Shown piece by piece: positions 1-64,000 of a stretch of 64,000 nt of DNA. The translations under genes were made by a program, and so were the position numbers. The DNA comes from Flavihumibacter cheonanensis (GTDB taxonomy: Bacteria > Bacteroidota > Bacteroidia > Chitinophagales > Chitinophagaceae). Location: assembly GCF_022352215.1 (NCBI RefSeq), contig NZ_JAKRWF010000001.1:1984001-2048000 (forward strand), given 5' to 3'. Within the stretch, counting starts at the first letter, position 1; each line of letters begins with the position of its first letter. A model generated the notes under the pieces. It did not search any database and had not been told where the DNA came from. It saw only the letters and a program-made list of their open reading frames with translations.

Positions 1-150
1 ACCAGAAAAAAGAATATCGGAGATTCTGAAGCCAAGAATTTCATTGGCTTGTTCAAATAACTTTTTAGCAAAGGCACTGTTTTCATAATGCTCTTTACCC
101 ATCCCCGGAAACTGAGATCCCTGTCCGGGAAAAACATAAGCATGCTTCAT
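1..150 (-). CDS. fabD: Malonyl-CoA:ACP transacylase FabD, N-terminal fragment cut by the window edge
   Basis: Reading leftward from the ATG at 150, 50 residues are visible before the window ends. They begin MKHAYVFPGQGSQFPGMG. The GQGSQ motif at residues 9-13 is the conserved N-terminal oxyanion-hole motif of malonyl-CoA:ACP transacylases, which load malonyl groups onto acyl carrier protein for fatty acid synthesis in the cytoplasm. The catalytic Ser and His lie outside the window. An acyltransferase domain of a larger synthase is possible, but the start right at this motif fits free-standing FabD. Confidence 0.85.
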   Translation of the reverse strand, partial: MKHAYVFPGQGSQFPGMGKEHYENSAFAKKLFEQANEILGFRISDILFSG

Positions 151-172
151 ATAGGCGGTTCTAGTTAGACCG

Positions 173-180
173 CAAAAATA
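173..180 (-). promoter_or_regulatory. Bacteroidota -7 promoter box for fabD
   Basis: The minus strand reads TATTTTTG, an exact match to TAnnTTTG. It lies 22 bp upstream of the fabD ATG and just after the stop codon of folE at 187. No convincing TTG -33 box is seen at the usual 18-21 bp spacing. Confidence 0.5.
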
Positions 181-186
181 ATCAGA

Positions 187-783
187 TCAGCTCAGTTTGG
201 AAGAAATCAATTTTGTGAACTCACTCCTGGTTTCTGACTTTTCAAATTCTCCCCAGAAAGCCGAGGTAGTAGTAACGGAGTTTTGTTTTTGCACACCCCG
301 CATCATCATACACAGGTGTTTGGCTTCAATAACAACCGCTACACCAATAGGATTCAGTGATTCTTTGATGGCATTCAGAATTTGCGAGGTCAATCTTTCC
401 TGCACCTGCAGTCTCCTGCTATATACGTCCACCACACGGGCGATCTTACTCAAACCAGTGATATAACCATTGGGGATATACGCGATATGTGCTTTACCAA
501 AAAAGGGCAACATATGGTGTTCGCACATGCTGAACAGCTCGATATCTTTCACGATAATCATCTCACTAACATCTTCATGAAATTTGGCAGATTCGAGGAT
601 GGCTTTGGCGTCCATCTGGTATCCCTGGGTAAGATATTGCATTGCTTTCGCTACCCGTTCTGGAGTTTTGAGCAACCCCTCACGTTCAGGATTTTCTCCC
701 AAAAGGGCCAACGATTCACGGTAATTTTCAATCAGTCCGGAGGTTATTTTGTCTTCGTACTGTTCAACTTTTTGATATGCCAT
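187..783 (-). CDS. folE: GTP cyclohydrolase I
   Basis: This 198-residue protein is a full-length type I GTP cyclohydrolase. It converts GTP to 7,8-dihydroneopterin triphosphate, the entry to folate, biopterin and queuosine precursors. The zinc-binding motif [10 protein letters not shown] gives Cys87 and His90, and Cys158 in [10 protein letters not shown] is the third ligand; the 68-residue His-Cys spacing equals that of the E. coli enzyme. The core [12 protein letters not shown] and QVQERLT segments are intact. The start is the ATG at 783. The pterin synthase gene lies 60 bp upstream on the same strand, so the two products probably act in sequence. Confidence 0.97.
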
Positions 784-811
784 TACTTAGTGTTTTTGAA
801 TTTAATTTGAA

Positions 812-843
812 TGTCTGACGTCTCACGTCTGACGTCTCACCTC
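812..843 (-). repeat. GA-rich gene-end repeat, copy 1 (after the pterin synthase)
   Basis: On the minus strand the pterin synthase stop TAG runs straight into GAGGTGAGACGTCAGACGTG, and GTGAGACGTCAGAC then occurs twice in tandem. The same stop-plus-repeat junction follows spt at 19544. This is one of five intergenic copies of a purine-rich repeat whose purine strand is the sense strand of the gene just before it. Confidence 0.7.
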
Positions 844-1260
844 CTACTTCCCCGGATAATCCACAAAATTTCGTTCCGTTTCATACAGCCGGATACCCAG
901 TTCATGTTTCGGATCAATATGTGGGCGCAACAATTCGTAGATCACAATCGCAATATTTTCAGCAGTTGGATTTCTTTCTTTGAAATATGGCGTGTCGAGG
1001 TTCAGGTTGCGGTGATCAAACAATTGAAGTACTTCGCGATTAATGATATCCGACAACTGCTTCATGTCTATTACAAATCCAGTTGCGGAATCCGGCTCAC
1101 CCAGCACTTTAACCTCTAATTCATAGTTGTGACCATGAAAATGAGGATAACTGCATTTACCAAAAACCGAAAAATTCTGTGCATCGTCCCAATCAGCCCG
1201 AAACAACCTGTGTGCTGCATTAAAATGTTCCTTCCTGTAAACGGCCACTTTGTTTGACAT
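844..1260 (-). CDS. 6-pyruvoyl-tetrahydropterin synthase / QueD family protein
   Basis: This 138-residue protein belongs to the PTPS/QueD family, which acts on dihydroneopterin triphosphate, the product of the neighbouring folE. Zinc ligands are His17 (FNAAH), His42 and His44 (HFHGHNY). Cys36, the Asp82-His83 pair (DHRNLN) and Glu127 complete the active site. The spacing and the GEPDSATGFVIDM and PYF segments resemble animal 6-pyruvoyl-tetrahydropterin synthase more than short bacterial QueD (from memory, no alignment run). The ATG at 1260 is preferred; a TTG two codons upstream at 1266 is also in frame. The product could feed biopterin or queuosine synthesis, and no other gene of either route is in the window. 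Confidence 0.9.
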   Translation of the reverse strand: MSNKVAVYRKEHFNAAHRLFRADWDDAQNFSVFGKCSYPHFHGHNYELEVKVLGEPDSATGFVIDMKQLSDIINREVLQLFDHRNLNLDTPYFKERNPTAENIAIVIYELLRPHIDPKHELGIRLYETERNFVDYPGK

Positions 1261-1414
1261 CTCCAACCTGTTTAATAATTGTTGCTGGAAAGTTTAACAG
1301 AACAGAATTCAATTTGTTCAGAAATTGATAAAAAGCTGGTCTGATTGCCTTACAAAGCTAGTCATTCGGTAGGATTTATCAGGATTCCCGACATTTGCGG
1401 CAAACTATTCAGGA

Positions 1415-2071
1415 ATGCATTGTTTACTGGTTGCGGCCACTGCCGCCGAAATCACTCCTTTTACAGAACACCTGGCTCAGACAGATAAACTGATTCATAT
1501 TGATTTTGATGTGGATATCCTGATAACCGGGGTAGGCTCTGTTGCCACCACTTATGCTCTGACACGGTACCTCCAGCACAAACGTCCCGAGTTGATCATA
1601 CAGGCTGGGGTAGCCGGCAGTTTTGACCCCAAGGTTCCTACCGGGACAGTTTACGCGGTTCAGAAAGAAATCATTGCAGACATGGGAGCCGTTGAAAAAC
1701 AGGGATTTGCGAACGTATTTGAGCTGGGACTGGCAAATCCGAATGAAGCCCCGTTTAAGAGATCCTGGCTGACCAACCCGAATACTACCCTGCTGAAAAG
1801 AAGCCGGCTTAAAAAAGTGAATGCCATCACGGTGAATGAGATCTCTACTTCCAAAAAAAGAATCCAGTACTACCAGGAGGCCTACCAGCCAGCGCTTGAA
1901 TCCATGGAAGGGGCAGCTTTTCATTATGTATGCCTGCAGGAGAATATTCCTTTCATGCAACTAAGAAGCATCTCCAATACGGTTGGTGTTCGGAATAAAA
2001 AACAGTGGGATATGCCATTGGCCATTGAGGAGTTGAACAAGGTGTTGATTAGGTTGTTGGAAGCGTTGTAA
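1415..2071 (+). CDS. mqnB: Futalosine hydrolase
   Basis: This 218-residue protein has the nucleoside phosphorylase fold: GVGSVATTYAL near residue 39, GVAGS at 65-69 and the ribose-binding ESMEGAA at 162-168. It is followed directly by mqnD, which fixes it as the hydrolase that releases hypoxanthine from futalosine in the alternative menaquinone pathway, rather than an MTA/SAH nucleosidase. A near-consensus -7 box (GACATTTG) lies at 1390-1397, 17 bp before the ATG. The gene end runs into a GA-rich repeat. Confidence 0.93.
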   Translation: MHCLLVAATAAEITPFTEHLAQTDKLIHIDFDVDILITGVGSVATTYALTRYLQHKRPELIIQAGVAGSFDPKVPTGTVYAVQKEIIADMGAVEKQGFANVFELGLANPNEAPFKRSWLTNPNTTLLKRSRLKKVNAITVNEISTSKKRIQYYQEAYQPALESMEGAAFHYVCLQENIPFMQLRSISNTVGVRNKKQWDMPLAIEELNKVLIRLLEAL

Positions 2072-2190
2072 GAAGTGAGATGGTATGGAAGAGGAGACAG
2101 AGGAGACCGGAGACAAAGGAGGCATGGAAGAGGAAACAAAGGAGACAGAGGAGACAGAGGAGACAGAGGAGGCAAAGGAGACGAACCCTG
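2072..2190 (+). repeat. GA-rich gene-end repeat, copy 2 (between mqnB and mqnD)
   Basis: Directly after the mqnB stop the plus strand is almost pure purine. It has a 9-bp tandem unit close to GAGACAGAG from about 2142 to 2180 and the words GGCATGGAAGA (2121) and AGGAAACAAAGGAGA (about 2130). The first word recurs after spt (19565), the second on the minus strand of the 19950-20062 copy. No plausible coding sequence crosses it. It probably lies within the mqnB-mqnD transcript. Confidence 0.75.
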
Positions 2191-2212
2191 AAAAGACAAA
2201 GAACCTGAAAAG

Positions 2213-3019
2213 ATGAGCAATCCGATAAACATAGCATTTTCGCCCTGCCCGAATGATACTTTTATATTCGACGCACTAGTAAACGGTCAGCTTGATACCG
2301 GTGGACAACAATTTGAGGTAGTGCTGGAAGATGTACAAACCCTGAATGAATGGGCACTGGAGGGCAGGTATCCTGTTAGTAAAATAAGCTATGGAGTTTG
2401 GCCGCAGGTACAGGATCAATACAGATTACTGGATGCAGGAGGAGCGTTAGGATTTGGTGTAGGTCCCCTGCTGATTGCAAGAGAACCTATTGCGTTGGAA
2501 GACATTCACCTGAAGCGGATCGCTCTGCCAGGCAGAAACACTACCGCGCACCTGCTTTTCTCCCTGGCTTTCCCGGATGCGCAAAACAAAGACTTTGGCA
2601 TCTTTCATGAAATTGAAGAAGCCGTCTTATCCGGAAAGGCAGATGCAGGTGTTATCATTCATGAAAACCGGTTTACCTATGAAGCTAAGGGCCTGGTGAA
2701 ACTGCTCGACCTCGGCGCCTATTGGGAATCAAAATTGCAGTGCCCGGTACCACTGGGTGGTATTATCATTCGAAAAGATCTTCCAGTTGAAATGGACGAG
2801 CAATTGAACCAATGGATTCGTGCCAGTATACAATACAGTTGGTCAAACTACTCTGAACTCTCTTCCTTTGTGAAAAACAATGCCCAGGAAATGAGTGAAG
2901 AGGTGATGCGCAAACACATCAACCTCTATGTGAATGAATATTCTCTCTCTTTGGGTGATACAGGTAAAAAAGCAGTCTCTGTATTGGAAGCCACCTACGA
3001 ACGGATTGCTGCTGCATAA
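2213..3019 (+). CDS. mqnD: 1,4-dihydroxy-6-naphthoate synthase
   Basis: This 268-residue protein has the periplasmic-binding-protein-like fold of MqnD, which converts cyclic dehypoxanthine futalosine to 1,4-dihydroxy-6-naphthoate. Recognition rests on FSPCPNDTFIFDAL at residues 9-22, the KISYGVW segment, and the central DAGVIIHENRFTYE, where the His is the proposed catalytic base. It lies 141 bp after mqnB on the same strand and both serve the futalosine route. Its last 25 bp overlap the 3' end of the convergent photolyase gene. Confidence 0.95.
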   Translation: MSNPINIAFSPCPNDTFIFDALVNGQLDTGGQQFEVVLEDVQTLNEWALEGRYPVSKISYGVWPQVQDQYRLLDAGGALGFGVGPLLIAREPIALEDIHLKRIALPGRNTTAHLLFSLAFPDAQNKDFGIFHEIEEAVLSGKADAGVIIHENRFTYEAKGLVKLLDLGAYWESKLQCPVPLGGIIIRKDLPVEMDEQLNQWIRASIQYSWSNYSELSSFVKNNAQEMSEEVMRKHINLYVNEYSLSLGDTGKKAVSVLEATYERIAAA

Positions 3020-4305
3020 GTATCCAGGCAACGTTTTCTTGCCAATTCATGCTCCACAATTGGCCTTGGATAAGTTAACTCATTTATTTCCGGCACCCAT
3101 TTTCTGATATAAGCACCATCCGGGTCAAATTTCTTTGTTTGCAGATAGGGATTGAAGATCCTGAAATAAGGAGCCGCATCACAACCACTGCCCGCAGCCC
3201 ATTGCCAGCCTCCATTATTTGCAGCCAGATCAAAGTCAAGCAATTTTTTCGCAAAATAAGCTTCGCCCCAGCGCCAGTCGATCAACAGGTGTTTCGTCAG
3301 AAAAGAGGCTACAATCATACGTACCCGGTTGTGCATATAACCAGTAGTATTCAACTCCCGCATGCCAGCATCCACAATCGGATACCCTGTACGCCCCTCA
3401 CACCAGGCAGCAAATTCATTTTCATTGTTCCGCCAGTTGATCTGATCGTATTCCGGTTTGAAGGAGAGCCCCTTTCCAACCCGGGGGAAATGCCAGAGGA
3501 TCATATGGTAAAAATCCCGCCAGATCAATTCATTCAGATAGGTCTCATTGAGTTCGGTTGCCTGCTTCGCCAGTTGGCGGATACTGATGGTACCAAATCG
3601 CAGGTGTACTCCCAACCTGCTGGTTCCACGGATAGCAGGAAAATCTCGTTGCTCTGTATACTTTTTGGCAACCTTGGGATCCAGCTCTGGATCCGGAAAA
3701 GAAAATGAACCAGCTGCAAAACCGATTTCTTTGAGGCTCGGTAAGGCTCTGGGACTGCGTTTATGAAACCCATTAAAATAATTAGCAGTGGGATAGGATT
3801 TGAGGTAGAAAGCGTTCAGTTTGGCTTTCCATTTTCTTGAATAGGGCGTAAATACGGTATAAGGTTTGCCATCATCCTTCACCACTTCCTCCTTTTCAAA
3901 AATCACCTGGTCTTTGAAGGTATGAAAGACGATACCCTTCTCCTTTAACATAGCTGCTATTGCCGCATCACGTTCGCCAGCATATGGTTCGTAATCATGA
4001 TTGGTGTAAACAGCTGCTATCCTATTCTCCGTGAGCAGCTGGCTAAAAACTTCCATCGGTTTTCCATGGCGCACATCCAGGCTGGATTTCAGTTTCAACA
4101 ATTGAGCCTGGATTTGTTCCAGGGCCTGATGAATAAACAAAACCCTTTTATCGGTTTTATCTTCCAGGTCATCCAGGATATTCGAATCAAAAATGAATAT
4201 AGGCTGAACCGGCAATCCAGAACGTAGGGCATGATACAAACCGGCATTGTCCTCCAGACGGAGATCCCTGCGAAACCAGAAAATTGCGATGTTGCCTGCA
4301 GCCAT
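2995..4305 (-). CDS. phr: Deoxyribodipyrimidine photolyase
   Basis: This 436-residue protein is a cryptochrome/photolyase, using blue light and FAD to split cyclobutane pyrimidine dimers. The N-terminal alpha/beta antenna domain starts at FWFRRDLRLEDN. The C-terminal FAD domain carries ELIWRDFYHMIL, GYPIVDAGMREL, TGYMHNRVRM, DWRWGE and NNGGWQWAAGSG, all typical of class I bacterial CPD photolyases. The length is slightly short of E. coli PhrB (472). The start is the ATG at 4305. The 3' end overlaps mqnD antisense by 25 bp, with no terminator between. Confidence 0.95.
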   Translation of the reverse strand: MAAGNIAIFWFRRDLRLEDNAGLYHALRSGLPVQPIFIFDSNILDDLEDKTDKRVLFIHQALEQIQAQLLKLKSSLDVRHGKPMEVFSQLLTENRIAAVYTNHDYEPYAGERDAAIAAMLKEKGIVFHTFKDQVIFEKEEVVKDDGKPYTVFTPYSRKWKAKLNAFYLKSYPTANYFNGFHKRSPRALPSLKEIGFAAGSFSFPDPELDPKVAKKYTEQRDFPAIRGTSRLGVHLRFGTISIRQLAKQATELNETYLNELIWRDFYHMILWHFPRVGKGLSFKPEYDQINWRNNENEFAAWCEGRTGYPIVDAGMRELNTTGYMHNRVRMIVASFLTKHLLIDWRWGEAYFAKKLLDFDLAANNGGWQWAAGSGCDAAPYFRIFNPYLQTKKFDPDGAYIRKWVPEINELTYPRPIVEHELARKRCLDTYAAAIRS

Positions 4306-4350
4306 AAATGGAATTTAGAGCATTAACAAGCAATTCTATGCTTGGTTCAA

Positions 4351-5205
4351 CTAATTTTTTGGATGAAAGAGTGGCTGGATGGCCTCCTTGTACAAGCGGG
4401 CACTGAAGCTGTTTGTATATTTCCTGTCGCCAAGGCTTCCTACCCAGCGAATGCCATAACTGGTATTGGTAAGAAAAATTTCATCTGCCTGTTGCAGATC
4501 TTCTTCGTTGATGGTTGTCTCCTGGAAAGGCAATCCTGCTTTCCTGCAATAATCCAGTATATATCTCCTCATAATGCCCAGCACCGGACCTTCGGATGCT
4601 GCAGGTGTATAGAGCACTCCATCTTTTACAAGAAAGAGATTCGCGATGGTGCAGTCGGCCACTCTTCCAAAAGCATTCAGCACCACTGCATCATTCCACT
4701 TTTCTTTTTTCACTTCAAGGGCGCCGAGTACATAGGGCAGGTAATTGTTGGACTTGGTATTGGCCAACACGTCCATTGTCTTATGTGCCGTGCGATGAAT
4801 GCCTAATACCAGGCCATTTTCATTCCATTGATGATTGGCTGGAGGTAGCGACCAACACTGGATTACATGATGGGGAAAATGACTAACCGTATCATATAAT
4901 CCTCCATTTCCGCGAAAAATCATGAGGCGGATCCTTGCGAGGTTGCTATGCCCATTCCGATGAGCCAGTTGTAAAATTTTATCACCGAGATAGGCGGGAG
5001 TAAAATAGGAAGGACATTCAAATTGCAAGAGCGCCAGCCCTGAAAACAGTCGTTCAAAATGCCAGTCGGCCAGTTGAATGCTGCCCTTGTTGACTTTCAT
5101 TGTTTCAAACAACCCATCTCCATACCGGATAGCCCGGCTATTGGCTCCAATCAATAATTTATCATCCCGGTAAAACTGACCGTCTTCAAATAAAACCTGC
5201 GACAT
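4351..5205 (-). CDS. Class IV (PabC/IlvE-like) PLP aminotransferase or lyase
   Basis: This 284-residue protein has the fold type IV PLP enzyme layout. YGDGLFETMKV at residues 28-38 is the N-terminal signature, Lys151 in TKSNNYLP is the expected Schiff-base lysine, and CTIANLFLV plus GPVLGIMRR follow in the usual order. The length and the sequence around Lys151 fit either 4-amino-4-deoxychorismate lyase (folate synthesis, in keeping with folE nearby) or a branched-chain aminotransferase-like enzyme. Sequence alone does not settle the substrate. It lies 45 bp upstream of the photolyase gene on the same strand. Confidence 0.8.
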   Translation of the reverse strand: MSQVLFEDGQFYRDDKLLIGANSRAIRYGDGLFETMKVNKGSIQLADWHFERLFSGLALLQFECPSYFTPAYLGDKILQLAHRNGHSNLARIRLMIFRGNGGLYDTVSHFPHHVIQCWSLPPANHQWNENGLVLGIHRTAHKTMDVLANTKSNNYLPYVLGALEVKKEKWNDAVVLNAFGRVADCTIANLFLVKDGVLYTPAASEGPVLGIMRRYILDYCRKAGLPFQETTINEEDLQQADEIFLTNTSYGIRWVGSLGDRKYTNSFSARLYKEAIQPLFHPKN

Positions 5206-5239
5206 ACTTGCCCGTTTGACCGGTAAACTTACAACGCAA

Positions 5240-5389
5240 TCAGCGATGCGCTCTCATTTTGTTTTTGATGCTTAAAGAAATAACGACTGCGAGTACTAGT
5301 AACATCATCAAAAGCACACAGGCAGGCAAAATCGGATACAGCATTTTCTCGAGGGCTGCTGGTGGAGGGGTAAAAAGTAGCACTAACAT
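5240..5389 (-). CDS. Predicted 49-residue single-pass membrane peptide
   Basis: An ATG at 5389 opens a 49-codon frame ending in TGA at 5240. It starts MLVLLFTPPPAALEK. A hydrophobic helix, about residues 17-41, is followed by a basic tail (KNKMRAHR), giving a type III/N-out small membrane protein. An exact -7 box sits 18 bp upstream and no other gene explains the 287-bp gap. A shorter start at Met16 would leave just the helix and tail. No family is recognised. The gene is too short to be certain, but the promoter, helix and positive tail together make it more than a chance frame. Confidence 0.5.
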   Translation of the reverse strand: MLVLLFTPPPAALEKMLYPILPACVLLMMLLVLAVVISLSIKNKMRAHR

Positions 5390-5406
5390 GGCATAAGGTT
5401 GAAATG

Positions 5407-5414
5407 CAAACCTA
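5407..5414 (-). promoter_or_regulatory. -7 promoter box for the 49-residue membrane peptide
   Basis: The minus strand reads TAGGTTTG, an exact TAnnTTTG match, 18 bp upstream of the ATG at 5389 and downstream of the tex terminator. It may also serve the PabC-like gene and phr. Confidence 0.4.
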
Positions 5415-5442
5415 TGCCTACAATATGAACTGAACGTGAAGA

Positions 5443-5468
5443 AAAAACACCCTTTTCGGGGGTGTTTT
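5443..5468 (-). terminator. Rho-independent terminator of tex
   Basis: AAAACACCC (5444-5452) pairs perfectly with GGGTGTTTT (5460-5468) around a 7-nt loop. On the minus strand the stem is followed by a T run, 25 bp beyond the tex stop codon. Confidence 0.8.
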
Positions 5469-5492
5469 CCCCATCACCTTAAAGTGGTATAT

Positions 5493-7742
5493 CTATTTGA
5501 ATTTTTTCTTTAATTCATTCAGTTTCGCCTGGAAATCATTCACCGGCTCAGTCCCCTTCTTCCTTTCCTCCATCCTCCTTTCTCCCATCTTCCTTTCTCC
5601 CGTCTTCCTTTCTCCCGTCTTCATCGACAAGCCAATTCGTTTCCTGGCAAGATCCACTTCCGTTACTGTTACCTTCACTTTCTGCTGCAATTTCACCACT
5701 TCAGCAGGATCACTCACATAGGTATCACTGAGTTGTGAAATATGAATCAAGCCATCCTGTTTCACACCAATATCTACAAACACTCCAAACTTGGTAATAT
5801 TGGTAATAATGCCAGGCACCACCATGCCCACTTTTACATCTTCCATTGTTTTGATACTGTCATCAAAACGAAACTCTTCAATTGGTGCGCGGGGGTCACG
5901 TCCCGGCTTTTCCAATTCCTTCAGAATATCTTCAATTGTGAATTCACCAATGGTTTCTGAAATGTATTTTTTCCTGTTGATTTGCCGGCGTAGCTCTGCT
6001 TTTTCTATCAGGTCTTTTACCTTACAATTCAGGTCCTTTGCCATGGTTTCAACAACGGGATAGGTTTCCGGATGTACGGCACTGTTATCAAGCGGATTAA
6101 CGGCTTCGCGTATACGCAAAAATCCGGCGCATTGCTCAAAGGTTTTGGGTCCCATCAGGCTAACCTTTTTCAATTCTTCCCTTGATTTAAACGGACCATT
6201 TTTTTGGCGGTACTCCACAATATTTTTTGCAAGTGTGGCACTTAATCCAGATACATACATCAGGAGATGTTTGCTGGCTGTGTTCAAATCTACACCCACA
6301 TGGTTCACGCAGCTTTCAACTACGCGATCCAGGCTTTCTTTCAAACGCGATTGGTTTACATCATGCTGGTATTGTCCCACACCAATAGATTTGGCATCAA
6401 TTTTCACTAACTCACTCAGCGGATCCAGCAAACGTCTTCCAATACTTACAGCGCCCCTAACAGTAACATCAAAATCAGGAAATTCTTCACGAGCCACTTC
6501 TGATGCAGAATAAATCGATGCACCACTTTCATTCACCTGAAATACACTCACGGGTTTACCAAAATCAATTGACCTGGCCAGCGTTTCTGTTTCTCTTCCG
6601 GCAGTTCCATTTCCAACACCTATGGCTTCAATATCATATTGCTTCACCAATTGTTTCAGGGTTTCCACAGATTTCTGCCAGTCATTCTGTGGTGGATGCG
6701 GATAGATGGTGCTGGTATGAATCAGATTACCCTGTTCATCCAGGCATACCAGTTTACAACCGGTACGAAAACCGGGATCCAATGCCAACACTCTTTTCGA
6801 CCCTAAGGGAGAAGCCAGTAATAACTGCCGCAGGTTTTCTGCAAACACCTGGATGGCTTCTTCATCTGCCGCATTCTTGGTAGTTAACCGGAATTCATTT
6901 TCAATGGAGGGCTTTAACAAGCGATCAAAACTATCCGCAATCGCGTCTCTCATTTCCCCTGCTGCTTCACTGTTGTTTTTCACAAACAATCTTTCCAGTT
7001 CAGGTATTGCAATTGCTTTTTCAACATTGATATCCATTAACAGGTAGCCTTCCTTTTCCCCTCTGCGAATTGCCAGTATCCGGTGGGAAGGACATTTGGA
7101 AAGCGGTTCAGAGAACTCAAAATAATCGCGGTATTTCTGCGCATCCGCTTCTTCTTTTTTGGAACTCAGCACGCGTGATACCAAAATGGAAGAGGATTCA
7201 AACAAAGACCGAATGGCGGTTCTTGCCTGCTGATCTTCAGCCACACGTTCCGCGATGATATCCCGGGCACCCTGTAATGCATCTTTAGCAGATTTCACCT
7301 CTTCTTTTACATAGGCCTGAGCAGCTGCTTCCGGACTGCCAGGCTGCTGTTCCCAAATCCAGTCTGCCAGGGGAGCCAGTCCTTTTTCAATAGCCTGGCT
7401 GGCTCTTGTTTTCCTTTTGGGTTTATAGGGCAGGTAAATATCTTCCAGCTCAGTAGCATTGATACAGGCTATAATTTTTTCTGATAATTCAGGTGAGAGT
7501 TTACCTTGAGATTCAATTGTTTTCAGCACAGTTTCCTTTCTCTTCTCCAGGTCTTTGAAATAGGCGATCTCTTCAACGATGGAAGTGATAACCACCTCAT
7601 CCAGGTTACCGGTTGCTTCTTTACGGTAACGAGCCATAAAAGGAACAGTGGCCCCTTCTTCCTGCAGTCCATAAACATTCACTACCTGCTTTACAGAAAG
7701 CGATAATTTCTGCGCGATTACACTAACATATTTTGGATCCAT
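5493..7742 (-). CDS. tex: Tex family S1 RNA-binding transcription accessory protein
   Basis: With the ATG at 7742 the product is 749 residues, close to the family norm. It has the Tex N-terminal helical domain (VPFMARYRKEATGNLDE), a YqgF/RNase H-like core (RVLALDPGFRTGCK), helix-hairpin-helix repeats (DLNTASKHLL, GPKTFEQCAGFLRI) and an S1 domain from about residue 633 to 707 (GIITNITKFGVFVDIG). Tex proteins bind nucleic acid and affect transcription and RNA turnover; the exact role here is unknown. A start 22 codons upstream at 7808 would overlap the hydrolase gene and lies upstream of the exact -7 box at 7762, so 7742 is preferred. The C-terminal tail holds pentapeptide KTGER-type repeats encoded by 15-bp DNA repeats. 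Confidence 0.96.
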   Translation of the reverse strand: MDPKYVSVIAQKLSLSVKQVVNVYGLQEEGATVPFMARYRKEATGNLDEVVITSIVEEIAYFKDLEKRKETVLKTIESQGKLSPELSEKIIACINATELEDIYLPYKPKRKTRASQAIEKGLAPLADWIWEQQPGSPEAAAQAYVKEEVKSAKDALQGARDIIAERVAEDQQARTAIRSLFESSSILVSRVLSSKKEEADAQKYRDYFEFSEPLSKCPSHRILAIRRGEKEGYLLMDINVEKAIAIPELERLFVKNNSEAAGEMRDAIADSFDRLLKPSIENEFRLTTKNAADEEAIQVFAENLRQLLLASPLGSKRVLALDPGFRTGCKLVCLDEQGNLIHTSTIYPHPPQNDWQKSVETLKQLVKQYDIEAIGVGNGTAGRETETLARSIDFGKPVSVFQVNESGASIYSASEVAREEFPDFDVTVRGAVSIGRRLLDPLSELVKIDAKSIGVGQYQHDVNQSRLKESLDRVVESCVNHVGVDLNTASKHLLMYVSGLSATLAKNIVEYRQKNGPFKSREELKKVSLMGPKTFEQCAGFLRIREAVNPLDNSAVHPETYPVVETMAKDLNCKVKDLIEKAELRRQINRKKYISETIGEFTIEDILKELEKPGRDPRAPIEEFRFDDSIKTMEDVKVGMVVPGIITNITKFGVFVDIGVKQDGLIHISQLSDTYVSDPAEVVKLQQKVKVTVTEVDLARKRIGLSMKTGERKTGERKMGERRMEERKKGTEPVNDFQAKLNELKKKFK
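5561..5620 (-). repeat. Four 15-bp tandem repeats inside the tex C-terminal tail
   Basis: Four 15-bp units (5606-5620, 5591-5605, 5576-5590, 5561-5575) encode KTGER, KTGER, KMGER and RMEER just after the S1 domain. The minus-strand word GATGGAGGAAAGGAAGA in the last unit is shared, 17 of 17 bases, with the intergenic GA-rich repeat after spt at 19574-19590. Confidence 0.8.
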
Positions 7743-7761
7743 AGTCACAATATTCGGACCG

Positions 7762-7769
7762 CAAATATA
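7762..7769 (-). promoter_or_regulatory. -7 promoter box for tex
   Basis: The minus strand reads TATATTTG, an exact match, 19 bp upstream of the ATG at 7742. A TTG on the same strand at 7785-7787 is a possible -33 box at a shortish 15-bp spacing. The box supports the shorter tex start. Confidence 0.6.
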
Positions 7770-7794
7770 GCCGGATGAATCATGCAAAATACAG

Positions 7795-8454
7795 CTATTT
7801 ATTCCCAACCAAAATTGCAGCCAGTGTTTGGTTTATTTCAGTAGCCCTATTCATCACCATCAGGTGTCCTGCCCCGGGTATCAGGTGAGTGGGTTTTGTA
7901 TACCGGATGGGTAATAACCGATCGCCCGTGCCATGTATATGATAAATTTTTCCAATTGGTTGCGCTGTTTTCCATTCCAGGATAGCGCCCATCGCCCAAC
8001 GTAAAAATTTAGGATCAGATTCGCGAATAATTTTTCTGAGGAGTTCTTTGTCTTCACTGGTTTCCGTAGTGAAGAGCCGTTTTGCAATAGATGCCTGTTG
8101 AAACAATCCAACCGGAATTACTTTATGCAACTTTAAAGGTGCTGCCCATTTAAAATAAAAGGGTAATTCATTGGGCGATTGAATACTGGCAATCAAAATC
8201 GTTTTTTCAGGATGACGAAACTTACTGATTTCTGTTGCCAGCATGCCGCCAAAGGATAATCCCACCAGGCAAAAGGGTTCCTTTTCCGGAATCATAGCTG
8301 CGAGTCGCTGTGCATACTGCGTCAGGCTCTCCCCCTGTTCCGGAGGCAACCAGTTAATATGTTCAATGGAATAACCGGGTGGCAATTGAATATGTTTGAA
8401 CACCCGCTTATCAGCACCTAATCCCGGTATAAAGTAAACGGTCATTGCAGCCAT
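7795..8454 (-). CDS. Alpha/beta hydrolase
   Basis: This 219-residue protein shows the alpha/beta hydrolase pattern: oxyanion region FIPGLGADKRVF near residue 8, nucleophile elbow GLSFGG with Ser67, acid Asp in HGTGDRLLP near residue 178, and the catalytic His in GAGHLMV near 199. It has no signal peptide, so it is probably a cytoplasmic esterase or lipase-like enzyme; the substrate cannot be read from sequence. The start is taken as the ATG at 8454, with a second ATG at 8445. It is divergent from the cystathionine beta-synthase gene with a 39-bp gap. Confidence 0.8.
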   Translation of the reverse strand: MAAMTVYFIPGLGADKRVFKHIQLPPGYSIEHINWLPPEQGESLTQYAQRLAAMIPEKEPFCLVGLSFGGMLATEISKFRHPEKTILIASIQSPNELPFYFKWAAPLKLHKVIPVGLFQQASIAKRLFTTETSEDKELLRKIIRESDPKFLRWAMGAILEWKTAQPIGKIYHIHGTGDRLLPIRYTKPTHLIPGAGHLMVMNRATEINQTLAAILVGNK

Positions 8455-8473
8455 TTGTAAAATTGTACCTTAG
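8445..8473 (+). promoter_or_regulatory. Promoter of the cystathionine beta-synthase gene
   Basis: TTG at 8445-8447 and TACCTTAG at 8466-8473 are 18 bp apart. The second is one base off TAnnTTTG. The start codon is 20 bp downstream, and the -33 box lies inside the start of the divergent hydrolase gene. Confidence 0.45.
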
Positions 8474-8493
8474 CGGCATACTAACAGCCTGCT

Positions 8494-9855
8494 ATGGATA
8501 TTAAAAATAACATTCTCGAAACGATTGGCAACACGCCATTGATCAGACTTAACAAAATTACAAAAGGTATCCCCGGAACCATACTTGCCAAAGTGGATTA
8601 TTTCAATCCCGGTAATTCCATTAAAGACCGGATGGCACTCAAAATGGTGGAAGTAGCCGAACAGGAAGGCAAACTTAAACCGGGTGGAACAATTATTGAA
8701 TGTACCAGTGGTAATACAGGAATGGGGCTTGCATTGGCTGCTGTGGTGAAAGGATACAAATGCATTTTCACTACAACCGACAAGCAGAGTAAAGAGAAGA
8801 TGGATATCCTGAAGGCAGTTGGTGCAGAAGTGATTGTTTGTCCGACAAATGTGGAACCCGATGATCCGCGCTCTTACTATTCTGTTGCACAACGATTGGC
8901 GCGGGAAATTCCGAACTCCTATCATTTCAACCAATACGATAATCTGGCAAATCGCCTGGCGCATTATGAAACAACCGGACCTGAGATCTGGAAACAGACA
9001 GATGGAAAAATCACTCACCTGGTATGTACAGCAGGAACAGGAGGAACGATTACCGGAACAGCGCAGTACCTGAAGGAAAAAAATCCTAATATCCAGATCT
9101 GGGCAATTGATGTGTATGGTTCTTTGCTCACCAAGTATTTCCGCACCGGAGAAATTGATATGGATGAAGTGCACCCCTATATCTCGGAAGGATTTGGGGA
9201 AGATTTTGTTCCTAAGAACTACGACATGTCGGTGATTGATCATTTTGAACAGGTAACTGATAAGGATGGTGCTATCATGGCAAGAAAACTTGCGAAGGAA
9301 GAAGGCCTGTTTTGCGGATACAGTGCTGGTTCCTGTATACAGGGATTGCTGCAATTGAAAGACAGACTGAAAGCGGATGATATGGTGGTATGTATTTTTC
9401 ATGATCATGGCAGCCGCTATGTCGGTAAGATCTACAATGATCAATGGATGATGGAACGTGGTTTCATGGAAGCCAAAACCTTTCGTGATGTAGTAAGTGC
9501 AAGAGGTGGCAAACAGCGTTTAATCACGCTGTCTCCTGATAAAACAGTAACAGATGCAGTTGACCTGATGCGTAAGTACGATATTGAACATATACCGGTA
9601 TTTGAGGGAGACAACATGATTGGTTCTATATCTGAAGGCGGACTCTTTCAGCAGGTATTTGCACAACCGGAAATTCGCCAGGCTATCATAGAGGAAGTAC
9701 TGGAAAAACCATTTCCCATGGTGGAGTTCACTACACCGATTGAAAAATTAAGCAGCTTAATCAATAAGGAAAACGGGGCTGTGCTGGCGAAGGATGAAAT
9801 CGGGAACTATCATATTGTTACCAAGTACGATCTCTTGCAAGCCCTGGGCAAATAA
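8494..9855 (+). CDS. Cystathionine beta-synthase with C-terminal CBS pair
   Basis: This 453-residue protein pairs an N-terminal fold type II PLP domain with two C-terminal CBS domains (about 338-453), the layout of cystathionine beta-synthase. That enzyme condenses serine and homocysteine to cystathionine in transsulfuration. Lys44 in NSIKDR is the PLP lysine, SGNTG (72-76) binds the cofactor phosphate-side substrate group, and CTAGTGGTITG is the PLP phosphate loop. The CBS pair (DIEHIPVFEGDNMIGS) probably binds an adenosyl ligand such as SAM. Plain cysteine synthase would lack the CBS pair. No heme-binding N-terminal extension is present. Confidence 0.93.
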   Translation: MDIKNNILETIGNTPLIRLNKITKGIPGTILAKVDYFNPGNSIKDRMALKMVEVAEQEGKLKPGGTIIECTSGNTGMGLALAAVVKGYKCIFTTTDKQSKEKMDILKAVGAEVIVCPTNVEPDDPRSYYSVAQRLAREIPNSYHFNQYDNLANRLAHYETTGPEIWKQTDGKITHLVCTAGTGGTITGTAQYLKEKNPNIQIWAIDVYGSLLTKYFRTGEIDMDEVHPYISEGFGEDFVPKNYDMSVIDHFEQVTDKDGAIMARKLAKEEGLFCGYSAGSCIQGLLQLKDRLKADDMVVCIFHDHGSRYVGKIYNDQWMMERGFMEAKTFRDVVSARGGKQRLITLSPDKTVTDAVDLMRKYDIEHIPVFEGDNMIGSISEGGLFQQVFAQPEIRQAIIEEVLEKPFPMVEFTTPIEKLSSLINKENGAVLAKDEIGNYHIVTKYDLLQALGK

Positions 9856-10495
9856 GCTGCCAATTCACGTAGTTTTACTATACACTCAGAAGTAGATTAA
9901 CGAGCAGGTACATGTGTCAGATACGAGGACCTGAGTAAAATCCGTATTGTTAAAATTAAGCAAATGCGCTCTTGTCCGGTGTCTGGCGACAGCCTACTTT
10001 TGAATCAGAAATCAGCACCAAGATCCTACGAAAAAACTAGCAAAAATCTGAAGCCAGCGCAAACCAATGTCCAGTAACCAACGTCCAAAACGAAATACTG
10101 GTTTCAGGTTATCCAATTGTCCGGTGGAAAACACCAAGTCCTTAAAACCACTATGATTCGAGAGAGTCAGATCCTGAAATCCGGTACCCTCCTGCCCTGT
10201 AGCCCGTCCAAGCTGTAAGGCAGGAGGCCGATAGTGGTTCCGAAAAAATTGTAGCCCCGTTTTTACTATCCATACACCCTGACCGCTTTAAAAAGCGAGA
10301 TTCAGTTTATCCGAAACCCCATGAAGCTATCTGATGATAGCCCCTAACCTCTACTATTCGAATGGCGCCTTACGGCCTGTGCTTACTTAACCTTAGATTT
10401 CCGTTTCCCGGCTTTTGCTGTAGTAAGGTATATTGTCATTTTACCCTGACAATTGTACCTGTTACAACAAAAGCTTTTTTATTTTGCGCAAAAAA
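9856..10495. other. 640-bp gene-free stretch with inverted repeats, no gene found
   Basis: I see no convincing reading frame here on either strand. The stretch holds a nested pair of perfect 9-bp inverted repeats (10146-10239), a 6-bp stem with a TGAT loop (10326-10341), a short CGCTTT/AAAGCG stem near 10283 and a 10-bp direct repeat TTGTCCGGTG at 9972 and 10117. It could be an RNA leader, a small RNA or remnant DNA. Confidence 0.5.
10146..10239. repeat. Nested perfect inverted repeats
   Basis: AACCACTAT (10146-10154) is the exact reverse complement of ATAGTGGTT (10231-10239). Inside it CCTCCTGCC (10188-10196) is the exact reverse complement of GGCAGGAGG (10219-10227). The two stems nest and would close a 94-nt two-stem structure in RNA or single-stranded DNA. 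Confidence 0.7.
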
Positions 10496-11290
10496 TTGCA
10501 GCAGTTCACAGATCAGACCGGTTTTACATTTCAGCTGGACTCCCGGCCCAAACGGATTGTTTCCCTGGTTCCCTCACAAACAGAACTGTTATATACACTG
10601 GGACTGGAAGAAAAGGTGGTGGGTATCACCAAATTTTGTATTCATCCGGAACATTGGTTCCGACGTAAAACCAGGATTGGCGGAACAAAAGGAATTCATA
10701 CCGAAAAGATATTTTCCCTACAACCTGATCTGGTAATTGCCAATAAAGAAGAAAACCTGCAAGCTGAGGTGGAACTGCTTCGCACCCGGGTGCCGGTATG
10801 GACCAGTGATATAAACACCCTGGATACAGCCCTGGAAATGATTCAGCAGGTGGGACAACTTGCCGGCGAAATTGAAAAAGCTGCTACGCTGATACAGCAG
10901 ATAAAAACTGTATTTGCCCAGCTAAAACCAGCATCCCATCCTGCAAGAGTAGCCTACCTGATTTGGAAAAAGCCGTATATGACAGTGGGATCAGATTCTT
11001 TTATTTCAGACATGCTCAAAACATGTGGTTTCACTCCAGCCTTTGACCACTTACAACGATATCCTGAAATTTCGGAAGCCGACTTGCAGGCGGCTGCTCC
11101 TGAATTCGTTTTTCTTTCTTCAGAACCTTATCCTTTCAAGGAAAAAGATATTGCCGAATTACAACTACTTCTACCGGCTTCGCGAATACTGCTTGTAGAC
11201 GGCGAACTATTCAGTTGGTATGGCAGTCGGCTCCAATATGCACCTGAATATTTTCAGCAATTGATTGATCAGCTTGGTGCAAATCCCTAA
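10496..11290 (+). CDS. BtuF-like helical-backbone metal/cobalamin receptor
   Basis: The protein matches the class III periplasmic-binding-protein fold with a long helical backbone (BtuF/FepB type): PKRIVSLVPSQTELLYTLGL near the start, VVGITKFC, and SLQPDLVIANKEEN. Such proteins bind cobalamin, heme or metal complexes. No signal peptide or lipobox is visible, so it may be cytoplasmic or not a transporter part. No transporter genes adjoin it. No ATG precedes the conserved region in frame; TTG codons at 10433, 10484 and 10496 are the options. TTG 10496 gives 264 residues beginning at QQFTDQTGFTF and is preferred by position relative to the fold. Confidence 0.75.
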   Translation: MQQFTDQTGFTFQLDSRPKRIVSLVPSQTELLYTLGLEEKVVGITKFCIHPEHWFRRKTRIGGTKGIHTEKIFSLQPDLVIANKEENLQAEVELLRTRVPVWTSDINTLDTALEMIQQVGQLAGEIEKAATLIQQIKTVFAQLKPASHPARVAYLIWKKPYMTVGSDSFISDMLKTCGFTPAFDHLQRYPEISEADLQAAAPEFVFLSSEPYPFKEKDIAELQLLLPASRILLVDGELFSWYGSRLQYAPEYFQQLIDQLGANP

Positions 11291-11368
11291 CTTGTTTCCA
11301 CTTTGTATACACCTTTCAGATCAGGCTATTCAAGAGGCGAACCGGATCGCCCTTCCAGGAAAAAACCT

Positions 11369-12409
11369 ATGTTTCCTGTAAGCCAGGCCCTGCGCGGATT
11401 TTTGAAACAACATGGTCGGGAGGTTAAACTGCCTGTTTCCTATCGCGATCTGCAGCGCTTCACGTATTCTGTACCCCTGAAAGACAAAGAAGGACAGGAT
11501 ACTCACTGGGAAACAGTAGTGTATGATATGAAAGAATGGGAGTTTATCCGGGAAGGATTAATTCGTATTTATGCCCTGCTCCGGACGGAAGGGGATATGA
11601 CCTTCAGCAAACACCTGGATGTGGCCCGCATTGATTACTGTGCTTTTGGTAATTCCCAACCTTTCCGAATCCGGATCGTCAATAAGTTTAATGACAATTA
11701 CGATCATTATTATATCAAAATCGCGGATGCCAGCCGCATCTATGGGCTTGAACTGGAGCATATGCTCTCCCCCAACCGGATTACTTTTTTAACGAATAAT
11801 CATAGCCTGGTAGAGGAACATATCCCTGGAATTCCGGGTGATGTTTTTATTCAGCAACACCTGAACCGACCCGATACGAATAAAATCCGCATCGCCAAGG
11901 AGTTTGTGAAGTTCAATGAACGCTGCTTTGTGCGGCTGCTCGGCGATATGCGGAGTTATAATTTCGTAATTGACATCACGCCGGATATTGAGGACTACCA
12001 GTACCGGATCAGAGCCATCGACTTTGATCAGCAGTCCTATGAAGGCAGGAAAAACCTATACCTGCCACAGTTTTTTAAAGAAAATTATCCCCTGGTAGAA
12101 ACCACGCTGAAACATTTGAATCAGGATAGTATCCAGCAATACCAGACAGAGGAAAGAACCATGATGACCTTCCGGCTGGTATCAGCCCGCTACCGGTTAA
12201 AGGAATTGCTGGACATAATGGGCAAAGACACGATTTCCACTCCGGAGAAATTGCACCAACTGGCTTCCGAACTCAGTGAAATGCACCATCACCATAAAGG
12301 ACTTTTAAGGGCGCGAAATATGGGCCAGTTGGTGAAAGAACACCTGAAAGTATGCCTGCGGAAAAACCTCCTGCTCATCCCCCGCTTTCAGGGCCGTTCG
12401 GAAGACTAA
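11369..12409 (+). CDS. Uncharacterised protein with protein-kinase-like motifs
   Basis: The product is 346 residues from the ATG at 11369 (a TTG at 11303 would add 22). I do not recognise a named family. Three motifs occur in kinase order: a lysine in HYYIKIAD followed by acidic LELEHML, like a beta3 Lys and helix-C Glu; then LLGDMRSYNFVID, like the APH/ABC1 catalytic loop GDxxxxN; then RAIDFDQQ, like the DFG metal-binding motif. This suggests an atypical kinase fold, as inference only. The C-terminal third is helical with His-rich EMHHHHK. It lies 78 bp after the BtuF-like gene on the same strand. Confidence 0.6.
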   Translation: MFPVSQALRGFLKQHGREVKLPVSYRDLQRFTYSVPLKDKEGQDTHWETVVYDMKEWEFIREGLIRIYALLRTEGDMTFSKHLDVARIDYCAFGNSQPFRIRIVNKFNDNYDHYYIKIADASRIYGLELEHMLSPNRITFLTNNHSLVEEHIPGIPGDVFIQQHLNRPDTNKIRIAKEFVKFNERCFVRLLGDMRSYNFVIDITPDIEDYQYRIRAIDFDQQSYEGRKNLYLPQFFKENYPLVETTLKHLNQDSIQQYQTEERTMMTFRLVSARYRLKELLDIMGKDTISTPEKLHQLASELSEMHHHHKGLLRARNMGQLVKEHLKVCLRKNLLLIPRFQGRSED

Positions 12410-12494
12410 CCAGTCATTCCCCGCAATATTGTTATATTAGCGCTTCTTTTTAACGATTGCAGTTGCCTGTTTTATCAAAAAACCCAACAAAAAA

Positions 12495-13562
12495 ATGAGC
12501 AAGTACAGTGCAGGCGTTCTATTCGGCGATGAATTAGAAGCCCTTTATAAAGACGCCAAAGCCAACAAATTCGCAATGCCCGCGGTAAATACCATCGGTA
12601 CCGATTCAATCAATGCAACCCTGGAAACCGCAGCAAAAGTCAACTCTCCGGTAATTATTCAGTTTTCAAATGGCGGTGCCCAGTTTATTGCAGGCAAAGG
12701 AATGCCAAATGATAAAATGCAGGCCAATATTTCCGGTGCTATTTCAGGCGCTTTGCATATTCACAATGTTGCCAAATACTATGGTGTTCCCGTTGTATTG
12801 CATACAGACCATGCTGCCCATAAATGGCTGCCCTGGATTTCAGCCCTGATTGATGCAGGTGAAACCTTTTACAAAGAAAAAGGTCAGCCGCTGTTCAGTT
12901 CTCACATGCTGGACCTTTCTGAAGAAAGCCTGGAAGAAAACATTCAAACCTCTGTACAGTATTTCAAAAGAATGCAACCGCTGGGCATGGGTATTGAAAT
13001 CGAACTTGGAGTTACCGGTGGTGAAGAAGATGGTGTTGACAATAGTGGCGTAGAAAATGATAAACTCTACACTCAACCACAACACGTTGCTTATGCATAC
13101 GAAGAGCTAGGAAAAGTGGGGCGCCTCTTTACAGTTGCCGCAGCCTTTGGTAATGTGCACGGTGTTTATAGTCCGGGTAATGTGGAACTGCGTCCGGAAA
13201 TCCTGAAAAACAGCCAGGATTATATCCGTCAGCAGTTTAACACCGAAGAAAAGCCGGTATACTTTGTGTTCCATGGTGGCAGTGGTTCTCCGAAAGAGCA
13301 GATTCATGAAACACTCGGCTATGGTGTAATCAAAATGAATATCGACACCGATATGCAATGGGCATTCTGGGAAGGTGTATTAGGCTATTATAAAAAGAAT
13401 GAAGCTTACCTGCAGGGGCAGTTGGGTAATCCGGAAGGACCCACCAAACCCAATAAAAAATACTACGATCCAAGAGTGTGGTTGCGTAAAGGACAGGATC
13501 ACTTCGTACAAAGACTGGAAGAAGCGTTCACTGACCTGAATTGTATCAATAGAAATGCTTAA
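12495..13562 (+). CDS. fbaA: Class II fructose-bisphosphate aldolase
   Basis: This 355-residue protein is a zinc-dependent class IIA aldolase, cleaving fructose-1,6-bisphosphate to dihydroxyacetone phosphate and glyceraldehyde-3-phosphate in glycolysis. HTDHAAHKW places catalytic Asp105 and zinc ligand His106. GVTGGEEDGVDN, FGNVHGVYSPGNV and HGGSGS supply the other zinc, phosphate and potassium sites. The length matches E. coli FbaA (359). A near-consensus -7 box TATATTAG lies at 12433-12440. A strong terminator follows the stop. Confidence 0.97.
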   Translation: MSKYSAGVLFGDELEALYKDAKANKFAMPAVNTIGTDSINATLETAAKVNSPVIIQFSNGGAQFIAGKGMPNDKMQANISGAISGALHIHNVAKYYGVPVVLHTDHAAHKWLPWISALIDAGETFYKEKGQPLFSSHMLDLSEESLEENIQTSVQYFKRMQPLGMGIEIELGVTGGEEDGVDNSGVENDKLYTQPQHVAYAYEELGKVGRLFTVAAAFGNVHGVYSPGNVELRPEILKNSQDYIRQQFNTEEKPVYFVFHGGSGSPKEQIHETLGYGVIKMNIDTDMQWAFWEGVLGYYKKNEAYLQGQLGNPEGPTKPNKKYYDPRVWLRKGQDHFVQRLEEAFTDLNCINRNA

Positions 13563-13563
13563 T

Positions 13564-13598
13564 AAAAAAAGGTGTTAGAAAAATCTAACACCTTTTTT
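13564..13598. terminator. Bidirectional terminator between fbaA and the M16 peptidase gene
   Basis: GGTGTTAGA (13571-13579) pairs perfectly with TCTAACACC (13584-13592) around AAAA. It is flanked by a 7-A run on the left and a T run on the right, so it works in both directions for the two convergent genes. Confidence 0.92.
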
Positions 13599-13602
13599 CT
13601 TT

Positions 13603-16452
13603 TTAGAAAGGCTTCTTCGCCTCCGTTATCTTTTCAGGCATCAGGATAGCACTGAATACATTCTTTCGGTTCAGCAGGAGTTTAGCTGCTTCCTGGATAT
13701 CCTTCACCGTTAGTTTATTTACTTTTTCTTCGTACTGCAGGAAGAAGGATGGATCCTGTCCTTCAGAAGCCTGGCTCATCAGTTCCCGCAACCATGTTCC
13801 ATTTTCTTTCTGATTGGTTTTGTATTGTTCGATCCATTGTTTCTTCACCTTGTTTAAGTAGGAAGAGTCGGGGCCTTTTTTAGTGATCCAGTCTATTTCT
13901 GCATTCACTGCTTTTATCAGGGTGTCAACTTTTTCAGGTCCGCAAGGAAGTTGCAATACAAATGAATAGTTAGGGTAAGGGAATTTGGCCACTTCCACAA
14001 AAAAGCCACCTCCGTAAATGCCCTGGATTTTTTCTCTCAATTCTTCAATCACCCGGATATTCAGGATTTCAGCAATTGCCTGAGCTTTCAGTTCCATATC
14101 CTGGCTATACTTGAGTTCGCCGGTATAGAAATTCAGGATCAGACTTTTCTGTTCCTTACCCTTCATCACCATCAGTTGTTTGTTACCGGAAATGGGTCTT
14201 ACTTTATTGTCTTTTTTCTCAAATTTCTGACCACTCACCGGTAAACTACCCAGATAGGTTTCCAGTAAGGGGATAATTTCCTCCTCTTTAAAACTTCCAA
14301 CCAGTACGAACTGCATTCCAGTGGCGTCACCTATTCGCTCTTTGTAAATTTCCATGGTACGGTCGAGGTTGATCTGTTTGAAATTCTCCACTTTGGGGAA
14401 CACGACCGGGGCCTGCGGATTATTGTTATATAACACCTGATTCAGGGTATCCAGGAAGGCTGCCTGAGGATTCGCTGACAATGCTGCATACTGAGCAACA
14501 GAGCGCTGAATGAAGGAACGAAACAGCGCAGTATCTTTCCTTGGTTGGGTCACCTGCAGGTGAACCAGTTGCAATAAGGTTTCTATGTCCTTGTTTCCAG
14601 AGGATCCATTAAAACCATCTGTAACTTCTCCAATAGAGGGGGCCAGGTTGACTGTTTTACCGGCCAGTGCTTTTTTCAGATCAGTGGGACTGAATTCGCC
14701 CACACCCATAGAAGAAACTACCTGCACAGCAAACTGAGCATTGTATTTGTCGGCTGCACCATAATAATTTCTACCTCCGTTTCTGGTTGCACCCAATAAA
14801 ATCTGATCGTTTTTAAAGGAAGTTGGCTTAAGGGTAACCATCACACCGTTGCTCAGGGTAAGCTTGGTAGTACCCATTGTTTTATCCAGCTCTTTTTTAA
14901 CCACCTTACCTGCTTTTGGAGTAGCAGCCAATAAGGAACTGGCTACGGCTTTGTCTTCATAGGCCGTAATATTTTTAGAAGCAGCTGAGCTAACGATTGC
15001 CAGCAAATCAGCTGGTGCAGGCAAGCTGGTGTTTGCATCTGGTTCAGGACCGGTAACATATACCAGTTGATTGTCTTTTGCCAATGCATTTTTTACAGTA
15101 GCATTCAGTTCCTCCAGACTGATACCAGGTAACAGTTCTTTCACAAGGGCAAATTCCTTTTCGATTCCCGGAATAGTTTCACCAGTAAGAAAGTTCCGTA
15201 CATATTCGTCTACCCATACCTGTGATTCTGTTTTGTCGCGGTTGTTATAAGAACGCTCCATTGAACTCAGCATGGTTTTTTTTGCTCTATCCAACTCGGA
15301 AGTTGTGAAGCCAAACTTATTTACCCGCTCCAGTTCTGTTGTAAGTGCCTCCAATCCTTTTTTGATATCGCCGGTGCCAACAACTGCAACTGCCCGGAAA
15401 TTCTCATGTCCTCTTACAAAAGCACCATAACCCGCTCCTGCTCCAACAAAGGGAGGATTGGCCTGCTGCGCCAGCTCCTGCAGGCGCTGGTTCAGCATGC
15501 TTGAAAACAACTGGCGAACCAGGTTGCGGCGATATCCTCCAACGGTCTTATCTTCTTCTGCAGAAGAAATCGGATAGTTCAATGTAATGGAATACCCTGT
15601 TGCTTCTTTATCAGTAACAACTATTGCTTCTTTTTTCAGGTATCCGGGAATTTTTACCGTTTCGCGCTTTCTTTCATTGGGCGGATTTTTTAATCCTTCA
15701 AAATGTTTGCGGATCAGTTGTTCCGCCATTGCAGGTTCTACATCACCCACCACCAGCACTGCCATGAGATTGGGCCGATACCAATCTTTATAGAAGCGGC
15801 GAATGGCATCCGGCTTGAATGACTTGATGACTTGTTCCGATCCGATCGGGAGTCGAACAGCATATTTGGAGCCTGCAAACAAGGCAGGATAAATCTGCCG
15901 CATCATGCGATCCTGTGCTCCTTTTCCAAGACGGCGCTCTTCCAGGATGATGGCTCTTTCGGTTTCAATATCTTCATCCAGGTAGGTAACCTGGTGTGCC
16001 CAGTCTTCCAGCACCTGGAAACCTTTTTCAAGATTGCCAGGCTTGTCGGTTGGGATGGGCAGCATATAAACCGTTTCATCAAAACTGGTATAGGCATTCA
16101 GGTCATTTCCAAAACCCACACCGATATCCTGGAGGAAGGAAACAATTTCATTCTTTTTGAAATTTTTGGTTCCATTGAATGCCATGTGTTCAGCCATGTG
16201 CGCAAGTCCAAGCTGATCATCATCTTCATTGATGGATCCGGCATTAATTACCAGGCGGAGCTCCACCTTATTTTCAGGCATTTTATTAGACCGTATATAA
16301 TAGGTCAGCCCATTAGCAAGTTTTCCGACTTTTACGGATGGGTCAGGAGGCAGTACAGCGTCCATTGATTGCTGCGCAAGCACTGTCCCGAGTTGTGTTA
16401 CCAGGAACAGTACCATCAATAAAAACTTTCGAAACCAGGAGATTTCTTTCAT
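13603..16452 (-). CDS. Secreted or periplasmic M16 zinc peptidase, two-unit form
   Basis: This 949-residue protein starts with a signal peptide (MKEISWFRKFLLMVLFLVTQ, ending near LAQ at 25-27). It has the inverted zinc motif HMAEH (His85, Glu88, His89) with the third ligand in ETERAIILEE about 75 residues on. Two pitrilysin-like halves are present; the second (from about 540) lacks the HxxEH motif, as usual in this family. Such peptidases degrade peptides in the periplasm. The length equals typical Bacteroidota homologues. The last stop lies 5 bp from the shared terminator. Confidence 0.93.
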   Translation of the reverse strand: MKEISWFRKFLLMVLFLVTQLGTVLAQQSMDAVLPPDPSVKVGKLANGLTYYIRSNKMPENKVELRLVINAGSINEDDDQLGLAHMAEHMAFNGTKNFKKNEIVSFLQDIGVGFGNDLNAYTSFDETVYMLPIPTDKPGNLEKGFQVLEDWAHQVTYLDEDIETERAIILEERRLGKGAQDRMMRQIYPALFAGSKYAVRLPIGSEQVIKSFKPDAIRRFYKDWYRPNLMAVLVVGDVEPAMAEQLIRKHFEGLKNPPNERKRETVKIPGYLKKEAIVVTDKEATGYSITLNYPISSAEEDKTVGGYRRNLVRQLFSSMLNQRLQELAQQANPPFVGAGAGYGAFVRGHENFRAVAVVGTGDIKKGLEALTTELERVNKFGFTTSELDRAKKTMLSSMERSYNNRDKTESQVWVDEYVRNFLTGETIPGIEKEFALVKELLPGISLEELNATVKNALAKDNQLVYVTGPEPDANTSLPAPADLLAIVSSAASKNITAYEDKAVASSLLAATPKAGKVVKKELDKTMGTTKLTLSNGVMVTLKPTSFKNDQILLGATRNGGRNYYGAADKYNAQFAVQVVSSMGVGEFSPTDLKKALAGKTVNLAPSIGEVTDGFNGSSGNKDIETLLQLVHLQVTQPRKDTALFRSFIQRSVAQYAALSANPQAAFLDTLNQVLYNNNPQAPVVFPKVENFKQINLDRTMEIYKERIGDATGMQFVLVGSFKEEEIIPLLETYLGSLPVSGQKFEKKDNKVRPISGNKQLMVMKGKEQKSLILNFYTGELKYSQDMELKAQAIAEILNIRVIEELREKIQGIYGGGFFVEVAKFPYPNYSFVLQLPCGPEKVDTLIKAVNAEIDWITKKGPDSSYLNKVKKQWIEQYKTNQKENGTWLRELMSQASEGQDPSFFLQYEEKVNKLTVKDIQEAAKLLLNRKNVFSAILMPEKITEAKKPF

Positions 16453-16493
16453 ATGTGTAAGATTTGTAGGTGAGCGAATCTACAATGTATATC

Positions 16494-16525
16494 AAAAAAA
16501 AGCCCGGACTGTTCAACAGTCCGGG
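16494..16525 (-). terminator. Terminator of the PafA-like phosphatase gene
   Basis: CCCGGACTG (16503-16511) pairs with CAGTCCGGG (16517-16525). On the minus strand the stem runs into a T stretch (16494-16500 as A on plus). It lies 33 bp beyond the gene end and upstream of the M16 gene. Confidence 0.88.
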
Positions 16526-16558
16526 ATAATTTACCCGATTACCTCAGGATTTAACTTA

Positions 16559-18211
16559 TCATGGTCTGATTGCCTCAATGACAGTACCTACAGTTCCATT
16601 CGGCATCTGAATATGCAGCATAGCAGCAATAGTAGGAGCAATATCAGTCATATATACTTCCTTATTTGATTTTCCCGGCTTGATGTTCCAACCATACCAA
16701 ACAAGGGGAATATGCGAATCGTAGGGATTCCACAATCCGTGGGTGGTACCAGTTGGCCCGCCATCAATATATTGGGGGTAGAGAACCAATTGAATATCAC
16801 CACCTCGATCAGGTGCATACCCATTCGTAATCATGGTTTTGATTTTGGCCGGAAGGGTTGTTTCTTCCAGTTCAGCGATATCAAACACGCGCATTACTTC
16901 CGGTTGTTTTTCCATAAAACGAACAACTGTTTCAACCAGTTCTTCGCGGTCAAGATCCAGGCTGTCCATCACTGGTCTGTTCAGGTGAATCTGATAGTTA
17001 TACATGCTGATCACCATGTTGGGATAACCGGTTTTTGCTTTAAGAATTGCATTCAGTGTATCTCTGTATTTACCATCATCAAAAGTGCCGGCAGGTATTT
17101 TATGTTCTTTCATATAAGCCGGGATATGAGCAACACCATGATCTGCCGAGATAAAAAACAGGTATTGTCCTTTTCCAATTTCCTTATCCAGGAAATCAAA
17201 GAAATCACCCAGGTCTTTATCAAGGCGGAGATAGGTATCTTCAACCTCAACAGAATTGGGGCCAAAGGAGTGACCAATATAATCAGGTGAAGACAGACTA
17301 ACGGTAAGCATATCCGTAAAAGATCCCTTACCTAATTTTTCAGCTTTGAGTGCAGACTTGGCCAGTTCCAGGGTCATGGTATTCCCAAAGGGAGTAGATG
17401 AAATCGCCCCATAGTTTTTTCCAATCATGGATTTCAGATCGTAGGGGTGTGCCAATGCTTTGGCTCCCAGCGGTCTGCTTTTATAGGGTTTGTCTACTCT
17501 TTCACTGTTTACATAGGTATCTATGGGATAGAGGGTGTTCCAACCTGTTTCATAAATTTTATCCACCCATTTAGAGTCGTTGAAGGATTTTACCCAGGTT
17601 GGCAACTCATTGCGGTAATAAGTTGAAGTAATCCAGTTACCGGTGCCACCATCGTACCAGTAGGCAGCATCGGCAGTATGGCCGGCAGGAAGGATGCCTC
17701 CCCTGTCTTTAATTGCAATACCGATCACTTTTGATCTGAAATTGGTAGCAAGTTTTAGTTCATCACCGATGGTGGTGGTATGCATGTTGCGGGGACTCAT
17801 CATACCTGCTTTGGAGTTGCTACCAACTGTTTGAACGGAGTTGTCTTCCACGCAATAGACGATTTTTCGCTGGCGCTGATCATACCATGCATTTCCGGTG
17901 ATACCTGTAATAGCAGGTACGCTGCCCGTGTATATGGTACTATGGCCGCAGGCGGTAACAGTTGGAGCATAGGGAATGAAGGTATTTTCATTGGAAAAGC
18001 CCTGTTTCAGGAGCCGGTTGAACCCACCATTAGGCAGGTAGCGGTCCTGGTACCGATAGAGAAAATCCCATCTCATTTGATCCACTACTAAGCCAATAAC
18101 CAGTTTCGGGCGGCTGATTCCGGATGCCGTCCCTGTTTTCTGTGTGGTTTGGGCTGCCAGGTTTAAACTGGCAAGTACGGCCATACAGAACACGAAGAAG
18201 CGTTGAAGCAT
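16559..18211 (-). CDS. PafA-like periplasmic alkaline phosphatase
   Basis: This 550-residue protein has a signal peptide ending near LAAQ (17-20) and the alkaline-phosphatase superfamily core: metal ligand Asp in LVVDQMRWD, a threonine nucleophile in YAPTVTACGHS, DYIGHSFGP and SADHGVAH as metal-binding sites. The layout matches the PafA type of Bacteroidota, a phosphate-irrepressible monoesterase with broad substrates. A phosphodiesterase of the same superfamily is the main alternative. It is divergent from spt, with exact -7 boxes for each direction in the 78-bp gap. Confidence 0.9.
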   Translation of the reverse strand: MLQRFFVFCMAVLASLNLAAQTTQKTGTASGISRPKLVIGLVVDQMRWDFLYRYQDRYLPNGGFNRLLKQGFSNENTFIPYAPTVTACGHSTIYTGSVPAITGITGNAWYDQRQRKIVYCVEDNSVQTVGSNSKAGMMSPRNMHTTTIGDELKLATNFRSKVIGIAIKDRGGILPAGHTADAAYWYDGGTGNWITSTYYRNELPTWVKSFNDSKWVDKIYETGWNTLYPIDTYVNSERVDKPYKSRPLGAKALAHPYDLKSMIGKNYGAISSTPFGNTMTLELAKSALKAEKLGKGSFTDMLTVSLSSPDYIGHSFGPNSVEVEDTYLRLDKDLGDFFDFLDKEIGKGQYLFFISADHGVAHIPAYMKEHKIPAGTFDDGKYRDTLNAILKAKTGYPNMVISMYNYQIHLNRPVMDSLDLDREELVETVVRFMEKQPEVMRVFDIAELEETTLPAKIKTMITNGYAPDRGGDIQLVLYPQYIDGGPTGTTHGLWNPYDSHIPLVWYGWNIKPGKSNKEVYMTDIAPTIAAMLHIQMPNGTVGTVIEAIRP

Positions 18212-18225
18212 GATACTGTTTTTTA

Positions 18226-18233
18226 CAAATATA
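18226..18233 (-). promoter_or_regulatory. -7 promoter box for the PafA-like gene
   Basis: The minus strand reads TATATTTG, an exact match, 14 bp upstream of the ATG at 18211. It is back-to-back with the spt promoter. Confidence 0.6.
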
Positions 18234-18248
18234 AACCCTTAAAAAAAC

Positions 18249-18256
18249 TACCTTTG
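18249..18256 (+). promoter_or_regulatory. -7 promoter box for spt
   Basis: TACCTTTG is an exact match to TAnnTTTG, 33 bp before the spt ATG at 18290, giving a leader of roughly 30 nt. Confidence 0.6.
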
Positions 18257-18289
18257 CGACAATTTAAAAACACAAATTATTCATAACAT

Positions 18290-19546
18290 ATGGCAGATAT
18301 CTTCGAGAAGCTGGTGAAAGATGGCGGTCCGATTGGTCAGCACATGAAACGTGCGCATGGTTATTTCGCATTTCCGAAACTGGAAGGGGAACTGGGCAGC
18401 AGGATGTTTTTCAGGGGCAAAGAGCGAATTGTTTGGAGCCTGAATAACTACCTGGGGCTTGCGAATCACCCCGAAACGCGGAAGGCTGATACTATTGCTG
18501 CTGAAAAATGGGGCATGGGATATCCCATGGGTGCGCGGATGATGAGTGGAAACAGCATTTATCACGAAGAACTGGAAAAAGTATTGAGTGGATTTGTGCA
18601 GAGAGAAGATGCCATGTTGCTGAATTTCGGCTATCAGGGTATTATGAGTTGTATTGATGCACTGGTAAATCGCAGGGATATTATTGTATATGATGCAGAA
18701 TGTCATGCCTGTATCGTGGATGGCATCCGTATGCACCTGGGGTATAGCTATACGTTCAAGCACAACGATATCGAAGATTGTGAAAAGCAATTACAGCGTG
18801 CTGTGAAGATGGCAGAGAAAACCGGTGGTGGTATTTTGCTGATCACGGAGGGTGTTTATGGAATGAGTGGAGATCAGGGTAAGCTGAAAGAGATCGTTGC
18901 CTTAAAAGAAAAATACGAATTCCGCATCCTGATTGATGATGCGCATGGTTTTGGAGCCATGGGACCAACTGGTGCCGGAACCGATGAAGAACAGGGCTGC
19001 CAGGCTGGAATCGACCTGTATTTTTCAACCTTTGTAAAATCCATGGGAAGTATTGGGGCATTCATAGCCGGACCAAAAGATGTGCTATCCTACCTGCGGT
19101 ATAATACACGTTCGCAGATCTTTGCGAAGAGTCTGCCCATGTTGATTGTGGAAGGTATGTTGAAGCGGATGGAGATGTTAAAGACAATGCCGGAACTGCG
19201 TGAAAAACTCTGGAAAGTGACCAATGCCCTGCAAAATGGTCTGCGGGAACGCGGATTTGATTTGGGCAAGACCAACACCATGGTTACCCCGGTTTATATG
19301 AAGGGAGATGTTCCGGAAGCAACTGCCATGGTATTAGACCTGCGCGAAAACTATAATATATTCTGTTCGATTGTAGTATATCCTGTTATCCCGAAGGGGC
19401 AGATTATTTATCGTCTGATCCCAACAGCGGTACATACTGAAGAAGATATCAACCTCACGTTGAAAGCGTTCACCGAAACCAAAGCCAAGCTGGATGCCGG
19501 GGCATATAAAGTGGCGGAGATTCCGGATATGGCGGAGGCGATGTAG
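18290..19546 (+). CDS. spt: Serine palmitoyltransferase (alpha-oxoamine synthase family)
   Basis: This 418-residue PLP enzyme belongs to the alpha-oxoamine synthase family. YPMGARMMSGNSIYHEELE, the DDAHGFG aspartate loop and Lys250 in STFVKSMGS (PLP lysine) are all present. The N-terminal KLEGELGSRMFFRGKE and NLNYLGLAN-like regions match Bacteroidota serine palmitoyltransferase, which joins serine and palmitoyl-CoA to 3-ketosphinganine, the first step of sphingolipid synthesis. The relatives KBL and BioF act on glycine or alanine and are the alternatives. The stop runs directly into a GA-rich repeat and then a strong terminator. Confidence 0.87.
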   Translation: MADIFEKLVKDGGPIGQHMKRAHGYFAFPKLEGELGSRMFFRGKERIVWSLNNYLGLANHPETRKADTIAAEKWGMGYPMGARMMSGNSIYHEELEKVLSGFVQREDAMLLNFGYQGIMSCIDALVNRRDIIVYDAECHACIVDGIRMHLGYSYTFKHNDIEDCEKQLQRAVKMAEKTGGGILLITEGVYGMSGDQGKLKEIVALKEKYEFRILIDDAHGFGAMGPTGAGTDEEQGCQAGIDLYFSTFVKSMGSIGAFIAGPKDVLSYLRYNTRSQIFAKSLPMLIVEGMLKRMEMLKTMPELREKLWKVTNALQNGLRERGFDLGKTNTMVTPVYMKGDVPEATAMVLDLRENYNIFCSIVVYPVIPKGQIIYRLIPTAVHTEEDINLTLKAFTETKAKLDAGAYKVAEIPDMAEAM

Positions 19547-19625
19547 GGAGGTGAGACGTGAGACGGCATGGAAGATGGAGGAAAGGAAGAGGGAGAAAAG
19601 GAGAAAAGGAGGAAAGGAAGATGTG
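19547..19625 (+). repeat. GA-rich gene-end repeat, copy 3 (after spt)
   Basis: Directly after the spt TAG the plus strand reads GGAGGTGAGACGTGAGACGG and then runs of GGAAAGGAAGA and GGAGAAAA. The junction resembles the one after the pterin synthase; GGCATGGAAGA is shared with the mqnB copy and a 17-bp word with the tex repeat. Confidence 0.75.
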
Positions 19626-19636
19626 ATCGCCGATGA

Positions 19637-19680
19637 AAAAAAGCAGTGGGTACCAGAGGTCAGGTGCCCACTGCTTTTTT
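19637..19680 (+). terminator. Terminator of spt
   Basis: AAAAAAGCAGTGGG (19637-19650) is the exact reverse complement of CCCACTGCTTTTTT (19667-19680). Both strands end in T runs. It lies 90 bp after the spt stop, just after the GA-rich repeat, so the repeat is inside the spt transcript. Confidence 0.92.
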
Positions 19681-19949
19681 GTGTTGTGGCTGAGTCAAAT
19701 TGCAGTCTCTACTTGCAATAGAAGCGGCGGTTTCAGGCCTGGACTATATTCTACTGGCTGCTTCTGAAGGTGATTGTAAATCGGGGGGACTGAGCCTAAA
19801 AAACTAAAAAAAACCTTGATTGTCAGATGAAGTCCTAACTATTACATATAAGCTGATTCAGTCCATTTTTAAGCGTTGAGTGATTATCCTCAATTTTCGA
19901 TACTGGTATGCTTTGAACATCAAAAATCAGTACCCTAAAGATTACCTCT

Positions 19950-20062
19950 TTCACTTTTCCTTTTATCCCTTCTCCTTTGTTTCCTGTTCCCTCTGTCTCA
20001 CTTCTCACGTTTGACGTTTCATCCCTCTTTCACCTTTCACTTTTCACCTTTCACTTCTTCTT
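19950..20062 (-). repeat. GA-rich gene-end repeat, copy 4 (composite)
   Basis: The plus strand is CT-rich, so the purine strand is minus. Read on minus it starts AAGAAGTGAAAGGTGAAAAG, goes on to ACGTCAAACGTGAGAAGTGAG and then AGGAAACAAAGGAGA. It therefore joins the GTGAAAAG words of copy 5 (49476-49532), the ACGTCA/GTGAGA words of copies 1 and 3, and a 15-bp word of copy 2. It follows the T run of the hairpin at 20063-20092. Confidence 0.75.
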
Positions 20063-20092
20063 AAAAAAAATCCCGCCGAGAAACGGCGGGAT
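20063..20092 (-). terminator. Rho-independent terminator in the gene-free stretch
   Basis: A 9-bp perfect stem (20070-20078 with 20084-20092), loop AGAAA, is followed on the minus strand by a T run. It could end the candidate small RNA or a long thioredoxin transcript. Confidence 0.8.
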
Positions 20093-20135
20093 GCACTAAT
20101 CAAATACCATTAACCATTAAACCTTATCCTATGAA
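20063..20135 (-). ncRNA. Candidate small minus-strand RNA ending in a terminator hairpin
   Basis: On the minus strand an exact -7 box TATATTTG (20140-20147) is followed about 60 nt later by a perfect stem ATCCCGCCG (20070-20078) with CGGCGGGAT (20084-20092) and a 7-8 base T run (20063-20070). No gene lies between, so the unit reads as a short transcript of about 70 nt. The opposite strand reads ACCTTATCCTATGAAAATTC and stops after five codons, so an alternative is a leftover gene start. The nearest leftward gene ends 250 bp away. Confidence 0.4.
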
Positions 20136-20386
20136 AATTCAAATATAAGATGTTAATGACGAAACATTGGTTGCATCCGGCAATTTTTTTTGGGGTAGCA
20201 CGCAAGAAGTTGACGAAAATCAATCCTTTCTAAGTGCTTCCTTAGAAGAAAGCAGATTGATCCGTCAATTTTTGACCAGGAGAGGGTCAGTGATGAAAAC
20301 CCAACTGTATAGATAGGAATATGATCAGAAACGTTGCAGGGATGTTAAAGCTATCTTGATCTTTTAATGTGTTTTTAATCTGGCAG

Positions 20387-20911
20387 TTACCATTTCGTCT
20401 TCAATTGCTTGTGAAATACAGGGAACGGAGTATTCGGATAGGCTTTGTCGCCAAAATACTTAACGAAGGGTTCCAGTTCTTTGGGCATCATAAATCCCGC
20501 TACTGCCTGTGGAGCCTCCCCCGGGGCCGGAATGATGACAGTGCTGGGGTAAGACAACTGCCCTCCGGTTAGGTAAATGGCAAAATCATTGGTCCGGTAT
20601 TGTGGATTAAAATCAAATGTTTTTCCCATCCAATGGTAGGGAGTTTTGGCCTCCGCATCCAGCTTAACGGCATAATAATGCTCGTTCAGGTATTGCACCA
20701 CTTTCGGGTTTTTATAGGTTCGTTTATCCATCACCTTACACCATCCGCACCAATCGGTGTACAGATCAATAAGAACTGGTCGCGGTGCTTTTTTGGCTGC
20801 TTCTTCTGCCTCCTGCAAACTCATCCAGCGGATATCCTTATCCGTTGTTTTTTGTGCGTTTAATGTATTGCAACTGATGAGTATGATTAAAAACCCAATA
20901 AACCTTGGCAT
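20387..20911 (-). CDS. Exported thioredoxin-like protein
   Basis: From the ATG at 20911 the protein has 174 residues. Residues 1-20 form a signal peptide ending NAQ (LISC14 could also act as a lipobox). It has one thioredoxin fold with Cys55-Gly-Trp-Cys58 in YTDWCGWCKVMD, as in DUF255/SoxW-like and DsbD C-terminal-like domains, and a cis-Pro in LSYPSTVI. It probably reduces or forms disulfides in the periplasm; the partner is unknown. An upstream in-frame start at 20989 would run into the divergent ubiX gene and is not used. A near-consensus -7 box (TATTTTAG) lies at 20928-20935. Confidence 0.85.
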   Translation of the reverse strand: MPRFIGFLIILISCNTLNAQKTTDKDIRWMSLQEAEEAAKKAPRPVLIDLYTDWCGWCKVMDKRTYKNPKVVQYLNEHYYAVKLDAEAKTPYHWMGKTFDFNPQYRTNDFAIYLTGGQLSYPSTVIIPAPGEAPQAVAGFMMPKELEPFVKYFGDKAYPNTPFPVFHKQLKTKW

Positions 20912-20914
20912 GAT

Positions 20915-20922
20915 TACTTTTG
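20915..20922 (+). promoter_or_regulatory. -7 promoter box for ubiX
   Basis: TACTTTTG, an exact match, ends 23 bp before the ubiX ATG at 20946. It lies between the start codons of the divergent thioredoxin and ubiX genes. Confidence 0.5.
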
Positions 20923-20945
20923 TTACTCTAAAATAACGAATCAAA

Positions 20946-21515
20946 ATGCAAAGAATTGTTATTGCTATAACAGGTGCCAGCGGATCCATTTATGCTCAAT
21001 TGCTGATAGAGAAGCTGCTTAAAATCAGGGATCAGTGGGATGCTTTGGGGATCGTTATGACTAAAAATGCGAAAGAAGTCTGGAAAACCGAACTTGATAA
21101 TGAGTCCTTCCTGGAATATGAACAAGCCGGTGTCCGCTTTTTTGATAAATACGATTTCTCAGCCCCTTTTGCCAGTGGTTCCGGTCAATACAACACCATG
21201 ATTGTGGTGCCCTGTTCCATGGGAACCCTGGGTAGAATCGCAGGAGGACAATCAGATGACCTGATTACCCGGGCTGCCGATGTTATTCTAAAAGAAAGAA
21301 GAAAACTGATCTGTGTTGCAAGGGAAACTCCTTATAACCTCATCCATATCCGGAATATGGAAACCATCACCCTGGCAGGAGGGATCATTTGTCCGGCTAC
21401 CCCCTCCTATTATTCAAGGCCCCAAACAATTGAAGAACTGGCCGAAACGGTTGTGGACAGAGTACTTGACCTGGCCGGCCTAGACATACGTACATTCCGG
21501 TGGGGAAGCGATTGA
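20946..21515 (+). CDS. ubiX: Flavin prenyltransferase UbiX
   Basis: This 189-residue flavoprotein attaches a dimethylallyl group to FMN, making the prenylated FMN cofactor of UbiD-type decarboxylases. Key segments are ITGASGSIYAQ (residues 8-18, FMN phosphate site), VVPCSMGTLGRIAGG, RRKLICVARETPYN and the C-terminal PATPSYYSRPQT. The full length and motifs match the family. A UbiD/UbiX pair performs the late decarboxylation in the futalosine menaquinone pathway, consistent with mqnB and mqnD nearby; no ubiD is in the window. Confidence 0.95.
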   Translation: MQRIVIAITGASGSIYAQLLIEKLLKIRDQWDALGIVMTKNAKEVWKTELDNESFLEYEQAGVRFFDKYDFSAPFASGSGQYNTMIVVPCSMGTLGRIAGGQSDDLITRAADVILKERRKLICVARETPYNLIHIRNMETITLAGGIICPATPSYYSRPQTIEELAETVVDRVLDLAGLDIRTFRWGSD

Positions 21516-21525
21516 TTTTCTTCCG

Positions 21526-21533
21526 TACTTTTG
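21526..21533 (+). promoter_or_regulatory. -7 promoter box for the AraC-family gene
   Basis: TACTTTTG, an exact match, lies 19 bp before the TTG start at 21553. It begins only 10 bp after the ubiX stop, so the regulator gene probably has its own promoter. Confidence 0.5.
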
Positions 21534-21552
21534 AATAACCAATTCTCATAAC

Positions 21553-22539
21553 TTGTTCAGTTTTGAATATCAGTCAAATAACTACAGACACCTGCTTTCA
21601 CGCATGGCGTACGAACTAGGAGTTTCGTTACAGGGGGACACCCTGATTTATCCAAAGGAAGTTGCAACCGGATATTCAACTGTTTTTGAACTGCCTAATG
21701 GTCTTCAGGCAATTCTTTCCGAATACACGTTGAATGATCACTTTTACTTGAAACGGATGAAAGAAGCTGAAGAGTTCTATGTACTGCGCTATGAAGAGTT
21801 CCGTATTGCAGAAGAATTGACCTTGAAAATAGATGGAGAAATACTGTCTACCCGAAACGAACTTCACTCCGGTGTTTATCTCACAAGTTCTTTATTTGAT
21901 CTCTCCTACTTTGGAAGAAAAGGCAGTCACAACAAGAGTATAAACATCACTTTTAACAAAAACTGGTTAGCCGATCATTTGCACATTAAAGATCCTGATG
22001 AAGTACTGTCGACTTATTTGCAACTAAAAACGGCTTCCTTTACAATGGAACCTATAGACAATGAATACCGGCGCTATTTCACAGAAATACTCCAGTCTGA
22101 ACAGGATAATCCGTTGCGCATTGCAACTATACAAAACAGGATCATGCTCCTGATTGAGCGATTCTTTTCCCGGCTCTATGAACGAAGCAAATCTGTTTTA
22201 ACCAGCCCCAAAATATCACGTCACGATATTCAGCAGCTGATGCACGTGGAGTCTTTATTAACAGCAAATGTTGAAACCCGTCCGCCTACTATAGACCAAC
22301 TCGCACAGGCAGCTGCAATGAGTTCCGCCAAACTGAAAAAACTATTTAAAGAAGTGTACGGAACCAGCATCTATGCTTATTACCAGAAGCAACGCATGCA
22401 AATGGCAAGGGACCTGCTGTTACGTGGCGATTATTCAGTTAAGGAAGTAGGCCTGCAAATTGGATATTCCAATCTCAGCAATTTTGCTGCTGCGTTTAAA
22501 AAGGAATTCAACTTACTGCCGAGTGAGATCAGGGCCTGA
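21553..22539 (+). CDS. AraC-family transcriptional regulator
   Basis: The C-terminal 100 residues form a double helix-turn-helix of the AraC type: TIDQLAQAAAMSSAKLKKLFKEVYG then YYQKQRMQMARDLLL and SVKEVGLQIGYSNLSNFAAAFKKEF. The N-terminal 220 residues are a sensor region I cannot assign. The start is uncertain: TTG at 21553 gives 328 residues and fits the promoter at 21526, while the first ATG at 21604 gives 311. It ends 2 bp from the convergent lolA gene. Its targets are unknown; ubiX upstream is not an obvious one. Confidence 0.88.
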   Translation: MFSFEYQSNNYRHLLSRMAYELGVSLQGDTLIYPKEVATGYSTVFELPNGLQAILSEYTLNDHFYLKRMKEAEEFYVLRYEEFRIAEELTLKIDGEILSTRNELHSGVYLTSSLFDLSYFGRKGSHNKSINITFNKNWLADHLHIKDPDEVLSTYLQLKTASFTMEPIDNEYRRYFTEILQSEQDNPLRIATIQNRIMLLIERFFSRLYERSKSVLTSPKISRHDIQQLMHVESLLTANVETRPPTIDQLAQAAAMSSAKLKKLFKEVYGTSIYAYYQKQRMQMARDLLLRGDYSVKEVGLQIGYSNLSNFAAAFKKEFNLLPSEIRA

Positions 22540-22541
22540 GT

Positions 22542-23195
22542 TTATCTCAGATCAATCTCTTCTACTCCGGGATATTTTTTCTTATCGAATACAAACTGTG
22601 CATCCGGAATCACCGCTTTCCCATTAAAGTTTGATACTGTGTACGTGTAGACGTTACCATTCTTTTCCAGGATTTTAGCGCTGAAAATAGATTTCTGCGC
22701 TTTGTCAACCAGCAGATATACTTTATGAAAAGCCTTGGATTTGTCAATGGGAGTAAGCTCTATTTCCTGCATCTGGCGATTCCCCACTTTCTTCTCCCCA
22801 TTTAATTTGTACAGGAAATCTTTATCATAGAAATTGGTAAATAATTTCTGAGGAGTCAGTGAATTTTGTCCGCCTTCCATTTTAGTGATGGTCACTTCAT
22901 TAGCTCCTTTATCATAGGTCCAAACATTTGTTCCATCACTGTAAATTTCCTGTCCGGATATATTCACACGATACTTACCACCTTTCATAAACACAACACC
23001 GGATTTTTCTCCCTGCACTTTTCCTTTTCCATCTTCCACTTTCAGGGTAAAACCGGATTGTACGGCCTTGAATGTTTTGAATTTTGCACTCACCCCATCC
23101 AGGATCTGCTTGGCGGCAGGATCCGACTGTGCCTGGCTGATGTTAACAGAACCAAAACCTATCAATAATGCTACGAGTGTTAAAATTTTATTCAT
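22542..23195 (-). CDS. lolA: LolA-like outer-membrane lipoprotein carrier
   Basis: This 217-residue protein has a signal peptide (MNKILTLVALLIGFGSVNIS, ending QAQ) and the LolA/LolB-like curved beta-sheet pattern: KAVQSGFTLKVEDGKGK, GVVFMKGGKYRVN, SDGTNVWTYDKGANEVTI and the C-terminal VFDKKKYPGVEEIDL. LolA ferries lipoproteins across the periplasm to the outer membrane. In Bacteroidota several LolA-like paralogues exist, so the exact client is not certain. An exact -7 box lies 24 bp upstream. Confidence 0.85.
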   Translation of the reverse strand: MNKILTLVALLIGFGSVNISQAQSDPAAKQILDGVSAKFKTFKAVQSGFTLKVEDGKGKVQGEKSGVVFMKGGKYRVNISGQEIYSDGTNVWTYDKGANEVTITKMEGGQNSLTPQKLFTNFYDKDFLYKLNGEKKVGNRQMQEIELTPIDKSKAFHKVYLLVDKAQKSIFSAKILEKNGNVYTYTVSNFNGKAVIPDAQFVFDKKKYPGVEEIDLR

Positions 23196-23218
23196 GTACT
23201 CAAATTAAAAATAAGTTG

Positions 23219-23226
23219 CAAAGATA
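23219..23226 (-). promoter_or_regulatory. -7 promoter box for lolA
   Basis: The minus strand reads TATCTTTG, an exact match, 23 bp upstream of the lolA ATG at 23195. Confidence 0.55.
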
Positions 23227-23308
23227 ATTATTTGACAATGGTATAGACTACAATTAAGATGCAGGGATTAAGCGACAGGTTGTCTTTAAGCCGTTTTTAA
23301 CAGAAAGG

Positions 23309-25855
23309 CTACATATTGGTTAGGAATTCTTCCAATTCATGCTCAGTTTTGATCAGTACTTCGCGGGCTTTACTCCCCAGATTGGGGCCCACCACCCCGG
23401 CTGCTTCAAGTTGGTCCATCAATCTACCCGCCCTGTTATACCCCAGTTTCATCCGGCGTTGAAGCAGGGAAGTAGAACCAATCTGGTTGGCAACAATCAG
23501 TCGGGCTGCCTCCTCAAAAAGCGGATCCTTATCCCCCAGGTCAAAATCTTTTCCTTCCATGTCTTTTTCATCCACGTATTCCGGCAGTAAAAAGGCCTGA
23601 GGATATCCCCGCTGATTTCCAATAAAATCAGTCACTTCCTCCACCTCAGGGGTGTCCACAAAGGCGCATTGCAATCGGGTAAGCTCTCCATTATAGGAAA
23701 TCAGCATATCCCCTTTCCCGATTAACTGCTCAGCTCCTCCGGCATCCAGGATGGTTCGGCTGTCAATTTTAGAAGACACTTTAAAGGCGATCCGGGCAGG
23801 GAAGTTGGCTTTAATGGTACCGGTGATAATATTTACAGATGGGCGCTGGGTTGCAATGATCAGGTGTATACCTACCGCCCTGGCCAATTGCGCTAAACGC
23901 GCGATGGGCATCTCCACTTCCTTACCTGCTGTCATAATGAGGTCGGCAAACTCATCTATCACCAATACTATGAAAGGCAGGAACTGGTGGCCTTTTTGCG
24001 GATTTAGTCTGCGCTTAATAAACTTCTCATTGTATTCTTTAATGTTTCGGGTGCCCGCTTCCTTGAGGAGATCATAGCGGTTGTCCATCTCAATACAAAG
24101 CGCATTGAGGGTATTGATCACCTTTTTGGTATCTGTAATGATGGCTTCCTCTTCTCCAGGCAGCTTGGCCAGAAAATGATGCTCGATCGTTCTGTACAGG
24201 CTCAATTCCACCTTCTTCGGATCCACCAGCACAAATTTTAGCTGAGAGGGATGTTTTTTATACAGAAGTGATACCAGGATAGCATTCAATCCTACTGATT
24301 TACCCTGTCCGGTTGCACCCGCCATCAGGAGGTGGGGCATACTGGCCAGGTCGACAATAAAGTTTTCATTGTCGATTTTCTTACCAATAGCAATAGGCAG
24401 ACTGAAATTGTTATGCGTGAATTTTTCAGAGCTGAGCAGGGTTTTCATGCTCACCACGGTCTTTTTCACATTGGGCACTTCAATACCGATGGTGCCTTTT
24501 CCGGGTATCGGTGCTATAATTCGGATGCCAAGGGCAGCCAGGCTCAGCGCTATATCATCTTCCAGGTTTTTGATCCGGGAAATACGAACTCCGGCAGCCG
24601 GTACGATTTCATAGAGTGTAACCGTAGGACCAACAGTGGCACTGATTTTCTGGATATGAATATCGTAGTTCTTCAGGGTGTTAATGATCTGGTTTTTATT
24701 CATCTCCAGTTCTGCCGGATCCTGAACAATTTTTTCACTTCCATGAGTTTCAAGCAAATCCAGTCCCGGATATTTATAATCTCGCAAATCCAGGGTTGGC
24801 TCATATGGAGGTAGTTCATCCGCTTTAACCATATCCTCTTCGGTTTCCTCAGATAGTGGTTGTGATTTTATTTCAAGAGGAAGATCTTCCACCGGTTGAT
24901 TTTTTTTCACCGGGGGAGCTATAACAACCGGGGGCTTCACTTCATGGATTGGCTCGGGCTCGGGTTCTGCTTCAGGGGCTGGTTCGGGGGTAATTTCAGC
25001 AACGACCTCTTCTTCCTTTTCAATAATGTCAAACGGAATCATTTCCTCCTCTTCCACCGGCGGCACTACCACCACACCACCTTTTTTCTTCAATCCATTT
25101 TTAGAAGCGAGGGTTTCATCAACCAGTAAACGGGCACCGGAATCCTCCACTTCTTCTTCCTCATCAACTGGCAGCGGTGGAGTTAGGGTATCATTCTGGG
25201 ATTCGGGTTGTTGATTCCTGGTTGGCAGTTTGGGAATCTTGGGCACATCAAACTGCGGGTTGAATCTCCAGATGAAATAGGCGATCCCGCCCAACAACAA
25301 AATAGCTGCCGTTCCGATGGTTCCGAGAAAACTGGTCATCCATTTGCTGATCATGTTTCCTACTGCACCACCCCAGGCAAAACTGCTGGATCCTGAAAAG
25401 AAGGCAAGGCTAACGCTGAAGTATAATAGTCCCACTAACACATACCGGATATTCCGGCTTACCCGGAAAAGTTTTTTGCGAAAAAGCAGGTTGGCGCCCA
25501 GTACAAAAAACAAGCTGCAGATAAAATAAGAAGCCAGGCCAAATCCCTTGTAAAAAAAGAAATGGGAAACCCAGGCGCCGAGTCTTCCAAGCAGGTTGGC
25601 CACTTTAATATCCTCCGCAAACAGGAAATAGCTACCGCCGCGGAAAACCTTGTCCTGATCCGCCTTCCAGGTGAACAGGTAAGAACTGAAGGCTATGAAA
25701 AGAAAGATGGCCAGCAAAAGGCATACTGCACCAATAATCTTCAATGTTCGTTCATCCTTTACCAGCGTTTTCATTTCAACCTGCTCCTCTTTATCAGGTC
25801 GCAGATCAACTGCATCGGGACGTGATTTTTTTCGGGTCTTCGCCTTATTCGCCAT
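23309..25855 (-). CDS. ftsK: FtsK/SpoIIIE-type DNA translocase
   Basis: The ATG at 25855 gives 848 residues. About four N-terminal membrane helices (from VCLLLAIFLFIAFSSYL on) are followed by an acidic, proline-rich linker (EPAPEAEPEPEPIHE), the motor domain with Walker A GATGQGKS and Walker B FVLVIDEFADLI, and a C-terminal winged-helix gamma domain (LLQRRMKLGYNRAGRLMDQL) that reads KOPS-like sites. FtsK pumps DNA at the division septum to complete chromosome segregation. A start 29 codons further up (25942) lies upstream of the exact -7 box and is rejected. Confidence 0.96.
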   Translation of the reverse strand: MANKAKTRKKSRPDAVDLRPDKEEQVEMKTLVKDERTLKIIGAVCLLLAIFLFIAFSSYLFTWKADQDKVFRGGSYFLFAEDIKVANLLGRLGAWVSHFFFYKGFGLASYFICSLFFVLGANLLFRKKLFRVSRNIRYVLVGLLYFSVSLAFFSGSSSFAWGGAVGNMISKWMTSFLGTIGTAAILLLGGIAYFIWRFNPQFDVPKIPKLPTRNQQPESQNDTLTPPLPVDEEEEVEDSGARLLVDETLASKNGLKKKGGVVVVPPVEEEEMIPFDIIEKEEEVVAEITPEPAPEAEPEPEPIHEVKPPVVIAPPVKKNQPVEDLPLEIKSQPLSEETEEDMVKADELPPYEPTLDLRDYKYPGLDLLETHGSEKIVQDPAELEMNKNQIINTLKNYDIHIQKISATVGPTVTLYEIVPAAGVRISRIKNLEDDIALSLAALGIRIIAPIPGKGTIGIEVPNVKKTVVSMKTLLSSEKFTHNNFSLPIAIGKKIDNENFIVDLASMPHLLMAGATGQGKSVGLNAILVSLLYKKHPSQLKFVLVDPKKVELSLYRTIEHHFLAKLPGEEEAIITDTKKVINTLNALCIEMDNRYDLLKEAGTRNIKEYNEKFIKRRLNPQKGHQFLPFIVLVIDEFADLIMTAGKEVEMPIARLAQLARAVGIHLIIATQRPSVNIITGTIKANFPARIAFKVSSKIDSRTILDAGGAEQLIGKGDMLISYNGELTRLQCAFVDTPEVEEVTDFIGNQRGYPQAFLLPEYVDEKDMEGKDFDLGDKDPLFEEAARLIVANQIGSTSLLQRRMKLGYNRAGRLMDQLEAAGVVGPNLGSKAREVLIKTEHELEEFLTNM

Positions 25856-25860
25856 AAACG

Positions 25861-25868
25861 CAAATATA
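25861..25868 (-). promoter_or_regulatory. -7 promoter box for ftsK, almost touching the start codon
   Basis: The minus strand reads TATATTTG, an exact match, with only 5 nt between it and the ATG at 25855. Transcription would begin within a few bases of the start codon, implying a leaderless or near-leaderless mRNA. Confidence 0.6.
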
Positions 25869-25930
25869 CATGCTGAGCAGGCTGGAAATAAATTGTATTT
25901 TGGCACATCCAACAGGGAATCGAGCTGCTC

Positions 25931-27871
25931 ATGACCATACAAACCAAACCAACCATCCTGAAAATCTGCCTGCTATTTATGTGGATGCTGTACAGCAGTT
26001 CAGCGGCTCTGCTGGCGCAGCAAAAGCCGGGATGGGATACCATTAAAACCAGTGAGGTAAGATTTTTCAAATCCATTCAGGTGGAAACAGGGCTGTATGT
26101 AGATAATCAGGGGAACCCGGAAAAAGAAGCAGTGAACAGCTTACCTGATTTACAACCAGTTGGATCCAACTTCACAAAGAGAATACCGAGTTCATTTGTT
26201 GGCAAACCCGTCTACCTGCAATTCACCTTAAAAAATGACCTGGATACGGTTACCAATGTTTATTTTTTGCCAGGTATGTATTTCGAAGACATCGATTTAT
26301 TCCGGTACAATAGTAAAACCAGGCAACTGGAACCAGAGCCAGAATATCCCGGGGAAGGGATATTTGATCCCAATGTGGTGAGCAAACTGATACTGCAGCC
26401 AGGCGAGACAGCAACGTATGTTACCAAACTGGCTTTTATCAAAACCACCATCAACACCATCACCCCTACGTTGAGTTTTGAGCATTTTCTTCCATCCCTG
26501 TTAACCGAACTGCAAAATGAGCGCAAGATCAATACCGTGATTTCCTTCCTGGTATGCGGTATTATGCTGATGATGATTTTTTATTCCCTTGCTGAATTTT
26601 ACATCAACAGGAACCGGGTATTCCTGTATTATTCCGCGTATGCGATTCTGCTCGGGGTTATGTTCTTTTTCAAGGCCTACCTGTTCAAAACCCCGACAGT
26701 TTCGAATTATTTTTTTGAATCGTATTTTGATTTCATACTGCAAGCCGGCGGCACCCTGTTTTACTTCATGTTTCTCCGAAAATTTACACAGTCGGCCACC
26801 GAGTTTCCTCTCTTGAATAAAGTGTTACTGATCCAACAGGTTATAACCATTTCGGGCATGCTGCTATTTACCATACTTCACTTTTTCACCGATCTTTTCC
26901 ATATCCAGAACCTGGTAGAGAATATCGTGAAATATGCCTGGTCAGCCTGCACCGTTTTCTTTATCATTTTTGCAGTGGTCACCCGTCATCACTTACTGAC
27001 TTACCTTGCCATAGGACATTCTTTTCTGTTTGCAGGCGGATTGCTATCCCTTTTCCTGATTAACTCCACCTACCGGTTTAATCCCTACCTGGGCTCACTG
27101 GTGAACGATTCCCTGTTCTGGTATGAAATGGGGATTCTGTTTGAACTGATGTTTTTCCTGATTGCCCTTTCTTATAAAAACAGGCTCGATATTTCTGCAA
27201 GGGCCCGTGAAAAAGAAAGGCTACTGCTGGAGTATGAAAAAAGTGCGATTGAACGAAAAATGGCTGTGCTTGCTGCCAAACAGGAAGAAAGAAACCGGAT
27301 CTCTGCAGATATGCACGATGAACTTGGATCCGGGGTTACTGCCATCCGGTTAATGAGTGAACTGGCAAAAACCAAATTAAAAGGGCATTCAGTGCCTGAA
27401 CTGGAGCGGATCTCCAACTCAGCCAATGATCTTATCAGTAAAATGAATACCATCATCTGGACCATGAAAAGCTCCAATGATACGGTAGACAATATGATCG
27501 CTTATGTCAGATCTTATGCTGCAGAGTTTTTTGATACCACAGAAATTCGTTGTTATGTAGAATATCCTGAACAACTACCCGCTATAGAAATGAGTGGAGA
27601 AAAGAGAAGAAATGTTTTTTTGTGCATCAAGGAATCTCTCAATAACGCACTCAAACATTCAAACGCTACAGAGGTACGCATCCTTTTTAAAATTGGTCCC
27701 CACCTGGTTATTCAAATTATTGACAATGGCGTTGGTGTCCAATCGATCAATATATCTGAATTCAGCAACGGACTAACGAATATGCGCAAACGAATGGAGT
27801 CCATTGATGGTCATTTTGCCATCCGGAATGAGAATGGAACCACTGTAACGTTAAGCATTCCGCTTCAATAA
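25931..27871 (+). CDS. 7TMR-DISM sensor histidine kinase
   Basis: This 646-residue protein has a signal peptide (ending LLAQ), a periplasmic 7TMR-DISM extracellular domain (about 35-190), seven membrane helices (about 195-410), a coiled-coil linker and a HisKA_3 dimerisation domain with phospho-acceptor His462 in DMHDELGSG. A HATPase domain follows (KESLNNALKHSNATEV, IIDNGVGV, GLTNMRKRMESIDGHF). This is the NarX/LytS-like group that usually signals to a LuxR-type regulator, but none lies next to it. A near-consensus -7 box sits at 25896-25903. Its end overlaps the convergent DUF423 gene by 21 bp. Confidence 0.93.
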   Translation: MTIQTKPTILKICLLFMWMLYSSSAALLAQQKPGWDTIKTSEVRFFKSIQVETGLYVDNQGNPEKEAVNSLPDLQPVGSNFTKRIPSSFVGKPVYLQFTLKNDLDTVTNVYFLPGMYFEDIDLFRYNSKTRQLEPEPEYPGEGIFDPNVVSKLILQPGETATYVTKLAFIKTTINTITPTLSFEHFLPSLLTELQNERKINTVISFLVCGIMLMMIFYSLAEFYINRNRVFLYYSAYAILLGVMFFFKAYLFKTPTVSNYFFESYFDFILQAGGTLFYFMFLRKFTQSATEFPLLNKVLLIQQVITISGMLLFTILHFFTDLFHIQNLVENIVKYAWSACTVFFIIFAVVTRHHLLTYLAIGHSFLFAGGLLSLFLINSTYRFNPYLGSLVNDSLFWYEMGILFELMFFLIALSYKNRLDISARAREKERLLLEYEKSAIERKMAVLAAKQEERNRISADMHDELGSGVTAIRLMSELAKTKLKGHSVPELERISNSANDLISKMNTIIWTMKSSNDTVDNMIAYVRSYAAEFFDTTEIRCYVEYPEQLPAIEMSGEKRRNVFLCIKESLNNALKHSNATEVRILFKIGPHLVIQIIDNGVGVQSINISEFSNGLTNMRKRMESIDGHFAIRNENGTTVTLSIPLQ

Positions 27872-28243
27872 GGCAAGGAAAAGAAAAATCCAGCCAACTA
27901 CCAGGAATACCCCTCCAATGGGAGTGATCAGTCCCAACTTAGAAAGGCCGACAGTATCGGTAGCTTTCAACAATGTTAACAGGTATAGAGATCCACTGAA
28001 CAAGAGGATACCGACCAAAAAACACTGTGCGGCTCTTCTTAAATGGGCAGACTGAACATGCATCGCAATCAATCCGGTAGCAAGCAAAGCAAACACATGA
28101 TAAAAATGATAACGGACTCCGGTATCAAAGGTGGTTACAGTTTCCGGCGGAACGAGTTGCTTGAGTCCATGTGCTCCAAATGCACCAAGAATAACTGCCA
28201 GTGCACCCAGCAGGGCAGCGCTGGATAGTATTGATTTACTCAT
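27851..28243 (-). CDS. DUF423 family small integral membrane protein
   Basis: This 130-residue protein has four hydrophobic helices and the family signatures LGAFGAHGLK near residue 19 and YHVFALLATGL near 47, as in E. coli YgdD. The function is not established. It overlaps the end of aroK by 8 bp and is the last gene of the leftward operon that begins with mrp. Its last 21 bp overlap the histidine kinase gene antisense. Confidence 0.88.
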   Translation of the reverse strand: MSKSILSSAALLGALAVILGAFGAHGLKQLVPPETVTTFDTGVRYHFYHVFALLATGLIAMHVQSAHLRRAAQCFLVGILLFSGSLYLLTLLKATDTVGLSKLGLITPIGGVFLVVGWIFLFLALLKRNA

Positions 28244-28742
28244 GAATTATTGCTGCTTTAATCTGATCAAGAGAGAGTTCTTCTTCGTGCAAGGCGAGAT
28301 GCGCCTGCTCGTAATACATTTTCCGGTCGTGCAGTTTCTTGATGATAAAGGATTTCATCTCCTCATCAGGAATATCTTTCAGTAAGGGGCGATGTTTTTT
28401 CTCTTTAAGCAATCTGTCAATCAATACCGGTGTAGCAGTATTCAGCCAGATCACTTTACCATGCTCCTTCATGTAATCAATATTTCCAAAGAAACAGGGA
28501 GTACCCCCGCCACTCGAGATCACAAAATCATCATGGCTTTCGGTCAGGTTAATCAGTGTATCTTTTTCAAGCAGGCGAAAATACTCCTCTCCTTTTTCTG
28601 CAAATATTTCAGTGATGGGTTGGCCTTCTCTGAAAACAATTACATCATCCAAATCAAAAAAGGGGATATTCAGGGAATCTGATAGTTTTCTTCCCCAATG
28701 CGATTTCCCGCTTCCCATAAAACCAATCAGATAGATTTTCAT
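28236..28742 (-). CDS. aroK: Shikimate kinase
   Basis: From the ATG at 28742 the product has 168 residues, normal for the family. It phosphorylates shikimate in chorismate synthesis. The P-loop GFMGSGKSH spans residues 7-15, DLDD supplies the magnesium and shikimate Asp residues, SSGGGTP is the shikimate-binding loop, and RPLL with R in the lid is present. A start five codons upstream (28757) would overlap the dehydrogenase gene. It starts 1 bp after that gene's stop. Confidence 0.95.
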   Translation of the reverse strand: MKIYLIGFMGSGKSHWGRKLSDSLNIPFFDLDDVIVFREGQPITEIFAEKGEEYFRLLEKDTLINLTESHDDFVISSGGGTPCFFGNIDYMKEHGKVIWLNTATPVLIDRLLKEKKHRPLLKDIPDEEMKSFIIKKLHDRKMYYEQAHLALHEEELSLDQIKAAIIHE

Positions 28743-28743
28743 A

Positions 28744-29922
28744 TTAACTGAATGCATTCAGTCCGGTTACATCCATACCGGTTATTAATAAATGAATATC
28801 ATGCGTGCCTTCGTAGGTGATCACACTTTCCAGGTTCATCATATGCCGCATCACACTGTATTCTCCTGTAATGCCCATTCCACCGAGCATCTGACGGGCA
28901 TCCCTGCAAGCCTGGTGTGCTACTTCACAACCGTTGCGTTTTGCCATACTTACCTGGGCTGGCGTAACCTTGCCCTCATTCATCAACACTGCTACTCTCC
29001 AATTCAATAATTGTGCCTTGGAGATTTCAGTGATCATTTCAGCCAGTTTCTTTTGTTGCAACTGAAAACCTGCAATCGGCCGGTCAAATTGTACCCGCTC
29101 TTTTGCATAGCGGAGTGCTGTGTCATAACAATCCATTGCTGCTCCTATAGTGCCCCAGGCAATACCGAAACGAGCTTTGGTCAAACAACTGAGCGGGCCT
29201 CTCATTCCTTTCACATTGGGAAGAATATTCGCCTTTGGAACTTTGACGTTATCAAACACCAGTTCTCCAGTGGCTGAAGCCCTTAGACTCCACTTGCCAT
29301 GCGTAGTAGGCGTGCTGAATCCTTCCATACCTCTTTCTACAACCAGTCCGTGTACAACTCCCTCTTCATTTTTTGCCCAAACCACCGCGATATCAGCAAA
29401 GGGTGCATTTGAGATCCACATTTTTGCTCCATTCAGGATTACATGATCACCCGCATCTTTGAAATTGGTAAGCATGCCGGATGGATTACTACCATGATTG
29501 GGTTCTGTTAATCCAAAACATCCCAGCCATTCACCACTTCCCAGTTTAGGCAGGTATTTTTTACGCTGCTCTTCATTTCCATATTCATAAATCGGAAACA
29601 TCACCAATGAACCCTGCACTGAGGCAGTAGAGCGAACCCCACTATCTCCTCTTTCCAATTCCTGCATCATCAATCCGTAGGAGATGTAATCCAGTCCACC
29701 TCCTCCATATTCCGCCGGAATAGTGGGACCAAAAACACCCAATTCTCCCATCTGCTTTACAATTTGGCGGGGAAACTCAGCTTTCTGTGCATACTCTTCA
29801 ATGATCGGAGAAATTTCCTGTTTCACATAATTGCGAACCGCATCGCGGATCATTTTGTGTTCCTCCGTCAACAAATCATCCAGCTGCAAATAATCGGGAG
29901 ATTGAAATAGGTCCTGGGCCAT
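28744..29922 (-). CDS. Acyl-CoA dehydrogenase, glutaryl-CoA dehydrogenase type
   Basis: This 392-residue flavoprotein matches the glutaryl-CoA dehydrogenase subgroup: RSTASVQGSLVMFPIYEYG near residue 98, GCFGLTEPNHGSNP (FAD and substrate), KMWISNAPFADIAVVWAK, and the catalytic Glu in SVITYEGTHDIHLL near 370. It would convert glutaryl-CoA to crotonyl-CoA at the end of lysine and tryptophan breakdown. Kynureninase in the same operon and a 3-hydroxybutyryl-CoA dehydrogenase at 34690 fit that route. Confidence 0.9.
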   Translation of the reverse strand: MAQDLFQSPDYLQLDDLLTEEHKMIRDAVRNYVKQEISPIIEEYAQKAEFPRQIVKQMGELGVFGPTIPAEYGGGGLDYISYGLMMQELERGDSGVRSTASVQGSLVMFPIYEYGNEEQRKKYLPKLGSGEWLGCFGLTEPNHGSNPSGMLTNFKDAGDHVILNGAKMWISNAPFADIAVVWAKNEEGVVHGLVVERGMEGFSTPTTHGKWSLRASATGELVFDNVKVPKANILPNVKGMRGPLSCLTKARFGIAWGTIGAAMDCYDTALRYAKERVQFDRPIAGFQLQQKKLAEMITEISKAQLLNWRVAVLMNEGKVTPAQVSMAKRNGCEVAHQACRDARQMLGGMGITGEYSVMRHMMNLESVITYEGTHDIHLLITGMDVTGLNAFS

Positions 29923-29957
29923 GGCATCGTTTATTTTATCTTACTAATGTAATCAGT

Positions 29958-30761
29958 TTACAGTAAATAGTTGCTCATCTCTGCCTGGTATTGGCTTGCG
30001 ATGATGCGGGCTTCTTCCGCGAAGTCTTCTTTTTCGGAAGCATAAATAATGGCTCTGCTGGCATTCACTAAGAGTCCCGCATCTTTATTTAGTGCTTTCT
30101 CTGAAATCTCACGCAAACTGCCTCCCTGTGCGCCAACACCCGGAACCAGGAAAAAATGATCCGGCAACCAGGACCGGATGGCACTGAATGCTTCTGCCTG
30201 GGTAGCTCCCACCACAAACATCAGGTTACCCGGATTTCCCCAGGAAGCGACTGTCTTCATTACTTTTTCATAGAGGTATTCAGCACCCATCTTTTGCCAT
30301 TCAAAATCGGCAGCCCCTTTATTACTGGTTAGTCCCAGTACGATGGTCCATTTGTTGTCATATTCCAAAAAGGGTTGCACACTATCGGAACCCATATATG
30401 GCGCAACAGTGATCGCATCAAAAGGAAGTGTTTCAAAAAATGCTTTTGCATATTGCGAACTGGTATTCCCAATATCACCTCTTTTGGCATCCGCAATCTT
30501 CAGGTGTGTGGAAGGAATGTAGTGCACGGTTTCTTCCATGATCTCCCAACCGTGGGGCCCCATCGCTTCGTAAAATGCAGTATTGATTTTATAACTTACG
30601 CAAGTGTCAAGAGTAGCATCAATAATGGCTTTATTAAATGCAAGTACTGCATCTGGTCGTTGCTTTAAATGCGCTGGAATTTTATCCGGGTCCGTATCCA
30701 ATCCAACACACAAATAGGATTTTTTCTTTTGTATCTGCTCAACCAGTGATTGCCTGTTCAT
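29958..30761 (-). CDS. pyrF: Orotidine 5'-phosphate decarboxylase (type 2, long form)
   Basis: From the ATG at 30761 the product has 267 residues, typical of the longer PyrF group 2 enzymes. It makes UMP from OMP. The active site DAKRGDIGNTSSQYAKAFF carries the Lys-Asp catalytic charges, YMGSDSVQPFL and VPGVGAQGG follow as phosphate-binding loops. A GTG two codons upstream (30767) is also possible. It lies between kynU and the acyl-CoA dehydrogenase in a tight operon. Confidence 0.95.
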   Translation of the reverse strand: MNRQSLVEQIQKKKSYLCVGLDTDPDKIPAHLKQRPDAVLAFNKAIIDATLDTCVSYKINTAFYEAMGPHGWEIMEETVHYIPSTHLKIADAKRGDIGNTSSQYAKAFFETLPFDAITVAPYMGSDSVQPFLEYDNKWTIVLGLTSNKGAADFEWQKMGAEYLYEKVMKTVASWGNPGNLMFVVGATQAEAFSAIRSWLPDHFFLVPGVGAQGGSLREISEKALNKDAGLLVNASRAIIYASEKEDFAEEARIIASQYQAEMSNYLL

Positions 30762-30781
30762 GAGCACGAAGATAAGAAGGA

Positions 30782-32038
30782 TTAGCCGCCCAGCACTTGG
30801 GCAAAGCGCCAGATTTCTTCATATCGGTTATATAAAGGCACAGGTGCCAGCCTGATTACATCTGGTTCCCGCCAGTCGACAAAAAATCCTTTCCGGGTCA
30901 GTTCATCGAATAATTCCCTGCCTCCCTGTTTTACCAACAGTGATACCTGGCAACCCCGCGCAGTGGCAGCTGCAGGTGTCAGTATGTGGAACTTTCCCGG
31001 ATTTGCTTCACTGATCTGCTCTAACAGAAACCGGAGATAAGCAGCCATCTGTTTTGCTTTTTGTAAACAGGAATCAAATCCGGCAGTTTCAAAAATTTCA
31101 AGAGAAGCGCGAAGGGATGCATACAAAATTGGCGAAGGGGTGCTGAGTTGCCAGCCCTCTGCAGACTCCATGGGCACAAAGCCTTTTTCCATTTTGAAAC
31201 GCGTATTCTTTTCATAGCCCCACCATCCTGCAAAGCGATTAAGGGTTTTATCCTGGTGATAACGCTCATGAATAAACGCAGCGCCAATAGCACCCGGACC
31301 ACCATTCAGGTATTTATAATTACACCAGCAGGCGAAGTCAACCTTCCATGCATGGAGTTGGAGTTCACTATTACCAGCCGCATGCGCGAGATCGAAACCC
31401 ACTTTTGCGCCTACTGCATGGCCTGCACGGGTGATTGCTTCCATGTCGAAAAGTTGCCCGGTATAATAGTTTACGCCGCCCCAGAGAACCAGCGCCAACT
31501 CCTCTCCTGTCTGCTGAATAGCTGCAAGGATATCTTCCTGATGAATGGTTACTTCTCCAGTACGCGGACTCACTTCAATCAATACTTCTTCCGGATCATA
31601 ACCCAATGCTTTGATATGTGTTTCAAACATATACTGATCACTCGGAAAGGCTTTGGCTTCACAAATGATCTTAACACGTTTTCCTTCAGGCCGATAGAAG
31701 CTTACCATTAACAAGTGCAGGTTTACGGTCAACTGGTTCATCACCACCACTTCACTGGGATGCGCACCCACGATCTTTGCAAGGGGGCCCACCAGGTGAT
31801 CGTGGTAATTCAGCCAGGGATCATCCCCCATGAAAAAACTTTCCACACCATGCTTAGCCCATTGGTCGAGCACTTTCTGAATATAGGGTCCAGTGTTCTT
31901 TGGCTGAAGGCCCAGGGAGTTACCTAGAAAATAAACCTGTTGCTGTCCATGCTCTTCCGGAATGATAAACTGCTCACGAAAGCCCGCCAACGAATCAGCA
32001 GCATCCAGTGATTGCGCATATGATAATTCTAAATTCAT
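30782..32038 (-). CDS. kynU: Kynureninase
   Basis: This 418-residue PLP enzyme cleaves kynurenine or 3-hydroxykynurenine to (hydroxy)anthranilate and alanine. FLGNSLGLQPK, DLAHAAGN with Asp216, and the PLP lysine Lys242 in WCNYKYLNGGPG are diagnostic, and the length fits. It lies between the SDR gene and pyrF. No tryptophan dioxygenase, formamidase or kynurenine monooxygenase is in the window, so the upstream steps must be encoded elsewhere. Confidence 0.95.
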   Translation of the reverse strand: MNLELSYAQSLDAADSLAGFREQFIIPEEHGQQQVYFLGNSLGLQPKNTGPYIQKVLDQWAKHGVESFFMGDDPWLNYHDHLVGPLAKIVGAHPSEVVVMNQLTVNLHLLMVSFYRPEGKRVKIICEAKAFPSDQYMFETHIKALGYDPEEVLIEVSPRTGEVTIHQEDILAAIQQTGEELALVLWGGVNYYTGQLFDMEAITRAGHAVGAKVGFDLAHAAGNSELQLHAWKVDFACWCNYKYLNGGPGAIGAAFIHERYHQDKTLNRFAGWWGYEKNTRFKMEKGFVPMESAEGWQLSTPSPILYASLRASLEIFETAGFDSCLQKAKQMAAYLRFLLEQISEANPGKFHILTPAAATARGCQVSLLVKQGGRELFDELTRKGFFVDWREPDVIRLAPVPLYNRYEEIWRFAQVLGG

Positions 32039-32056
32039 AAATCATACTTCATACTT

Positions 32057-32842
32057 CTACAGGCTTCCCGTGCGGCCACCATCAACCGGAATACTTGTAC
32101 CTGTAATATAAGCTGCAGCCGGACAAGCCAAAAATGCCACCAATGCAGCTGTTTCCTCTGCTTTTCCAAAACGCTTCAGCGGAACCTCTGCTGCCATGGA
32201 ACGTTCCTGTTCTTCAACAGTTATGCCTTTATCAGCAGCCAGGCTTTGGGCCAGACTTTTTAATCTTGCAGTGGAAGTAAATCCTGGTAATACATTATTG
32301 ACTGTAATTCCGAACTGTCCCAGTTCATTTGCCATGGTCTTTGACCAGGAAGCAACTGCACCCCGAATGGTATTGGAAACGCCCAGGTTATTCAGGGGAA
32401 TCTTAACAGAGGTGGACACGATATTGATGATTCTGCCATAGCCCAGTTTTTTCATTCCCGGTACAACTGCCTGGGTTAACAACTGGTTGACCACAACATG
32501 TTGCTGAAAAGCATGCAGAAACTGGTTGGTATCCGCATCGATGATGGGTCCGGGTTTTGGTCCACCTGTGTTGTTTACCAGGATGTTGATGGTGTGCTTC
32601 ATTAGAATTTCTTCTATCGATTTCTTAACCTCATCCGGACTGGAAAAATCAGCCACAGCGTAACTGTGCTGTTGCCCTTTGGAAGTATCGAGTGAATAGA
32701 CTGCTTCCTGCAATGCGACTTCATTTCGGGCCAGTAAAATACAGTTTGCCCCCAGCAGGGCGAGTTCCCTGGCAGCAGCCAAACCAATGCCCTGGGTGCT
32801 TCCGCAAACCAGGGCAGTTTTATTTTCAAGAGATAATTGCAT
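32057..32842 (-). CDS. Short-chain dehydrogenase-like protein lacking the catalytic Tyr-Lys pair
   Basis: This 261-residue protein has the Rossmann SDR fold: cofactor motif CGSTQGIG (13-20), NNTGG at 90-94, the IINIVSTS beta-5 strand, and a C-terminal TGTSIPVDGGRTGS. However, where classical SDRs have YxxxK, this one reads Ser156-Asn-Thr-Ile-Arg160 (VSNTIRGAV). That matches a known 3-oxoacyl-ACP-reductase-like subgroup with an imperfect catalytic tetrad (from memory), so it may not be a usual dehydrogenase. It lies between mrp and kynU, with gaps of 9 and 18 bp. Confidence 0.85.
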   Translation of the reverse strand: MQLSLENKTALVCGSTQGIGLAAARELALLGANCILLARNEVALQEAVYSLDTSKGQQHSYAVADFSSPDEVKKSIEEILMKHTINILVNNTGGPKPGPIIDADTNQFLHAFQQHVVVNQLLTQAVVPGMKKLGYGRIINIVSTSVKIPLNNLGVSNTIRGAVASWSKTMANELGQFGITVNNVLPGFTSTARLKSLAQSLAADKGITVEEQERSMAAEVPLKRFGKAEETAALVAFLACPAAAYITGTSIPVDGGRTGSL

Positions 32843-32851
32843 GCAAATGGA

Positions 32852-33946
32852 TTAGGCTACTACTTCAATCACGCGGGTGGCTTCAAGACTGGCATTGCGC
32901 ATTGCGATGCTGCGTGCTGCGAGTCCGGCAAAATCAGAAAATGCGGACTTTGTAACTTCATCATCTGTCATCATAATCGGCATTCCCTTATCACCCCCTT
33001 CGCGAATGGATTGCACCAGGGGAATTTGTCCCAGGAAGGGGATATCATATTCCTCAGCCAGCTTTTTACCACCTTCCTTACCAAAAATATAATACCTGTT
33101 ATTAGGCAATTCTGCGGGTGTGAAATAGCTCATGTTTTCAACAATACCGATGATGGGTACTTTGATTTGCGCCTGGCCAAACATAGCGATTCCTTTTTTT
33201 GCATCTGCAAGGGCTACATCCTGTGGAGTGGTAACTACAATTACTCCTGTAACGGGTACCGTTTGCATAAGTGTAAGGTGAATATCACCTGTTCCGGGAG
33301 GCATGTCGATCACCAGGTAATCCAGTTCATCCCAGAAAACATCTGTAACAAATTGTTTGATAGCACTGCTGGCCATTGGTCCGCGCCAAACCACTGCATT
33401 TTTCTCATCCACCAATAAACCAATGGACATCAATTTAATGCCATAGCGCTCCAGAGGGACAATCAAGCCCTTCTCTCCGCCTGCCATCATTTTCGGGCGT
33501 TCACCACGAACCCCAAACATAATAGGAACACTTGGTCCGTATATATCTGCATCCATCAGTCCAACTTTAGCGCCTCCCTGGGCAAGTGCAAGCGCCAGGT
33601 TAGCAGAAACAGTACTTTTTCCGACCCCCCCTTTACCACTTACAACTGCTATAATATTTTTTACTTTAGGCAAAATCTGGCCGGGATCTGTTCTTTTACT
33701 GTTGGTATTGGCAGTAAAATTCACCTGCACATTGGCCTCTTTATTCACCAGCAAACGAACCGCATTAATGGCTGCATTGCGCATCAGATCCTTCATCGGA
33801 CAAGCCGGGGTGGTGAGCACAATTGTAAAACTTACCTCATTTCCATTGATCTGCACATCTTTAACCATGTTCAGACTCACGATATCACTGCCCAGATCAG
33901 GCTCCTGCACATTTCCAAGCGCTTTTAATATGTCTTCTTGCGTCAT
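32852..33946 (-). CDS. mrp: Mrp/NBP35-family P-loop protein with MIP18 domain
   Basis: This 364-residue protein has an N-terminal MIP18/FeS-assembly domain (about 1-80, with TTPACPM) and a C-terminal Mrp ATPase with deviant Walker A GKGGVGKST (104-112), DADIYGPS and DMPPGTGDIHLT. Mrp proteins carry and transfer iron-sulfur clusters. The bridging CxxC motif usual near the C-terminus is absent: the region reads ENMSYFTPAELPNNRYY and Cys49 is the only cysteine. It is the first gene of the seven-gene leftward operon. Confidence 0.92.
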   Translation of the reverse strand: MTQEDILKALGNVQEPDLGSDIVSLNMVKDVQINGNEVSFTIVLTTPACPMKDLMRNAAINAVRLLVNKEANVQVNFTANTNSKRTDPGQILPKVKNIIAVVSGKGGVGKSTVSANLALALAQGGAKVGLMDADIYGPSVPIMFGVRGERPKMMAGGEKGLIVPLERYGIKLMSIGLLVDEKNAVVWRGPMASSAIKQFVTDVFWDELDYLVIDMPPGTGDIHLTLMQTVPVTGVIVVTTPQDVALADAKKGIAMFGQAQIKVPIIGIVENMSYFTPAELPNNRYYIFGKEGGKKLAEEYDIPFLGQIPLVQSIREGGDKGMPIMMTDDEVTKSAFSDFAGLAARSIAMRNASLEATRVIEVVA

Positions 33947-34006
33947 TATTTATATGTATTGATTGGGAATTTTAGTGCAAAATTAACCAATGCGGTCGGT
34001 AAATTG

Positions 34007-34037
34007 TTGAAGCTGATATATTGATATCCTATATTTG
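34007..34037 (+). promoter_or_regulatory. Full promoter of the 213-residue secreted protein gene
   Basis: TTG (34007-34009) and TATATTTG (34030-34037) are 20 bp apart, the ideal Bacteroidota arrangement. Only 5 nt separate the -7 box from the ATG at 34043, so the mRNA should have almost no leader. Confidence 0.7.
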
Positions 34038-34042
34038 GCATA

Positions 34043-34684
34043 ATGAAGCGAATTCTACCACTTGTCATAATAAGTTTTTTTTGCATCTGTAAGCAGGCTT
34101 CCGCGCAGTTTGAAACGATGAAAGACTCTGTAGTGATGCTGTATGGAGTTGTGATGACGGCTGATAGCCTGGATGGTATTCCGGCAGTGAGTGTCAGCAT
34201 CAAAGGAAGCGGTCGCGGTACTATCACCAATGACCAGGGTGTGTTTTCCATCGTTGCATTAAAAGGAAATATTATTGAATTCACCAGTGTGGGATACAAA
34301 CCCAAAATAGTGGAGATTCCAAGAAACCTGGAAGGCAATCAATTTAGCATCGTTCAGTTAATGGTAGTTGATACGCAATACCTGCCTGCCACCATCATCC
34401 GGCCAAGGCCAACCCGGGAACAATTTGAAAGAGACTTCGTCAATATGCAGGTACCGGATGATGACCTGGAGATCGCAAGGAAAAATACCAATGAACAAAC
34501 CCGCAGGGCTTTAATGAACATTTTACCTGCAGATGGTAAAGAAGCCGCGAACTATGCTTTGCGTCAGCAGGCAACCCGCTATTCCTACCAGGGAACTACG
34601 CCTCCCATCAACCTGATGAATCCGATGGCCTGGGCTGAATTTATCAAATCCTGGAAAAGGGGTGATTTCAAACGAAAAAACTAG
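34043..34684 (+). CDS. Secreted protein with carboxypeptidase-regulatory-like domain
   Basis: This 213-residue protein has a signal peptide ending ASAQ (19-22) followed by a carboxypeptidase-D-regulatory-like beta-sandwich (about 33-110: LYGVVMTADSLDGIPAVSV, GTITNDQGVFSIVALKG, IEFTSVGYKPK), the domain found at the start of SusC-like receptors. The rest (110-213) is helical and polar with no recognised domain. It is not a SusC: it is far too short. A periplasmic or surface protein of unknown role. It is 5 bp upstream of the dehydrogenase gene. Confidence 0.75.
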   Translation: MKRILPLVIISFFCICKQASAQFETMKDSVVMLYGVVMTADSLDGIPAVSVSIKGSGRGTITNDQGVFSIVALKGNIIEFTSVGYKPKIVEIPRNLEGNQFSIVQLMVVDTQYLPATIIRPRPTREQFERDFVNMQVPDDDLEIARKNTNEQTRRALMNILPADGKEAANYALRQQATRYSYQGTTPPINLMNPMAWAEFIKSWKRGDFKRKN

Positions 34685-34689
34685 CGTGT

Positions 34690-35583
34690 ATGTTTAATCA
34701 GATTGCTGTCATTGGTGCAGGCACCATGGGAAATGGTATTGCACATGTTTTTGCGCAACATGGATTTAAGGTAAACCTGGTAGATCTCAATCCAGAACAA
34801 TTGGAAAAAGCGCTTGCAACGATCCGTAAAAATCTCGAAAGGCAGGTAGCCAAAGGAATCCTTTCAGAAGCAGATAGTCAGCAGGCAATCAATAACATCA
34901 CCACTACATCCGGATTGGGAGAAGGCGTCAACAGGGCAGATCTCATCATTGAAGCAGCTACAGAAAATATTCAGTTGAAGCTATCCATTTTCAGCGAGCT
35001 TGATAAACTGGCTCCTGCGAATGCAGTATTGGCCACCAACACTTCTTCTATTTCCATCACCAAAATAGCGAGTGCGACCAGCAGACCAGAAAAGGTGATT
35101 GGTATGCATTTCATGAACCCGGTTCCGGTTATGAAACTGGTGGAGGTAATTAATGGATATTCCACCGAAAAGAAGATTACTGAACAAATTGTGGAGCTTA
35201 GTAAAAAGCTGGGAAAGGTTCCGGCAGTTGTAAATGATTACCCGGGATTTATTGCCAACCGGATTCTTATGCCCATGATAAATGAAGCAATCTATAGTTT
35301 ATATGAAGGCGTAGCCGGGGTGGAAGAAATTGACACCATCATGAAATTAGGTATGGCCCATCCAATGGGTCCCCTGCAACTGGCAGATTTTATCGGTTTG
35401 GATACCTGTCACAGCATTTTGCAGGTGCTACACGAGGGACTCGGAAATCCCAAATATGCTCCCTGTCCCCTGCTGACCAATATGGTAACGGCTAAAAAAC
35501 TGGGGGTAAAGTCCGGAGAAGGGTTTTATCTCTATACACCCGGTTCCAAAGAATTGGTGGTTCATCCACGATTCAGACCCTGA
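34690..35583 (+). CDS. 3-hydroxybutyryl-CoA dehydrogenase
   Basis: This 297-residue protein is a single-function 3-hydroxyacyl-CoA dehydrogenase. It carries the NAD site VIGAGTMGNGIAHV (7-20), catalytic His in GMHFMNPVPVMKLVEV, NDYPGFIANRIL, and the C-terminal helical domain (MKLGMAHPMGPLQLADFIGLD). It oxidises (S)-3-hydroxybutyryl-CoA in fatty-acid or amino-acid breakdown, a step after crotonyl-CoA formed by glutaryl-CoA dehydrogenase. It follows the secreted protein gene with a 5-bp gap, so the two are co-transcribed. Confidence 0.94.
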   Translation: MFNQIAVIGAGTMGNGIAHVFAQHGFKVNLVDLNPEQLEKALATIRKNLERQVAKGILSEADSQQAINNITTTSGLGEGVNRADLIIEAATENIQLKLSIFSELDKLAPANAVLATNTSSISITKIASATSRPEKVIGMHFMNPVPVMKLVEVINGYSTEKKITEQIVELSKKLGKVPAVVNDYPGFIANRILMPMINEAIYSLYEGVAGVEEIDTIMKLGMAHPMGPLQLADFIGLDTCHSILQVLHEGLGNPKYAPCPLLTNMVTAKKLGVKSGEGFYLYTPGSKELVVHPRFRP

Positions 35584-35740
35584 TTTATACAGTTTACTGA
35601 TTCCTGTTGCGATTTAATCGCCATTTCTGCTGTTTCATGCGGGAATTTAAGCGATTAGTCGGATTTGCCTTGTTTATTGGGTGGTTTCCCACCAATTTTA
35701 CATTCTAATTATTTACCAGGATATCATTAAACCTTTGATC

Positions 35741-35920
35741 ATGAAACCGGTTACCGCTGCAAGTCTTCTACTAACAATCCTACTGGCTACCGGGGTTACA
35801 GCCGGGGTCAAGTCGGATTGTTCAGGTAACCAACGTTGCATAACAAAAACGTCCAAGTCTATCCAGCCGAAAGAAGTTGAAATGCTTGAACTTTCTGCAT
35901 TGAGTGTGTTGGTGTATTAA
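35741..35920 (+). CDS. Small secreted peptide, 59 residues
   Basis: The ATG at 35741 gives MKPVTAASLLLTILLATGVT, a signal peptide cut near TAG (20-22), then a mature part of about 38 residues with two cysteines (SDCSGNQRCITK) that could form a disulfide. No family is recognised. A start at 35681 would put extra residues in front of the signal peptide and is not used. Its end overlaps the anti-sigma gene end by 4 bp in convergent orientation. Confidence 0.5.
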   Translation: MKPVTAASLLLTILLATGVTAGVKSDCSGNQRCITKTSKSIQPKEVEMLELSALSVLVY

Positions 35921-36573
35921 GTACTATCCTTTTTCTCTTTTGGCGGCACAATCCGGTAATCATCGGGACGAATTCCTTTGATACCGGATGGACGTTTTCT
36001 ACCCCCTGCTGAATCGGGCCGCAGGTTATCAGGTTGCTTTATAGTTGGTTCTGCAATTATCTCGGGCTTAGTTGCTTTCACTTCAGGTGCAGCAGCATCC
36101 AGCACTGGTGGTGGTTGCAAAACAGCAGCAGAGTCCGGCAATGGGCTTTGTACAGCACCAGGATCAGGGCTAGTACTCTTATTACTGTCAGTTATTACGG
36201 GAGACGAGGACTCAGGAGAAGAGGGCCCTGGAGGAGATAGTCCCGGTGCAGTTGGTAATAATTCAGTAGAATCAACCGGCTGGTTAGTAACCGGAACAAT
36301 TTGTTCAACAGGAAGCTCAGGTTTTTTTATTAGGTAAATCAATACAGCAGCAATAACTGCCAATAAGAGGAGCCAGCTCCAGCCTTTCCAGCCTGCAACC
36401 GGACTGCCACCCTGTGGACCCGGATCACCGCCGAAATCATTATCATCTGTAGGCAGTTCTCTGTCCAGCTCTGTGCTAATGCGCTGCCAGATGGAATCAG
36501 CCATTTCCGGTAAAGGAGGAAGTTCACCGAGTTTACGGGCGATCAGCTCTTCGTATGGAAAGGAGGCATTCAT
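35917..36573 (-). CDS. Predicted anti-sigma factor, single-pass membrane protein
   Basis: The ATG at 36573 overlaps the sigma gene stop as ATGA, implying translational coupling. The 218-residue product has a short cytosolic N-terminus (MNASFPYEELIARKLGELPP), one membrane helix near 67-83 (WLLLLAVIAAVLIYLI) and a long extracytoplasmic Pro/Ser/Asp-rich tail ending in a basic patch. That layout fits an anti-sigma factor that holds the adjacent ECF sigma at the membrane. No classic zinc anti-sigma (HxxxCxxC) motif is present. Assignment is by context. Confidence 0.65.
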   Translation of the reverse strand: MNASFPYEELIARKLGELPPLPEMADSIWQRISTELDRELPTDDNDFGGDPGPQGGSPVAGWKGWSWLLLLAVIAAVLIYLIKKPELPVEQIVPVTNQPVDSTELLPTAPGLSPPGPSSPESSSPVITDSNKSTSPDPGAVQSPLPDSAAVLQPPPVLDAAAPEVKATKPEIIAEPTIKQPDNLRPDSAGGRKRPSGIKGIRPDDYRIVPPKEKKDST

Positions 36574-37121
36574 GATAGATGCACCTGCTGTAATTTTTGA
36601 ATGAGGAATTTTCTTGCTTCGCTGAGGTGCCATTTACTGGTACCCTCGCTGATAGCTAATTTTTCAGCTATCTCCCGATGGTTATAACCATCCACTGCGT
36701 ATAAGACAAAAACCGCATGCGTAGCTGGTGGCAACTGCTGAATCATGGTCATCAGTTCCTTTGCATTCAGTTGCTCTATCGCGGCATTATTGATATTGGG
36801 GGCTGCAACTGTTTCATATTCCAGCTCCATTTCCTGACTGAACTTTGATCTTGCCTTAATATGATCCAGGCCTTCGTTAATGACGATTCTGCGCAACCAG
36901 GTTTGGAAACTGGCAATGGAAGAATCAAAGGATTTTATACTCTTGAATACTTTAACGAAGGCCTGGCTCACAATATCGGCAGCGTCTGCATCATCCCTGG
37001 AGTAACGTTGGGCAATCACCATCGCATAGGAATAGTATTGCCTGTACAGGTATTCCTGTGCTTTCCGGTTGTTGGCAATACAACCATCAATTACTACCTG
37101 TATGTCCAGGGTTTCGGTCAA
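36570..37121 (-). CDS. ECF-type RNA polymerase sigma factor
   Basis: The 183-residue protein has sigma region 2 (YYSYAMVIAQRYSRDDADAA, DIVSQAFVKVFKSIKSF, TWLRRIVINEGLDHIK) and region 4 (AVDGYNHREIAEKLAI, SEGTSKWHLSEARKFL). It belongs to the extracytoplasmic-function group that Bacteroidota use to respond to envelope signals. The start is a TTG at 37121 that overlaps the upstream lipoprotein stop as TTGA; no earlier ATG fits. The next gene downstream is its likely anti-sigma factor. Confidence 0.93.
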   Translation of the reverse strand: MTETLDIQVVIDGCIANNRKAQEYLYRQYYSYAMVIAQRYSRDDADAADIVSQAFVKVFKSIKSFDSSIASFQTWLRRIVINEGLDHIKARSKFSQEMELEYETVAAPNINNAAIEQLNAKELMTMIQQLPPATHAVFVLYAVDGYNHREIAEKLAISEGTSKWHLSEARKFLIQKLQQVHLS

Positions 37122-37921
37122 CGACTGCTCAAATCTTTTTGCTGCTTTAAAAGTAAGGAAGAGGAAGCAGCTGCCAATATCATTTTGTAGGCAGGATCCA
37201 GATCATTAACCATCCATACCTGGTTGTCCAGCAGATCCACAACACCCACCACTCCATCTTCAAAACGAATTTCATATCCGGCAAAAGTGGGACCGCCCAG
37301 TACTTTCTGCTCTTTCCCTTTTTTATTGGTATAGGAACCAATTCTTAAGGTTTCAATAGTAAACTGAACATCCCCATTGGTAAGGTATCCCTGTTCCTCA
37401 ACCATTTCTCCTCTGCCCTCTTTGTGTACCATAACCAATTGCCAGGGCTCGGGTTGTTTTTCAGATACCAGCATGATGGCCGCTGAAAAAGCATATTGTA
37501 AATTGGTAGTAGCGGCTACCTCACCCCAGCGAGGATTACGGTTTTTAAATACCAATTGTTTTTCACTTAATTTCTCCAACGCAAATACAGCTGCTTTTTC
37601 TTTACCATTTTCAATGGTGAACTGTAGTTTGCTTCTCTCCTTTAGGCTACGATTGTCGGTATTGATATCGAACACTTTCAGGATCTGGTCTTCCGGGCGA
37701 AAACTGATCCGGCTGGCCTGCCAAACCGAACTGAAATCCCAGCCCCGCTTAACGGGACTGGTTTCATATTCGCCAAAAGTCAGGGTCTGGTTGATCATCC
37801 ATCCATTTACACCTTTCACTTTCATAGCTGTTGCAGCCTTTTCAAACTCACCGGGTACAGCCACTTTAGCAGCACTGCAGGATAACAGCAACACCCAACC
37901 GAACAGTATCAGATATTTCAT
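37118..37921 (-). CDS. Uncharacterised lipoprotein upstream of the ECF sigma gene
   Basis: This 267-residue protein has a lipoprotein signal (MKYLILFGWVLLLSCSAAK, Cys15). The mature part is beta-rich with segments such as WMINQTLTFGEYETSPVKRG, GWDFSSVW and GPTFAGYEIRF. I do not recognise the family. Its stop overlaps the sigma start, so it belongs to the sigma/anti-sigma operon. It could be a sensor or target of the regulon. That is inference from position only. Confidence 0.7.
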   Translation of the reverse strand: MKYLILFGWVLLLSCSAAKVAVPGEFEKAATAMKVKGVNGWMINQTLTFGEYETSPVKRGWDFSSVWQASRISFRPEDQILKVFDINTDNRSLKERSKLQFTIENGKEKAAVFALEKLSEKQLVFKNRNPRWGEVAATTNLQYAFSAAIMLVSEKQPEPWQLVMVHKEGRGEMVEEQGYLTNGDVQFTIETLRIGSYTNKKGKEQKVLGGPTFAGYEIRFEDGVVGVVDLLDNQVWMVNDLDPAYKMILAAASSSLLLKQQKDLSSR

Positions 37922-37941
37922 AAAGAAGTTTATTAAAGATA

Positions 37942-39459
37942 TTAATTACTATAGGTATAAACAGTTTTCATGCGGTACATATCAGCATCGCTCTGATAAG
38001 ATTTGTAATAGGTATACAATACTACCGGGTATCCGTCTGCATTGTACTCATATTCATATTTGTACGGAACAGAGGAAGGAATTGCACCGGAATAGCCTGA
38101 ATTTCTTCCTACAACATTATTCTTGGAAACGTGCGACAGATACATATCCGGGAAAAGTTTGTTGGTAAATCTTGGGTTGATCATCTGATCATACTGGAAT
38201 TTACCCCCTTCACGACCGCCTGTTGAAGTAGCAGCTGTGTAACTTACTTTGTTACCACCTGAGAACGTTGCTGCATAATGAACTGTATGTCCATTGTCCA
38301 GAATCATATATACATCTGTTACGCCGCCTTCGGTTGAAATGCCATTTTCAAGCACACTGGTAGTTGTGCGATCATACATATTTTCAATGATATGCGTTAC
38401 CTGGCCATTGGCGTCCAACTCATAACGGGTTTCTCCTACTCTTTTTTCTGATGGATCGATGCGATCTACACCAATCAATGTTGAACCCTGGTAAACTCCT
38501 TTATCAGTGAAAATGTATTGCAGATCCTGGCTTTGAGGTTTTTTCTGGTAGTAGTTTACTTCTTTCAACTGGCCATCGGTTCTTTGCTGATAAAGCGTAA
38601 GCGATTGTTTCTGCCAGTTACCCATAACTTCCAAAAAGGTTTCTTCCTGCTGTAACCATTTGCGGCTTTTCTGTCCTTCCAGGATGATAAGATTTTCACC
38701 CTCTACTTCTTCGCGGGTCACTATTTTTTTCACCGGTGTATTCCAGATATTTCCGGAAACCTCAAACTTAACAGCTTTCTCACTGAAATGAATCTCTTCT
38801 TCCAGGCTGCTGCGCTCAATGGTACGGGTTACAGTTTCTCCATTGCTAAAGGTTGAAGTAAGGTTGAATTTTAAAACCGGTGCATCATACACAACACCAC
38901 CGATGGTGATTGCTGCCTGCACATTTACCAGGATGCCATTCCGCTGAAATGCACCTTTGGAGTAGCCGAAATCTTCCGGACCAACTGTTTCATCCGTAAT
39001 CAGCAACTGCGGACGAAAAACAGTAGCTACATTCGTTAGTACCTGCTGTTGTGGCAATCCGATCTGGATGTTTTGAGCCAGCCGGGATGTAGACAGCGGG
39101 GTAGCATACAAGGCTTTATTCTCCTTTTTAACTACTAATTGCGTCATGGAGTAAGTTCCTTTATCAAGAATTATCTCCTGTGATCTCCACTGGTAAGCCT
39201 GCGGACCAATTTTGCCAATCTTGATTGGTTTGTTCTGCAGTACAGGCTGGCGTTTATCATTCACCACAGTGATATAGGCATCGAGGCTGTCTTCTGCATG
39301 TAATTCCTGCAATCCCAGCTCCAGCTGAAAAATACCGGAATCTTTAACTGCAACGGGGTCTGTTGGTCCCGGTTTGGAAGGAATGATTACCTCATCATCT
39401 TTCTGACAGGCGGTGAGAAAAAGAATACTCAAAAGGAAAAGGTTGAAGATCTGTTTCAT
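37942..39459 (-). CDS. Uncharacterised 505-residue lipoprotein, first gene of the sigma operon
   Basis: It begins with a lipoprotein signal (MKQIFNLFLLSILFLTACQK, Cys18) and continues as a beta-rich protein. The C-terminal part has YD/RHS-like short strands (TRYELDANGQVTHI, YKYEYEYNADGYPVVLYTYY) typical of cell-surface beta proteins, though no full repeat array is seen. No family is recognised. It lies 20 bp upstream of the second lipoprotein gene, so both probably share a transcript with the sigma and anti-sigma genes. Confidence 0.7.
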   Translation of the reverse strand: MKQIFNLFLLSILFLTACQKDDEVIIPSKPGPTDPVAVKDSGIFQLELGLQELHAEDSLDAYITVVNDKRQPVLQNKPIKIGKIGPQAYQWRSQEIILDKGTYSMTQLVVKKENKALYATPLSTSRLAQNIQIGLPQQQVLTNVATVFRPQLLITDETVGPEDFGYSKGAFQRNGILVNVQAAITIGGVVYDAPVLKFNLTSTFSNGETVTRTIERSSLEEEIHFSEKAVKFEVSGNIWNTPVKKIVTREEVEGENLIILEGQKSRKWLQQEETFLEVMGNWQKQSLTLYQQRTDGQLKEVNYYQKKPQSQDLQYIFTDKGVYQGSTLIGVDRIDPSEKRVGETRYELDANGQVTHIIENMYDRTTTSVLENGISTEGGVTDVYMILDNGHTVHYAATFSGGNKVSYTAATSTGGREGGKFQYDQMINPRFTNKLFPDMYLSHVSKNNVVGRNSGYSGAIPSSVPYKYEYEYNADGYPVVLYTYYKSYQSDADMYRMKTVYTYSN

Positions 39460-39561
39460 GATTGTATATTGTTTTGTTTAAAGACTATACCCCTGGTGGT
39501 TTCAAAACCGTTGGGTAGGGATCCTGTGTTTTAGATAACTTTAACAATTATTACTTTTTTC

Positions 39562-40302
39562 ATGCTTCAACTGCTCTCGAAAATTGTCACGTTCTTCCTT
39601 TCACCCGCCAACTGGATATTGGTTGTAGCACTGTTGTTTTTAATAGGGAAACCCGGAAATTGGAAACGTCGATATGGCCTTGTCCTGGTCACGATCACTA
39701 TTCTCTTCACCAATCCCGGCCTCTTTTATTTATGCCTTCAATCCTGGCAACCGGTTTTTGTGCCGGCTACCGGAAAATTTGAGGCGGTTATACTGCCAGG
39801 TGGACTTTCCAGCTATGATAAAAATGGTCAGGGTTATTTCGGACAGGCTGCGGATCGATTCATTCAGGCCGCAAAGCTGGTGCATAGCGGTGTGGCAGAA
39901 AAGGTAATTGTGACCGGTGGAAATGGTTTTTTGAACCGGAAACTCCCGCCGGAAGCGGATTTTGTTAAAGCGGAATTAATCCATAATGGAATTTCACCAG
40001 TCCTCATTTTTGCAGAAAATAGAAGTCGAAATACAAAGGAGAACGCAATCTTTACTAAGTCATTGATTGACAGCCTGGGAATGAAGGGACCTTTTATTTT
40101 AGTAACCTCTGCGATGCATATGCGCAGATGTGAAGCAGAATTTAACAAAGTTGGAATCAAGACAACCAGGCACTGTGCCAACTATGAAGTGATCAACGGT
40201 TTTCAGCAATGGTATGATTGGCTATGGCCAGACTTTTCATTGCTTGACAAATGGAATCGTTTGAATAAAGAAGTGGTTGGTTATTTGGTCAGCAGGCTTT
40301 GA
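39562..40302 (+). CDS. YdcF/SanA family (DUF218) membrane protein
   Basis: This 246-residue protein has two N-terminal membrane helices (about 15-55) and a DUF218 domain: AVILPGGLSSYDKNG near residue 75, VIVTGGNGFLNRKL, SRNTKENAIFTKSLI and LVTSAMHMRRCEAEF. Relatives include SanA and ElyC, linked to cell envelope and undecaprenyl-phosphate metabolism; the reaction is unknown. Its last 14 bp overlap the convergent yigZ-like gene. Confidence 0.87.
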   Translation: MLQLLSKIVTFFLSPANWILVVALLFLIGKPGNWKRRYGLVLVTITILFTNPGLFYLCLQSWQPVFVPATGKFEAVILPGGLSSYDKNGQGYFGQAADRFIQAAKLVHSGVAEKVIVTGGNGFLNRKLPPEADFVKAELIHNGISPVLIFAENRSRNTKENAIFTKSLIDSLGMKGPFILVTSAMHMRRCEAEFNKVGIKTTRHCANYEVINGFQQWYDWLWPDFSLLDKWNRLNKEVVGYLVSRL

Positions 40303-40894
40303 CTTCTACCGTATGTAATTGCTTCAACCTATATAATACTTCTTCCTCGCGGTTCAGGGGAACTCCGATTTTATACAAACAGAATAATTGAACCTCCTGC
40401 TTCAGCAGGGTGCAATTGCATTGTTTGATGATCATCATTATTTCATTGATCATGGTATAATCAAACTGCAGTTGATAGGAACGTTCAATCGTTTTCTGAA
40501 CAAAGGGGATGGTCTGCAAGACCACGCTGGCGGTGGTTTTATACGCATTGATCAAACCCGGAACGCCCAGCATGGTTCCTCCGAAATACCGAACTACAAC
40601 AACTCCCACATTGACCAGTTCCTTGCTGTCGATCTGTCCAAGGATGGGCTTACCTGCAGATCCGGAGGGTTCTCCATCATCGTTCACCCGGAAACTGTTT
40701 CCATCCAGGCCGATCCGGTAGGCAAAACAGTGATGCGTGGCTTTGGGATGTTCTTTTTTAATCTGTTCCAGCTCTTTTTTGAATTGCTCCACCGAACCAG
40801 CCGGAAATGCATAACCGATAAAGCGGCTGCCTCTGTCGCGGAATTCGGCCGTACCTGATTTTTCGATGGTAGTATAAAAAGTCTTATTGTCCAT
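40289..40894 (-). CDS. YigZ/IMPACT family protein
   Basis: From the ATG at 40894 it has 201 residues. The conserved N-terminal IMPACT domain shows KATHHCFAYRIG, VNDDGEPSGSAGKPIL and VVVRYFGGTMLGVPGLINAY; the C-terminal part is a DUF1949-like ferredoxin-fold domain. In E. coli YigZ the function is not settled; eukaryotic IMPACT regulates translation. A GTG start at 40903 is also in frame. It is the last gene of the GMC-ecsC-ribD leftward set, but has its own exact -7 box at 40917. Confidence 0.9.
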   Translation of the reverse strand: MDNKTFYTTIEKSGTAEFRDRGSRFIGYAFPAGSVEQFKKELEQIKKEHPKATHHCFAYRIGLDGNSFRVNDDGEPSGSAGKPILGQIDSKELVNVGVVVVRYFGGTMLGVPGLINAYKTTASVVLQTIPFVQKTIERSYQLQFDYTMINEIMMIIKQCNCTLLKQEVQLFCLYKIGVPLNREEEVLYRLKQLHTVEVKAC

Positions 40895-40916
40895 AGTGTA
40901 CACTGGAAACAGCGCG

Positions 40917-40924
40917 CAAAGGTA
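40917..40924 (-). promoter_or_regulatory. -7 promoter box for the yigZ-like gene
   Basis: The minus strand reads TACCTTTG, an exact match, 22 bp before the ATG at 40894 and just after the ribD stop. Confidence 0.5.
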
Positions 40925-40941
40925 CAGCTTTACCGGGGAGA

Positions 40942-41979
40942 TCAGGGGCGATAATAAATCAACTGGTCCGTTCCAAGGGAGCAGGTCTTCACCTCCCTGG
41001 CATCCGTGATAACAGGGGCGGGATAACCTCCCTCCAGCACAATCGACCTGGATTGAATCCTGCGGATCTCATTCCAGTAGCCCGCAGCCATAAATGCCTG
41101 GTGGGTTTTGGTACCGCCTTCCACCAGGAGGGAAAGGAGTTTGCGTTGGCATATATCTTTTAATAACTGGTCGAGCAAAGGAGACTGCCGGTCCAGTTGT
41201 ACCCATTCAATTCCTGCTTCCTTGCAGGCTTGCTGGTAATTATATATTATAGTAGGTGCTTCTCCAGAAAACAAGCGATTGGTGCGTGGCACTTTTAATT
41301 CAGGATCTAAGAGCAGGCGAACCGGGTTTTTTCCTGCAACCAACCGTACCGTTAATGAGGGGTCATCCATAAGCGCAGTAGTTGCGCCTACCAGGATGGC
41401 AGCTTCTTCCGCCCGCCATTGGTGAACCAGCCGGTTGGTTTGGGCAGAACTGATAGAAACGGGTTTTTTATCTTTAGTAGCTATGGCTCCATTTACTGAT
41501 TCCGCCCATTTTAAAATAATATAAGGGCGATGGGTTTCATGAAACTGTAAAAAGCGTTGATTGAGTTCACGGGCCGCTTCCTGCTCAACACCTAAAAGCA
41601 CTTCCACTCCTGCCTGCTCCAATTTTTCAATTCCCTTTCCATCCACCGCATCAAAGGGATCACGGATTGCCACTACCACTTTCCGAATTCCGCTTTTGAT
41701 GATCAGGTCTGCACAAGGTGGTGTTTTCCCATAATGGGCACAGGGTTCCAGAGAAACATACAAGGTGCTATCTGGAATGTATAACCGATCTTCTTCTTTT
41801 ACGGAGTTTAAACAATTCACTTCCGCATGCGCCTGTCCGTATTGCTCATGATAACCCTCTCCAATAATCCGGTCCTGGTACACCAATACCGACCCAACCA
41901 TTGGATTAGGAGCTACCTTACCTGCACCCAATGCTGCTAGTTGCAGGCAACGTTTCATGTATAAATTATCTCTGTGCAT
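40942..41979 (-). CDS. ribD: Bifunctional riboflavin deaminase/reductase RibD
   Basis: This 345-residue protein joins an N-terminal cytidine-deaminase-like domain (zinc ligands His51 in HAEVN, Cys80 and Cys89 in PCAHYGKTPPC, catalytic Glu53) to a C-terminal DHFR-like reductase domain (RPYIILKWAESVNGAIA, AILVGATTALMDDPSLTVR, LLVEGGTKTHQAFM). It performs the second and third steps of riboflavin synthesis. The length fits. It starts 12 bp after the ecsC stop. Confidence 0.96.
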   Translation of the reverse strand: MHRDNLYMKRCLQLAALGAGKVAPNPMVGSVLVYQDRIIGEGYHEQYGQAHAEVNCLNSVKEEDRLYIPDSTLYVSLEPCAHYGKTPPCADLIIKSGIRKVVVAIRDPFDAVDGKGIEKLEQAGVEVLLGVEQEAARELNQRFLQFHETHRPYIILKWAESVNGAIATKDKKPVSISSAQTNRLVHQWRAEEAAILVGATTALMDDPSLTVRLVAGKNPVRLLLDPELKVPRTNRLFSGEAPTIIYNYQQACKEAGIEWVQLDRQSPLLDQLLKDICQRKLLSLLVEGGTKTHQAFMAAGYWNEIRRIQSRSIVLEGGYPAPVITDAREVKTCSLGTDQLIYYRP

Positions 41980-41991
41980 GGGGCTGCTAAA

Positions 41992-42708
41992 TTAAGGTAG
42001 AATCCGCATGCGATAGGCATTCATGGCAGTTACTCCAAGTTTGCGTACCAGCCGGTAATTCACAACCAACCCAACTGGTGCACCAATGATTGGGATCAAT
42101 TGAGCCAACTTGGCAATATCCAGGTAATCGCGGTATTCCTGCTGGAACCGGCGCCAGTCGAATTGATGGATATCATCCGGCAGGAGTGCTGCTTTTTCTT
42201 TCCAGTTCACCATTTTCTGGTATACCTGGTTGCGGTGTTCCTGGCTGGAAAAGGCGAGCTCCAAAATATGCAGAATATAAACCCGCTCTTTGTAGTCTTT
42301 TACATCAAAGCCATATAGACTGGCAATATCAAACAGCAGTTTCAGTTTCAAGCCTAATAATATCGGGAAGTCTGCAAGTCCTAAGAGCAACCCGCCCGCC
42401 CCGGTTACTGCGCCTTCCAAAGAAGCTGTTTTCTGGTAAAAATCAATGCGTTCTTTCACCGCCATTTCTCTTGCCCAGAAGGATTCCGATTGCAGGGGCG
42501 GTGCGCTGGTGTATTTCGCACCAAACAGTACTGCACGAATCATTTGTTTGATAGTAGTGGTAACTACCTGGTGTACTTTTTCAGGTATCCAGGAGTTTAC
42601 TTTGTTCTGCCAGGATTTGGAAAGGCGATTAAAGAAACCAGGAGACGACTGCATCTCCTGCTGCCATACCCATAATTCTCTTTGAATGTCCTGATCGTAT
42701 CCCTGCAT
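41992..42708 (-). CDS. EcsC family protein
   Basis: This 238-residue protein matches the EcsC family: EGAVTGAGGLLLGLADFPIL near residue 97 with the glycine-rich helix, KLLFDIASLYGFD, LHILELAFS, and the C-terminal IPIIGAPVGLVVNYRLVRKLG. The molecular role is not known. Two hydrophobic stretches suggest membrane contact. It is in a leftward run between the GMC oxidoreductase and ribD genes. Confidence 0.88.
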   Translation of the reverse strand: MQGYDQDIQRELWVWQQEMQSSPGFFNRLSKSWQNKVNSWIPEKVHQVVTTTIKQMIRAVLFGAKYTSAPPLQSESFWAREMAVKERIDFYQKTASLEGAVTGAGGLLLGLADFPILLGLKLKLLFDIASLYGFDVKDYKERVYILHILELAFSSQEHRNQVYQKMVNWKEKAALLPDDIHQFDWRRFQQEYRDYLDIAKLAQLIPIIGAPVGLVVNYRLVRKLGVTAMNAYRMRILP

Positions 42709-42720
42709 GCAGGCAATTTC

Positions 42721-44436
42721 CTACAAATCTCCGGTTTTTAGCGCGTTGAATGCATAATCCGCCGCACGGGCAGTCAGGGCCATATAAGTCAGACTGGGAT
42801 TCTGCGTGGCCGTAGAGGTCATACAGGCCCCATCTGTTACAAATACATTTTTACAATGATGCAATTGATTCCATTTATTCAGCAAGGAGGTTTTAGGATC
42901 ATGCCCCATGCGTACCCCACCCATTTCGTGAATGTCGAGTCCGGGTGCCTGTTTGGAATCTACTGTTTCAATATTCTTGAATCCAGCTACGGTAAACATT
43001 TCAGTGAGCTGCTCCAGGTAATCCTTGACCATTTTTTCATCATTGTCGTCATAGTCTACTTTAACATGCAGTAACGGAATACCCCATTCATCTTTCTTGC
43101 TGGCATCCAGGCTTACTTGTCCGCTTTCTTTGGGGATGGTTTCTCCCATCATATGAGAGCCTACATACCAGGGCCCCAGGGTTGGATTCAACAGGCTCTT
43201 TTTCAGGTCCTCACCCCAGCCTTCTGCACCCTGGTTGTAGCGGGACGCGCCAAAGCCGGCTGCATATCCCCGTAAGAAATTCGTCTCCTGTTTTTTGACA
43301 TTCCGGAATCTTGGTATATAACCACTGTTGGGTCTTCTGCCACCGGAACTGTTTTTATCCAGATGCCCTTCATGAACGGCGGATATCCTTGCCCGGTAGT
43401 TGTGGAAGGCAACATATTTACCCAGCAACCCACTGTCGTTACCAAGCCCATTCGGGAAGCGATTAGATGTAGAATTCAGCAGAATCAGATTCGTATTTAA
43501 AGCCGCCGCATTTACAAAAATCACTTTGGCAAAATACTCGGTAGCCTGCTTGCTAACGGCATCGATCACCCGAACACCGGTTGCTTTCTGTTTAGCATCA
43601 TCATAAATAACGGAATGCACAACTGAATTGGGCTTTAAAGTAAGCTTCCCTGTTTTCATCGCCCAGGGAATGGTGGAAGAGTTACTGCTGAAATACCCTC
43701 CAAACGGGCAACCACGCTGACATAAATTTCGATTCTGACATTGTGCCCTGCCCTGGTCGAGATGAATTTGTTGGGGCGAAGTAATATGTGCAGCTCTTCC
43801 TATAATTACCGGTCTGTTTCCATTATAAGAAGCTGCCATTTTTTTAGAGAAATAATCTTCCACACAATTCATTTCCATAGCTGGTAGAAACTCGCCATCG
43901 GGCAGAATGTCCAAGCCATCTTTATTACCTGATATGCCCGCAAATTTCTCCACATAACTGTACCAGGGAGCAATATCCTTATAACGGATCGGCCAGTCTA
44001 CTGCAAAGCCATCACGAGCCGGACCTTCAAAATCATATTCACTCCAGCGCTGGGTTTGCCGGGCCCATAAAAGCGACTTTCCTCCTACCTGGTATCCGCG
44101 GATCCAGTCAAATGGTTTATCCTGCACATATGGATGCTCTTTATCCTTCACGAAAAAATGCAGGGCGTCTTCACGGAATGCATAACATTTACTCACCACC
44201 GGGTTCTCTTCAATCAGCTGACGCGTTAGCTGTCCGCGATGTTCAAACTCCCAGGGCATTTTATTGGTAGTAGGATAATCTTTCTGATGTTTCACATCCC
44301 GGCCTCTTTCCAGTACCAGGGTATTCAATCCTTTTTCAGTAAACTCTTTAGCTGCCCAACCGCCACTGATGCCGGATCCAATCACAATAACATCAAAGGT
44401 ATTTTGATCCACTCCTTTTGTATTCAGATAACCCAT
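42721..44436 (-). CDS. GMC-family FAD oxidoreductase, sugar/alcohol dehydrogenase type
   Basis: This 571-residue protein has the dinucleotide fold VIVIGSGISGGWAAKEF near residue 16, the GMC signature region (GYQVGGKSLLWARQTQRW), Cys-rich CQNRNLCQRGCPFGG, and the C-terminal HEMGGVRMG with catalytic His and TDGACMTSTATQNPSLTYMAL. It pairs with the next gene upstream, a gluconate-2-dehydrogenase subunit-3-like protein (2-bp gap), as is common in Bacteroidota. It probably oxidises a sugar or polyol in the periplasm; the substrate is unknown. No signal peptide is visible on this subunit, so export may depend on the partner. Confidence 0.92.
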   Translation of the reverse strand: MGYLNTKGVDQNTFDVIVIGSGISGGWAAKEFTEKGLNTLVLERGRDVKHQKDYPTTNKMPWEFEHRGQLTRQLIEENPVVSKCYAFREDALHFFVKDKEHPYVQDKPFDWIRGYQVGGKSLLWARQTQRWSEYDFEGPARDGFAVDWPIRYKDIAPWYSYVEKFAGISGNKDGLDILPDGEFLPAMEMNCVEDYFSKKMAASYNGNRPVIIGRAAHITSPQQIHLDQGRAQCQNRNLCQRGCPFGGYFSSNSSTIPWAMKTGKLTLKPNSVVHSVIYDDAKQKATGVRVIDAVSKQATEYFAKVIFVNAAALNTNLILLNSTSNRFPNGLGNDSGLLGKYVAFHNYRARISAVHEGHLDKNSSGGRRPNSGYIPRFRNVKKQETNFLRGYAAGFGASRYNQGAEGWGEDLKKSLLNPTLGPWYVGSHMMGETIPKESGQVSLDASKKDEWGIPLLHVKVDYDDNDEKMVKDYLEQLTEMFTVAGFKNIETVDSKQAPGLDIHEMGGVRMGHDPKTSLLNKWNQLHHCKNVFVTDGACMTSTATQNPSLTYMALTARAADYAFNALKTGDL

Positions 44437-44438
44437 AC

Positions 44439-44936
44439 TTATGATTTTGAAGTAGTATTGTCAACAGGCACACATCCGTAATATTTTCCGGGCACCAGTT
44501 GATATGGCAATAGATTGGTCATTACATATTCTGATTGCGTATAACCTTGAATTACCAGGCGGCGATAGGCTTTCATAAAGGCAAGCGCATCCTCGTCCTT
44601 TTCCTGCTCTGCGGCACTCATGAGGGCAGCCGGATCAGGTTCTTTTCCCTGCAGCTTTTTCAATCCTGCCATGAATGTCGACTGCTCCTGTTTTTCAAAA
44701 CAGTCGTCCACCATTTTTAGTGCAAACAGATGGCTGCCTAACTCGGCAGCCCCAGGTGTATCGGTTGGTGGAATAATGGCATCAGCAAGGTTTTTTAAAA
44801 AGCTTTCCTGGTCGGGGTTGATTTGAATAGATTTCAGTTGAATAGAAACCTTTCCTTCTTTATAAACACAGGAGGGCATGAAGGCCAGTCCCGCTCCTAC
44901 TACTAAAAAATGCCTGATAACCTGTCGTCGATCCAT
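44439..44936 (-). CDS. Gluconate 2-dehydrogenase subunit 3-like protein with Tat-like signal
   Basis: This 165-residue protein starts MDRRQVIRHFLVVGAGLAFM followed by PSC (Cys23). The twin arginine, hydrophobic stretch and lipobox-like Cys suggest Tat export and lipidation. The body (DQESFLKNLADAIIPPTDTP, GAAELGSHLFALKMVDDCF) is typical of the small subunit of membrane-bound gluconate or sugar dehydrogenases. It precedes the GMC oxidoreductase by 2 bp and probably forms its partner and export carrier. Confidence 0.88.
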   Translation of the reverse strand: MDRRQVIRHFLVVGAGLAFMPSCVYKEGKVSIQLKSIQINPDQESFLKNLADAIIPPTDTPGAAELGSHLFALKMVDDCFEKQEQSTFMAGLKKLQGKEPDPAALMSAAEQEKDEDALAFMKAYRRLVIQGYTQSEYVMTNLLPYQLVPGKYYGCVPVDNTTSKS

Positions 44937-45041
44937 AACATGCAGATTCGTTGATCAATTGGTAAAGCGGAAGTTATGTTATTTTAAATCCACCTTGTAG
45001 AATTGTCAATTTTTTGATACCTTCTGTTAAAATCATATTGA

Positions 45042-46145
45042 ATGAAAAGTTTGCTTTACCTGCTTTGCCTGGTCTTTTCATTTGGTCCGCAGCAAGCTTC
45101 GACATTAGCGATCGGTGCCAGCGCGCCTGATTTTTCCTTACCTGGTGTGGATGGCAAACAACATCGCCTGAGCGACTATAAAAAAAGCAAGTTGCTGGTA
45201 GTGGTGTTTACCTGTAATCATTGTCCCACTGCACAGGCATATGAAGACCGCCTCATCCAGCTCACGCGCGATTACCAACCCAAAGGAGTAACCGTACTTG
45301 CGATTTCTCCGAACGATCCAAAAGCCATCCGCCTCAATGAATTGGATTATACTGACCTGAACGATAGTTATGAAGAGATGAAAATCAGGGCGGAAAGAAA
45401 ACAATTCAACTTTCCCTATTTATATGACGGTGATAAGCAACAGGTATCAAAAGCATATGGTCCAGTGGCTACGCCACATGTTTTCATCTTCGACCAGGAT
45501 CGCAAACTGCGGTTCCAGGGGCGCATTGACAATGTAGAGAAGCCATCCGGCCAACCAACCATTCAGGATACAAGAGCAGCGTTAGACGCTTTGCTAAAAA
45601 ATGAACCGGTTGCCAACCCTACCACCAAGGTTTTCGGGTGTTCTATTAAATGGGCGGAGAAGCAGGACTGGCGGGAGAAAGCCATGAAAGAATGGGCAGC
45701 AGAAAAAGTAACACTGGAAACGATCGATTCTACGGGTATACGCAAGCTATTGCAAAATGATTCCAAAAAACTGCGCCTCATCAATGTATGGGCCACCTGG
45801 TGCGGTCCATGTACCCGGGAATTTTCTGATTTTATCACCATCCATCGAATGTATCGCGGACGGGCATTTGAGTTCATCAGTATCAGTGCCGATGATCCGG
45901 AGAAAAGGGCCAATGCATTGGAGTTTCTGCAACAACAACAGGCATCCGGCAAGAATTATATTTTCAATTCCAGCGATAAATATGCCCTGATTGAAGCCAT
46001 CGATCCCAACTGGCAGGGAGCCCTTCCTTATACCCTGGTGGTAGAGCCCGGAGGTAAGATTGTATATGCCAAACAGGGCACGATAGACCCGGATGCGATG
46101 AAAACCCTGCTGATCGACCACCCCTTACTTGGACGATATTTCTGA
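45042..46145 (+). CDS. Exported protein with two thioredoxin-like domains
   Basis: This 367-residue protein has an N-terminal signal peptide (about 1-20) and two thioredoxin-fold domains. The first (about 24-190) is AhpC/TSA-like with Cys58-Asn-His-Cys61 in FTCNHCPTAQ. The second (about 215-360) is TlpA/ResA-like with Cys254-Gly-Pro-Cys257 in WATWCGPCTRE and a cis-Pro in ALPYTLVV. Two active sites in one chain suggest electron passing between them or two independent clients. Its end overlaps the longest frame of the radical SAM gene by 17 bp. Confidence 0.9.
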   Translation: MKSLLYLLCLVFSFGPQQASTLAIGASAPDFSLPGVDGKQHRLSDYKKSKLLVVVFTCNHCPTAQAYEDRLIQLTRDYQPKGVTVLAISPNDPKAIRLNELDYTDLNDSYEEMKIRAERKQFNFPYLYDGDKQQVSKAYGPVATPHVFIFDQDRKLRFQGRIDNVEKPSGQPTIQDTRAALDALLKNEPVANPTTKVFGCSIKWAEKQDWREKAMKEWAAEKVTLETIDSTGIRKLLQNDSKKLRLINVWATWCGPCTREFSDFITIHRMYRGRAFEFISISADDPEKRANALEFLQQQQASGKNYIFNSSDKYALIEAIDPNWQGALPYTLVVEPGGKIVYAKQGTIDPDAMKTLLIDHPLLGRYF

Positions 46146-46188
46146 TACTGGCTGCTATGCGGTAAATTTGCCCGCTAAACTGGAATCT

Positions 46189-48384
46189 TTGAGCACACCG
46201 GTATTTCTTGTAACACCTCCTTTTACACAGTTGAACACGCCCTATCCGGCCACTGCTTACCTGAAAGGATTCCTGAACACCAAAGCAATCGCATCCGAAC
46301 AGGCCGACCTTGGTATTGATCTGACACTGGCTTTGTTCAGTAAACAAGGATTGGAAGAGATTTTTAATACGGTGGAGGCTGGTTCCATTGAAAGTCCCAA
46401 CTCCAAACGCATCTACCGGTTGCGCAACCAGTACATAGAAACCATCGATGAAGTCATCCGCTTTTTACAGGGAAATGAACCTACCCTGGCGCATCGTATT
46501 GCGGGAAGAAATTTTCTGCCTGAAGCAAGCCGATTTGCTCAATTGGATGACCTGGTCTGGGCTTTCGGTAAAATGGGAACCCAGGACAAAGCCAAACACC
46601 TGGCCACCTTATACCTGGAGGATCTCTCTGATTTCATAAAGGAAAATGTGGATGAACATTTTGGCTTCAGCCGCTACGCAGAAAAGCTGGCACGTTCTGC
46701 GAATCGTTTTGATGAATTGTATGCAGCATTGCAGCAAGCACCCGGTTTTATTGATCAGAAAATGACGGCCCTGCTGGAAAAATATATACAGCGATATCAA
46801 CCTTCGTTGCTTGCATTTTCAGTTCCCTTTCCCGGCAACCTGTTTGCCGCATTGCGCTGCGGACAATATATAAAGCAACATCATCCTGCTATAAAAATTG
46901 CGATGGGTGGAGGATTTGCCAATACTGAACTGCGCTCCTTAAAAGATACCCGCATCTTTGAATTCCTTGATTTCATCACGCTGGATGATGGAGAAGCGCC
47001 CATTGAACAATTACTGGCCTATGTAAGAAAAGAGATTGATGCAGCTGATTTGAAAAGAACCTTTCTACTGGAAAAAGGGTCACTTACCTATATTGAAAAC
47101 AAAGGCTGCCGCGATTATAAACAGGCAGAGTTGGGTACCCCGGATTATACTGGTCTTCGACTGGATGAATACATACAGGCTATTGAGATCATCAATCCCA
47201 TGCATTCCTTATGGAGTGATGGCCGATGGAACAAACTAACGATGGCGCATGGTTGCTATTGGGGTAAATGTACCTTCTGTGATATCAGCCTGGATTATAT
47301 TCGGTTATACGAACCTGTTGCAGCATCCCTGATTGTTGACCGGATGGAAACCATCATTCAACAATTCGGTAACAATGGTTTTCATTTCGTGGATGAAGCA
47401 GCCCCTCCTGCCCTGATGCGCGCGGTAGCATTGGAGATTCTTAAGCGTAAACTCATAGTGAGTTGGTGGACCAATATTCGTTTTGAAAAAAGTTTCACAC
47501 GGGATCTCTGTTTGTTGTTGAAAGCATCCGGTTGTATTGGCGTATCAGGCGGACTGGAAGTTGCATCGGACCGTTTGCTGGCATTGATTGATAAAGGCAT
47601 CACAGTAGCACAGGTAGCGCGGGTGAATAAACATTTTACAGAGGCAGGCATCATGGTACATGCATACCTCATGTATGGGTTTCCAACCCAAACGGATCAG
47701 GAAACAATTGACTCCCTGGAGATGGTTCGACAGTTATTTGCAGCGGGGGTATTACAGAGTGCCTTCTGGCATCAGTTTACAATGACGGCTCATAGTCCGG
47801 TTGGACTGAAACCTGAAAAATTCAAGGTGAATGCGCTTCGTCCGGCTGAAATTTTATTTGCCGACAATGATGTAGAACACGAAGACCCAACCGGTGCGGA
47901 TCATGCGGCCTATGGATATGGGTTGAAAAAATCCTTACTGAATTTCATGCATGGAGCCTGCCTGGATTTCCCTTTGCACAAATGGTTTGATTTTAAAGTA
48001 CCGAAGACAAGCATTGCTCCGGATTATATTGAACGAATTTTGCAGGAAGAAGATTTTTCTGCGACCAAACCCACAACCAAAATAGTATTCATAGGCAACC
48101 TTCCGACCGCTGAGATTGTGGTGAAATCAAAAAAAGGACAGCAGTGGGAATCCATGGAGTTGTCATTTGAAACCCTGCAATCCGACCTAACCATTCGCCT
48201 CTCAAAAGAAGAGGGAGTATGGTTGGTATCCATACTCCCTCAACTGCAATTAGATGCTCCCAAAACGATGACCCGGCAGGAATTGAAAACTTCATATGAA
48301 GCTGCGGGCTTACCAGATTTCGAACTTTTCTGGGATAATAAGCCGATCAGCAACCTGCACAAGGCGGGGCTGCTGCAGTTATAA
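46189..48384 (+). CDS. B12-binding-type radical SAM protein with CX4CX2C cluster motif
   Basis: The protein has an N-terminal B12-binding-like region (LLAFSVPFPGNLFAALRCGQ, IAMGGGFANTEL, FITLDDGEAPIEQLL) and a radical SAM domain whose cluster motif is HGCYWGKCTFCD. The spacing is CX4CX2C, not the canonical CX3CX2C. FHFVDEAAPP, GCIGVSGGLEVASDRLL and YLMYGFPTQTDQE follow. The start is unsure: a TTG at 46129 overlaps the upstream gene, while TTG at 46189 follows an exact -7 box (TAAATTTG, 46163-46170) and places the conserved VFLVTPPFTQL near the start; the latter is used here. The substrate is unknown. Confidence 0.82.
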   Translation: MSTPVFLVTPPFTQLNTPYPATAYLKGFLNTKAIASEQADLGIDLTLALFSKQGLEEIFNTVEAGSIESPNSKRIYRLRNQYIETIDEVIRFLQGNEPTLAHRIAGRNFLPEASRFAQLDDLVWAFGKMGTQDKAKHLATLYLEDLSDFIKENVDEHFGFSRYAEKLARSANRFDELYAALQQAPGFIDQKMTALLEKYIQRYQPSLLAFSVPFPGNLFAALRCGQYIKQHHPAIKIAMGGGFANTELRSLKDTRIFEFLDFITLDDGEAPIEQLLAYVRKEIDAADLKRTFLLEKGSLTYIENKGCRDYKQAELGTPDYTGLRLDEYIQAIEIINPMHSLWSDGRWNKLTMAHGCYWGKCTFCDISLDYIRLYEPVAASLIVDRMETIIQQFGNNGFHFVDEAAPPALMRAVALEILKRKLIVSWWTNIRFEKSFTRDLCLLLKASGCIGVSGGLEVASDRLLALIDKGITVAQVARVNKHFTEAGIMVHAYLMYGFPTQTDQETIDSLEMVRQLFAAGVLQSAFWHQFTMTAHSPVGLKPEKFKVNALRPAEILFADNDVEHEDPTGADHAAYGYGLKKSLLNFMHGACLDFPLHKWFDFKVPKTSIAPDYIERILQEEDFSATKPTTKIVFIGNLPTAEIVVKSKKGQQWESMELSFETLQSDLTIRLSKEEGVWLVSILPQLQLDAPKTMTRQELKTSYEAAGLPDFELFWDNKPISNLHKAGLLQL

Positions 48385-48388
48385 GTTA

Positions 48389-49144
48389 TTAATCACGACT
48401 GCTAAGTTTACTCAATAAACGCAGCATTTCAATATAGAGCCAGATGATGGTAACCATCAATCCGAAGGCACCAAACCATTCCATGTATTTTGGAGCGCCC
48501 ATACTAACCCCGGTTTCAATCATATCAAAATCGAGGATGAGGTTGAGTGCTGCGATAGCAACCACAAATAGTGAGAAACCTATACCCAGCAGGCTACCTT
48601 CATGCAGAAATGCCAGCTCCACACCAAACAATCGTAAAACCAGCGCGATGAGATAAAACACAGCGATACCAGCAGTTGCAGTGAATACTATAGATTTAAA
48701 TCGTTGGGTGGCTTTAATAACCCCAGTGCGGTATAAAACATACATGGCGATAACAGTTCCGAAAGTCAGTGCTACTGCCTGCATAACAAGGCCGGGTGCT
48801 ACTTCTGAGAATGCATCAGCATATACGGCAGAAATTCCGCCCACAAAAACACCTTCCACCAGACCATAGGCAGGCACGGTGTACTGTCCGTATTGAGGAC
48901 GAAAACTGGTTACCAATGCGAGAATCAACCCCACAATAGCTGAACCTATTACCCAGGGCCATACATTAACCCCTTCGAAATGTGCTTTCCAGGTGAGCAG
49001 GGCCGAAGCCATCAGGAGAAAGAAGAGAAAAATAAACTTGTTCATCGTGCCTCTTTCGGTCATGGTTTCTGTACCCGCACCGGTTAAAGAAGCTTCAAAA
49101 CGTTTTTCAGAAAGAGCCGGGTTTCCGGACTTAAATATTGCCAT
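48389..49144 (-). CDS. Bax inhibitor-1/YccA family membrane protein
   Basis: This 251-residue protein has about seven membrane helices and family segments such as GLVEGVFVGGISAVY, FGTVIAMYVLYRTGV and IGFSLFVVAIAALNLILDFDMIE near the C-terminus. It is related to E. coli YccA and YbhL and to the eukaryotic BI-1 calcium-leak family; the bacterial function is not settled. The gene end is 4 bp from the convergent radical SAM gene. Its promoter is directly followed upstream by the phased 21-bp repeat array. Confidence 0.92.
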   Translation of the reverse strand: MAIFKSGNPALSEKRFEASLTGAGTETMTERGTMNKFIFLFFLLMASALLTWKAHFEGVNVWPWVIGSAIVGLILALVTSFRPQYGQYTVPAYGLVEGVFVGGISAVYADAFSEVAPGLVMQAVALTFGTVIAMYVLYRTGVIKATQRFKSIVFTATAGIAVFYLIALVLRLFGVELAFLHEGSLLGIGFSLFVVAIAALNLILDFDMIETGVSMGAPKYMEWFGAFGLMVTIIWLYIEMLRLLSKLSSRD

Positions 49145-49163
49145 AGGTCTGAGTTTAGGGGAT

Positions 49164-49192
49164 CAAAGTAGTAAATACTGGCTGAAAATCAA
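49164..49192 (-). promoter_or_regulatory. Promoter of the BI-1/YccA gene
   Basis: On the minus strand TTG (49190-49192) is 18 bp from CTACTTTG (49164-49171), a relative of TAnnTTTG with the core TACTTTG. It lies 19 bp upstream of the ATG at 49144, and the repeat array begins 12 bp beyond the -33 box. Confidence 0.5.
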
Positions 49193-49204
49193 AACATTCC
49201 GGGC

Positions 49205-49320
49205 ATGAGCCAATTCAGCAAAATCATGAGCCAATTATAGGGTTTTATGAGCCAATTATGGGCAAAAATGAGCCTATTCGAGGGTAAAATGAGCCAATTC
49301 CCAGGAGGATTGAGCCAATA
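49205..49320. repeat. Six-copy 21-bp phased direct repeat with core ATGAGCCAATT
   Basis: Copies start at 49205, 49226, 49247, 49268, 49289 and 49310, each exactly 21 bp after the last. The 11-bp core is ATGAGCCAATT in four copies; one has CCTATT and the last has TTGAGCCAATA. The 10 bp between cores vary. Twenty-one base pairs is two turns of B-DNA, so the cores face the same side. The array lies just upstream of the BI-1/YccA promoter. On the minus strand the frame would encode NWL repeats but has no start codon. Confidence 0.9.
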
Positions 49321-49475
49321 GGAAAAAACTTAATTCATTGATTTTCTGATCTTTAAATGGACTTTTATACAAATTACAACCTCTGATCCTCCCTAATCCT
49401 TCGTCATCCTACGTCTTCCTACGGCATTGAACTAGCCCAGCTTCGACCCACTACCACCCATGATCCGATAATGAA

Positions 49476-49532
49476 CCTTTCACCTTTACCCTTTCACAAT
49501 TTTCACTTTTCACCTTTCACTTTTCACTTCTT
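49476..49532 (-). repeat. GA-rich gene-end repeat, copy 5 (at the VOC gene end)
   Basis: Read on minus, the VOC gene ends GGAAGAAGTGAAAAGTGA, where the last TGA is the stop codon, and the repeat GTGAAAAGTGAAAGG goes on into the intergenic DNA. The repeat thus includes the last codons and the stop of the gene. The words match copy 4 at 19950-20062. Confidence 0.75.
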
Positions 49533-49918
49533 CCATACTCAATCAAATCCCACAGGTTACCATACAAATCTTCGAAAACGGCTACAGTCCCGTAGGCTTC
49601 ATCACTCGGCTGCCGAACTATCTTAATCTCATTGTCAAGCAGGTTCTGGTAATCTCTTTTGAAATTATCGGTGCTCAAAAAAAGAAATACACGTCCGCCT
49701 GTCTGATTTCCGATCCTGTTTTTTTGTTCTTCTGTTGCCGCTTTTACTAACAATAAAGAGCATTCGGTTGCTCCCTGGGGTCTCACCAAAACCCATCGCT
49801 TGGTGTCGGAAAGAATAGTATCTTCTACTAAAGTAAAATGCAGTTTTTGTGTGTAAAACGCAATTGCTTTGTCATAATCATCTACAACAATTGCAATATG
49901 CGCCAGGTGCTGATTCAT
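49517..49918 (-). CDS. VOC (glyoxalase/dioxygenase) family protein
   Basis: This 133-residue protein has two beta-alpha-beta-beta-beta modules of the VOC fold: HLAHIAIVVDDYDKAIAFYT at the start and a metal Glu in AVFEDLYGNLWDLIEYG near the end. The length is that of single-domain glyoxalase-like enzymes. The substrate is unknown. The last codons lie within a GA-rich repeat, so the C-terminal SEK may be repeat-derived. An exact -7 box sits 21 bp upstream. Confidence 0.88.
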   Translation of the reverse strand: MNQHLAHIAIVVDDYDKAIAFYTQKLHFTLVEDTILSDTKRWVLVRPQGATECSLLLVKAATEEQKNRIGNQTGGRVFLFLSTDNFKRDYQNLLDNEIKIVRQPSDEAYGTVAVFEDLYGNLWDLIEYGRSEK

Positions 49919-49938
49919 AAAGTATAGAATTACCTAAT

Positions 49939-49946
49939 CAAAAATA
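49939..49946 (-). promoter_or_regulatory. -7 promoter box for the VOC gene
   Basis: The minus strand reads TATTTTTG, an exact match, 20 bp upstream of the ATG at 49918. Confidence 0.5.
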
Positions 49947-49997
49947 GATCTGGCAATGCTTAGAAAAACTATCCGCGGGTAATTATTTATTGACTTA

Positions 49998-50309
49998 TTA
50001 TTCCCCTACTGAATTCTGCAGGGCTTTCTGCTGGCGGAGTAATTCTTTCTCCTGGCGTTTTTTTTCTTTCTCCTGCCGCTTCAACTGCTTCTTGTGCTGT
50101 TTTTGTTGTTTATTCAATTTCTTCTGCGACTTCTTCAGCCTCTTTTGTTGTTTCTTCGCTTTTTTCGCCTGCTTCTGCGTTTTCCTATGCTGCTTAGCCA
50201 TCTCTCTTTGTCGTTTGATAGCTGCTTTATCCGGCGCTTGTGCCTGCAAAGTTCCTTCTACTGTAAAAAACAGGGTCAATAACAGTAATATCTTTTTCAC
50301 ATGATTCAT
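49998..50309 (-). CDS. Small secreted Lys/Gln-rich coiled-coil protein
   Basis: This 103-residue protein has a signal peptide (MNHVKKILLLLTLFFTVEGT, cut near LQAQA). The mature 79 residues are almost only K, Q, R, E and a few A and L (for example KAKKQQKRLKKSQKK), strongly basic and predicted to form a long helix or coiled coil. No family is recognised. Low-complexity composition raises the chance of an unusual role such as binding nucleic acid or cell-wall polymers outside the cytoplasm. It lies 80 bp upstream of the VOC gene. Confidence 0.65.
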   Translation of the reverse strand: MNHVKKILLLLTLFFTVEGTLQAQAPDKAAIKRQREMAKQHRKTQKQAKKAKKQQKRLKKSQKKLNKQQKQHKKQLKRQEKEKKRQEKELLRQQKALQNSVGE

Positions 50310-50335
50310 ACCTGAGATTTAAATGATTCAAACTA

Positions 50336-50935
50336 TCAGTTCCTCTGCCGGATAAAAAAGAGACGCTTCAATCTCTTTTTGTAGTTGTTGCTCACAGGAT
50401 ATTTTCGATTCGGGGTAATATTATTAAATATCAGCGCCACCAACAAAAGTACGAGCGCGCCGCTTAATACAGGGAACAGGATGTAATAATATCCTAATAA
50501 CTTGATTTTTTCCGACCCGATTACCGCTAATAATGCAGTTGCACCTCCAGGAGGGTGCAGGGTCTTGGTGAACTGCATCGCAATGATAGAAAGTGATACC
50601 GCCAGGGGTGCAGTCAGCCAAATGATTTCAGGAAGCAGCGACTGCACACTAACTCCCACAAATGCAGAAACAAGATGACCTCCTATTAAATTACGGGGTT
50701 GTGCCAGCGGACTTTGAATCAGGCCAAAAACCAGCACACTGGATGCCCCGAAGGATCCAATTAAAAATAGACTATCAGAATCTTTAAGTAAAAAACTTTG
50801 CCAGAAAGCAATCAGACCAATTCCGATGAAAGAGCCCAGGAAGGACCAGAACTTCTCTTCCCGGTTTACTAAGGTTTCTCTGTAATAAATGTATCTGGTG
50901 TAGCGTAGTGTTCTTTTGACTCTCTTTTTCAGCAT
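50336..50935 (-). CDS. HPP family integral membrane protein
   Basis: This 199-residue protein has four or five membrane helices and the diagnostic HPPGGATAL loop (TLHPPGGATALLAV near residue 126). The second helix begins FLIGSFGASSVLVFG and PLAQPRNLIGGHLVSA follows. HPP proteins are implicated in nitrite transport in plants and cyanobacteria; the bacterial role is often unknown. It starts 16 bp after the cold-shock gene end. Confidence 0.9.
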   Translation of the reverse strand: MLKKRVKRTLRYTRYIYYRETLVNREEKFWSFLGSFIGIGLIAFWQSFLLKDSDSLFLIGSFGASSVLVFGLIQSPLAQPRNLIGGHLVSAFVGVSVQSLLPEIIWLTAPLAVSLSIIAMQFTKTLHPPGGATALLAVIGSEKIKLLGYYYILFPVLSGALVLLLVALIFNNITPNRKYPVSNNYKKRLKRLFFIRQRN

Positions 50936-50951
50936 AGACCGGTACCCGCGC

Positions 50952-51407
50952 TTATTTCATTTTTCTTACGTTGATCGCACTATACCCTTTTGGTCCGCTT
51001 ACTACTTCAAAATTTACTTTATCATTCTCTACCAGCCGGGTTTGCATCTCGTTTACATGTACGAAAATGCTTTCCTGGCTTTGTAAATCACGGATAAAAC
51101 CAAACCCTTTTGCCTCATTCATAAAGGAGATAATACCGGAACGAATCAGATCCTCAGGTGAGGGTTCTGCCTGTTTGGGAACCCCGATCTGGATATCTTC
51201 CAGATTCACTTCCACCATGGTAGAAGGATCAGGGGGTGAGCTTACAATGTTGCCATCGGCATCAATATAAGCCATCATATCCTCGAGGGACCTGCCTTTT
51301 TTTGCATCATTCTTTCTTTCTTCCTTGCGTTCTTCCTTCTCCTGCTTCTTTTTCGCCCGCTTTTTCTCCATTTCCTTTTTATTGAACGAATCCCTCGACC
51401 TAGCCAT
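50952..51407 (-). CDS. Cold-shock-domain protein with basic N-terminal extension
   Basis: This 151-residue protein has a lysine/glutamate-rich N-terminal half (MARSRDSFNKKEMEKKRAKK), a linker and a C-terminal cold-shock domain (about 89-151: GIISFMNEAKGFGFIRD, SIFVHVNEM) with RNP1-like KGFGFI and RNP2-like IFVHV motifs. It binds single-stranded nucleic acid, probably RNA. The long basic extension is common in Bacteroidota homologues. The start is the ATG at 51407. Confidence 0.9.
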   Translation of the reverse strand: MARSRDSFNKKEMEKKRAKKKQEKEERKEERKNDAKKGRSLEDMMAYIDADGNIVSSPPDPSTMVEVNLEDIQIGVPKQAEPSPEDLIRSGIISFMNEAKGFGFIRDLQSQESIFVHVNEMQTRLVENDKVNFEVVSGPKGYSAINVRKMK

Positions 51408-51443
51408 AAGCGATGTATTTGATGAATTATAAAGGTCGGCTTT

Positions 51444-52250
51444 TTATCCGCCATCAGCAAAACTTTCATAAACGGCCATACCACCGTCGATGAAAATACT
51501 GGTACCCGTTATATAGTCAGAATCGTCGGAAGCCAGGAATACCGCGAGTTTGCCCACATCCTCCGGCTCACCAATCCGATTGTAGGGAATCAGGCTCATG
51601 AGCGACTCATAGGCTGCTTTAGTTTCCCAGGCTTCGCGATTGATGGGAGTACGAATGGCACCCGGACAAATACTATTCACCCGGATCTGCTGCGGGCCGT
51701 ATTCCTGCGCCAGACTCTGCATCAGCATCTTGATGGCTCCTTTTGAGGCGGCGTAATTTACATGTCCGGCCCAGGGAATCAGTTCATGCACAGAGCTCAT
51801 ACAGATAATTTTTCCGCAGGCTTTGGAGCGCTCGGGTTGATGCCCCCTTCGCAAAAACTCCCGGATCGCTTCCCGGGCACAGAGAAACTGTCCGGTCAGG
51901 TTTACATCGATCACTTTCTGCCACTGCTGTAACGTCATTTCATGAAACGGAGCATCCTGCTGCAGACCTGCATTATTGATCAAAATATCGATTGTGCCAT
52001 ATTGTTGAATTATTTCCCCAAACATGGAGAATACATCCTCTTCCTTACTGACATCCGCCTTAATGGCAATGGCATCTGATCCATTTTGCCGGATCGTATT
52101 GACAACTTCATCCGCTGCTTCTGCGCCGGAATAATAATTCACGATAACCGCGGCACCGGCTTCGCCCAGAGCGATCGCGATGGCTTTCCCGATGCCAGAA
52201 CTAGCCCCGGTAACCAGGGCGATCTGGCCTTTTAATTTTTTCTCACTCAT
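51444..52250 (-). CDS. Classical short-chain dehydrogenase/reductase
   Basis: From the ATG at 52250 the product has 268 residues. It has the cofactor motif TGASSGIG, NNAG in ILINNAGLQQDAPF, Ser in ICMSSVHE, the full catalytic YAASK in HVNYAASKGAIKML, and PGAIRTPIN. The sequence is close to the glucose-1-dehydrogenase-like group, but the substrate is not fixed. Unlike the SDR at 32057-32842, the catalytic residues are complete. A start at 52355 would overlap the divergent prmC gene and is not used. Confidence 0.9.
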   Translation of the reverse strand: MSEKKLKGQIALVTGASSGIGKAIAIALGEAGAAVIVNYYSGAEAADEVVNTIRQNGSDAIAIKADVSKEEDVFSMFGEIIQQYGTIDILINNAGLQQDAPFHEMTLQQWQKVIDVNLTGQFLCAREAIREFLRRGHQPERSKACGKIICMSSVHELIPWAGHVNYAASKGAIKMLMQSLAQEYGPQQIRVNSICPGAIRTPINREAWETKAAYESLMSLIPYNRIGEPEDVGKLAVFLASDDSDYITGTSIFIDGGMAVYESFADGG

Positions 52251-52269
52251 ACGATAAGTTACAAAAAAA

Positions 52270-53160
52270 ATGCGCCAGCCGGCTTTACCTTTGGCATTGA
52301 TAACAATAAAATTGCCTACACCAAGAATACATATCATCCGGCAACTGGAGCCCATTTACGGAAATACAGAGGCCGGTTATATAGCAGACATGGTGCTGGA
52401 AAAGTTAACCGGACTCCCCAAACAGGAAACCAGAAACCTGCAGGCGGCCAATCTATCTGATAAACAACAGTTACTGCTGGAGGAAATGCTGCTGCAGTTA
52501 GAACAGCACCGGCCGGTTCAATATGTAATCAACGAAGCCTGGTTCCAGGAAATGCCTTTCTATGTAGATGAGCGGGTACTCATCCCCCGTCCCGAAACAG
52601 AAGAGTTAGTGGAATGGGTAGTAAAAGACTTCAGAACAGCAGCCGCTCCCATCCTTTTAGATATTGGTTCCGGCAGCGGCTGTATTCCAATCAGCCTGGC
52701 TAAAAAACTGCCAACCGCGGAAGTGCACAGTTGTGATATCAGCAGTGCTGCCTTATCGGTGGCGCAATTGAACGCAGCACATTTACAATCGATCGTACAA
52801 TGGCATGAAATTGATTTTCTGGATGAACGCTACTGGGAGCAATTGCCAGTGCCTACATGCATTGTCAGTAACCCGCCTTACATACCAAAAGCAGGGGCTG
52901 AAGAAATGAGTGCCCATGTTGTGAAGTATGAACCAGGTATTGCACTTTTTGTACCGGATGAAGATCCCTTTCTTTTTTACAAAGCCATCGCAAACTTTGC
53001 GCAATCAAGATGCCAGGCCGGCACTTTGATCTACCTTGAAATACATGAAGCGCTTGCCGCGGGTGTGCAACAAGCGCTTCAGCAAAAAGGTATTCAGACA
53101 ATTGAGATTCGTAGAGATATGCAGGGCAAGGAGCGTATGATCAAAGCAATCCGATCCTGA
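52270..53160 (+). CDS. prmC: Peptide chain release factor N5-glutamine methyltransferase
   Basis: This protein of up to 296 residues has an N-terminal helical domain, a SAM-dependent methyltransferase domain with LDIGSGSGCIPISLA, VHSCDISSAALSVA and the catalytic NPPY in CIVSNPPYIPKAG. It methylates the GGQ glutamine of release factors. The ATG at 52270 is the only ATG start, but an exact -7 box (TACCTTTG, 52286-52293) lies inside and a TTG at 52297 would give MITIKLPTP, closer to family starts; the true start is uncertain. It abuts the convergent exbD gene with no gap. Confidence 0.94.
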   Translation: MRQPALPLALITIKLPTPRIHIIRQLEPIYGNTEAGYIADMVLEKLTGLPKQETRNLQAANLSDKQQLLLEEMLLQLEQHRPVQYVINEAWFQEMPFYVDERVLIPRPETEELVEWVVKDFRTAAAPILLDIGSGSGCIPISLAKKLPTAEVHSCDISSAALSVAQLNAAHLQSIVQWHEIDFLDERYWEQLPVPTCIVSNPPYIPKAGAEEMSAHVVKYEPGIALFVPDEDPFLFYKAIANFAQSRCQAGTLIYLEIHEALAAGVQQALQQKGIQTIEIRRDMQGKERMIKAIRS

Positions 53161-53565
53161 TTACTGCACCCCATTTTTATCCACCGCCAAAACGGATCGG
53201 GCACCTAATTCCCTGGCAACCCGCATCACCGCCACCACATTCTCCACCGGTACATTTTTATCGGCATTGATCACCACGGAAGGCTGGTCGGTTTCTTTTG
53301 CCAGGATGGGTTGCAGTTTTGCTTTCAGTTCTTCCAGGCTTACTTTGGAGGTACCAACATAAAACTGGTTATTCGCGTCAATGGATACCACCACCGTTTG
53401 TTTGGCCTTGGTATCACTCTTGGCTTTCGGTTGTGAAAGTTTGATCACATTGGGATTGGCCAGCGTGGATACAATCAGGAAGAAGAGCAACAGAATGAAC
53501 AGGATATCATTCAGTGCTCCGGTATGAACTTCGGCATGTCCTCTTAATCGACGTTTTAAATTCAT
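53161..53565 (-). CDS. exbD: ExbD/TolR family biopolymer transport protein
   Basis: This 134-residue protein has a short N-terminus, one membrane helix (LNDILFILLLFFLIVSTL, with the conserved Asp) and a periplasmic domain (QTVVVSIDANNQFYVG, VVINADKNVPVENVV). With ExbB just upstream it forms the proton-driven motor that energises TonB-type outer-membrane transport or TolA-like envelope work. No TonB is in the window. Stop abuts prmC with zero gap. Confidence 0.93.
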   Translation of the reverse strand: MNLKRRLRGHAEVHTGALNDILFILLLFFLIVSTLANPNVIKLSQPKAKSDTKAKQTVVVSIDANNQFYVGTSKVSLEELKAKLQPILAKETDQPSVVINADKNVPVENVVAVMRVARELGARSVLAVDKNGVQ

Positions 53566-53571
53566 GTTCGC

Positions 53572-54270
53572 TTATCTGGTAGGTTCCTGAAGGGTATCAA
53601 TAAAATCTGAGCTGGCAACTTCCATCCGGTTAACAGTTTTATCCACCTGGGCATTTAAGAAACTATGTCCCACATAAGCCAGCAAACCAATGATCAATCC
53701 GGTTGCGGAGGTAATCATCTTCACATAAATACCACTGGCAATAGTGCTGAGGGTATATTCGCCGGTAGAAGAAATGCCATAGAACAATTGCACCATTCCT
53801 ACAATGGTACCAAGGAATCCAAACATGGGTGCAATGCCGGAAACCAGCGATAACACAGAAAGATTTCTTTCCAGTTTGTACATTTCCAATCGCCCTACAT
53901 TCTCCATGCTTTTTTCAATGGCATCAATAGGTTTGCCAATACGCTGAATGCCTTTATCAATGATGCGCGCTACCGGGTTATTGGTATTCTTGGCCAATGA
54001 CCGGGCTGCAGCCACATTACCACTCAGAATATGATCCTTAATGATGCTCATGAAATTCTCATCGATCTTACTGGCTTTATTGATGGCCAGGTAACGTTCG
54101 AAAAAGAAATACATGGCAATTATCAGTAATAAAAACAGGGGAATCATCAGCGGGCCGCCCTGGAAGAGCAGATTGATCATACTGAGATCTTTGTTTTCAT
54201 TGGTAGCAGCCTGGGCAGCATTGGCTATCTGTTGGGCCGTATCTGCAATCTGAAGAAGAAACAAATTCAT
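53572..54270 (-). CDS. exbB: MotA/TolQ/ExbB proton channel protein
   Basis: This 232-residue protein has three membrane helices and the conserved GIAPMFGFLGTIVGMVQLFY near residue 148, followed by IASGIYVKMITSATGLIIGL. It is the ExbB channel partner of the ExbD encoded 6 bp downstream. An N-terminal short extension (IADTAQQIANAAQAAT) is seen before the first helix. Together they probably use the proton gradient for outer-membrane uptake. Confidence 0.94.
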   Translation of the reverse strand: MNLFLLQIADTAQQIANAAQAATNENKDLSMINLLFQGGPLMIPLFLLLIIAMYFFFERYLAINKASKIDENFMSIIKDHILSGNVAAARSLAKNTNNPVARIIDKGIQRIGKPIDAIEKSMENVGRLEMYKLERNLSVLSLVSGIAPMFGFLGTIVGMVQLFYGISSTGEYTLSTIASGIYVKMITSATGLIIGLLAYVGHSFLNAQVDKTVNRMEVASSDFIDTLQEPTR

Positions 54271-54351
54271 CTGGTTGGTTTATTCTTTTGTCGGGTGTGA
54301 AAATAAGGCTATTATTTGCTAAGGAATTCTAAAGATTCTACCATCACCGGA

Positions 54352-55281
54352 TCAGGCACCTACCTGCTTTACCATCATGGCCTGTATTTGCTTCATGGTT
54401 TTCTCCATTCCTTCGGCACTTCCATCGAGGAAAATAACATTCCCTTTACCATATTCAGCAAAGTTTTTCACGGCTTCTGTCCACATACTGAAGAGAATAA
54501 CATTGGTATCCAGGTTGGCCTGACGCATGCGATCGGCTGCCTCACTCATCCCCTTGGCCACTTCCTCTCTGAAGAGTGCCACACCCTGGCCTCTCAGGCG
54601 GGCGGCTTCTCTTTCTGCTTCTGCAGCAATTTTGATGGCATTACCTTCTGCTTCCGCCCCTTTGGTTTTGGTGATCAGCAAAGCCTGTCCCTCGTTTTCA
54701 GCAGCTGCTTTCAGGTTATGCGAAGCCACCACCCGGCTCATGGAATCCATAATTACCTGATCAAAGGTGATATCATTGATCTGTAGATCGAGCAGGTGAT
54801 AACCCCATTCTTCCAGCAGCTGATCGATCTGGTCTTTTACGTACTCCACGATTTCTTTTCTGAGGGCCAAAATCTCCGCCTGGCGTTTGGTGGCTACAAA
54901 GGAACGAATGGTACCTTCAATGGTGCGACTCAAGGCCTGCATCAGATCGCGATCACTGATGAATTTAAAAGCTACTTTTTTGATGGTGTCTTCCTGTTCA
55001 TTCTGAACAGCATACAGCAACATGTTTTTAAAATACACATTGGCCTGATCTGCTGTAACCGCCTGGAACTCCAGTTCCACGGATCGGTTCTGCACCGATA
55101 CCCTTTTTGAGATCTGTTCAATAAAAGGAATGATGAAATTAAGTCCGGGTAATAGGATACGCCGGTACTTACCAAACATTGTAACCACCCCAATCGTACC
55201 CTGGTTAATGGTTTTTAAGCCGGCAAATACGACGAGGATTACAATGAGAATCCACCAACTGGAAGTAAGGAGATCTAACAT
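54352..55281 (-). CDS. SPFH/Band 7 (stomatin-like) membrane protein
   Basis: This 309-residue protein has an N-terminal membrane helix (SSWWILIVILVVFAGL) and an SPFH domain (about 25-200: NQGTIGVVTMFGKYRRIL, GLNFIIPFIEQISKRVSVQ, RTIEGTIRSFVATKRQAEIL) followed by an Ala/Glu-rich coiled coil. Such proteins assemble into membrane microdomain scaffolds. It differs from HflK/HflC, which come as a pair. It lies between pepT and exbB on the same strand. Confidence 0.92.
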   Translation of the reverse strand: MLDLLTSSWWILIVILVVFAGLKTINQGTIGVVTMFGKYRRILLPGLNFIIPFIEQISKRVSVQNRSVELEFQAVTADQANVYFKNMLLYAVQNEQEDTIKKVAFKFISDRDLMQALSRTIEGTIRSFVATKRQAEILALRKEIVEYVKDQIDQLLEEWGYHLLDLQINDITFDQVIMDSMSRVVASHNLKAAAENEGQALLITKTKGAEAEGNAIKIAAEAEREAARLRGQGVALFREEVAKGMSEAADRMRQANLDTNVILFSMWTEAVKNFAEYGKGNVIFLDGSAEGMEKTMKQIQAMMVKQVGA

Positions 55282-55305
55282 ATTCGAATTTTGACTTTAA
55301 AATAC

Positions 55306-56559
55306 TTATTCTGCCGCGTTCTTTTCCCAAAGCTGCACCAATTCTACCAATACCGCGAATGATTTTTCCATATCCTGCACACTTACATATTCCTGTTTGC
55401 TATGGAGCGACATTTCTCCTGTGAACAAATTCGGGCAGGGAAGTCCCATAAAGGAAAGCCGCGCACCATCCGTACCACCCCGGATCGGAAATTTCCGGGG
55501 CCGGATACCACAGTTGAGCATGGCCTGTTCCGCCAGGGCGGTCACTTTGGGATGGTGTTGTAATACTTCCTTCATATTTCGGTATTGTTCTTTCACCTCA
55601 TAGGTAGTACGGGCTCCGGGATAGTTCAATACGATTTCATCGGCCAGGTGTTGCAGCAGAAATTCATATTCGCCTAATTTTGGGGTATCAAAGTCGCGGA
55701 TGATAAAATCCACCTGCGCTAATTCAGCTGAGCCCGTGATACGAACCGGATGCACAAAGCCTGCTCTTCCTTCAGTAACCTCTGGAGCCAATTTTTCTTT
55801 GGGCAGCGACGCAACAAATTCTCCTGCCAGTTTGATAGCATTGATTAATTTACCTTTCGCCGATCCGGGATGAGCCGCGATACCATGGAAATAAATCGTC
55901 ATACCATCTGCGGAGAAGTTCTCGTCTTCCAGGCTGCCGAGTTCACCGGCATCCATTGTATAAGCGATATCAGCACCCAGTATTTTCAAATCCACTTTAT
56001 CTACTCCCCTGCCGATTTCTTCATCCGGGGTAAAGAGGATTTTAATGGCTCCATGTTGAATTTGAGGGTTAGATGAAAGGTAAGCCGCCAGTTCCATGAT
56101 GATGGCTACACCTGCTTTGTCATCTGCACCTAATAAGGTAGTACCAGAGGCAGTAATGATATCGTCCCCGATTTTTTCTTTCAGATAGGGATGCTCTTCA
56201 ATGGTAATTACCTGGGAGGTATCCTGAGGTAATACGATTGGTTCACCTGTAAATGCCGCATGCACAATTGGCTGTACGCCTGTACCACTGCAATCCGGGG
56301 CGGTATCCACATGTGAGCAAAAACAGATCACCGGAACTTTTCGGGTACTGGTGGCTGGTATTGTCGCGTATACATAACCGTAATCATCCAGGTGGGCGTC
56401 TTTAATACCCATATCCTGCAGTTCCTGCACCAGCAGGCGGGATAAGTCCTTTTGCTTTTCAGTACTGGGCTGGGTAGTACTAAGCGGATCACTTTGCGTA
56501 TCTATCTGAACATATCGAAGCAAGCGTTCTTTTACTTGTGTTCGAACCATTTCCGGCAT
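55306..56559 (-). CDS. pepT: Peptidase T (tripeptide aminopeptidase)
   Basis: This 417-residue protein is a dinuclear zinc M20 peptidase that removes N-terminal residues from tripeptides in the cytoplasm. Metal-site motifs are FCSHVDTAPD, LLGADDKAG, FTPDEEIGRG, TMDAGELG, GTDGARLSF and SLHSKQEYV, in family order; length is normal. The ATG at 56559 is used, with an ATG three codons down at 56550 also possible. It starts the leftward group pepT, SPFH, exbB, exbD. Confidence 0.95.
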   Translation of the reverse strand: MPEMVRTQVKERLLRYVQIDTQSDPLSTTQPSTEKQKDLSRLLVQELQDMGIKDAHLDDYGYVYATIPATSTRKVPVICFCSHVDTAPDCSGTGVQPIVHAAFTGEPIVLPQDTSQVITIEEHPYLKEKIGDDIITASGTTLLGADDKAGVAIIMELAAYLSSNPQIQHGAIKILFTPDEEIGRGVDKVDLKILGADIAYTMDAGELGSLEDENFSADGMTIYFHGIAAHPGSAKGKLINAIKLAGEFVASLPKEKLAPEVTEGRAGFVHPVRITGSAELAQVDFIIRDFDTPKLGEYEFLLQHLADEIVLNYPGARTTYEVKEQYRNMKEVLQHHPKVTALAEQAMLNCGIRPRKFPIRGGTDGARLSFMGLPCPNLFTGEMSLHSKQEYVSVQDMEKSFAVLVELVQLWEKNAAE

Positions 56560-56593
56560 GATTGGTTAAATTTCGGCTCAAATTACTGTATTG

Positions 56594-57394
56594 ATGGCAA
56601 AGCATTGGAGAGCAATCATTTTTATCTTCCTCTTTTTGAGCGTATTAATAGGTGGTGGATGGATCGGCACCCTGTTGGGACTGGACATCTATACCACTAC
56701 CATTTTCCTCGGGGTACTATCCACCCTGCTTGCCTTTGGTATGCGAAAACTCGTAGACCGGGAAAGCATCCTTTCCATGGGCTGGCAATGGAAAGGATTT
56801 GAAATTGATTTCATGGTAGGCAATTTGGTTGCGATTGCGATATTGGGAACAGGCACTTGTTTGCTGCTGGTGACAGGAGCAATAGAATGGGCCGGGGTAG
56901 AATGGAACAGTAGCTCGTTTTTTTCCTCCCTGCTCTTGATGATAGTAGTAGCTGTTTATGAAGAACTGGCTTTCCGGGGTTATATCCAGCAGAACCTGAT
57001 GGAAAGTATACATCCTTTGAAAGCCTTGGTAATCACGGCGCTGATCTTTGCATTTTTTCATGGCACCAATCCGAATGGATCCTTATTGGGCACTATCAAT
57101 GTATTCCTTGCCGGGTTGCTTTTAGGTGTGAATTATCTCTATACGCGTAACCTCTGGTTTGGTATCGGCTTGCATTTTACCTGGAATTTTTTACAGGGAC
57201 CCGTATTGGGATTTGGTGTGAGCGGATTGAGTCTGCCATCCGTCTTAAGTCAATACCAGCAGGGCGCTGAACTTTGGACAGGAGGAAAGTTTGGATTTGA
57301 AGCCTCCTTACTCAACACTATATTATGTTTGCTGGTAACGGCTGTCTTATTTTGGGTGTACGGAAAGCAACATAACAAAAAATGGTTGCCCTAG
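56594..57394 (+). CDS. CPBP family intramembrane metalloprotease
   Basis: From the ATG at 56594 the product has 266 residues and about seven membrane helices. The CPBP (Abi) motif EELAFRGYIQ (near 124), FAFFHG and LHFTWNF are intact; these supply the glutamates and histidines of the glutamate protease-type active site. Family roles range from prenyl-protein processing to bacteriocin immunity; the function here is unknown. The gene is divergent from pepT and convergent with the FKBP gene. Confidence 0.9.
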   Translation: MAKHWRAIIFIFLFLSVLIGGGWIGTLLGLDIYTTTIFLGVLSTLLAFGMRKLVDRESILSMGWQWKGFEIDFMVGNLVAIAILGTGTCLLLVTGAIEWAGVEWNSSSFFSSLLLMIVVAVYEELAFRGYIQQNLMESIHPLKALVITALIFAFFHGTNPNGSLLGTINVFLAGLLLGVNYLYTRNLWFGIGLHFTWNFLQGPVLGFGVSGLSLPSVLSQYQQGAELWTGGKFGFEASLLNTILCLLVTAVLFWVYGKQHNKKWLP

Positions 57395-57410
57395 GGACAA
57401 CCACTTTTAT
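57383..57410. terminator. Bidirectional terminator between the CPBP and FKBP genes
   Basis: TGGTTG (57383-57388) pairs with CAACCA (57398-57403), extended by CCC/GGG with a one-base bulge. It is flanked by A and T runs on both sides. The CPBP stop codon lies in the loop region. Confidence 0.65.
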
Positions 57411-57429
57411 TCATTTGAATCAAGCTTGA

Positions 57430-57885
57430 TTAGGGCATGATGATACGGGAAGGCGCACCAACAATCTCAACCAGTTCGATATCGAAAACCAGGTCTTCAC
57501 CCGCCAGCGGATGATTGGCATCCAGCAGGATTGCAGTTTCCTGGATCTCAGTAATAACAACAGGAACCACCTGGCCCTGGCTATTATTCAGATTCAGGCG
57601 CATACCCACTTCGAGTGGCATATCAGCAGGAACCTGCTCTTTCGGGAATTCGATAATCATATCAGGATTCTTGGGACCATACGCATCATCAACAGGAATA
57701 TGCACGGTTTTCTTGTCTCCCACAATCATCCCCATCACACCGTTGTCGAAACCAGCGATTACCATTTGGCTTCCCACCTGAAATTCCAAGGGATCCCGAC
57801 CTTCTGAACTATCGAAAGTGGTTCCATCGGTAAGGCGACCATGGTAATGAACCTTTACGGTATCGCCAGACTGTACTTGTTGCAT
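57430..57885 (-). CDS. FKBP-type peptidyl-prolyl isomerase, SlyD-like
   Basis: This 151-residue protein has the FKBP fold with an inserted flap domain, as in SlyD: VKVHYHGRLTDGTTFDSSEG, VIAGFDNGVMGMIVGDKKTV, IPVDDAYGPKNPDM and the C-terminal NHPLAGEDLVFDIELVEIV. It speeds proline isomerisation and acts as a chaperone. The metal-binding His/Cys tail of E. coli SlyD is absent. Start is the ATG at 57885. Confidence 0.94.
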   Translation of the reverse strand: MQQVQSGDTVKVHYHGRLTDGTTFDSSEGRDPLEFQVGSQMVIAGFDNGVMGMIVGDKKTVHIPVDDAYGPKNPDMIIEFPKEQVPADMPLEVGMRLNLNNSQGQVVPVVITEIQETAILLDANHPLAGEDLVFDIELVEIVGAPSRIIMP

Positions 57886-57958
57886 AAAAAAAATTTAAAT
57901 TGATCAAATCAGGGCACAAGGTAAGGGAAAAGCGGCAGAGCGCCTGCTACCAATCCGT

Positions 57959-57966
57959 TATATTTG
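57959..57966 (+). promoter_or_regulatory. -7 promoter box for the NamZ-like gene, almost touching the start codon
   Basis: TATATTTG, an exact match, is 4 nt before the ATG at 57971, again implying a very short or absent 5' leader. Confidence 0.6.
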
Positions 57967-57970
57967 AGCC

Positions 57971-59173
57971 ATGAAAAGGATTTTTTTTGTATTGCTTTGC
58001 GGCCTATTTAGTGTCGTAGATATTTTTGCCCAGCGGATTGAACCAGGAGCTGAACAGTTCAATCAATACCTTCCCAAATTATCCGGATTAAGAGTAGGAA
58101 TTTTTGCCAATCAGACCACTGTTGTTTATGATACCCTTCACTTGGTTGATGCACTCAAACAAAAAGGGGTTCGCATCACGCGGCTCTTTTCACCCGAACA
58201 TGGATTCCGCGGCACTGCTGATGCAGGAGAAAAAGTAGGCAATACGGTTGACCCTAAAACCGGCATCCCAGTGATTTCTCTCTATGGCAAAAACCGGATT
58301 CCCAAAAAAGAAGACCTGGACGCAGTTGATATCCTGATATTTGATATTCAGGATGTTGGTGTTCGATTTTACACATACATTTCTTCGTTGGAAGAATTTA
58401 TGGAAGCAGCGATTGCAGCAAAAAAACCGTTGCTGGTGCTTGACCGTCCCAACCCAAATGGATTTTATATTGATGGCCCCATTCTTGAAAAACCCTATCG
58501 CTCTTTTGTGGGCATGCAGCCGGTACCTGTAGTATATGGCATGACCATTGGAGAATATGCCAAAATGCTGCTGGGTGAAAAATGGCTGAACACCAATCTG
58601 TCTACAGAAGGATTCCAACTCATGGTGATCCCCTGTAAAAATTATACACACGAGAGCAAGTATCAATTACCGGTAAAACCTTCTCCCAACCTGCCGGATA
58701 TGTCATCCATTTACTGGTATGCCTCTACCTGTTTTTTTGAAGGAACGGTATTAAGTGAAGGCCGCGGAACCGACCACCCCTTCCAGGTATTTGGCCATCC
58801 TGCTCTTCCAAAAAATTTATATTCCTTTACCCCGCGTTCCAAAGAAGGCGCTAAAAATCCTAAGTTAAAAGATCAGCTCTGTTATGGTTGGAACCTGGCT
58901 GCTGAACCAACTGTTGTGTTATCAAAAATTGGAAACCAACTGCAACTGGAGTATCTGCTGGAAGCCTATCGCCTTTTTCCGGATAAAGCCAGTTTTTTCC
59001 TGGGTAAGCCGAATGCTGAACCAACCGCCTATTTCTTTAATAAACTGGCGGGTAACAGTCAATTGATGCAACAGATCAAAGAAGGAAAAACCATGGAAGA
59101 GATCAGGGCATCCTGGCAACCGGGATTGGAAAACTTCAAAAAAATTCGCGCCCGTTACCTGATTTACCCCTAA
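57971..59173 (+). CDS. NamZ/DUF1343 family exo-beta-N-acetylmuramidase, secreted
   Basis: This 400-residue protein has a signal peptide (about 1-21, ending FAQ). DUF1343 segments include GIFANQTTVV, LFSPEHGFRG, IFDIQDVGVRFYTYISSL, LDRPNPNG and GRGTDHPFQVFGHP. The Bacillus subtilis member NamZ releases N-acetylmuramic acid from peptidoglycan fragments, so this protein likely recycles cell-wall sugar in the periplasm; the exact activity is inference from the family. It precedes fmt by 22 bp on the same strand. Confidence 0.88.
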   Translation: MKRIFFVLLCGLFSVVDIFAQRIEPGAEQFNQYLPKLSGLRVGIFANQTTVVYDTLHLVDALKQKGVRITRLFSPEHGFRGTADAGEKVGNTVDPKTGIPVISLYGKNRIPKKEDLDAVDILIFDIQDVGVRFYTYISSLEEFMEAAIAAKKPLLVLDRPNPNGFYIDGPILEKPYRSFVGMQPVPVVYGMTIGEYAKMLLGEKWLNTNLSTEGFQLMVIPCKNYTHESKYQLPVKPSPNLPDMSSIYWYASTCFFEGTVLSEGRGTDHPFQVFGHPALPKNLYSFTPRSKEGAKNPKLKDQLCYGWNLAAEPTVVLSKIGNQLQLEYLLEAYRLFPDKASFFLGKPNAEPTAYFFNKLAGNSQLMQQIKEGKTMEEIRASWQPGLENFKKIRARYLIYP

Positions 59174-59195
59174 CCCTTCTTACTAAATTCACACT

Positions 59196-60146
59196 ATGGA
59201 TTATCGCTCTTTGCGAATTGTTTTTATGGGAACGCCGGAATTTGCAGTTGCATCGCTTGATGCATTGGTACATGCGGGTTGTAACATTGTTGGAGTTGTA
59301 ACAGCACCTGATCGTCCGGCTGGCAGAGGATTGCAATTACAACACAGCGCCGTGAAAACATTTGCGCTCGCTCATCATATCCCTGTATTACAACCCGAAA
59401 AATTACGCGATCCACATTTCCTCGAAGCACTTGATCAGTGGAAAGCGGATCTGCAGGTGGTAGTAGCTTTCCGGATGTTACCTGAGATGGTATGGAACCG
59501 CCCACCAATGGGAACGATTAATGTACATGGTTCCTTACTTCCCAATTATCGAGGAGCAGCTCCCATCAACTGGGCTGTGATCAATGGAGAAAAAGAAACC
59601 GGAGTAACCACCTTTAAATTGCAGCATGAAATTGATACCGGCAATATTTTATTGCAGGAACGCTTACCAATAAGTGAAGATGAAGATGCAGGTTCCGTAC
59701 ATGACCGGATGAAAGAATTGGGAGCTCAGTTATTGGTGAAAACTGTTGAGGGACTTGCGAATGAAAGCATCAAGGAGATACCGCAAGGCAGGCTCGTGGA
59801 TTCTACACACCCACCCAAACACGCACCCAAGATTTTTACAGAAACCTGCCATATCAACTGGTTTCAGCATGTAGATGCTATTCATAACCTGGTAAGGGGA
59901 TTATCTCCCTACCCTGCTGCCTTTACTTCATTGGAAGGCAAGACGCTGAAAGTATTTAAAACAAAAAAAGAAAAAACCCAACCGGCAATTGCACCCGGAC
60001 AATTTGAAACCGACCAATCCACCTACCTGAAATTTGCAGCGCCGGATGGCTATATTCACCTGGAAGAAGTGCAATTGCAGGGCAAAAAAAGAATGGGTAT
60101 CCAGGATTTTTTACGAGGCTATCGTTTTACCACCCAATCCAACTAA
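59196..60146 (+). CDS. fmt: Methionyl-tRNA formyltransferase
   Basis: This 316-residue protein transfers a formyl group from 10-formyl-tetrahydrofolate to initiator Met-tRNA. The catalytic motif HGSLLPNYRGAAPINWAVI, MGTPEFAVASLDAL near residue 9, VTAPDRPAGRG and the C-terminal OB-like RNA-binding domain are present. The length is normal. It is 3 bp upstream of the bestrophin gene. Confidence 0.96.
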   Translation: MDYRSLRIVFMGTPEFAVASLDALVHAGCNIVGVVTAPDRPAGRGLQLQHSAVKTFALAHHIPVLQPEKLRDPHFLEALDQWKADLQVVVAFRMLPEMVWNRPPMGTINVHGSLLPNYRGAAPINWAVINGEKETGVTTFKLQHEIDTGNILLQERLPISEDEDAGSVHDRMKELGAQLLVKTVEGLANESIKEIPQGRLVDSTHPPKHAPKIFTETCHINWFQHVDAIHNLVRGLSPYPAAFTSLEGKTLKVFKTKKEKTQPAIAPGQFETDQSTYLKFAAPDGYIHLEEVQLQGKKRMGIQDFLRGYRFTTQSN

Positions 60147-60149
60147 ACA

Positions 60150-61025
60150 ATGATATCATATAATACCAAAGACTGGCTATCTGTACTGTTTAAGTTACAC
60201 AAGGCTGATACCATCCGGCAGTTACTACCTTTAATCGCCTTGATATCACTGTACTCCTGGGGTGTTGCTTATGTGGAAGTAGAAGTTTTGAAATTGTCGC
60301 AGAACAGCCATTTGAAGCAAGTATCGATCATGCATAGCCTGCTCGGTTTTGCGATTTCCATGTTGCTTGTATTTCGCACCAATACTGCTTATGATCGCTG
60401 GTGGGAAGGAAGAAAACTATGGGGAGCACTGACGAACAATTCCAGAAACCTTGCATTAAAGCTGGATAGTATGTTAGCTGTGGATGATCATGTGACCCGG
60501 AATTTTTTCCGTAAGTCCATTGCCTTATATGCCAGCATGCTCAGAGATCATCTTCGCTCAGAGAAAACAAGGCTGGCCTTGGATGAAATTGATCATCCGG
60601 AGTTGGCGGTGGATCAATCCAGGCACCTGCCCAACCAGGTAGCAGCCTTGATGATGCGAAGAGTTCAGGAGCTCTACCGAAAGAATGTGATTACAGGAGA
60701 TCAGCTCATTACCATCAATGCAGAACTGTTATCATTTACCGATATCTGTGGTGCCTGTGAACGAATCAAAAACACACCCATCCCATATTCCTACAGTGTA
60801 TTCATCAAAAAATTCATTTTCATTTATGTAATTACGTTACCGATTGGATTTGTATTCAATTTGGGGTATCTCGTAATTCCCGTAGTAGCTTTTATCTTTT
60901 ATGTGCTTGCCAGCCTTGAATTGATCGCAGAGGAAATTGAAGACCCATTTGGAGGTGATGCCAATGATGTACCGACAGAAAAAATAGCTGAGAATATCCG
61001 TATCCATGTAAACGAAATCCTTTGA
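60150..61025 (+). CDS. Bestrophin-family membrane channel protein
   Basis: This 291-residue protein matches the bestrophin (RFP-TM, UPF0187) family: SLLGFAISMLLVFRTNTAYD followed by RWWEGRKLWGALTNNSRNLA, and the C-terminal EEIEDPFGGDANDVPTEKIA. About four membrane helices are seen. Bacterial bestrophins act as cation channels (as in Klebsiella) while animal ones conduct chloride. It overlaps no neighbour and lies in a rightward run with fmt and the DUF4403 gene. Confidence 0.92.
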   Translation: MISYNTKDWLSVLFKLHKADTIRQLLPLIALISLYSWGVAYVEVEVLKLSQNSHLKQVSIMHSLLGFAISMLLVFRTNTAYDRWWEGRKLWGALTNNSRNLALKLDSMLAVDDHVTRNFFRKSIALYASMLRDHLRSEKTRLALDEIDHPELAVDQSRHLPNQVAALMMRRVQELYRKNVITGDQLITINAELLSFTDICGACERIKNTPIPYSYSVFIKKFIFIYVITLPIGFVFNLGYLVIPVVAFIFYVLASLELIAEEIEDPFGGDANDVPTEKIAENIRIHVNEIL

Positions 61026-61033
61026 TAACAACT

Positions 61034-62452
61034 ATGCGTAACCGAATCCTTCTTGTTGGCACAATTTTCCTTTTTTCGTTGTTTGCTTCCTGTGGAAGCA
61101 GTAAGAAAGCAGCAAAACCTGCACCGCCCCCTGTTGTAAAAACATTACCACCACTCACAGAATCGGTGATACATATACCTGTCAAAATTGTAGTCAAACC
61201 CTTTTTACAGCAGGCAGAACAATTAGCCCCTACTACCATTACTTCGGATGGATGGCCGGCTTATCTGCAGAGTGGCTGCGACTTCCGGTACAAGTATCGC
61301 TTTCTTCGATCCGGTTTTCAGTTCAGTTGTGTAAACAACCGGGTAACCATGACCATGAATGGACGGTACCAGATTGCCGGAAGTAAAACCGTATGTGTAT
61401 TGGGACAATCGGTTTCGCCCTGGATCAATGGAAGTTGTGGGTTTGGTGAAGAGCCGATGCGAAGAGTGAATATTCAATTGGTATCCGATTTGAGATTCAC
61501 GCCCGATTATCGCTTGCAAACCAGCACCCGGGTGGAGAAAGTGCAGGCAATTGATAAATGTGTTGTAACTATTTTCAATAATGATGTTACCCAGCAGGTA
61601 ATGGACAGCATCGCGGCAGCGGTTAATTTTTATGGTGCAGCTGTAGATCAGAATATGCGCAACCTTCGGTTTGACGAAGTATTAAATCCGGTGGCAGAAA
61701 GAGCAGGAAAGAAAATTCCGCTTAGCACCTATGGATTTATGAAATTAAATGCCAATTCGGTTAAGCTGGGTGCCATCAACTTAACTGGTGATACGTTGAA
61801 ATTTATTGCCGGCTTATCCTGCTTTCCGGAGATCAGTTCCGACAGCATCAATACGTCAGTGACGCAACACCTGCCTCCCTTAAGTGGTACAGTAAATGGA
61901 GATGGTTTTAATCTGACCACCAATGCGATCTATGATTACCGTACCATTGATACCTTATTAACGAGAACACTGAAAGGAAGAGAGTTTGATGTAAAAGGTG
62001 AAAAGATTCGCATTTCAGGTGTTGAAGTATCCGGACTTGACAATTACAAAGTTCGGTTTAAGATTGATTTTACGGGCACCAAAAGAGGAACGCTGTTTCT
62101 AACCGGAACACCAGAGCTCGATATACAGACGCAGCAATTACAGGTACCGGATCTGGAATATGACTTAAATTCCTCGAGCCTGGTATTGGCAGTTGGGAAA
62201 ACCTTCTTCAACCGGCAGATCCTGGAGAGTTTACGGCAGCAGGCAAAGATCAACGTACGCGAGCTCTATTTGAAAAATAAAGTAAAAATTGATACACAGC
62301 TCAACCGGGTTATTATGGATGGAATCCAGATGACAGGCAATACCCAGGAGCTTCGGTTAACCGGCCTTGTTATTAACAAAGACAATGTGCAGGTGCAGGC
62401 ACAGGTAAAAGGACAGGTGAATCTTGTCATCACCAACTTGCCGATGCAATAA
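61034..62452 (+). CDS. DUF4403 family lipoprotein
   Basis: From the ATG at 61034 the product has 472 residues and a lipoprotein signal (MRNRILLVGTIFLFSLFASC, Cys20). The body has two beta-rich halves with family-like patterns: SVIHIPVKIVVKPFLQQAEQ, SGCDFRYKYRF, PEISSDSINTSVTQHLPP and the C-terminal GIQMTGNTQELRLTGLVINK. I place it in DUF4403 from memory; the role is unknown, probably outer-membrane associated. A TTG at 61022 would overlap bestrophin and is not used. It abuts the convergent SET gene. Confidence 0.8.
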   Translation: MRNRILLVGTIFLFSLFASCGSSKKAAKPAPPPVVKTLPPLTESVIHIPVKIVVKPFLQQAEQLAPTTITSDGWPAYLQSGCDFRYKYRFLRSGFQFSCVNNRVTMTMNGRYQIAGSKTVCVLGQSVSPWINGSCGFGEEPMRRVNIQLVSDLRFTPDYRLQTSTRVEKVQAIDKCVVTIFNNDVTQQVMDSIAAAVNFYGAAVDQNMRNLRFDEVLNPVAERAGKKIPLSTYGFMKLNANSVKLGAINLTGDTLKFIAGLSCFPEISSDSINTSVTQHLPPLSGTVNGDGFNLTTNAIYDYRTIDTLLTRTLKGREFDVKGEKIRISGVEVSGLDNYKVRFKIDFTGTKRGTLFLTGTPELDIQTQQLQVPDLEYDLNSSSLVLAVGKTFFNRQILESLRQQAKINVRELYLKNKVKIDTQLNRVIMDGIQMTGNTQELRLTGLVINKDNVQVQAQVKGQVNLVITNLPMQ

Positions 62453-62836
62453 TCAGAGGGCATCAAACCATAAAGGTTTGGGATCGTTCCAGTCGCCATT
62501 GTAATTAATGAATAATTCCTCTCCGGCATTGATTGGGCGTACAGTTTTTATACGGATCATTTGGGATTCCATATCCATTTCATATTCGCAATTGCTTTGG
62601 AAGCTGTGGTTGTACAAAGACACATAGCCAAGTGCCACGCAACAGGCTTTATTATCCTCTCCCCATTCAAAAATATAATAGTGCAGCAGGGTTTTATCCA
62701 GCAGAAGGCGATCGGTTTCAGACAATACAATAACCGGACTGATCTCTACCAGGGTATCGGCCTCCAGTGGCTCGAGCGTGAACACACCTCTGCCCATGGA
62801 GGGAGTTGGGGCAATTATCAGGCAGGGTAAAATCAT
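62453..62836 (-). CDS. Small SET-domain protein (putative lysine methyltransferase)
   Basis: This 127-residue protein is nearly all SET domain: GRGVFTLEPLEAD (residues 15-27), GYVSLYNHSFQSNCEYE with the NHS motif, and GEELFINYN with the conserved Tyr. These form the SAM and lysine site of SET methyltransferases, which act on proteins. Bacterial free-standing SET proteins are rarer and their targets mostly unknown. No pre- or post-SET zinc cluster is present. It is divergent from mgtE with only 29 bp between start codons. Confidence 0.85.
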   Translation of the reverse strand: MILPCLIIAPTPSMGRGVFTLEPLEADTLVEISPVIVLSETDRLLLDKTLLHYYIFEWGEDNKACCVALGYVSLYNHSFQSNCEYEMDMESQMIRIKTVRPINAGEELFINYNGDWNDPKPLWFDAL

Positions 62837-62865
62837 CCTGCAATATAAAAATGTATTTTTACCCC

Positions 62866-64000
62866 ATGACCGAAGATCTGGAAACCCCTGCGTCTATCAG
62901 TGAACAATTTGCTTCCATCATTCACCTGGAAGACAAGCTGCGCATACGCGAGTTTCTGAATAATCAGAACATCAGCGACGTGGCTGAACTGGTGGATGAG
63001 TTTGATGAATTTGCCAGCCAGATCATCGGCAATATGAGCACGCACCGGGCTGCCAGTGTATTCAAGATCCTGGACACTTCCGTACAGAAACAAATCATCC
63101 AGGAGTTGCCACCGTTAAAATCGGCCGAGCTACTGAATGAACTACCTGCGGATGACCGGACCTCTTTTCTTGAAGAGTTGCCCAGTGAAGTGGTAAAAGA
63201 ACTGATCAAAACACTGGATCCGGAAGAAAGAAAAATCACACTCTCCCTGCTTGGGTATCCTGAAGGCAGTGTGGGACGATTGATGACCCCGGATTATATC
63301 GCGGTAAATGCAGATTGGACCATGACCGAAGTACTGGATCATATCCGGGAAGTGGGACGTGAATCGGAAACGATTGATGTGATTTACGTAGTGAATGATA
63401 AGGGAGAATTTGTGGATGACATGAGAATCCGGGATGTGATCATGACGAGTCCGGATAAAGTGGTAAGTGATATAATAGATTACAGATACATCGCATTGAA
63501 TGTAAATGATGACCAGGAAGTAGCCAACCAGACATTCAAGATGAATAACCGGGTGGCGCTACCGGTGCTGGATGATCAGAATATATTGCTGGGCATTGTA
63601 ACCATTGACGATGTGCTCTGGGTTGCCAATGAGGAATTCAGTGAAGATATGCAGCGGATTGGTGGTACGGAAGCATTGGATGAGCCATATCTTGAAATGC
63701 CCATCTTCAAATTGTTCCAGAAGCGTATTGTCTGGATGGTAGTGTTATTTATCGGAGAAATGCTGACTGCTTCGGCGATGGGTTATTTTGAAGATGAAAT
63801 CGCGAAAGCGGTAGTGCTGGCCTTATTTGTTCCCTTGATTATATCAAGTGGAGGTAATAGTGGATCACAGGCCTCCACCCTGATCATCCAGGCAATGGCG
63901 GTAGGAGAAATAACCATATCGGATTGGTGGAGGGTGCTCAAGCGCGAAATCATTTCTGGATTGTTGTTGGGGAGTGTGCTGGGCATCATTGGATTTGCAA
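62866..64000 (+). CDS. mgtE: Magnesium transporter MgtE, C-terminus cut by the window edge
   Basis: From the ATG at 62866 the frame stays open to the window end, 378 residues so far. The N-terminal MgtE_N superhelix (about 30-140: KSAELLNELPADDRTSFLEE), a CBS pair (about 145-270: GSVGRLMTPDYIAV, RVALPVLDDQNILLGIVTID) and the start of the membrane domain with LFVPLIISSGGNSGSQASTL are all visible. MgtE gates magnesium entry, with the cytosolic domains as Mg sensors. At least half of the membrane channel lies beyond the window. Confidence 0.94.
   Translation, partial: MTEDLETPASISEQFASIIHLEDKLRIREFLNNQNISDVAELVDEFDEFASQIIGNMSTHRAASVFKILDTSVQKQIIQELPPLKSAELLNELPADDRTSFLEELPSEVVKELIKTLDPEERKITLSLLGYPEGSVGRLMTPDYIAVNADWTMTEVLDHIREVGRESETIDVIYVVNDKGEFVDDMRIRDVIMTSPDKVVSDIIDYRYIALNVNDDQEVANQTFKMNNRVALPVLDDQNILLGIVTIDDVLWVANEEFSEDMQRIGGTEALDEPYLEMPIFKLFQKRIVWMVVLFIGEMLTASAMGYFEDEIAKAVVLALFVPLIISSGGNSGSQASTLIIQAMAVGEITISDWWRVLKREIISGLLLGSVLGIIGFA

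Follow-up and report, generated by a model that had tools for sequence, protein, structure and literature searches.

Beside a Bax inhibitor 1-like (BI-1/YccA) gene, the window (the whole 64,000-nucleotide stretch of DNA analysed here) carries six related words repeated at exactly 21-bp steps. We consider it probable that this array is a row of same-face sites for a winged-helix protein encoded elsewhere, and that it belongs to a dispersed two-array element, present here as a gene-less copy. The observations behind this reading are the structure of the array, the homology of both halves of the element to the flanks of a gene, the slower change of the array cores, and the association of arrays of ~21-bp period with genes encoding the winged helix.

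Phased arrays in the window

Array 1 comprises ATGAGCCAATT-type units starting at 49205, 49226, 49247, 49268, 49289 and 49310. The word is exact in four of the six (49205, 49226, 49247 and 49289), carries one mismatch at 49268 (ATGAGCCTATT) and two at 49310 (TTGAGCCAATA). An earlier note on this DNA had described six copies at this period, five of them with exact cores; number and period stand, whereas the mismatch at 49268 leaves one exact core fewer. Single ATGAGCCAATT words are not unusual in the window: when up to two mismatches are allowed, 33 would be expected and 25 are found. When the window was resampled 100 times under a first-order Markov model, the longest plus-strand chain of such words, with any step from 12 to 39 accepted, was two, against the six observed, and since resampled chains never exceeded this length, array 1 is not due to chance. 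Within the array, identity is 0.61 at a lag of 21 and 0.27-0.31 at lags of 10, 11, 20 and 22. The earlier note had stated that no start codon opens a reading frame through the array; no closed ORF of at least 60 aa in the ORF list of the window spans it, and the plus-strand ORF at 48993-49208 stops four bases inside the first unit. CRISPR repeats are longer (~23-47 bp) and have unique spacers, unlike the core of 10-11 bp found here at 21-bp steps, a period already recognised as too short for CRISPR. A search of Rfam with window positions 48300-50400 gave no match at E up to 1.

Two further features were absent from the earlier note. At 49386-49425, 65 bp past array 1, (A/T)TCCTWCGTC-like units recur every 10 bp and form a second array, which is followed by three CCCA words at steps of 11 and 10 bp (Table 1). 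Both are found again in other copies of the element, and where other copies can be aligned the place of array 3 holds TGGG words on the other strand. A promoter-like sequence lies between the Bax inhibitor 1-like gene and array 1. The window also contains repeats of other kinds. A 7-bp family, (GTGAAAG)n / (CTTTCAC)n, occurs at 49475-49527, at 20027-20056 and at many loci, in several of them directly after a stop codon, and gave many matches in the similarity search. Purine-rich dispersed repeats (GGAGACAAAGGAGG-like) are intergenic, occur at window positions 2085-2182, 5554-5622 and 19570-19623 and at many loci, and border several elements.

Table 1. Features of the element and its neighbours in the window
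Feature	Position	Strand
Bax inhibitor 1-like gene (PF12811), 251 aa	48389..49144	-
Array 1, six ATGAGCCAATT-type words, 21-bp steps	49205..49320	+
A+T-rich linker between arrays 1 and 2	49321..49385	none
Array 2, four units at 10-bp steps (ATCCTCCCTA 49386, ATCCTTCGTC 49396, ATCCTACGTC 49406, TTCCTACGGC 49416)	49386..49425	+
Array 3, CCCA words at 49436, 49447 and 49457	49434..49463	+
Glyoxalase-superfamily gene (PF00903), 133 aa, 3' end towards the element	49517..49918	-

A dispersed element with two arrays

In the genome to which the window belongs (G000, Flavihumibacter, Chitinophagaceae; 4.84 Mb), the pattern TGAGCC-15N-TGAGCC occurs 27 times, against one occurrence of the reversed control. 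For the 10-bp array, the pattern was counted 16 times (control: once), and these occurrences fall at six places. All six adjoin the six TGAGCCAATT arrays, in constant order and orientation, and because every 10-bp array adjoins a TGAGCCAATT array we take the two-array element, present in six copies, as the unit of interest. Further copies carry the word TGAGCCGATT (L021, L022 and L027). One of the six copies (C186, L029) has a gene of 192 aa between both arrays, on the opposite strand. Read along the gene strand, the full element consists of CTGGG words spaced ~11 bp apart, ACGWAGGATG (ACGTAGGATG-like) words with a 10-bp period, a gene of ~190 aa and AATTGGCTCA words at 21 bp that begin at or near the stop codon, which in five of 20 full-length genes is formed by the first three letters of the first downstream unit.

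The window copy has no gene and keeps both arrays in the order and orientation of the gene-bearing copy, its linker occupying the place that the 192-aa gene holds in that copy elsewhere in the genome. Window positions 49384-49450 (array 2 with neighbouring bases) match the 5' flank of this gene at 87% over 67 bp, and the other half matches its other flank at 79% over 77 bp. The short non-coding copies are multiple: seven gene-less two-array loci from G000 and G001 were aligned (11 rows), and gene-less copies can be aligned to each other across both arrays and, at most loci, across the linker, the window locus being one whose linker aligns poorly. The window array is one copy of a family of phased words scattered through the genus, and probably no switch private to its BI-1 neighbour.

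Positions of gene-less copies differ among species. At window ~19687-19972 another such element has decayed, its array gone and its edges left, and the orthologous place in G001 (L058) holds an intact two-array element. In the TGAGCCGATT-type loci L021, L027 and L070 (own genome C110:182836-183077 and C164:387044-387377) the word is inverted at the far end; these ends are like terminal inverted repeats, with 8-9-bp spacing at one end. Candidate clean insertion sites were rejected: the own-genome counterpart of L058 is a decayed remnant, that of L062 has different content, neither with target duplications, and in G009 the element-bearing stretch flanked by a VOC gene and rnc (L093) has low-complexity edges. 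The flanks of the elements are low-complexity repeats, and L058, L062 and L093 have no clean empty site.

The linked protein and its gene family

The linked protein combines a new N-terminal domain with a Fic-type C-terminal winged helix, and similar genes lie beside arrays in other species. Pfam and NCBIfam hold no model of its own for this family. Searches with the linked gene gave no transposase, recombinase or nuclease match and, in these two collections, no Y1/HUH or LytTR match; the Fic domain (PF02661) was not matched in six family proteins. The best structural match of the winged helix is 8cil, a CbFic2 structure, with MarR, ArsR, Fur and TFIIE winged helices close behind the Fic proteins in the structural lists and AspA, a plasmid centromere-binding winged helix, among the matches like many other winged helices. 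Foldseek with the model gave no match at E <=0.001, and the model of the N-terminal domain (mean pLDDT 71) matched nothing in the PDB below E 1.7 and nothing viral below E 0.5, which is weak evidence given an alignment of six sequences. A phage origin of the linked gene was considered and rejected: tblastn of the L029 protein against a phage collection gave no match, and five viral contigs matched it via the C-terminal part of 373-401-aa proteins. Among plasmids, 31 records matched, none covering 80% of the query, and the 20 matches listed involve the winged-helix part only, in proteins that carry Fic, DUF4172 or ATP-binding annotations.

All ten genomes with array pairs hold the full-length gene and none of the five genomes without pairs does (p 3e-4); with two incomplete genomes left out the counts are 10/10 and 0/3 (p 0.0035, relatedness uncorrected). 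G006 and G014 have no array pairs other than the ones next to the gene. The own genome holds another full-length family gene (L155, C175:262230-262784), with the variant word AATTGAATCA downstream and this word inverted upstream; its word TGATTC was rejected as a dispersed array, with 29 pairs in 15 genomes, three for the reversed control, and one place with two successive pairs. Among the papers listed by literature searches, no title or abstract opening named the element or the protein.

Arrays and protein domains

The association of arrays with domains was examined in 46 genes that open with the N-terminal domain (loci L139-L193), using 200 shuffles for each and counting arrays at p <=0.01; genes were dropped where the match started after model position 12 or a flank was shorter than 200 bp. 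A downstream array of ~21 bp (19-22) accompanies 17 of the 19 genes with a winged helix, L148 and L170 being those in which it was not found, against 3 of the 27 without one (p 9e-8), counts that are not fully independent as orthologues are among the genes tested. Nine of the 19 had been located via their arrays, which introduces a bias, and the other ten via protein search; among these ten alone, eight carry the downstream array, compared with the same 3/27 (p 1.6e-4). The upstream 10-11-bp array is spread over three architectures (10/19, 13/22 and 4/5) and is significant in only 27 of the 46 genes, and downstream 10-11-bp arrays occur in 3/46. Because of these counts of downstream ~21-bp and upstream 10-11-bp arrays we pair arrays with domains: on sequence grounds, the winged helix is the partner of the 21-bp array, and either the N-terminal domain or the promoter that of the 10-11-bp array. 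The predicted link between protein and word is an association that is partly built in, as the array lies in the 3' flank of the gene itself. Among the same loci, all from Chitinophagaceae, proteins of ~100 aa and ~190 aa share the N-terminal domain and have no winged helix; family genes of this kind have an upstream 10-11-bp phased array in 17/27 cases, with words such as ACGGAGGATGA and GATAGGGTTTT.

Divergence of cores and spacers

G000 was compared with G001 at six orthologous array loci, five of which were also compared with G010, a MAG filed as Flavipsychrobacter. Relative to G000, 54 of 579 core positions (9%), 170 of 512 spacer positions (33%) and 1032 of 3901 flank positions have changed, so that spacers diverge 3.6 times faster than cores (Fisher p 7e-23; sites within a locus are non-independent, and the p values for cores and spacers are a guide only). 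As the units had been chosen in G000, which could favour cores, we added a control without the reference genome: between G001 and G010, 23 of 239 core and 61 of 209 spacer positions differ at the five loci (p 1e-7). The gene-less arrays alone give 53/489 for cores and 152/433 for spacers, and the window locus alone 15/109 and 32/89 (p 4e-4). With cores diverging at 9% and spacers at 33%, the comparison indicates that the array words are under selection. The earlier note had taken conserved cores to favour a same-face array over recent tandem duplication, and these counts bear it out, the binding of a protein being what we infer from them; spacers as conserved as cores, which it had named as the mark of duplication, are not seen, even in the G001-G010 control. 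The number of units differs by whole units among species, from which it follows that units are duplicated or lost.

TGAGCCAATT words before Fic genes outside the genus

A scan of the genome collection for two TGAGCCAATT words 21 bp apart yielded 42 stretches, 23 from Flavihumibacter or the G010 MAG and 19 from others; L025 and G003:C22:1986989 were taken for chance pairs. In three of the 19 outside the genus (L125 and L098, Chitinophagales; L122, Saprospiraceae), the words stand just before Fic/DOC genes at steps of 10, 11 and 21 bp and in the same orientation to the gene. Their products contain the Fic domain (PF02661) and end in a winged helix with a KGAG motif, as in the family. Neither L136 nor L097, both of them intergenic arrays, has a Fic gene on the stretch examined, the array of L119 lies inside a 229-aa ORF, and 13 of the 19 appear by eye to be repeats within coding sequence. 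F. fluminis has a Fic gene close to a TGAGCCGATT array (L065:410-1512) whose coding sequence is divided between two frames. Among Fic proteins that end in an HTH, one is reported to repress its own promoter via palindromes (PMC9755527). Since TGAGCCAATT words precede winged-helix Fic genes and such a self-repressor is known, the sequences suggest that the Fic-type winged helix reads TGAGCCAATT and that Flavihumibacter coupled this winged helix to another domain.

The element and its neighbours in related genomes

Eight other Flavihumibacter genomes have an alignable BI-1 gene. The earlier note had proposed a search for the same word and period upstream of BI-1 orthologues, and the outcome is divided: an array is present in G001 and G010, and the 420 bp upstream of BI-1 contain none in the other six (G002, G004, G006, G007, G008 and G009), that of G008 holding one lone GGCTCA. 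The window array is decaying in the two relatives that have it, G001 being one unit short and G010 having two intact words left. In G008 and G009 a -7-like TTTACTATTTTG still stands before BI-1 despite the missing array, and a short gene there resembles that of window 49998-50309, by eye in both and in G009 also by a 59-bp match. Because these two genomes carry this gene before BI-1, we read the element and the glyoxalase gene as a joint addition in the window. In G009 the additional stretch (L093:2936-3741) shares a layout with window ~49176-49990, the element followed by a VOC/glyoxalase-like gene that points at it. When the eight gene-less array loci were read in G000, six were found between convergent genes, two between tandem genes and none between divergent genes, as judged from long ORFs that were not curated.

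Alternative explanations

An array adjoining a promoter need not regulate that gene. That this one is an operator which tunes the BI-1/YccA promoter via a bound regulator is suggested by its place close upstream of the promoter-like sequence, and by the slower change of cores in two sister species, at the window locus as elsewhere, but we regard this as quite unlikely. Six of eight relatives lack the array, though the -7-like sequence stays in two of them, and such elements occupy seven other gene-less places in the same genome, six lying between convergent genes. The function specific to this promoter that the earlier note had proposed is for these reasons unlikely, while an effect on BI-1 is possible. 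A functionless tandem duplication of a 21-bp unit would account for species differing by whole units, but it is hardly credible when spacers have diverged so much further than cores and arrays of this word are also found at unrelated places. The period of array 1 also fits the sites of LytTR response regulators, which are ~21-bp direct repeats; that a regulator of this or another such class reads the array is, however, very improbable, given the missing LytTR match of the linked gene and the TGAGCCAATT words that also precede winged-helix Fic genes in other families.

A mobility reading is compatible with binding sites, and the two can hold together. In its selfish form, the gene with its two arrays would be an autonomous mobile element, the gene-less copies would be non-autonomous (MITE/REPIN-like) and the arrays would serve as end sites for some transposition route, an account that we find possible, if somewhat unlikely. 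Nine other array loci, in three genomes, match L058 along its element stretch, with 66-79% identity over 291-629 bp, and the 18 full-length genes of the genus lie in about 13 neighbourhoods (12 clusters by script, of which one held by 31-40% matches was split; G000a was joined to G001a/G010a by a shared acetyltransferase gene). The stretch between the VOC gene and rnc in G009 is in none of the ten other genomes with both flanks placed (G001 and G011, with one flank placed, were left out), and the inverted far-end word of the TGAGCCGATT-type loci points the same way. This account is weakened by the lack of a transposase, recombinase or nuclease match for the linked gene. No terminal inverted repeat was seen in the AATT type, and no clean ends or clean target duplication at the low-complexity flanks; that cores change more slowly also in gene-less copies suggests function and not relics. 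Chromosome-organising or centromere-like sites, at which the protein would polymerise on phased arrays and bridge or insulate chromosome regions, would suit the one- and two-turn phasing with conserved cores, the placement mostly between convergent genes and the structural match to AspA, shared as this is by many other winged helices; with 1 to 10 places in genomes that have array pairs, and no pair at all in 3 of 13 near-complete genomes of the genus, we give this a low probability.

Discussion

Several known systems resemble parts of the element. REPIN/RAYT systems have a gene-bearing copy and dispersed gene-less copies that share its flanks, with palindromic REP units and a Y1 HUH transposase. 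The element likewise has one gene-bearing copy whose flanks the dispersed gene-less copies share, but its linked gene has no HUH/Y1 match and its units are direct repeats of a non-palindromic word. ParR/parC and other plasmid centromeres place the gene for a small DNA-binding protein beside a one-turn-phased array, whereas the elements described here are on chromosomal contigs in several copies. BrickBuilt of Porphyromonas gingivalis, described as a MITE with internal 23-nt direct repeats (PMC4596501), is like the element in belonging to Bacteroidota, in being intergenic and dispersed and in joining tandem repeats of about two turns to conserved flanking segments; compared with that description, the element has a period of 21 and not 23, variable spacers with kept cores, a second, 10-bp array and a gene-bearing copy with a predicted DNA-binding protein. 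The TAACTGA heptamers reported from Beggiatoaceae, Cyanobacteria and some Bacteroidetes (PMC4679880) are also direct repeats, short and intergenic, and some of them adjoin start or stop codons, but the word is another, and that account proposes candidate binders and not, in the parts available to us, a repeat-flanked gene family.

Winged-helix proteins of the BldC and RdfS type are reported to line up head-to-tail on DNA (PMC11963761), their monomers spaced by one turn of the DNA, or on a 22-bp direct-repeat target; a similar line-up is what we propose here, for a different protein family, and polymerisation is part of that proposal. The winged-helix Fic proteins CccR and CbFic2 have the same kind of winged helix as the linked protein, as the match to 8cil indicates. 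CccR is described as having DNA sites in its own promoter, which it represses, recalling the element gene with its flanking arrays (PMC9755527, PMC10628234). Unlike these proteins, the linked protein has a new N-terminal domain and no Fic domain, and the proposed sites are 21-bp direct repeats and not the palindromes of CccR.

If the window array is, as we prefer, a row of sites for the winged-helix protein, the winged helix would read TGAGCCAATT, and the N-terminal domain or a partner may read the 10-bp array. The protein would then line up along one face of the DNA, at every second (or every) helical turn, and would repress or shield its own locus, gene-less copies providing further docking sites. 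By analogy, two reports on Fic proteins speak against this: the measured site is a palindrome bound by a dimer (PMC9755527) and not a direct-repeat array, and CbFic2 bound random DNA (PMC10628234). More speculatively, and with the odds in our view well against it, these would be new minimal dispersed elements of Chitinophagaceae, in which one modular array-binding protein, its N-terminal domain matched to the upstream 10/11-bp array and its winged helix to the downstream 21-bp array, spreads and maintains its own arrays without a recognisable transposase, the gene-less copies being selected as genome-wide docking sites.

With arrays and domains going together, a protein family that has no Pfam or NCBIfam model gains a candidate DNA target word. 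If the elements are mobile, they would represent a repeat system without a recognisable transposase; if they are not, they would constitute a genome-wide set of same-face docking sites in Bacteroidota chromosomes.
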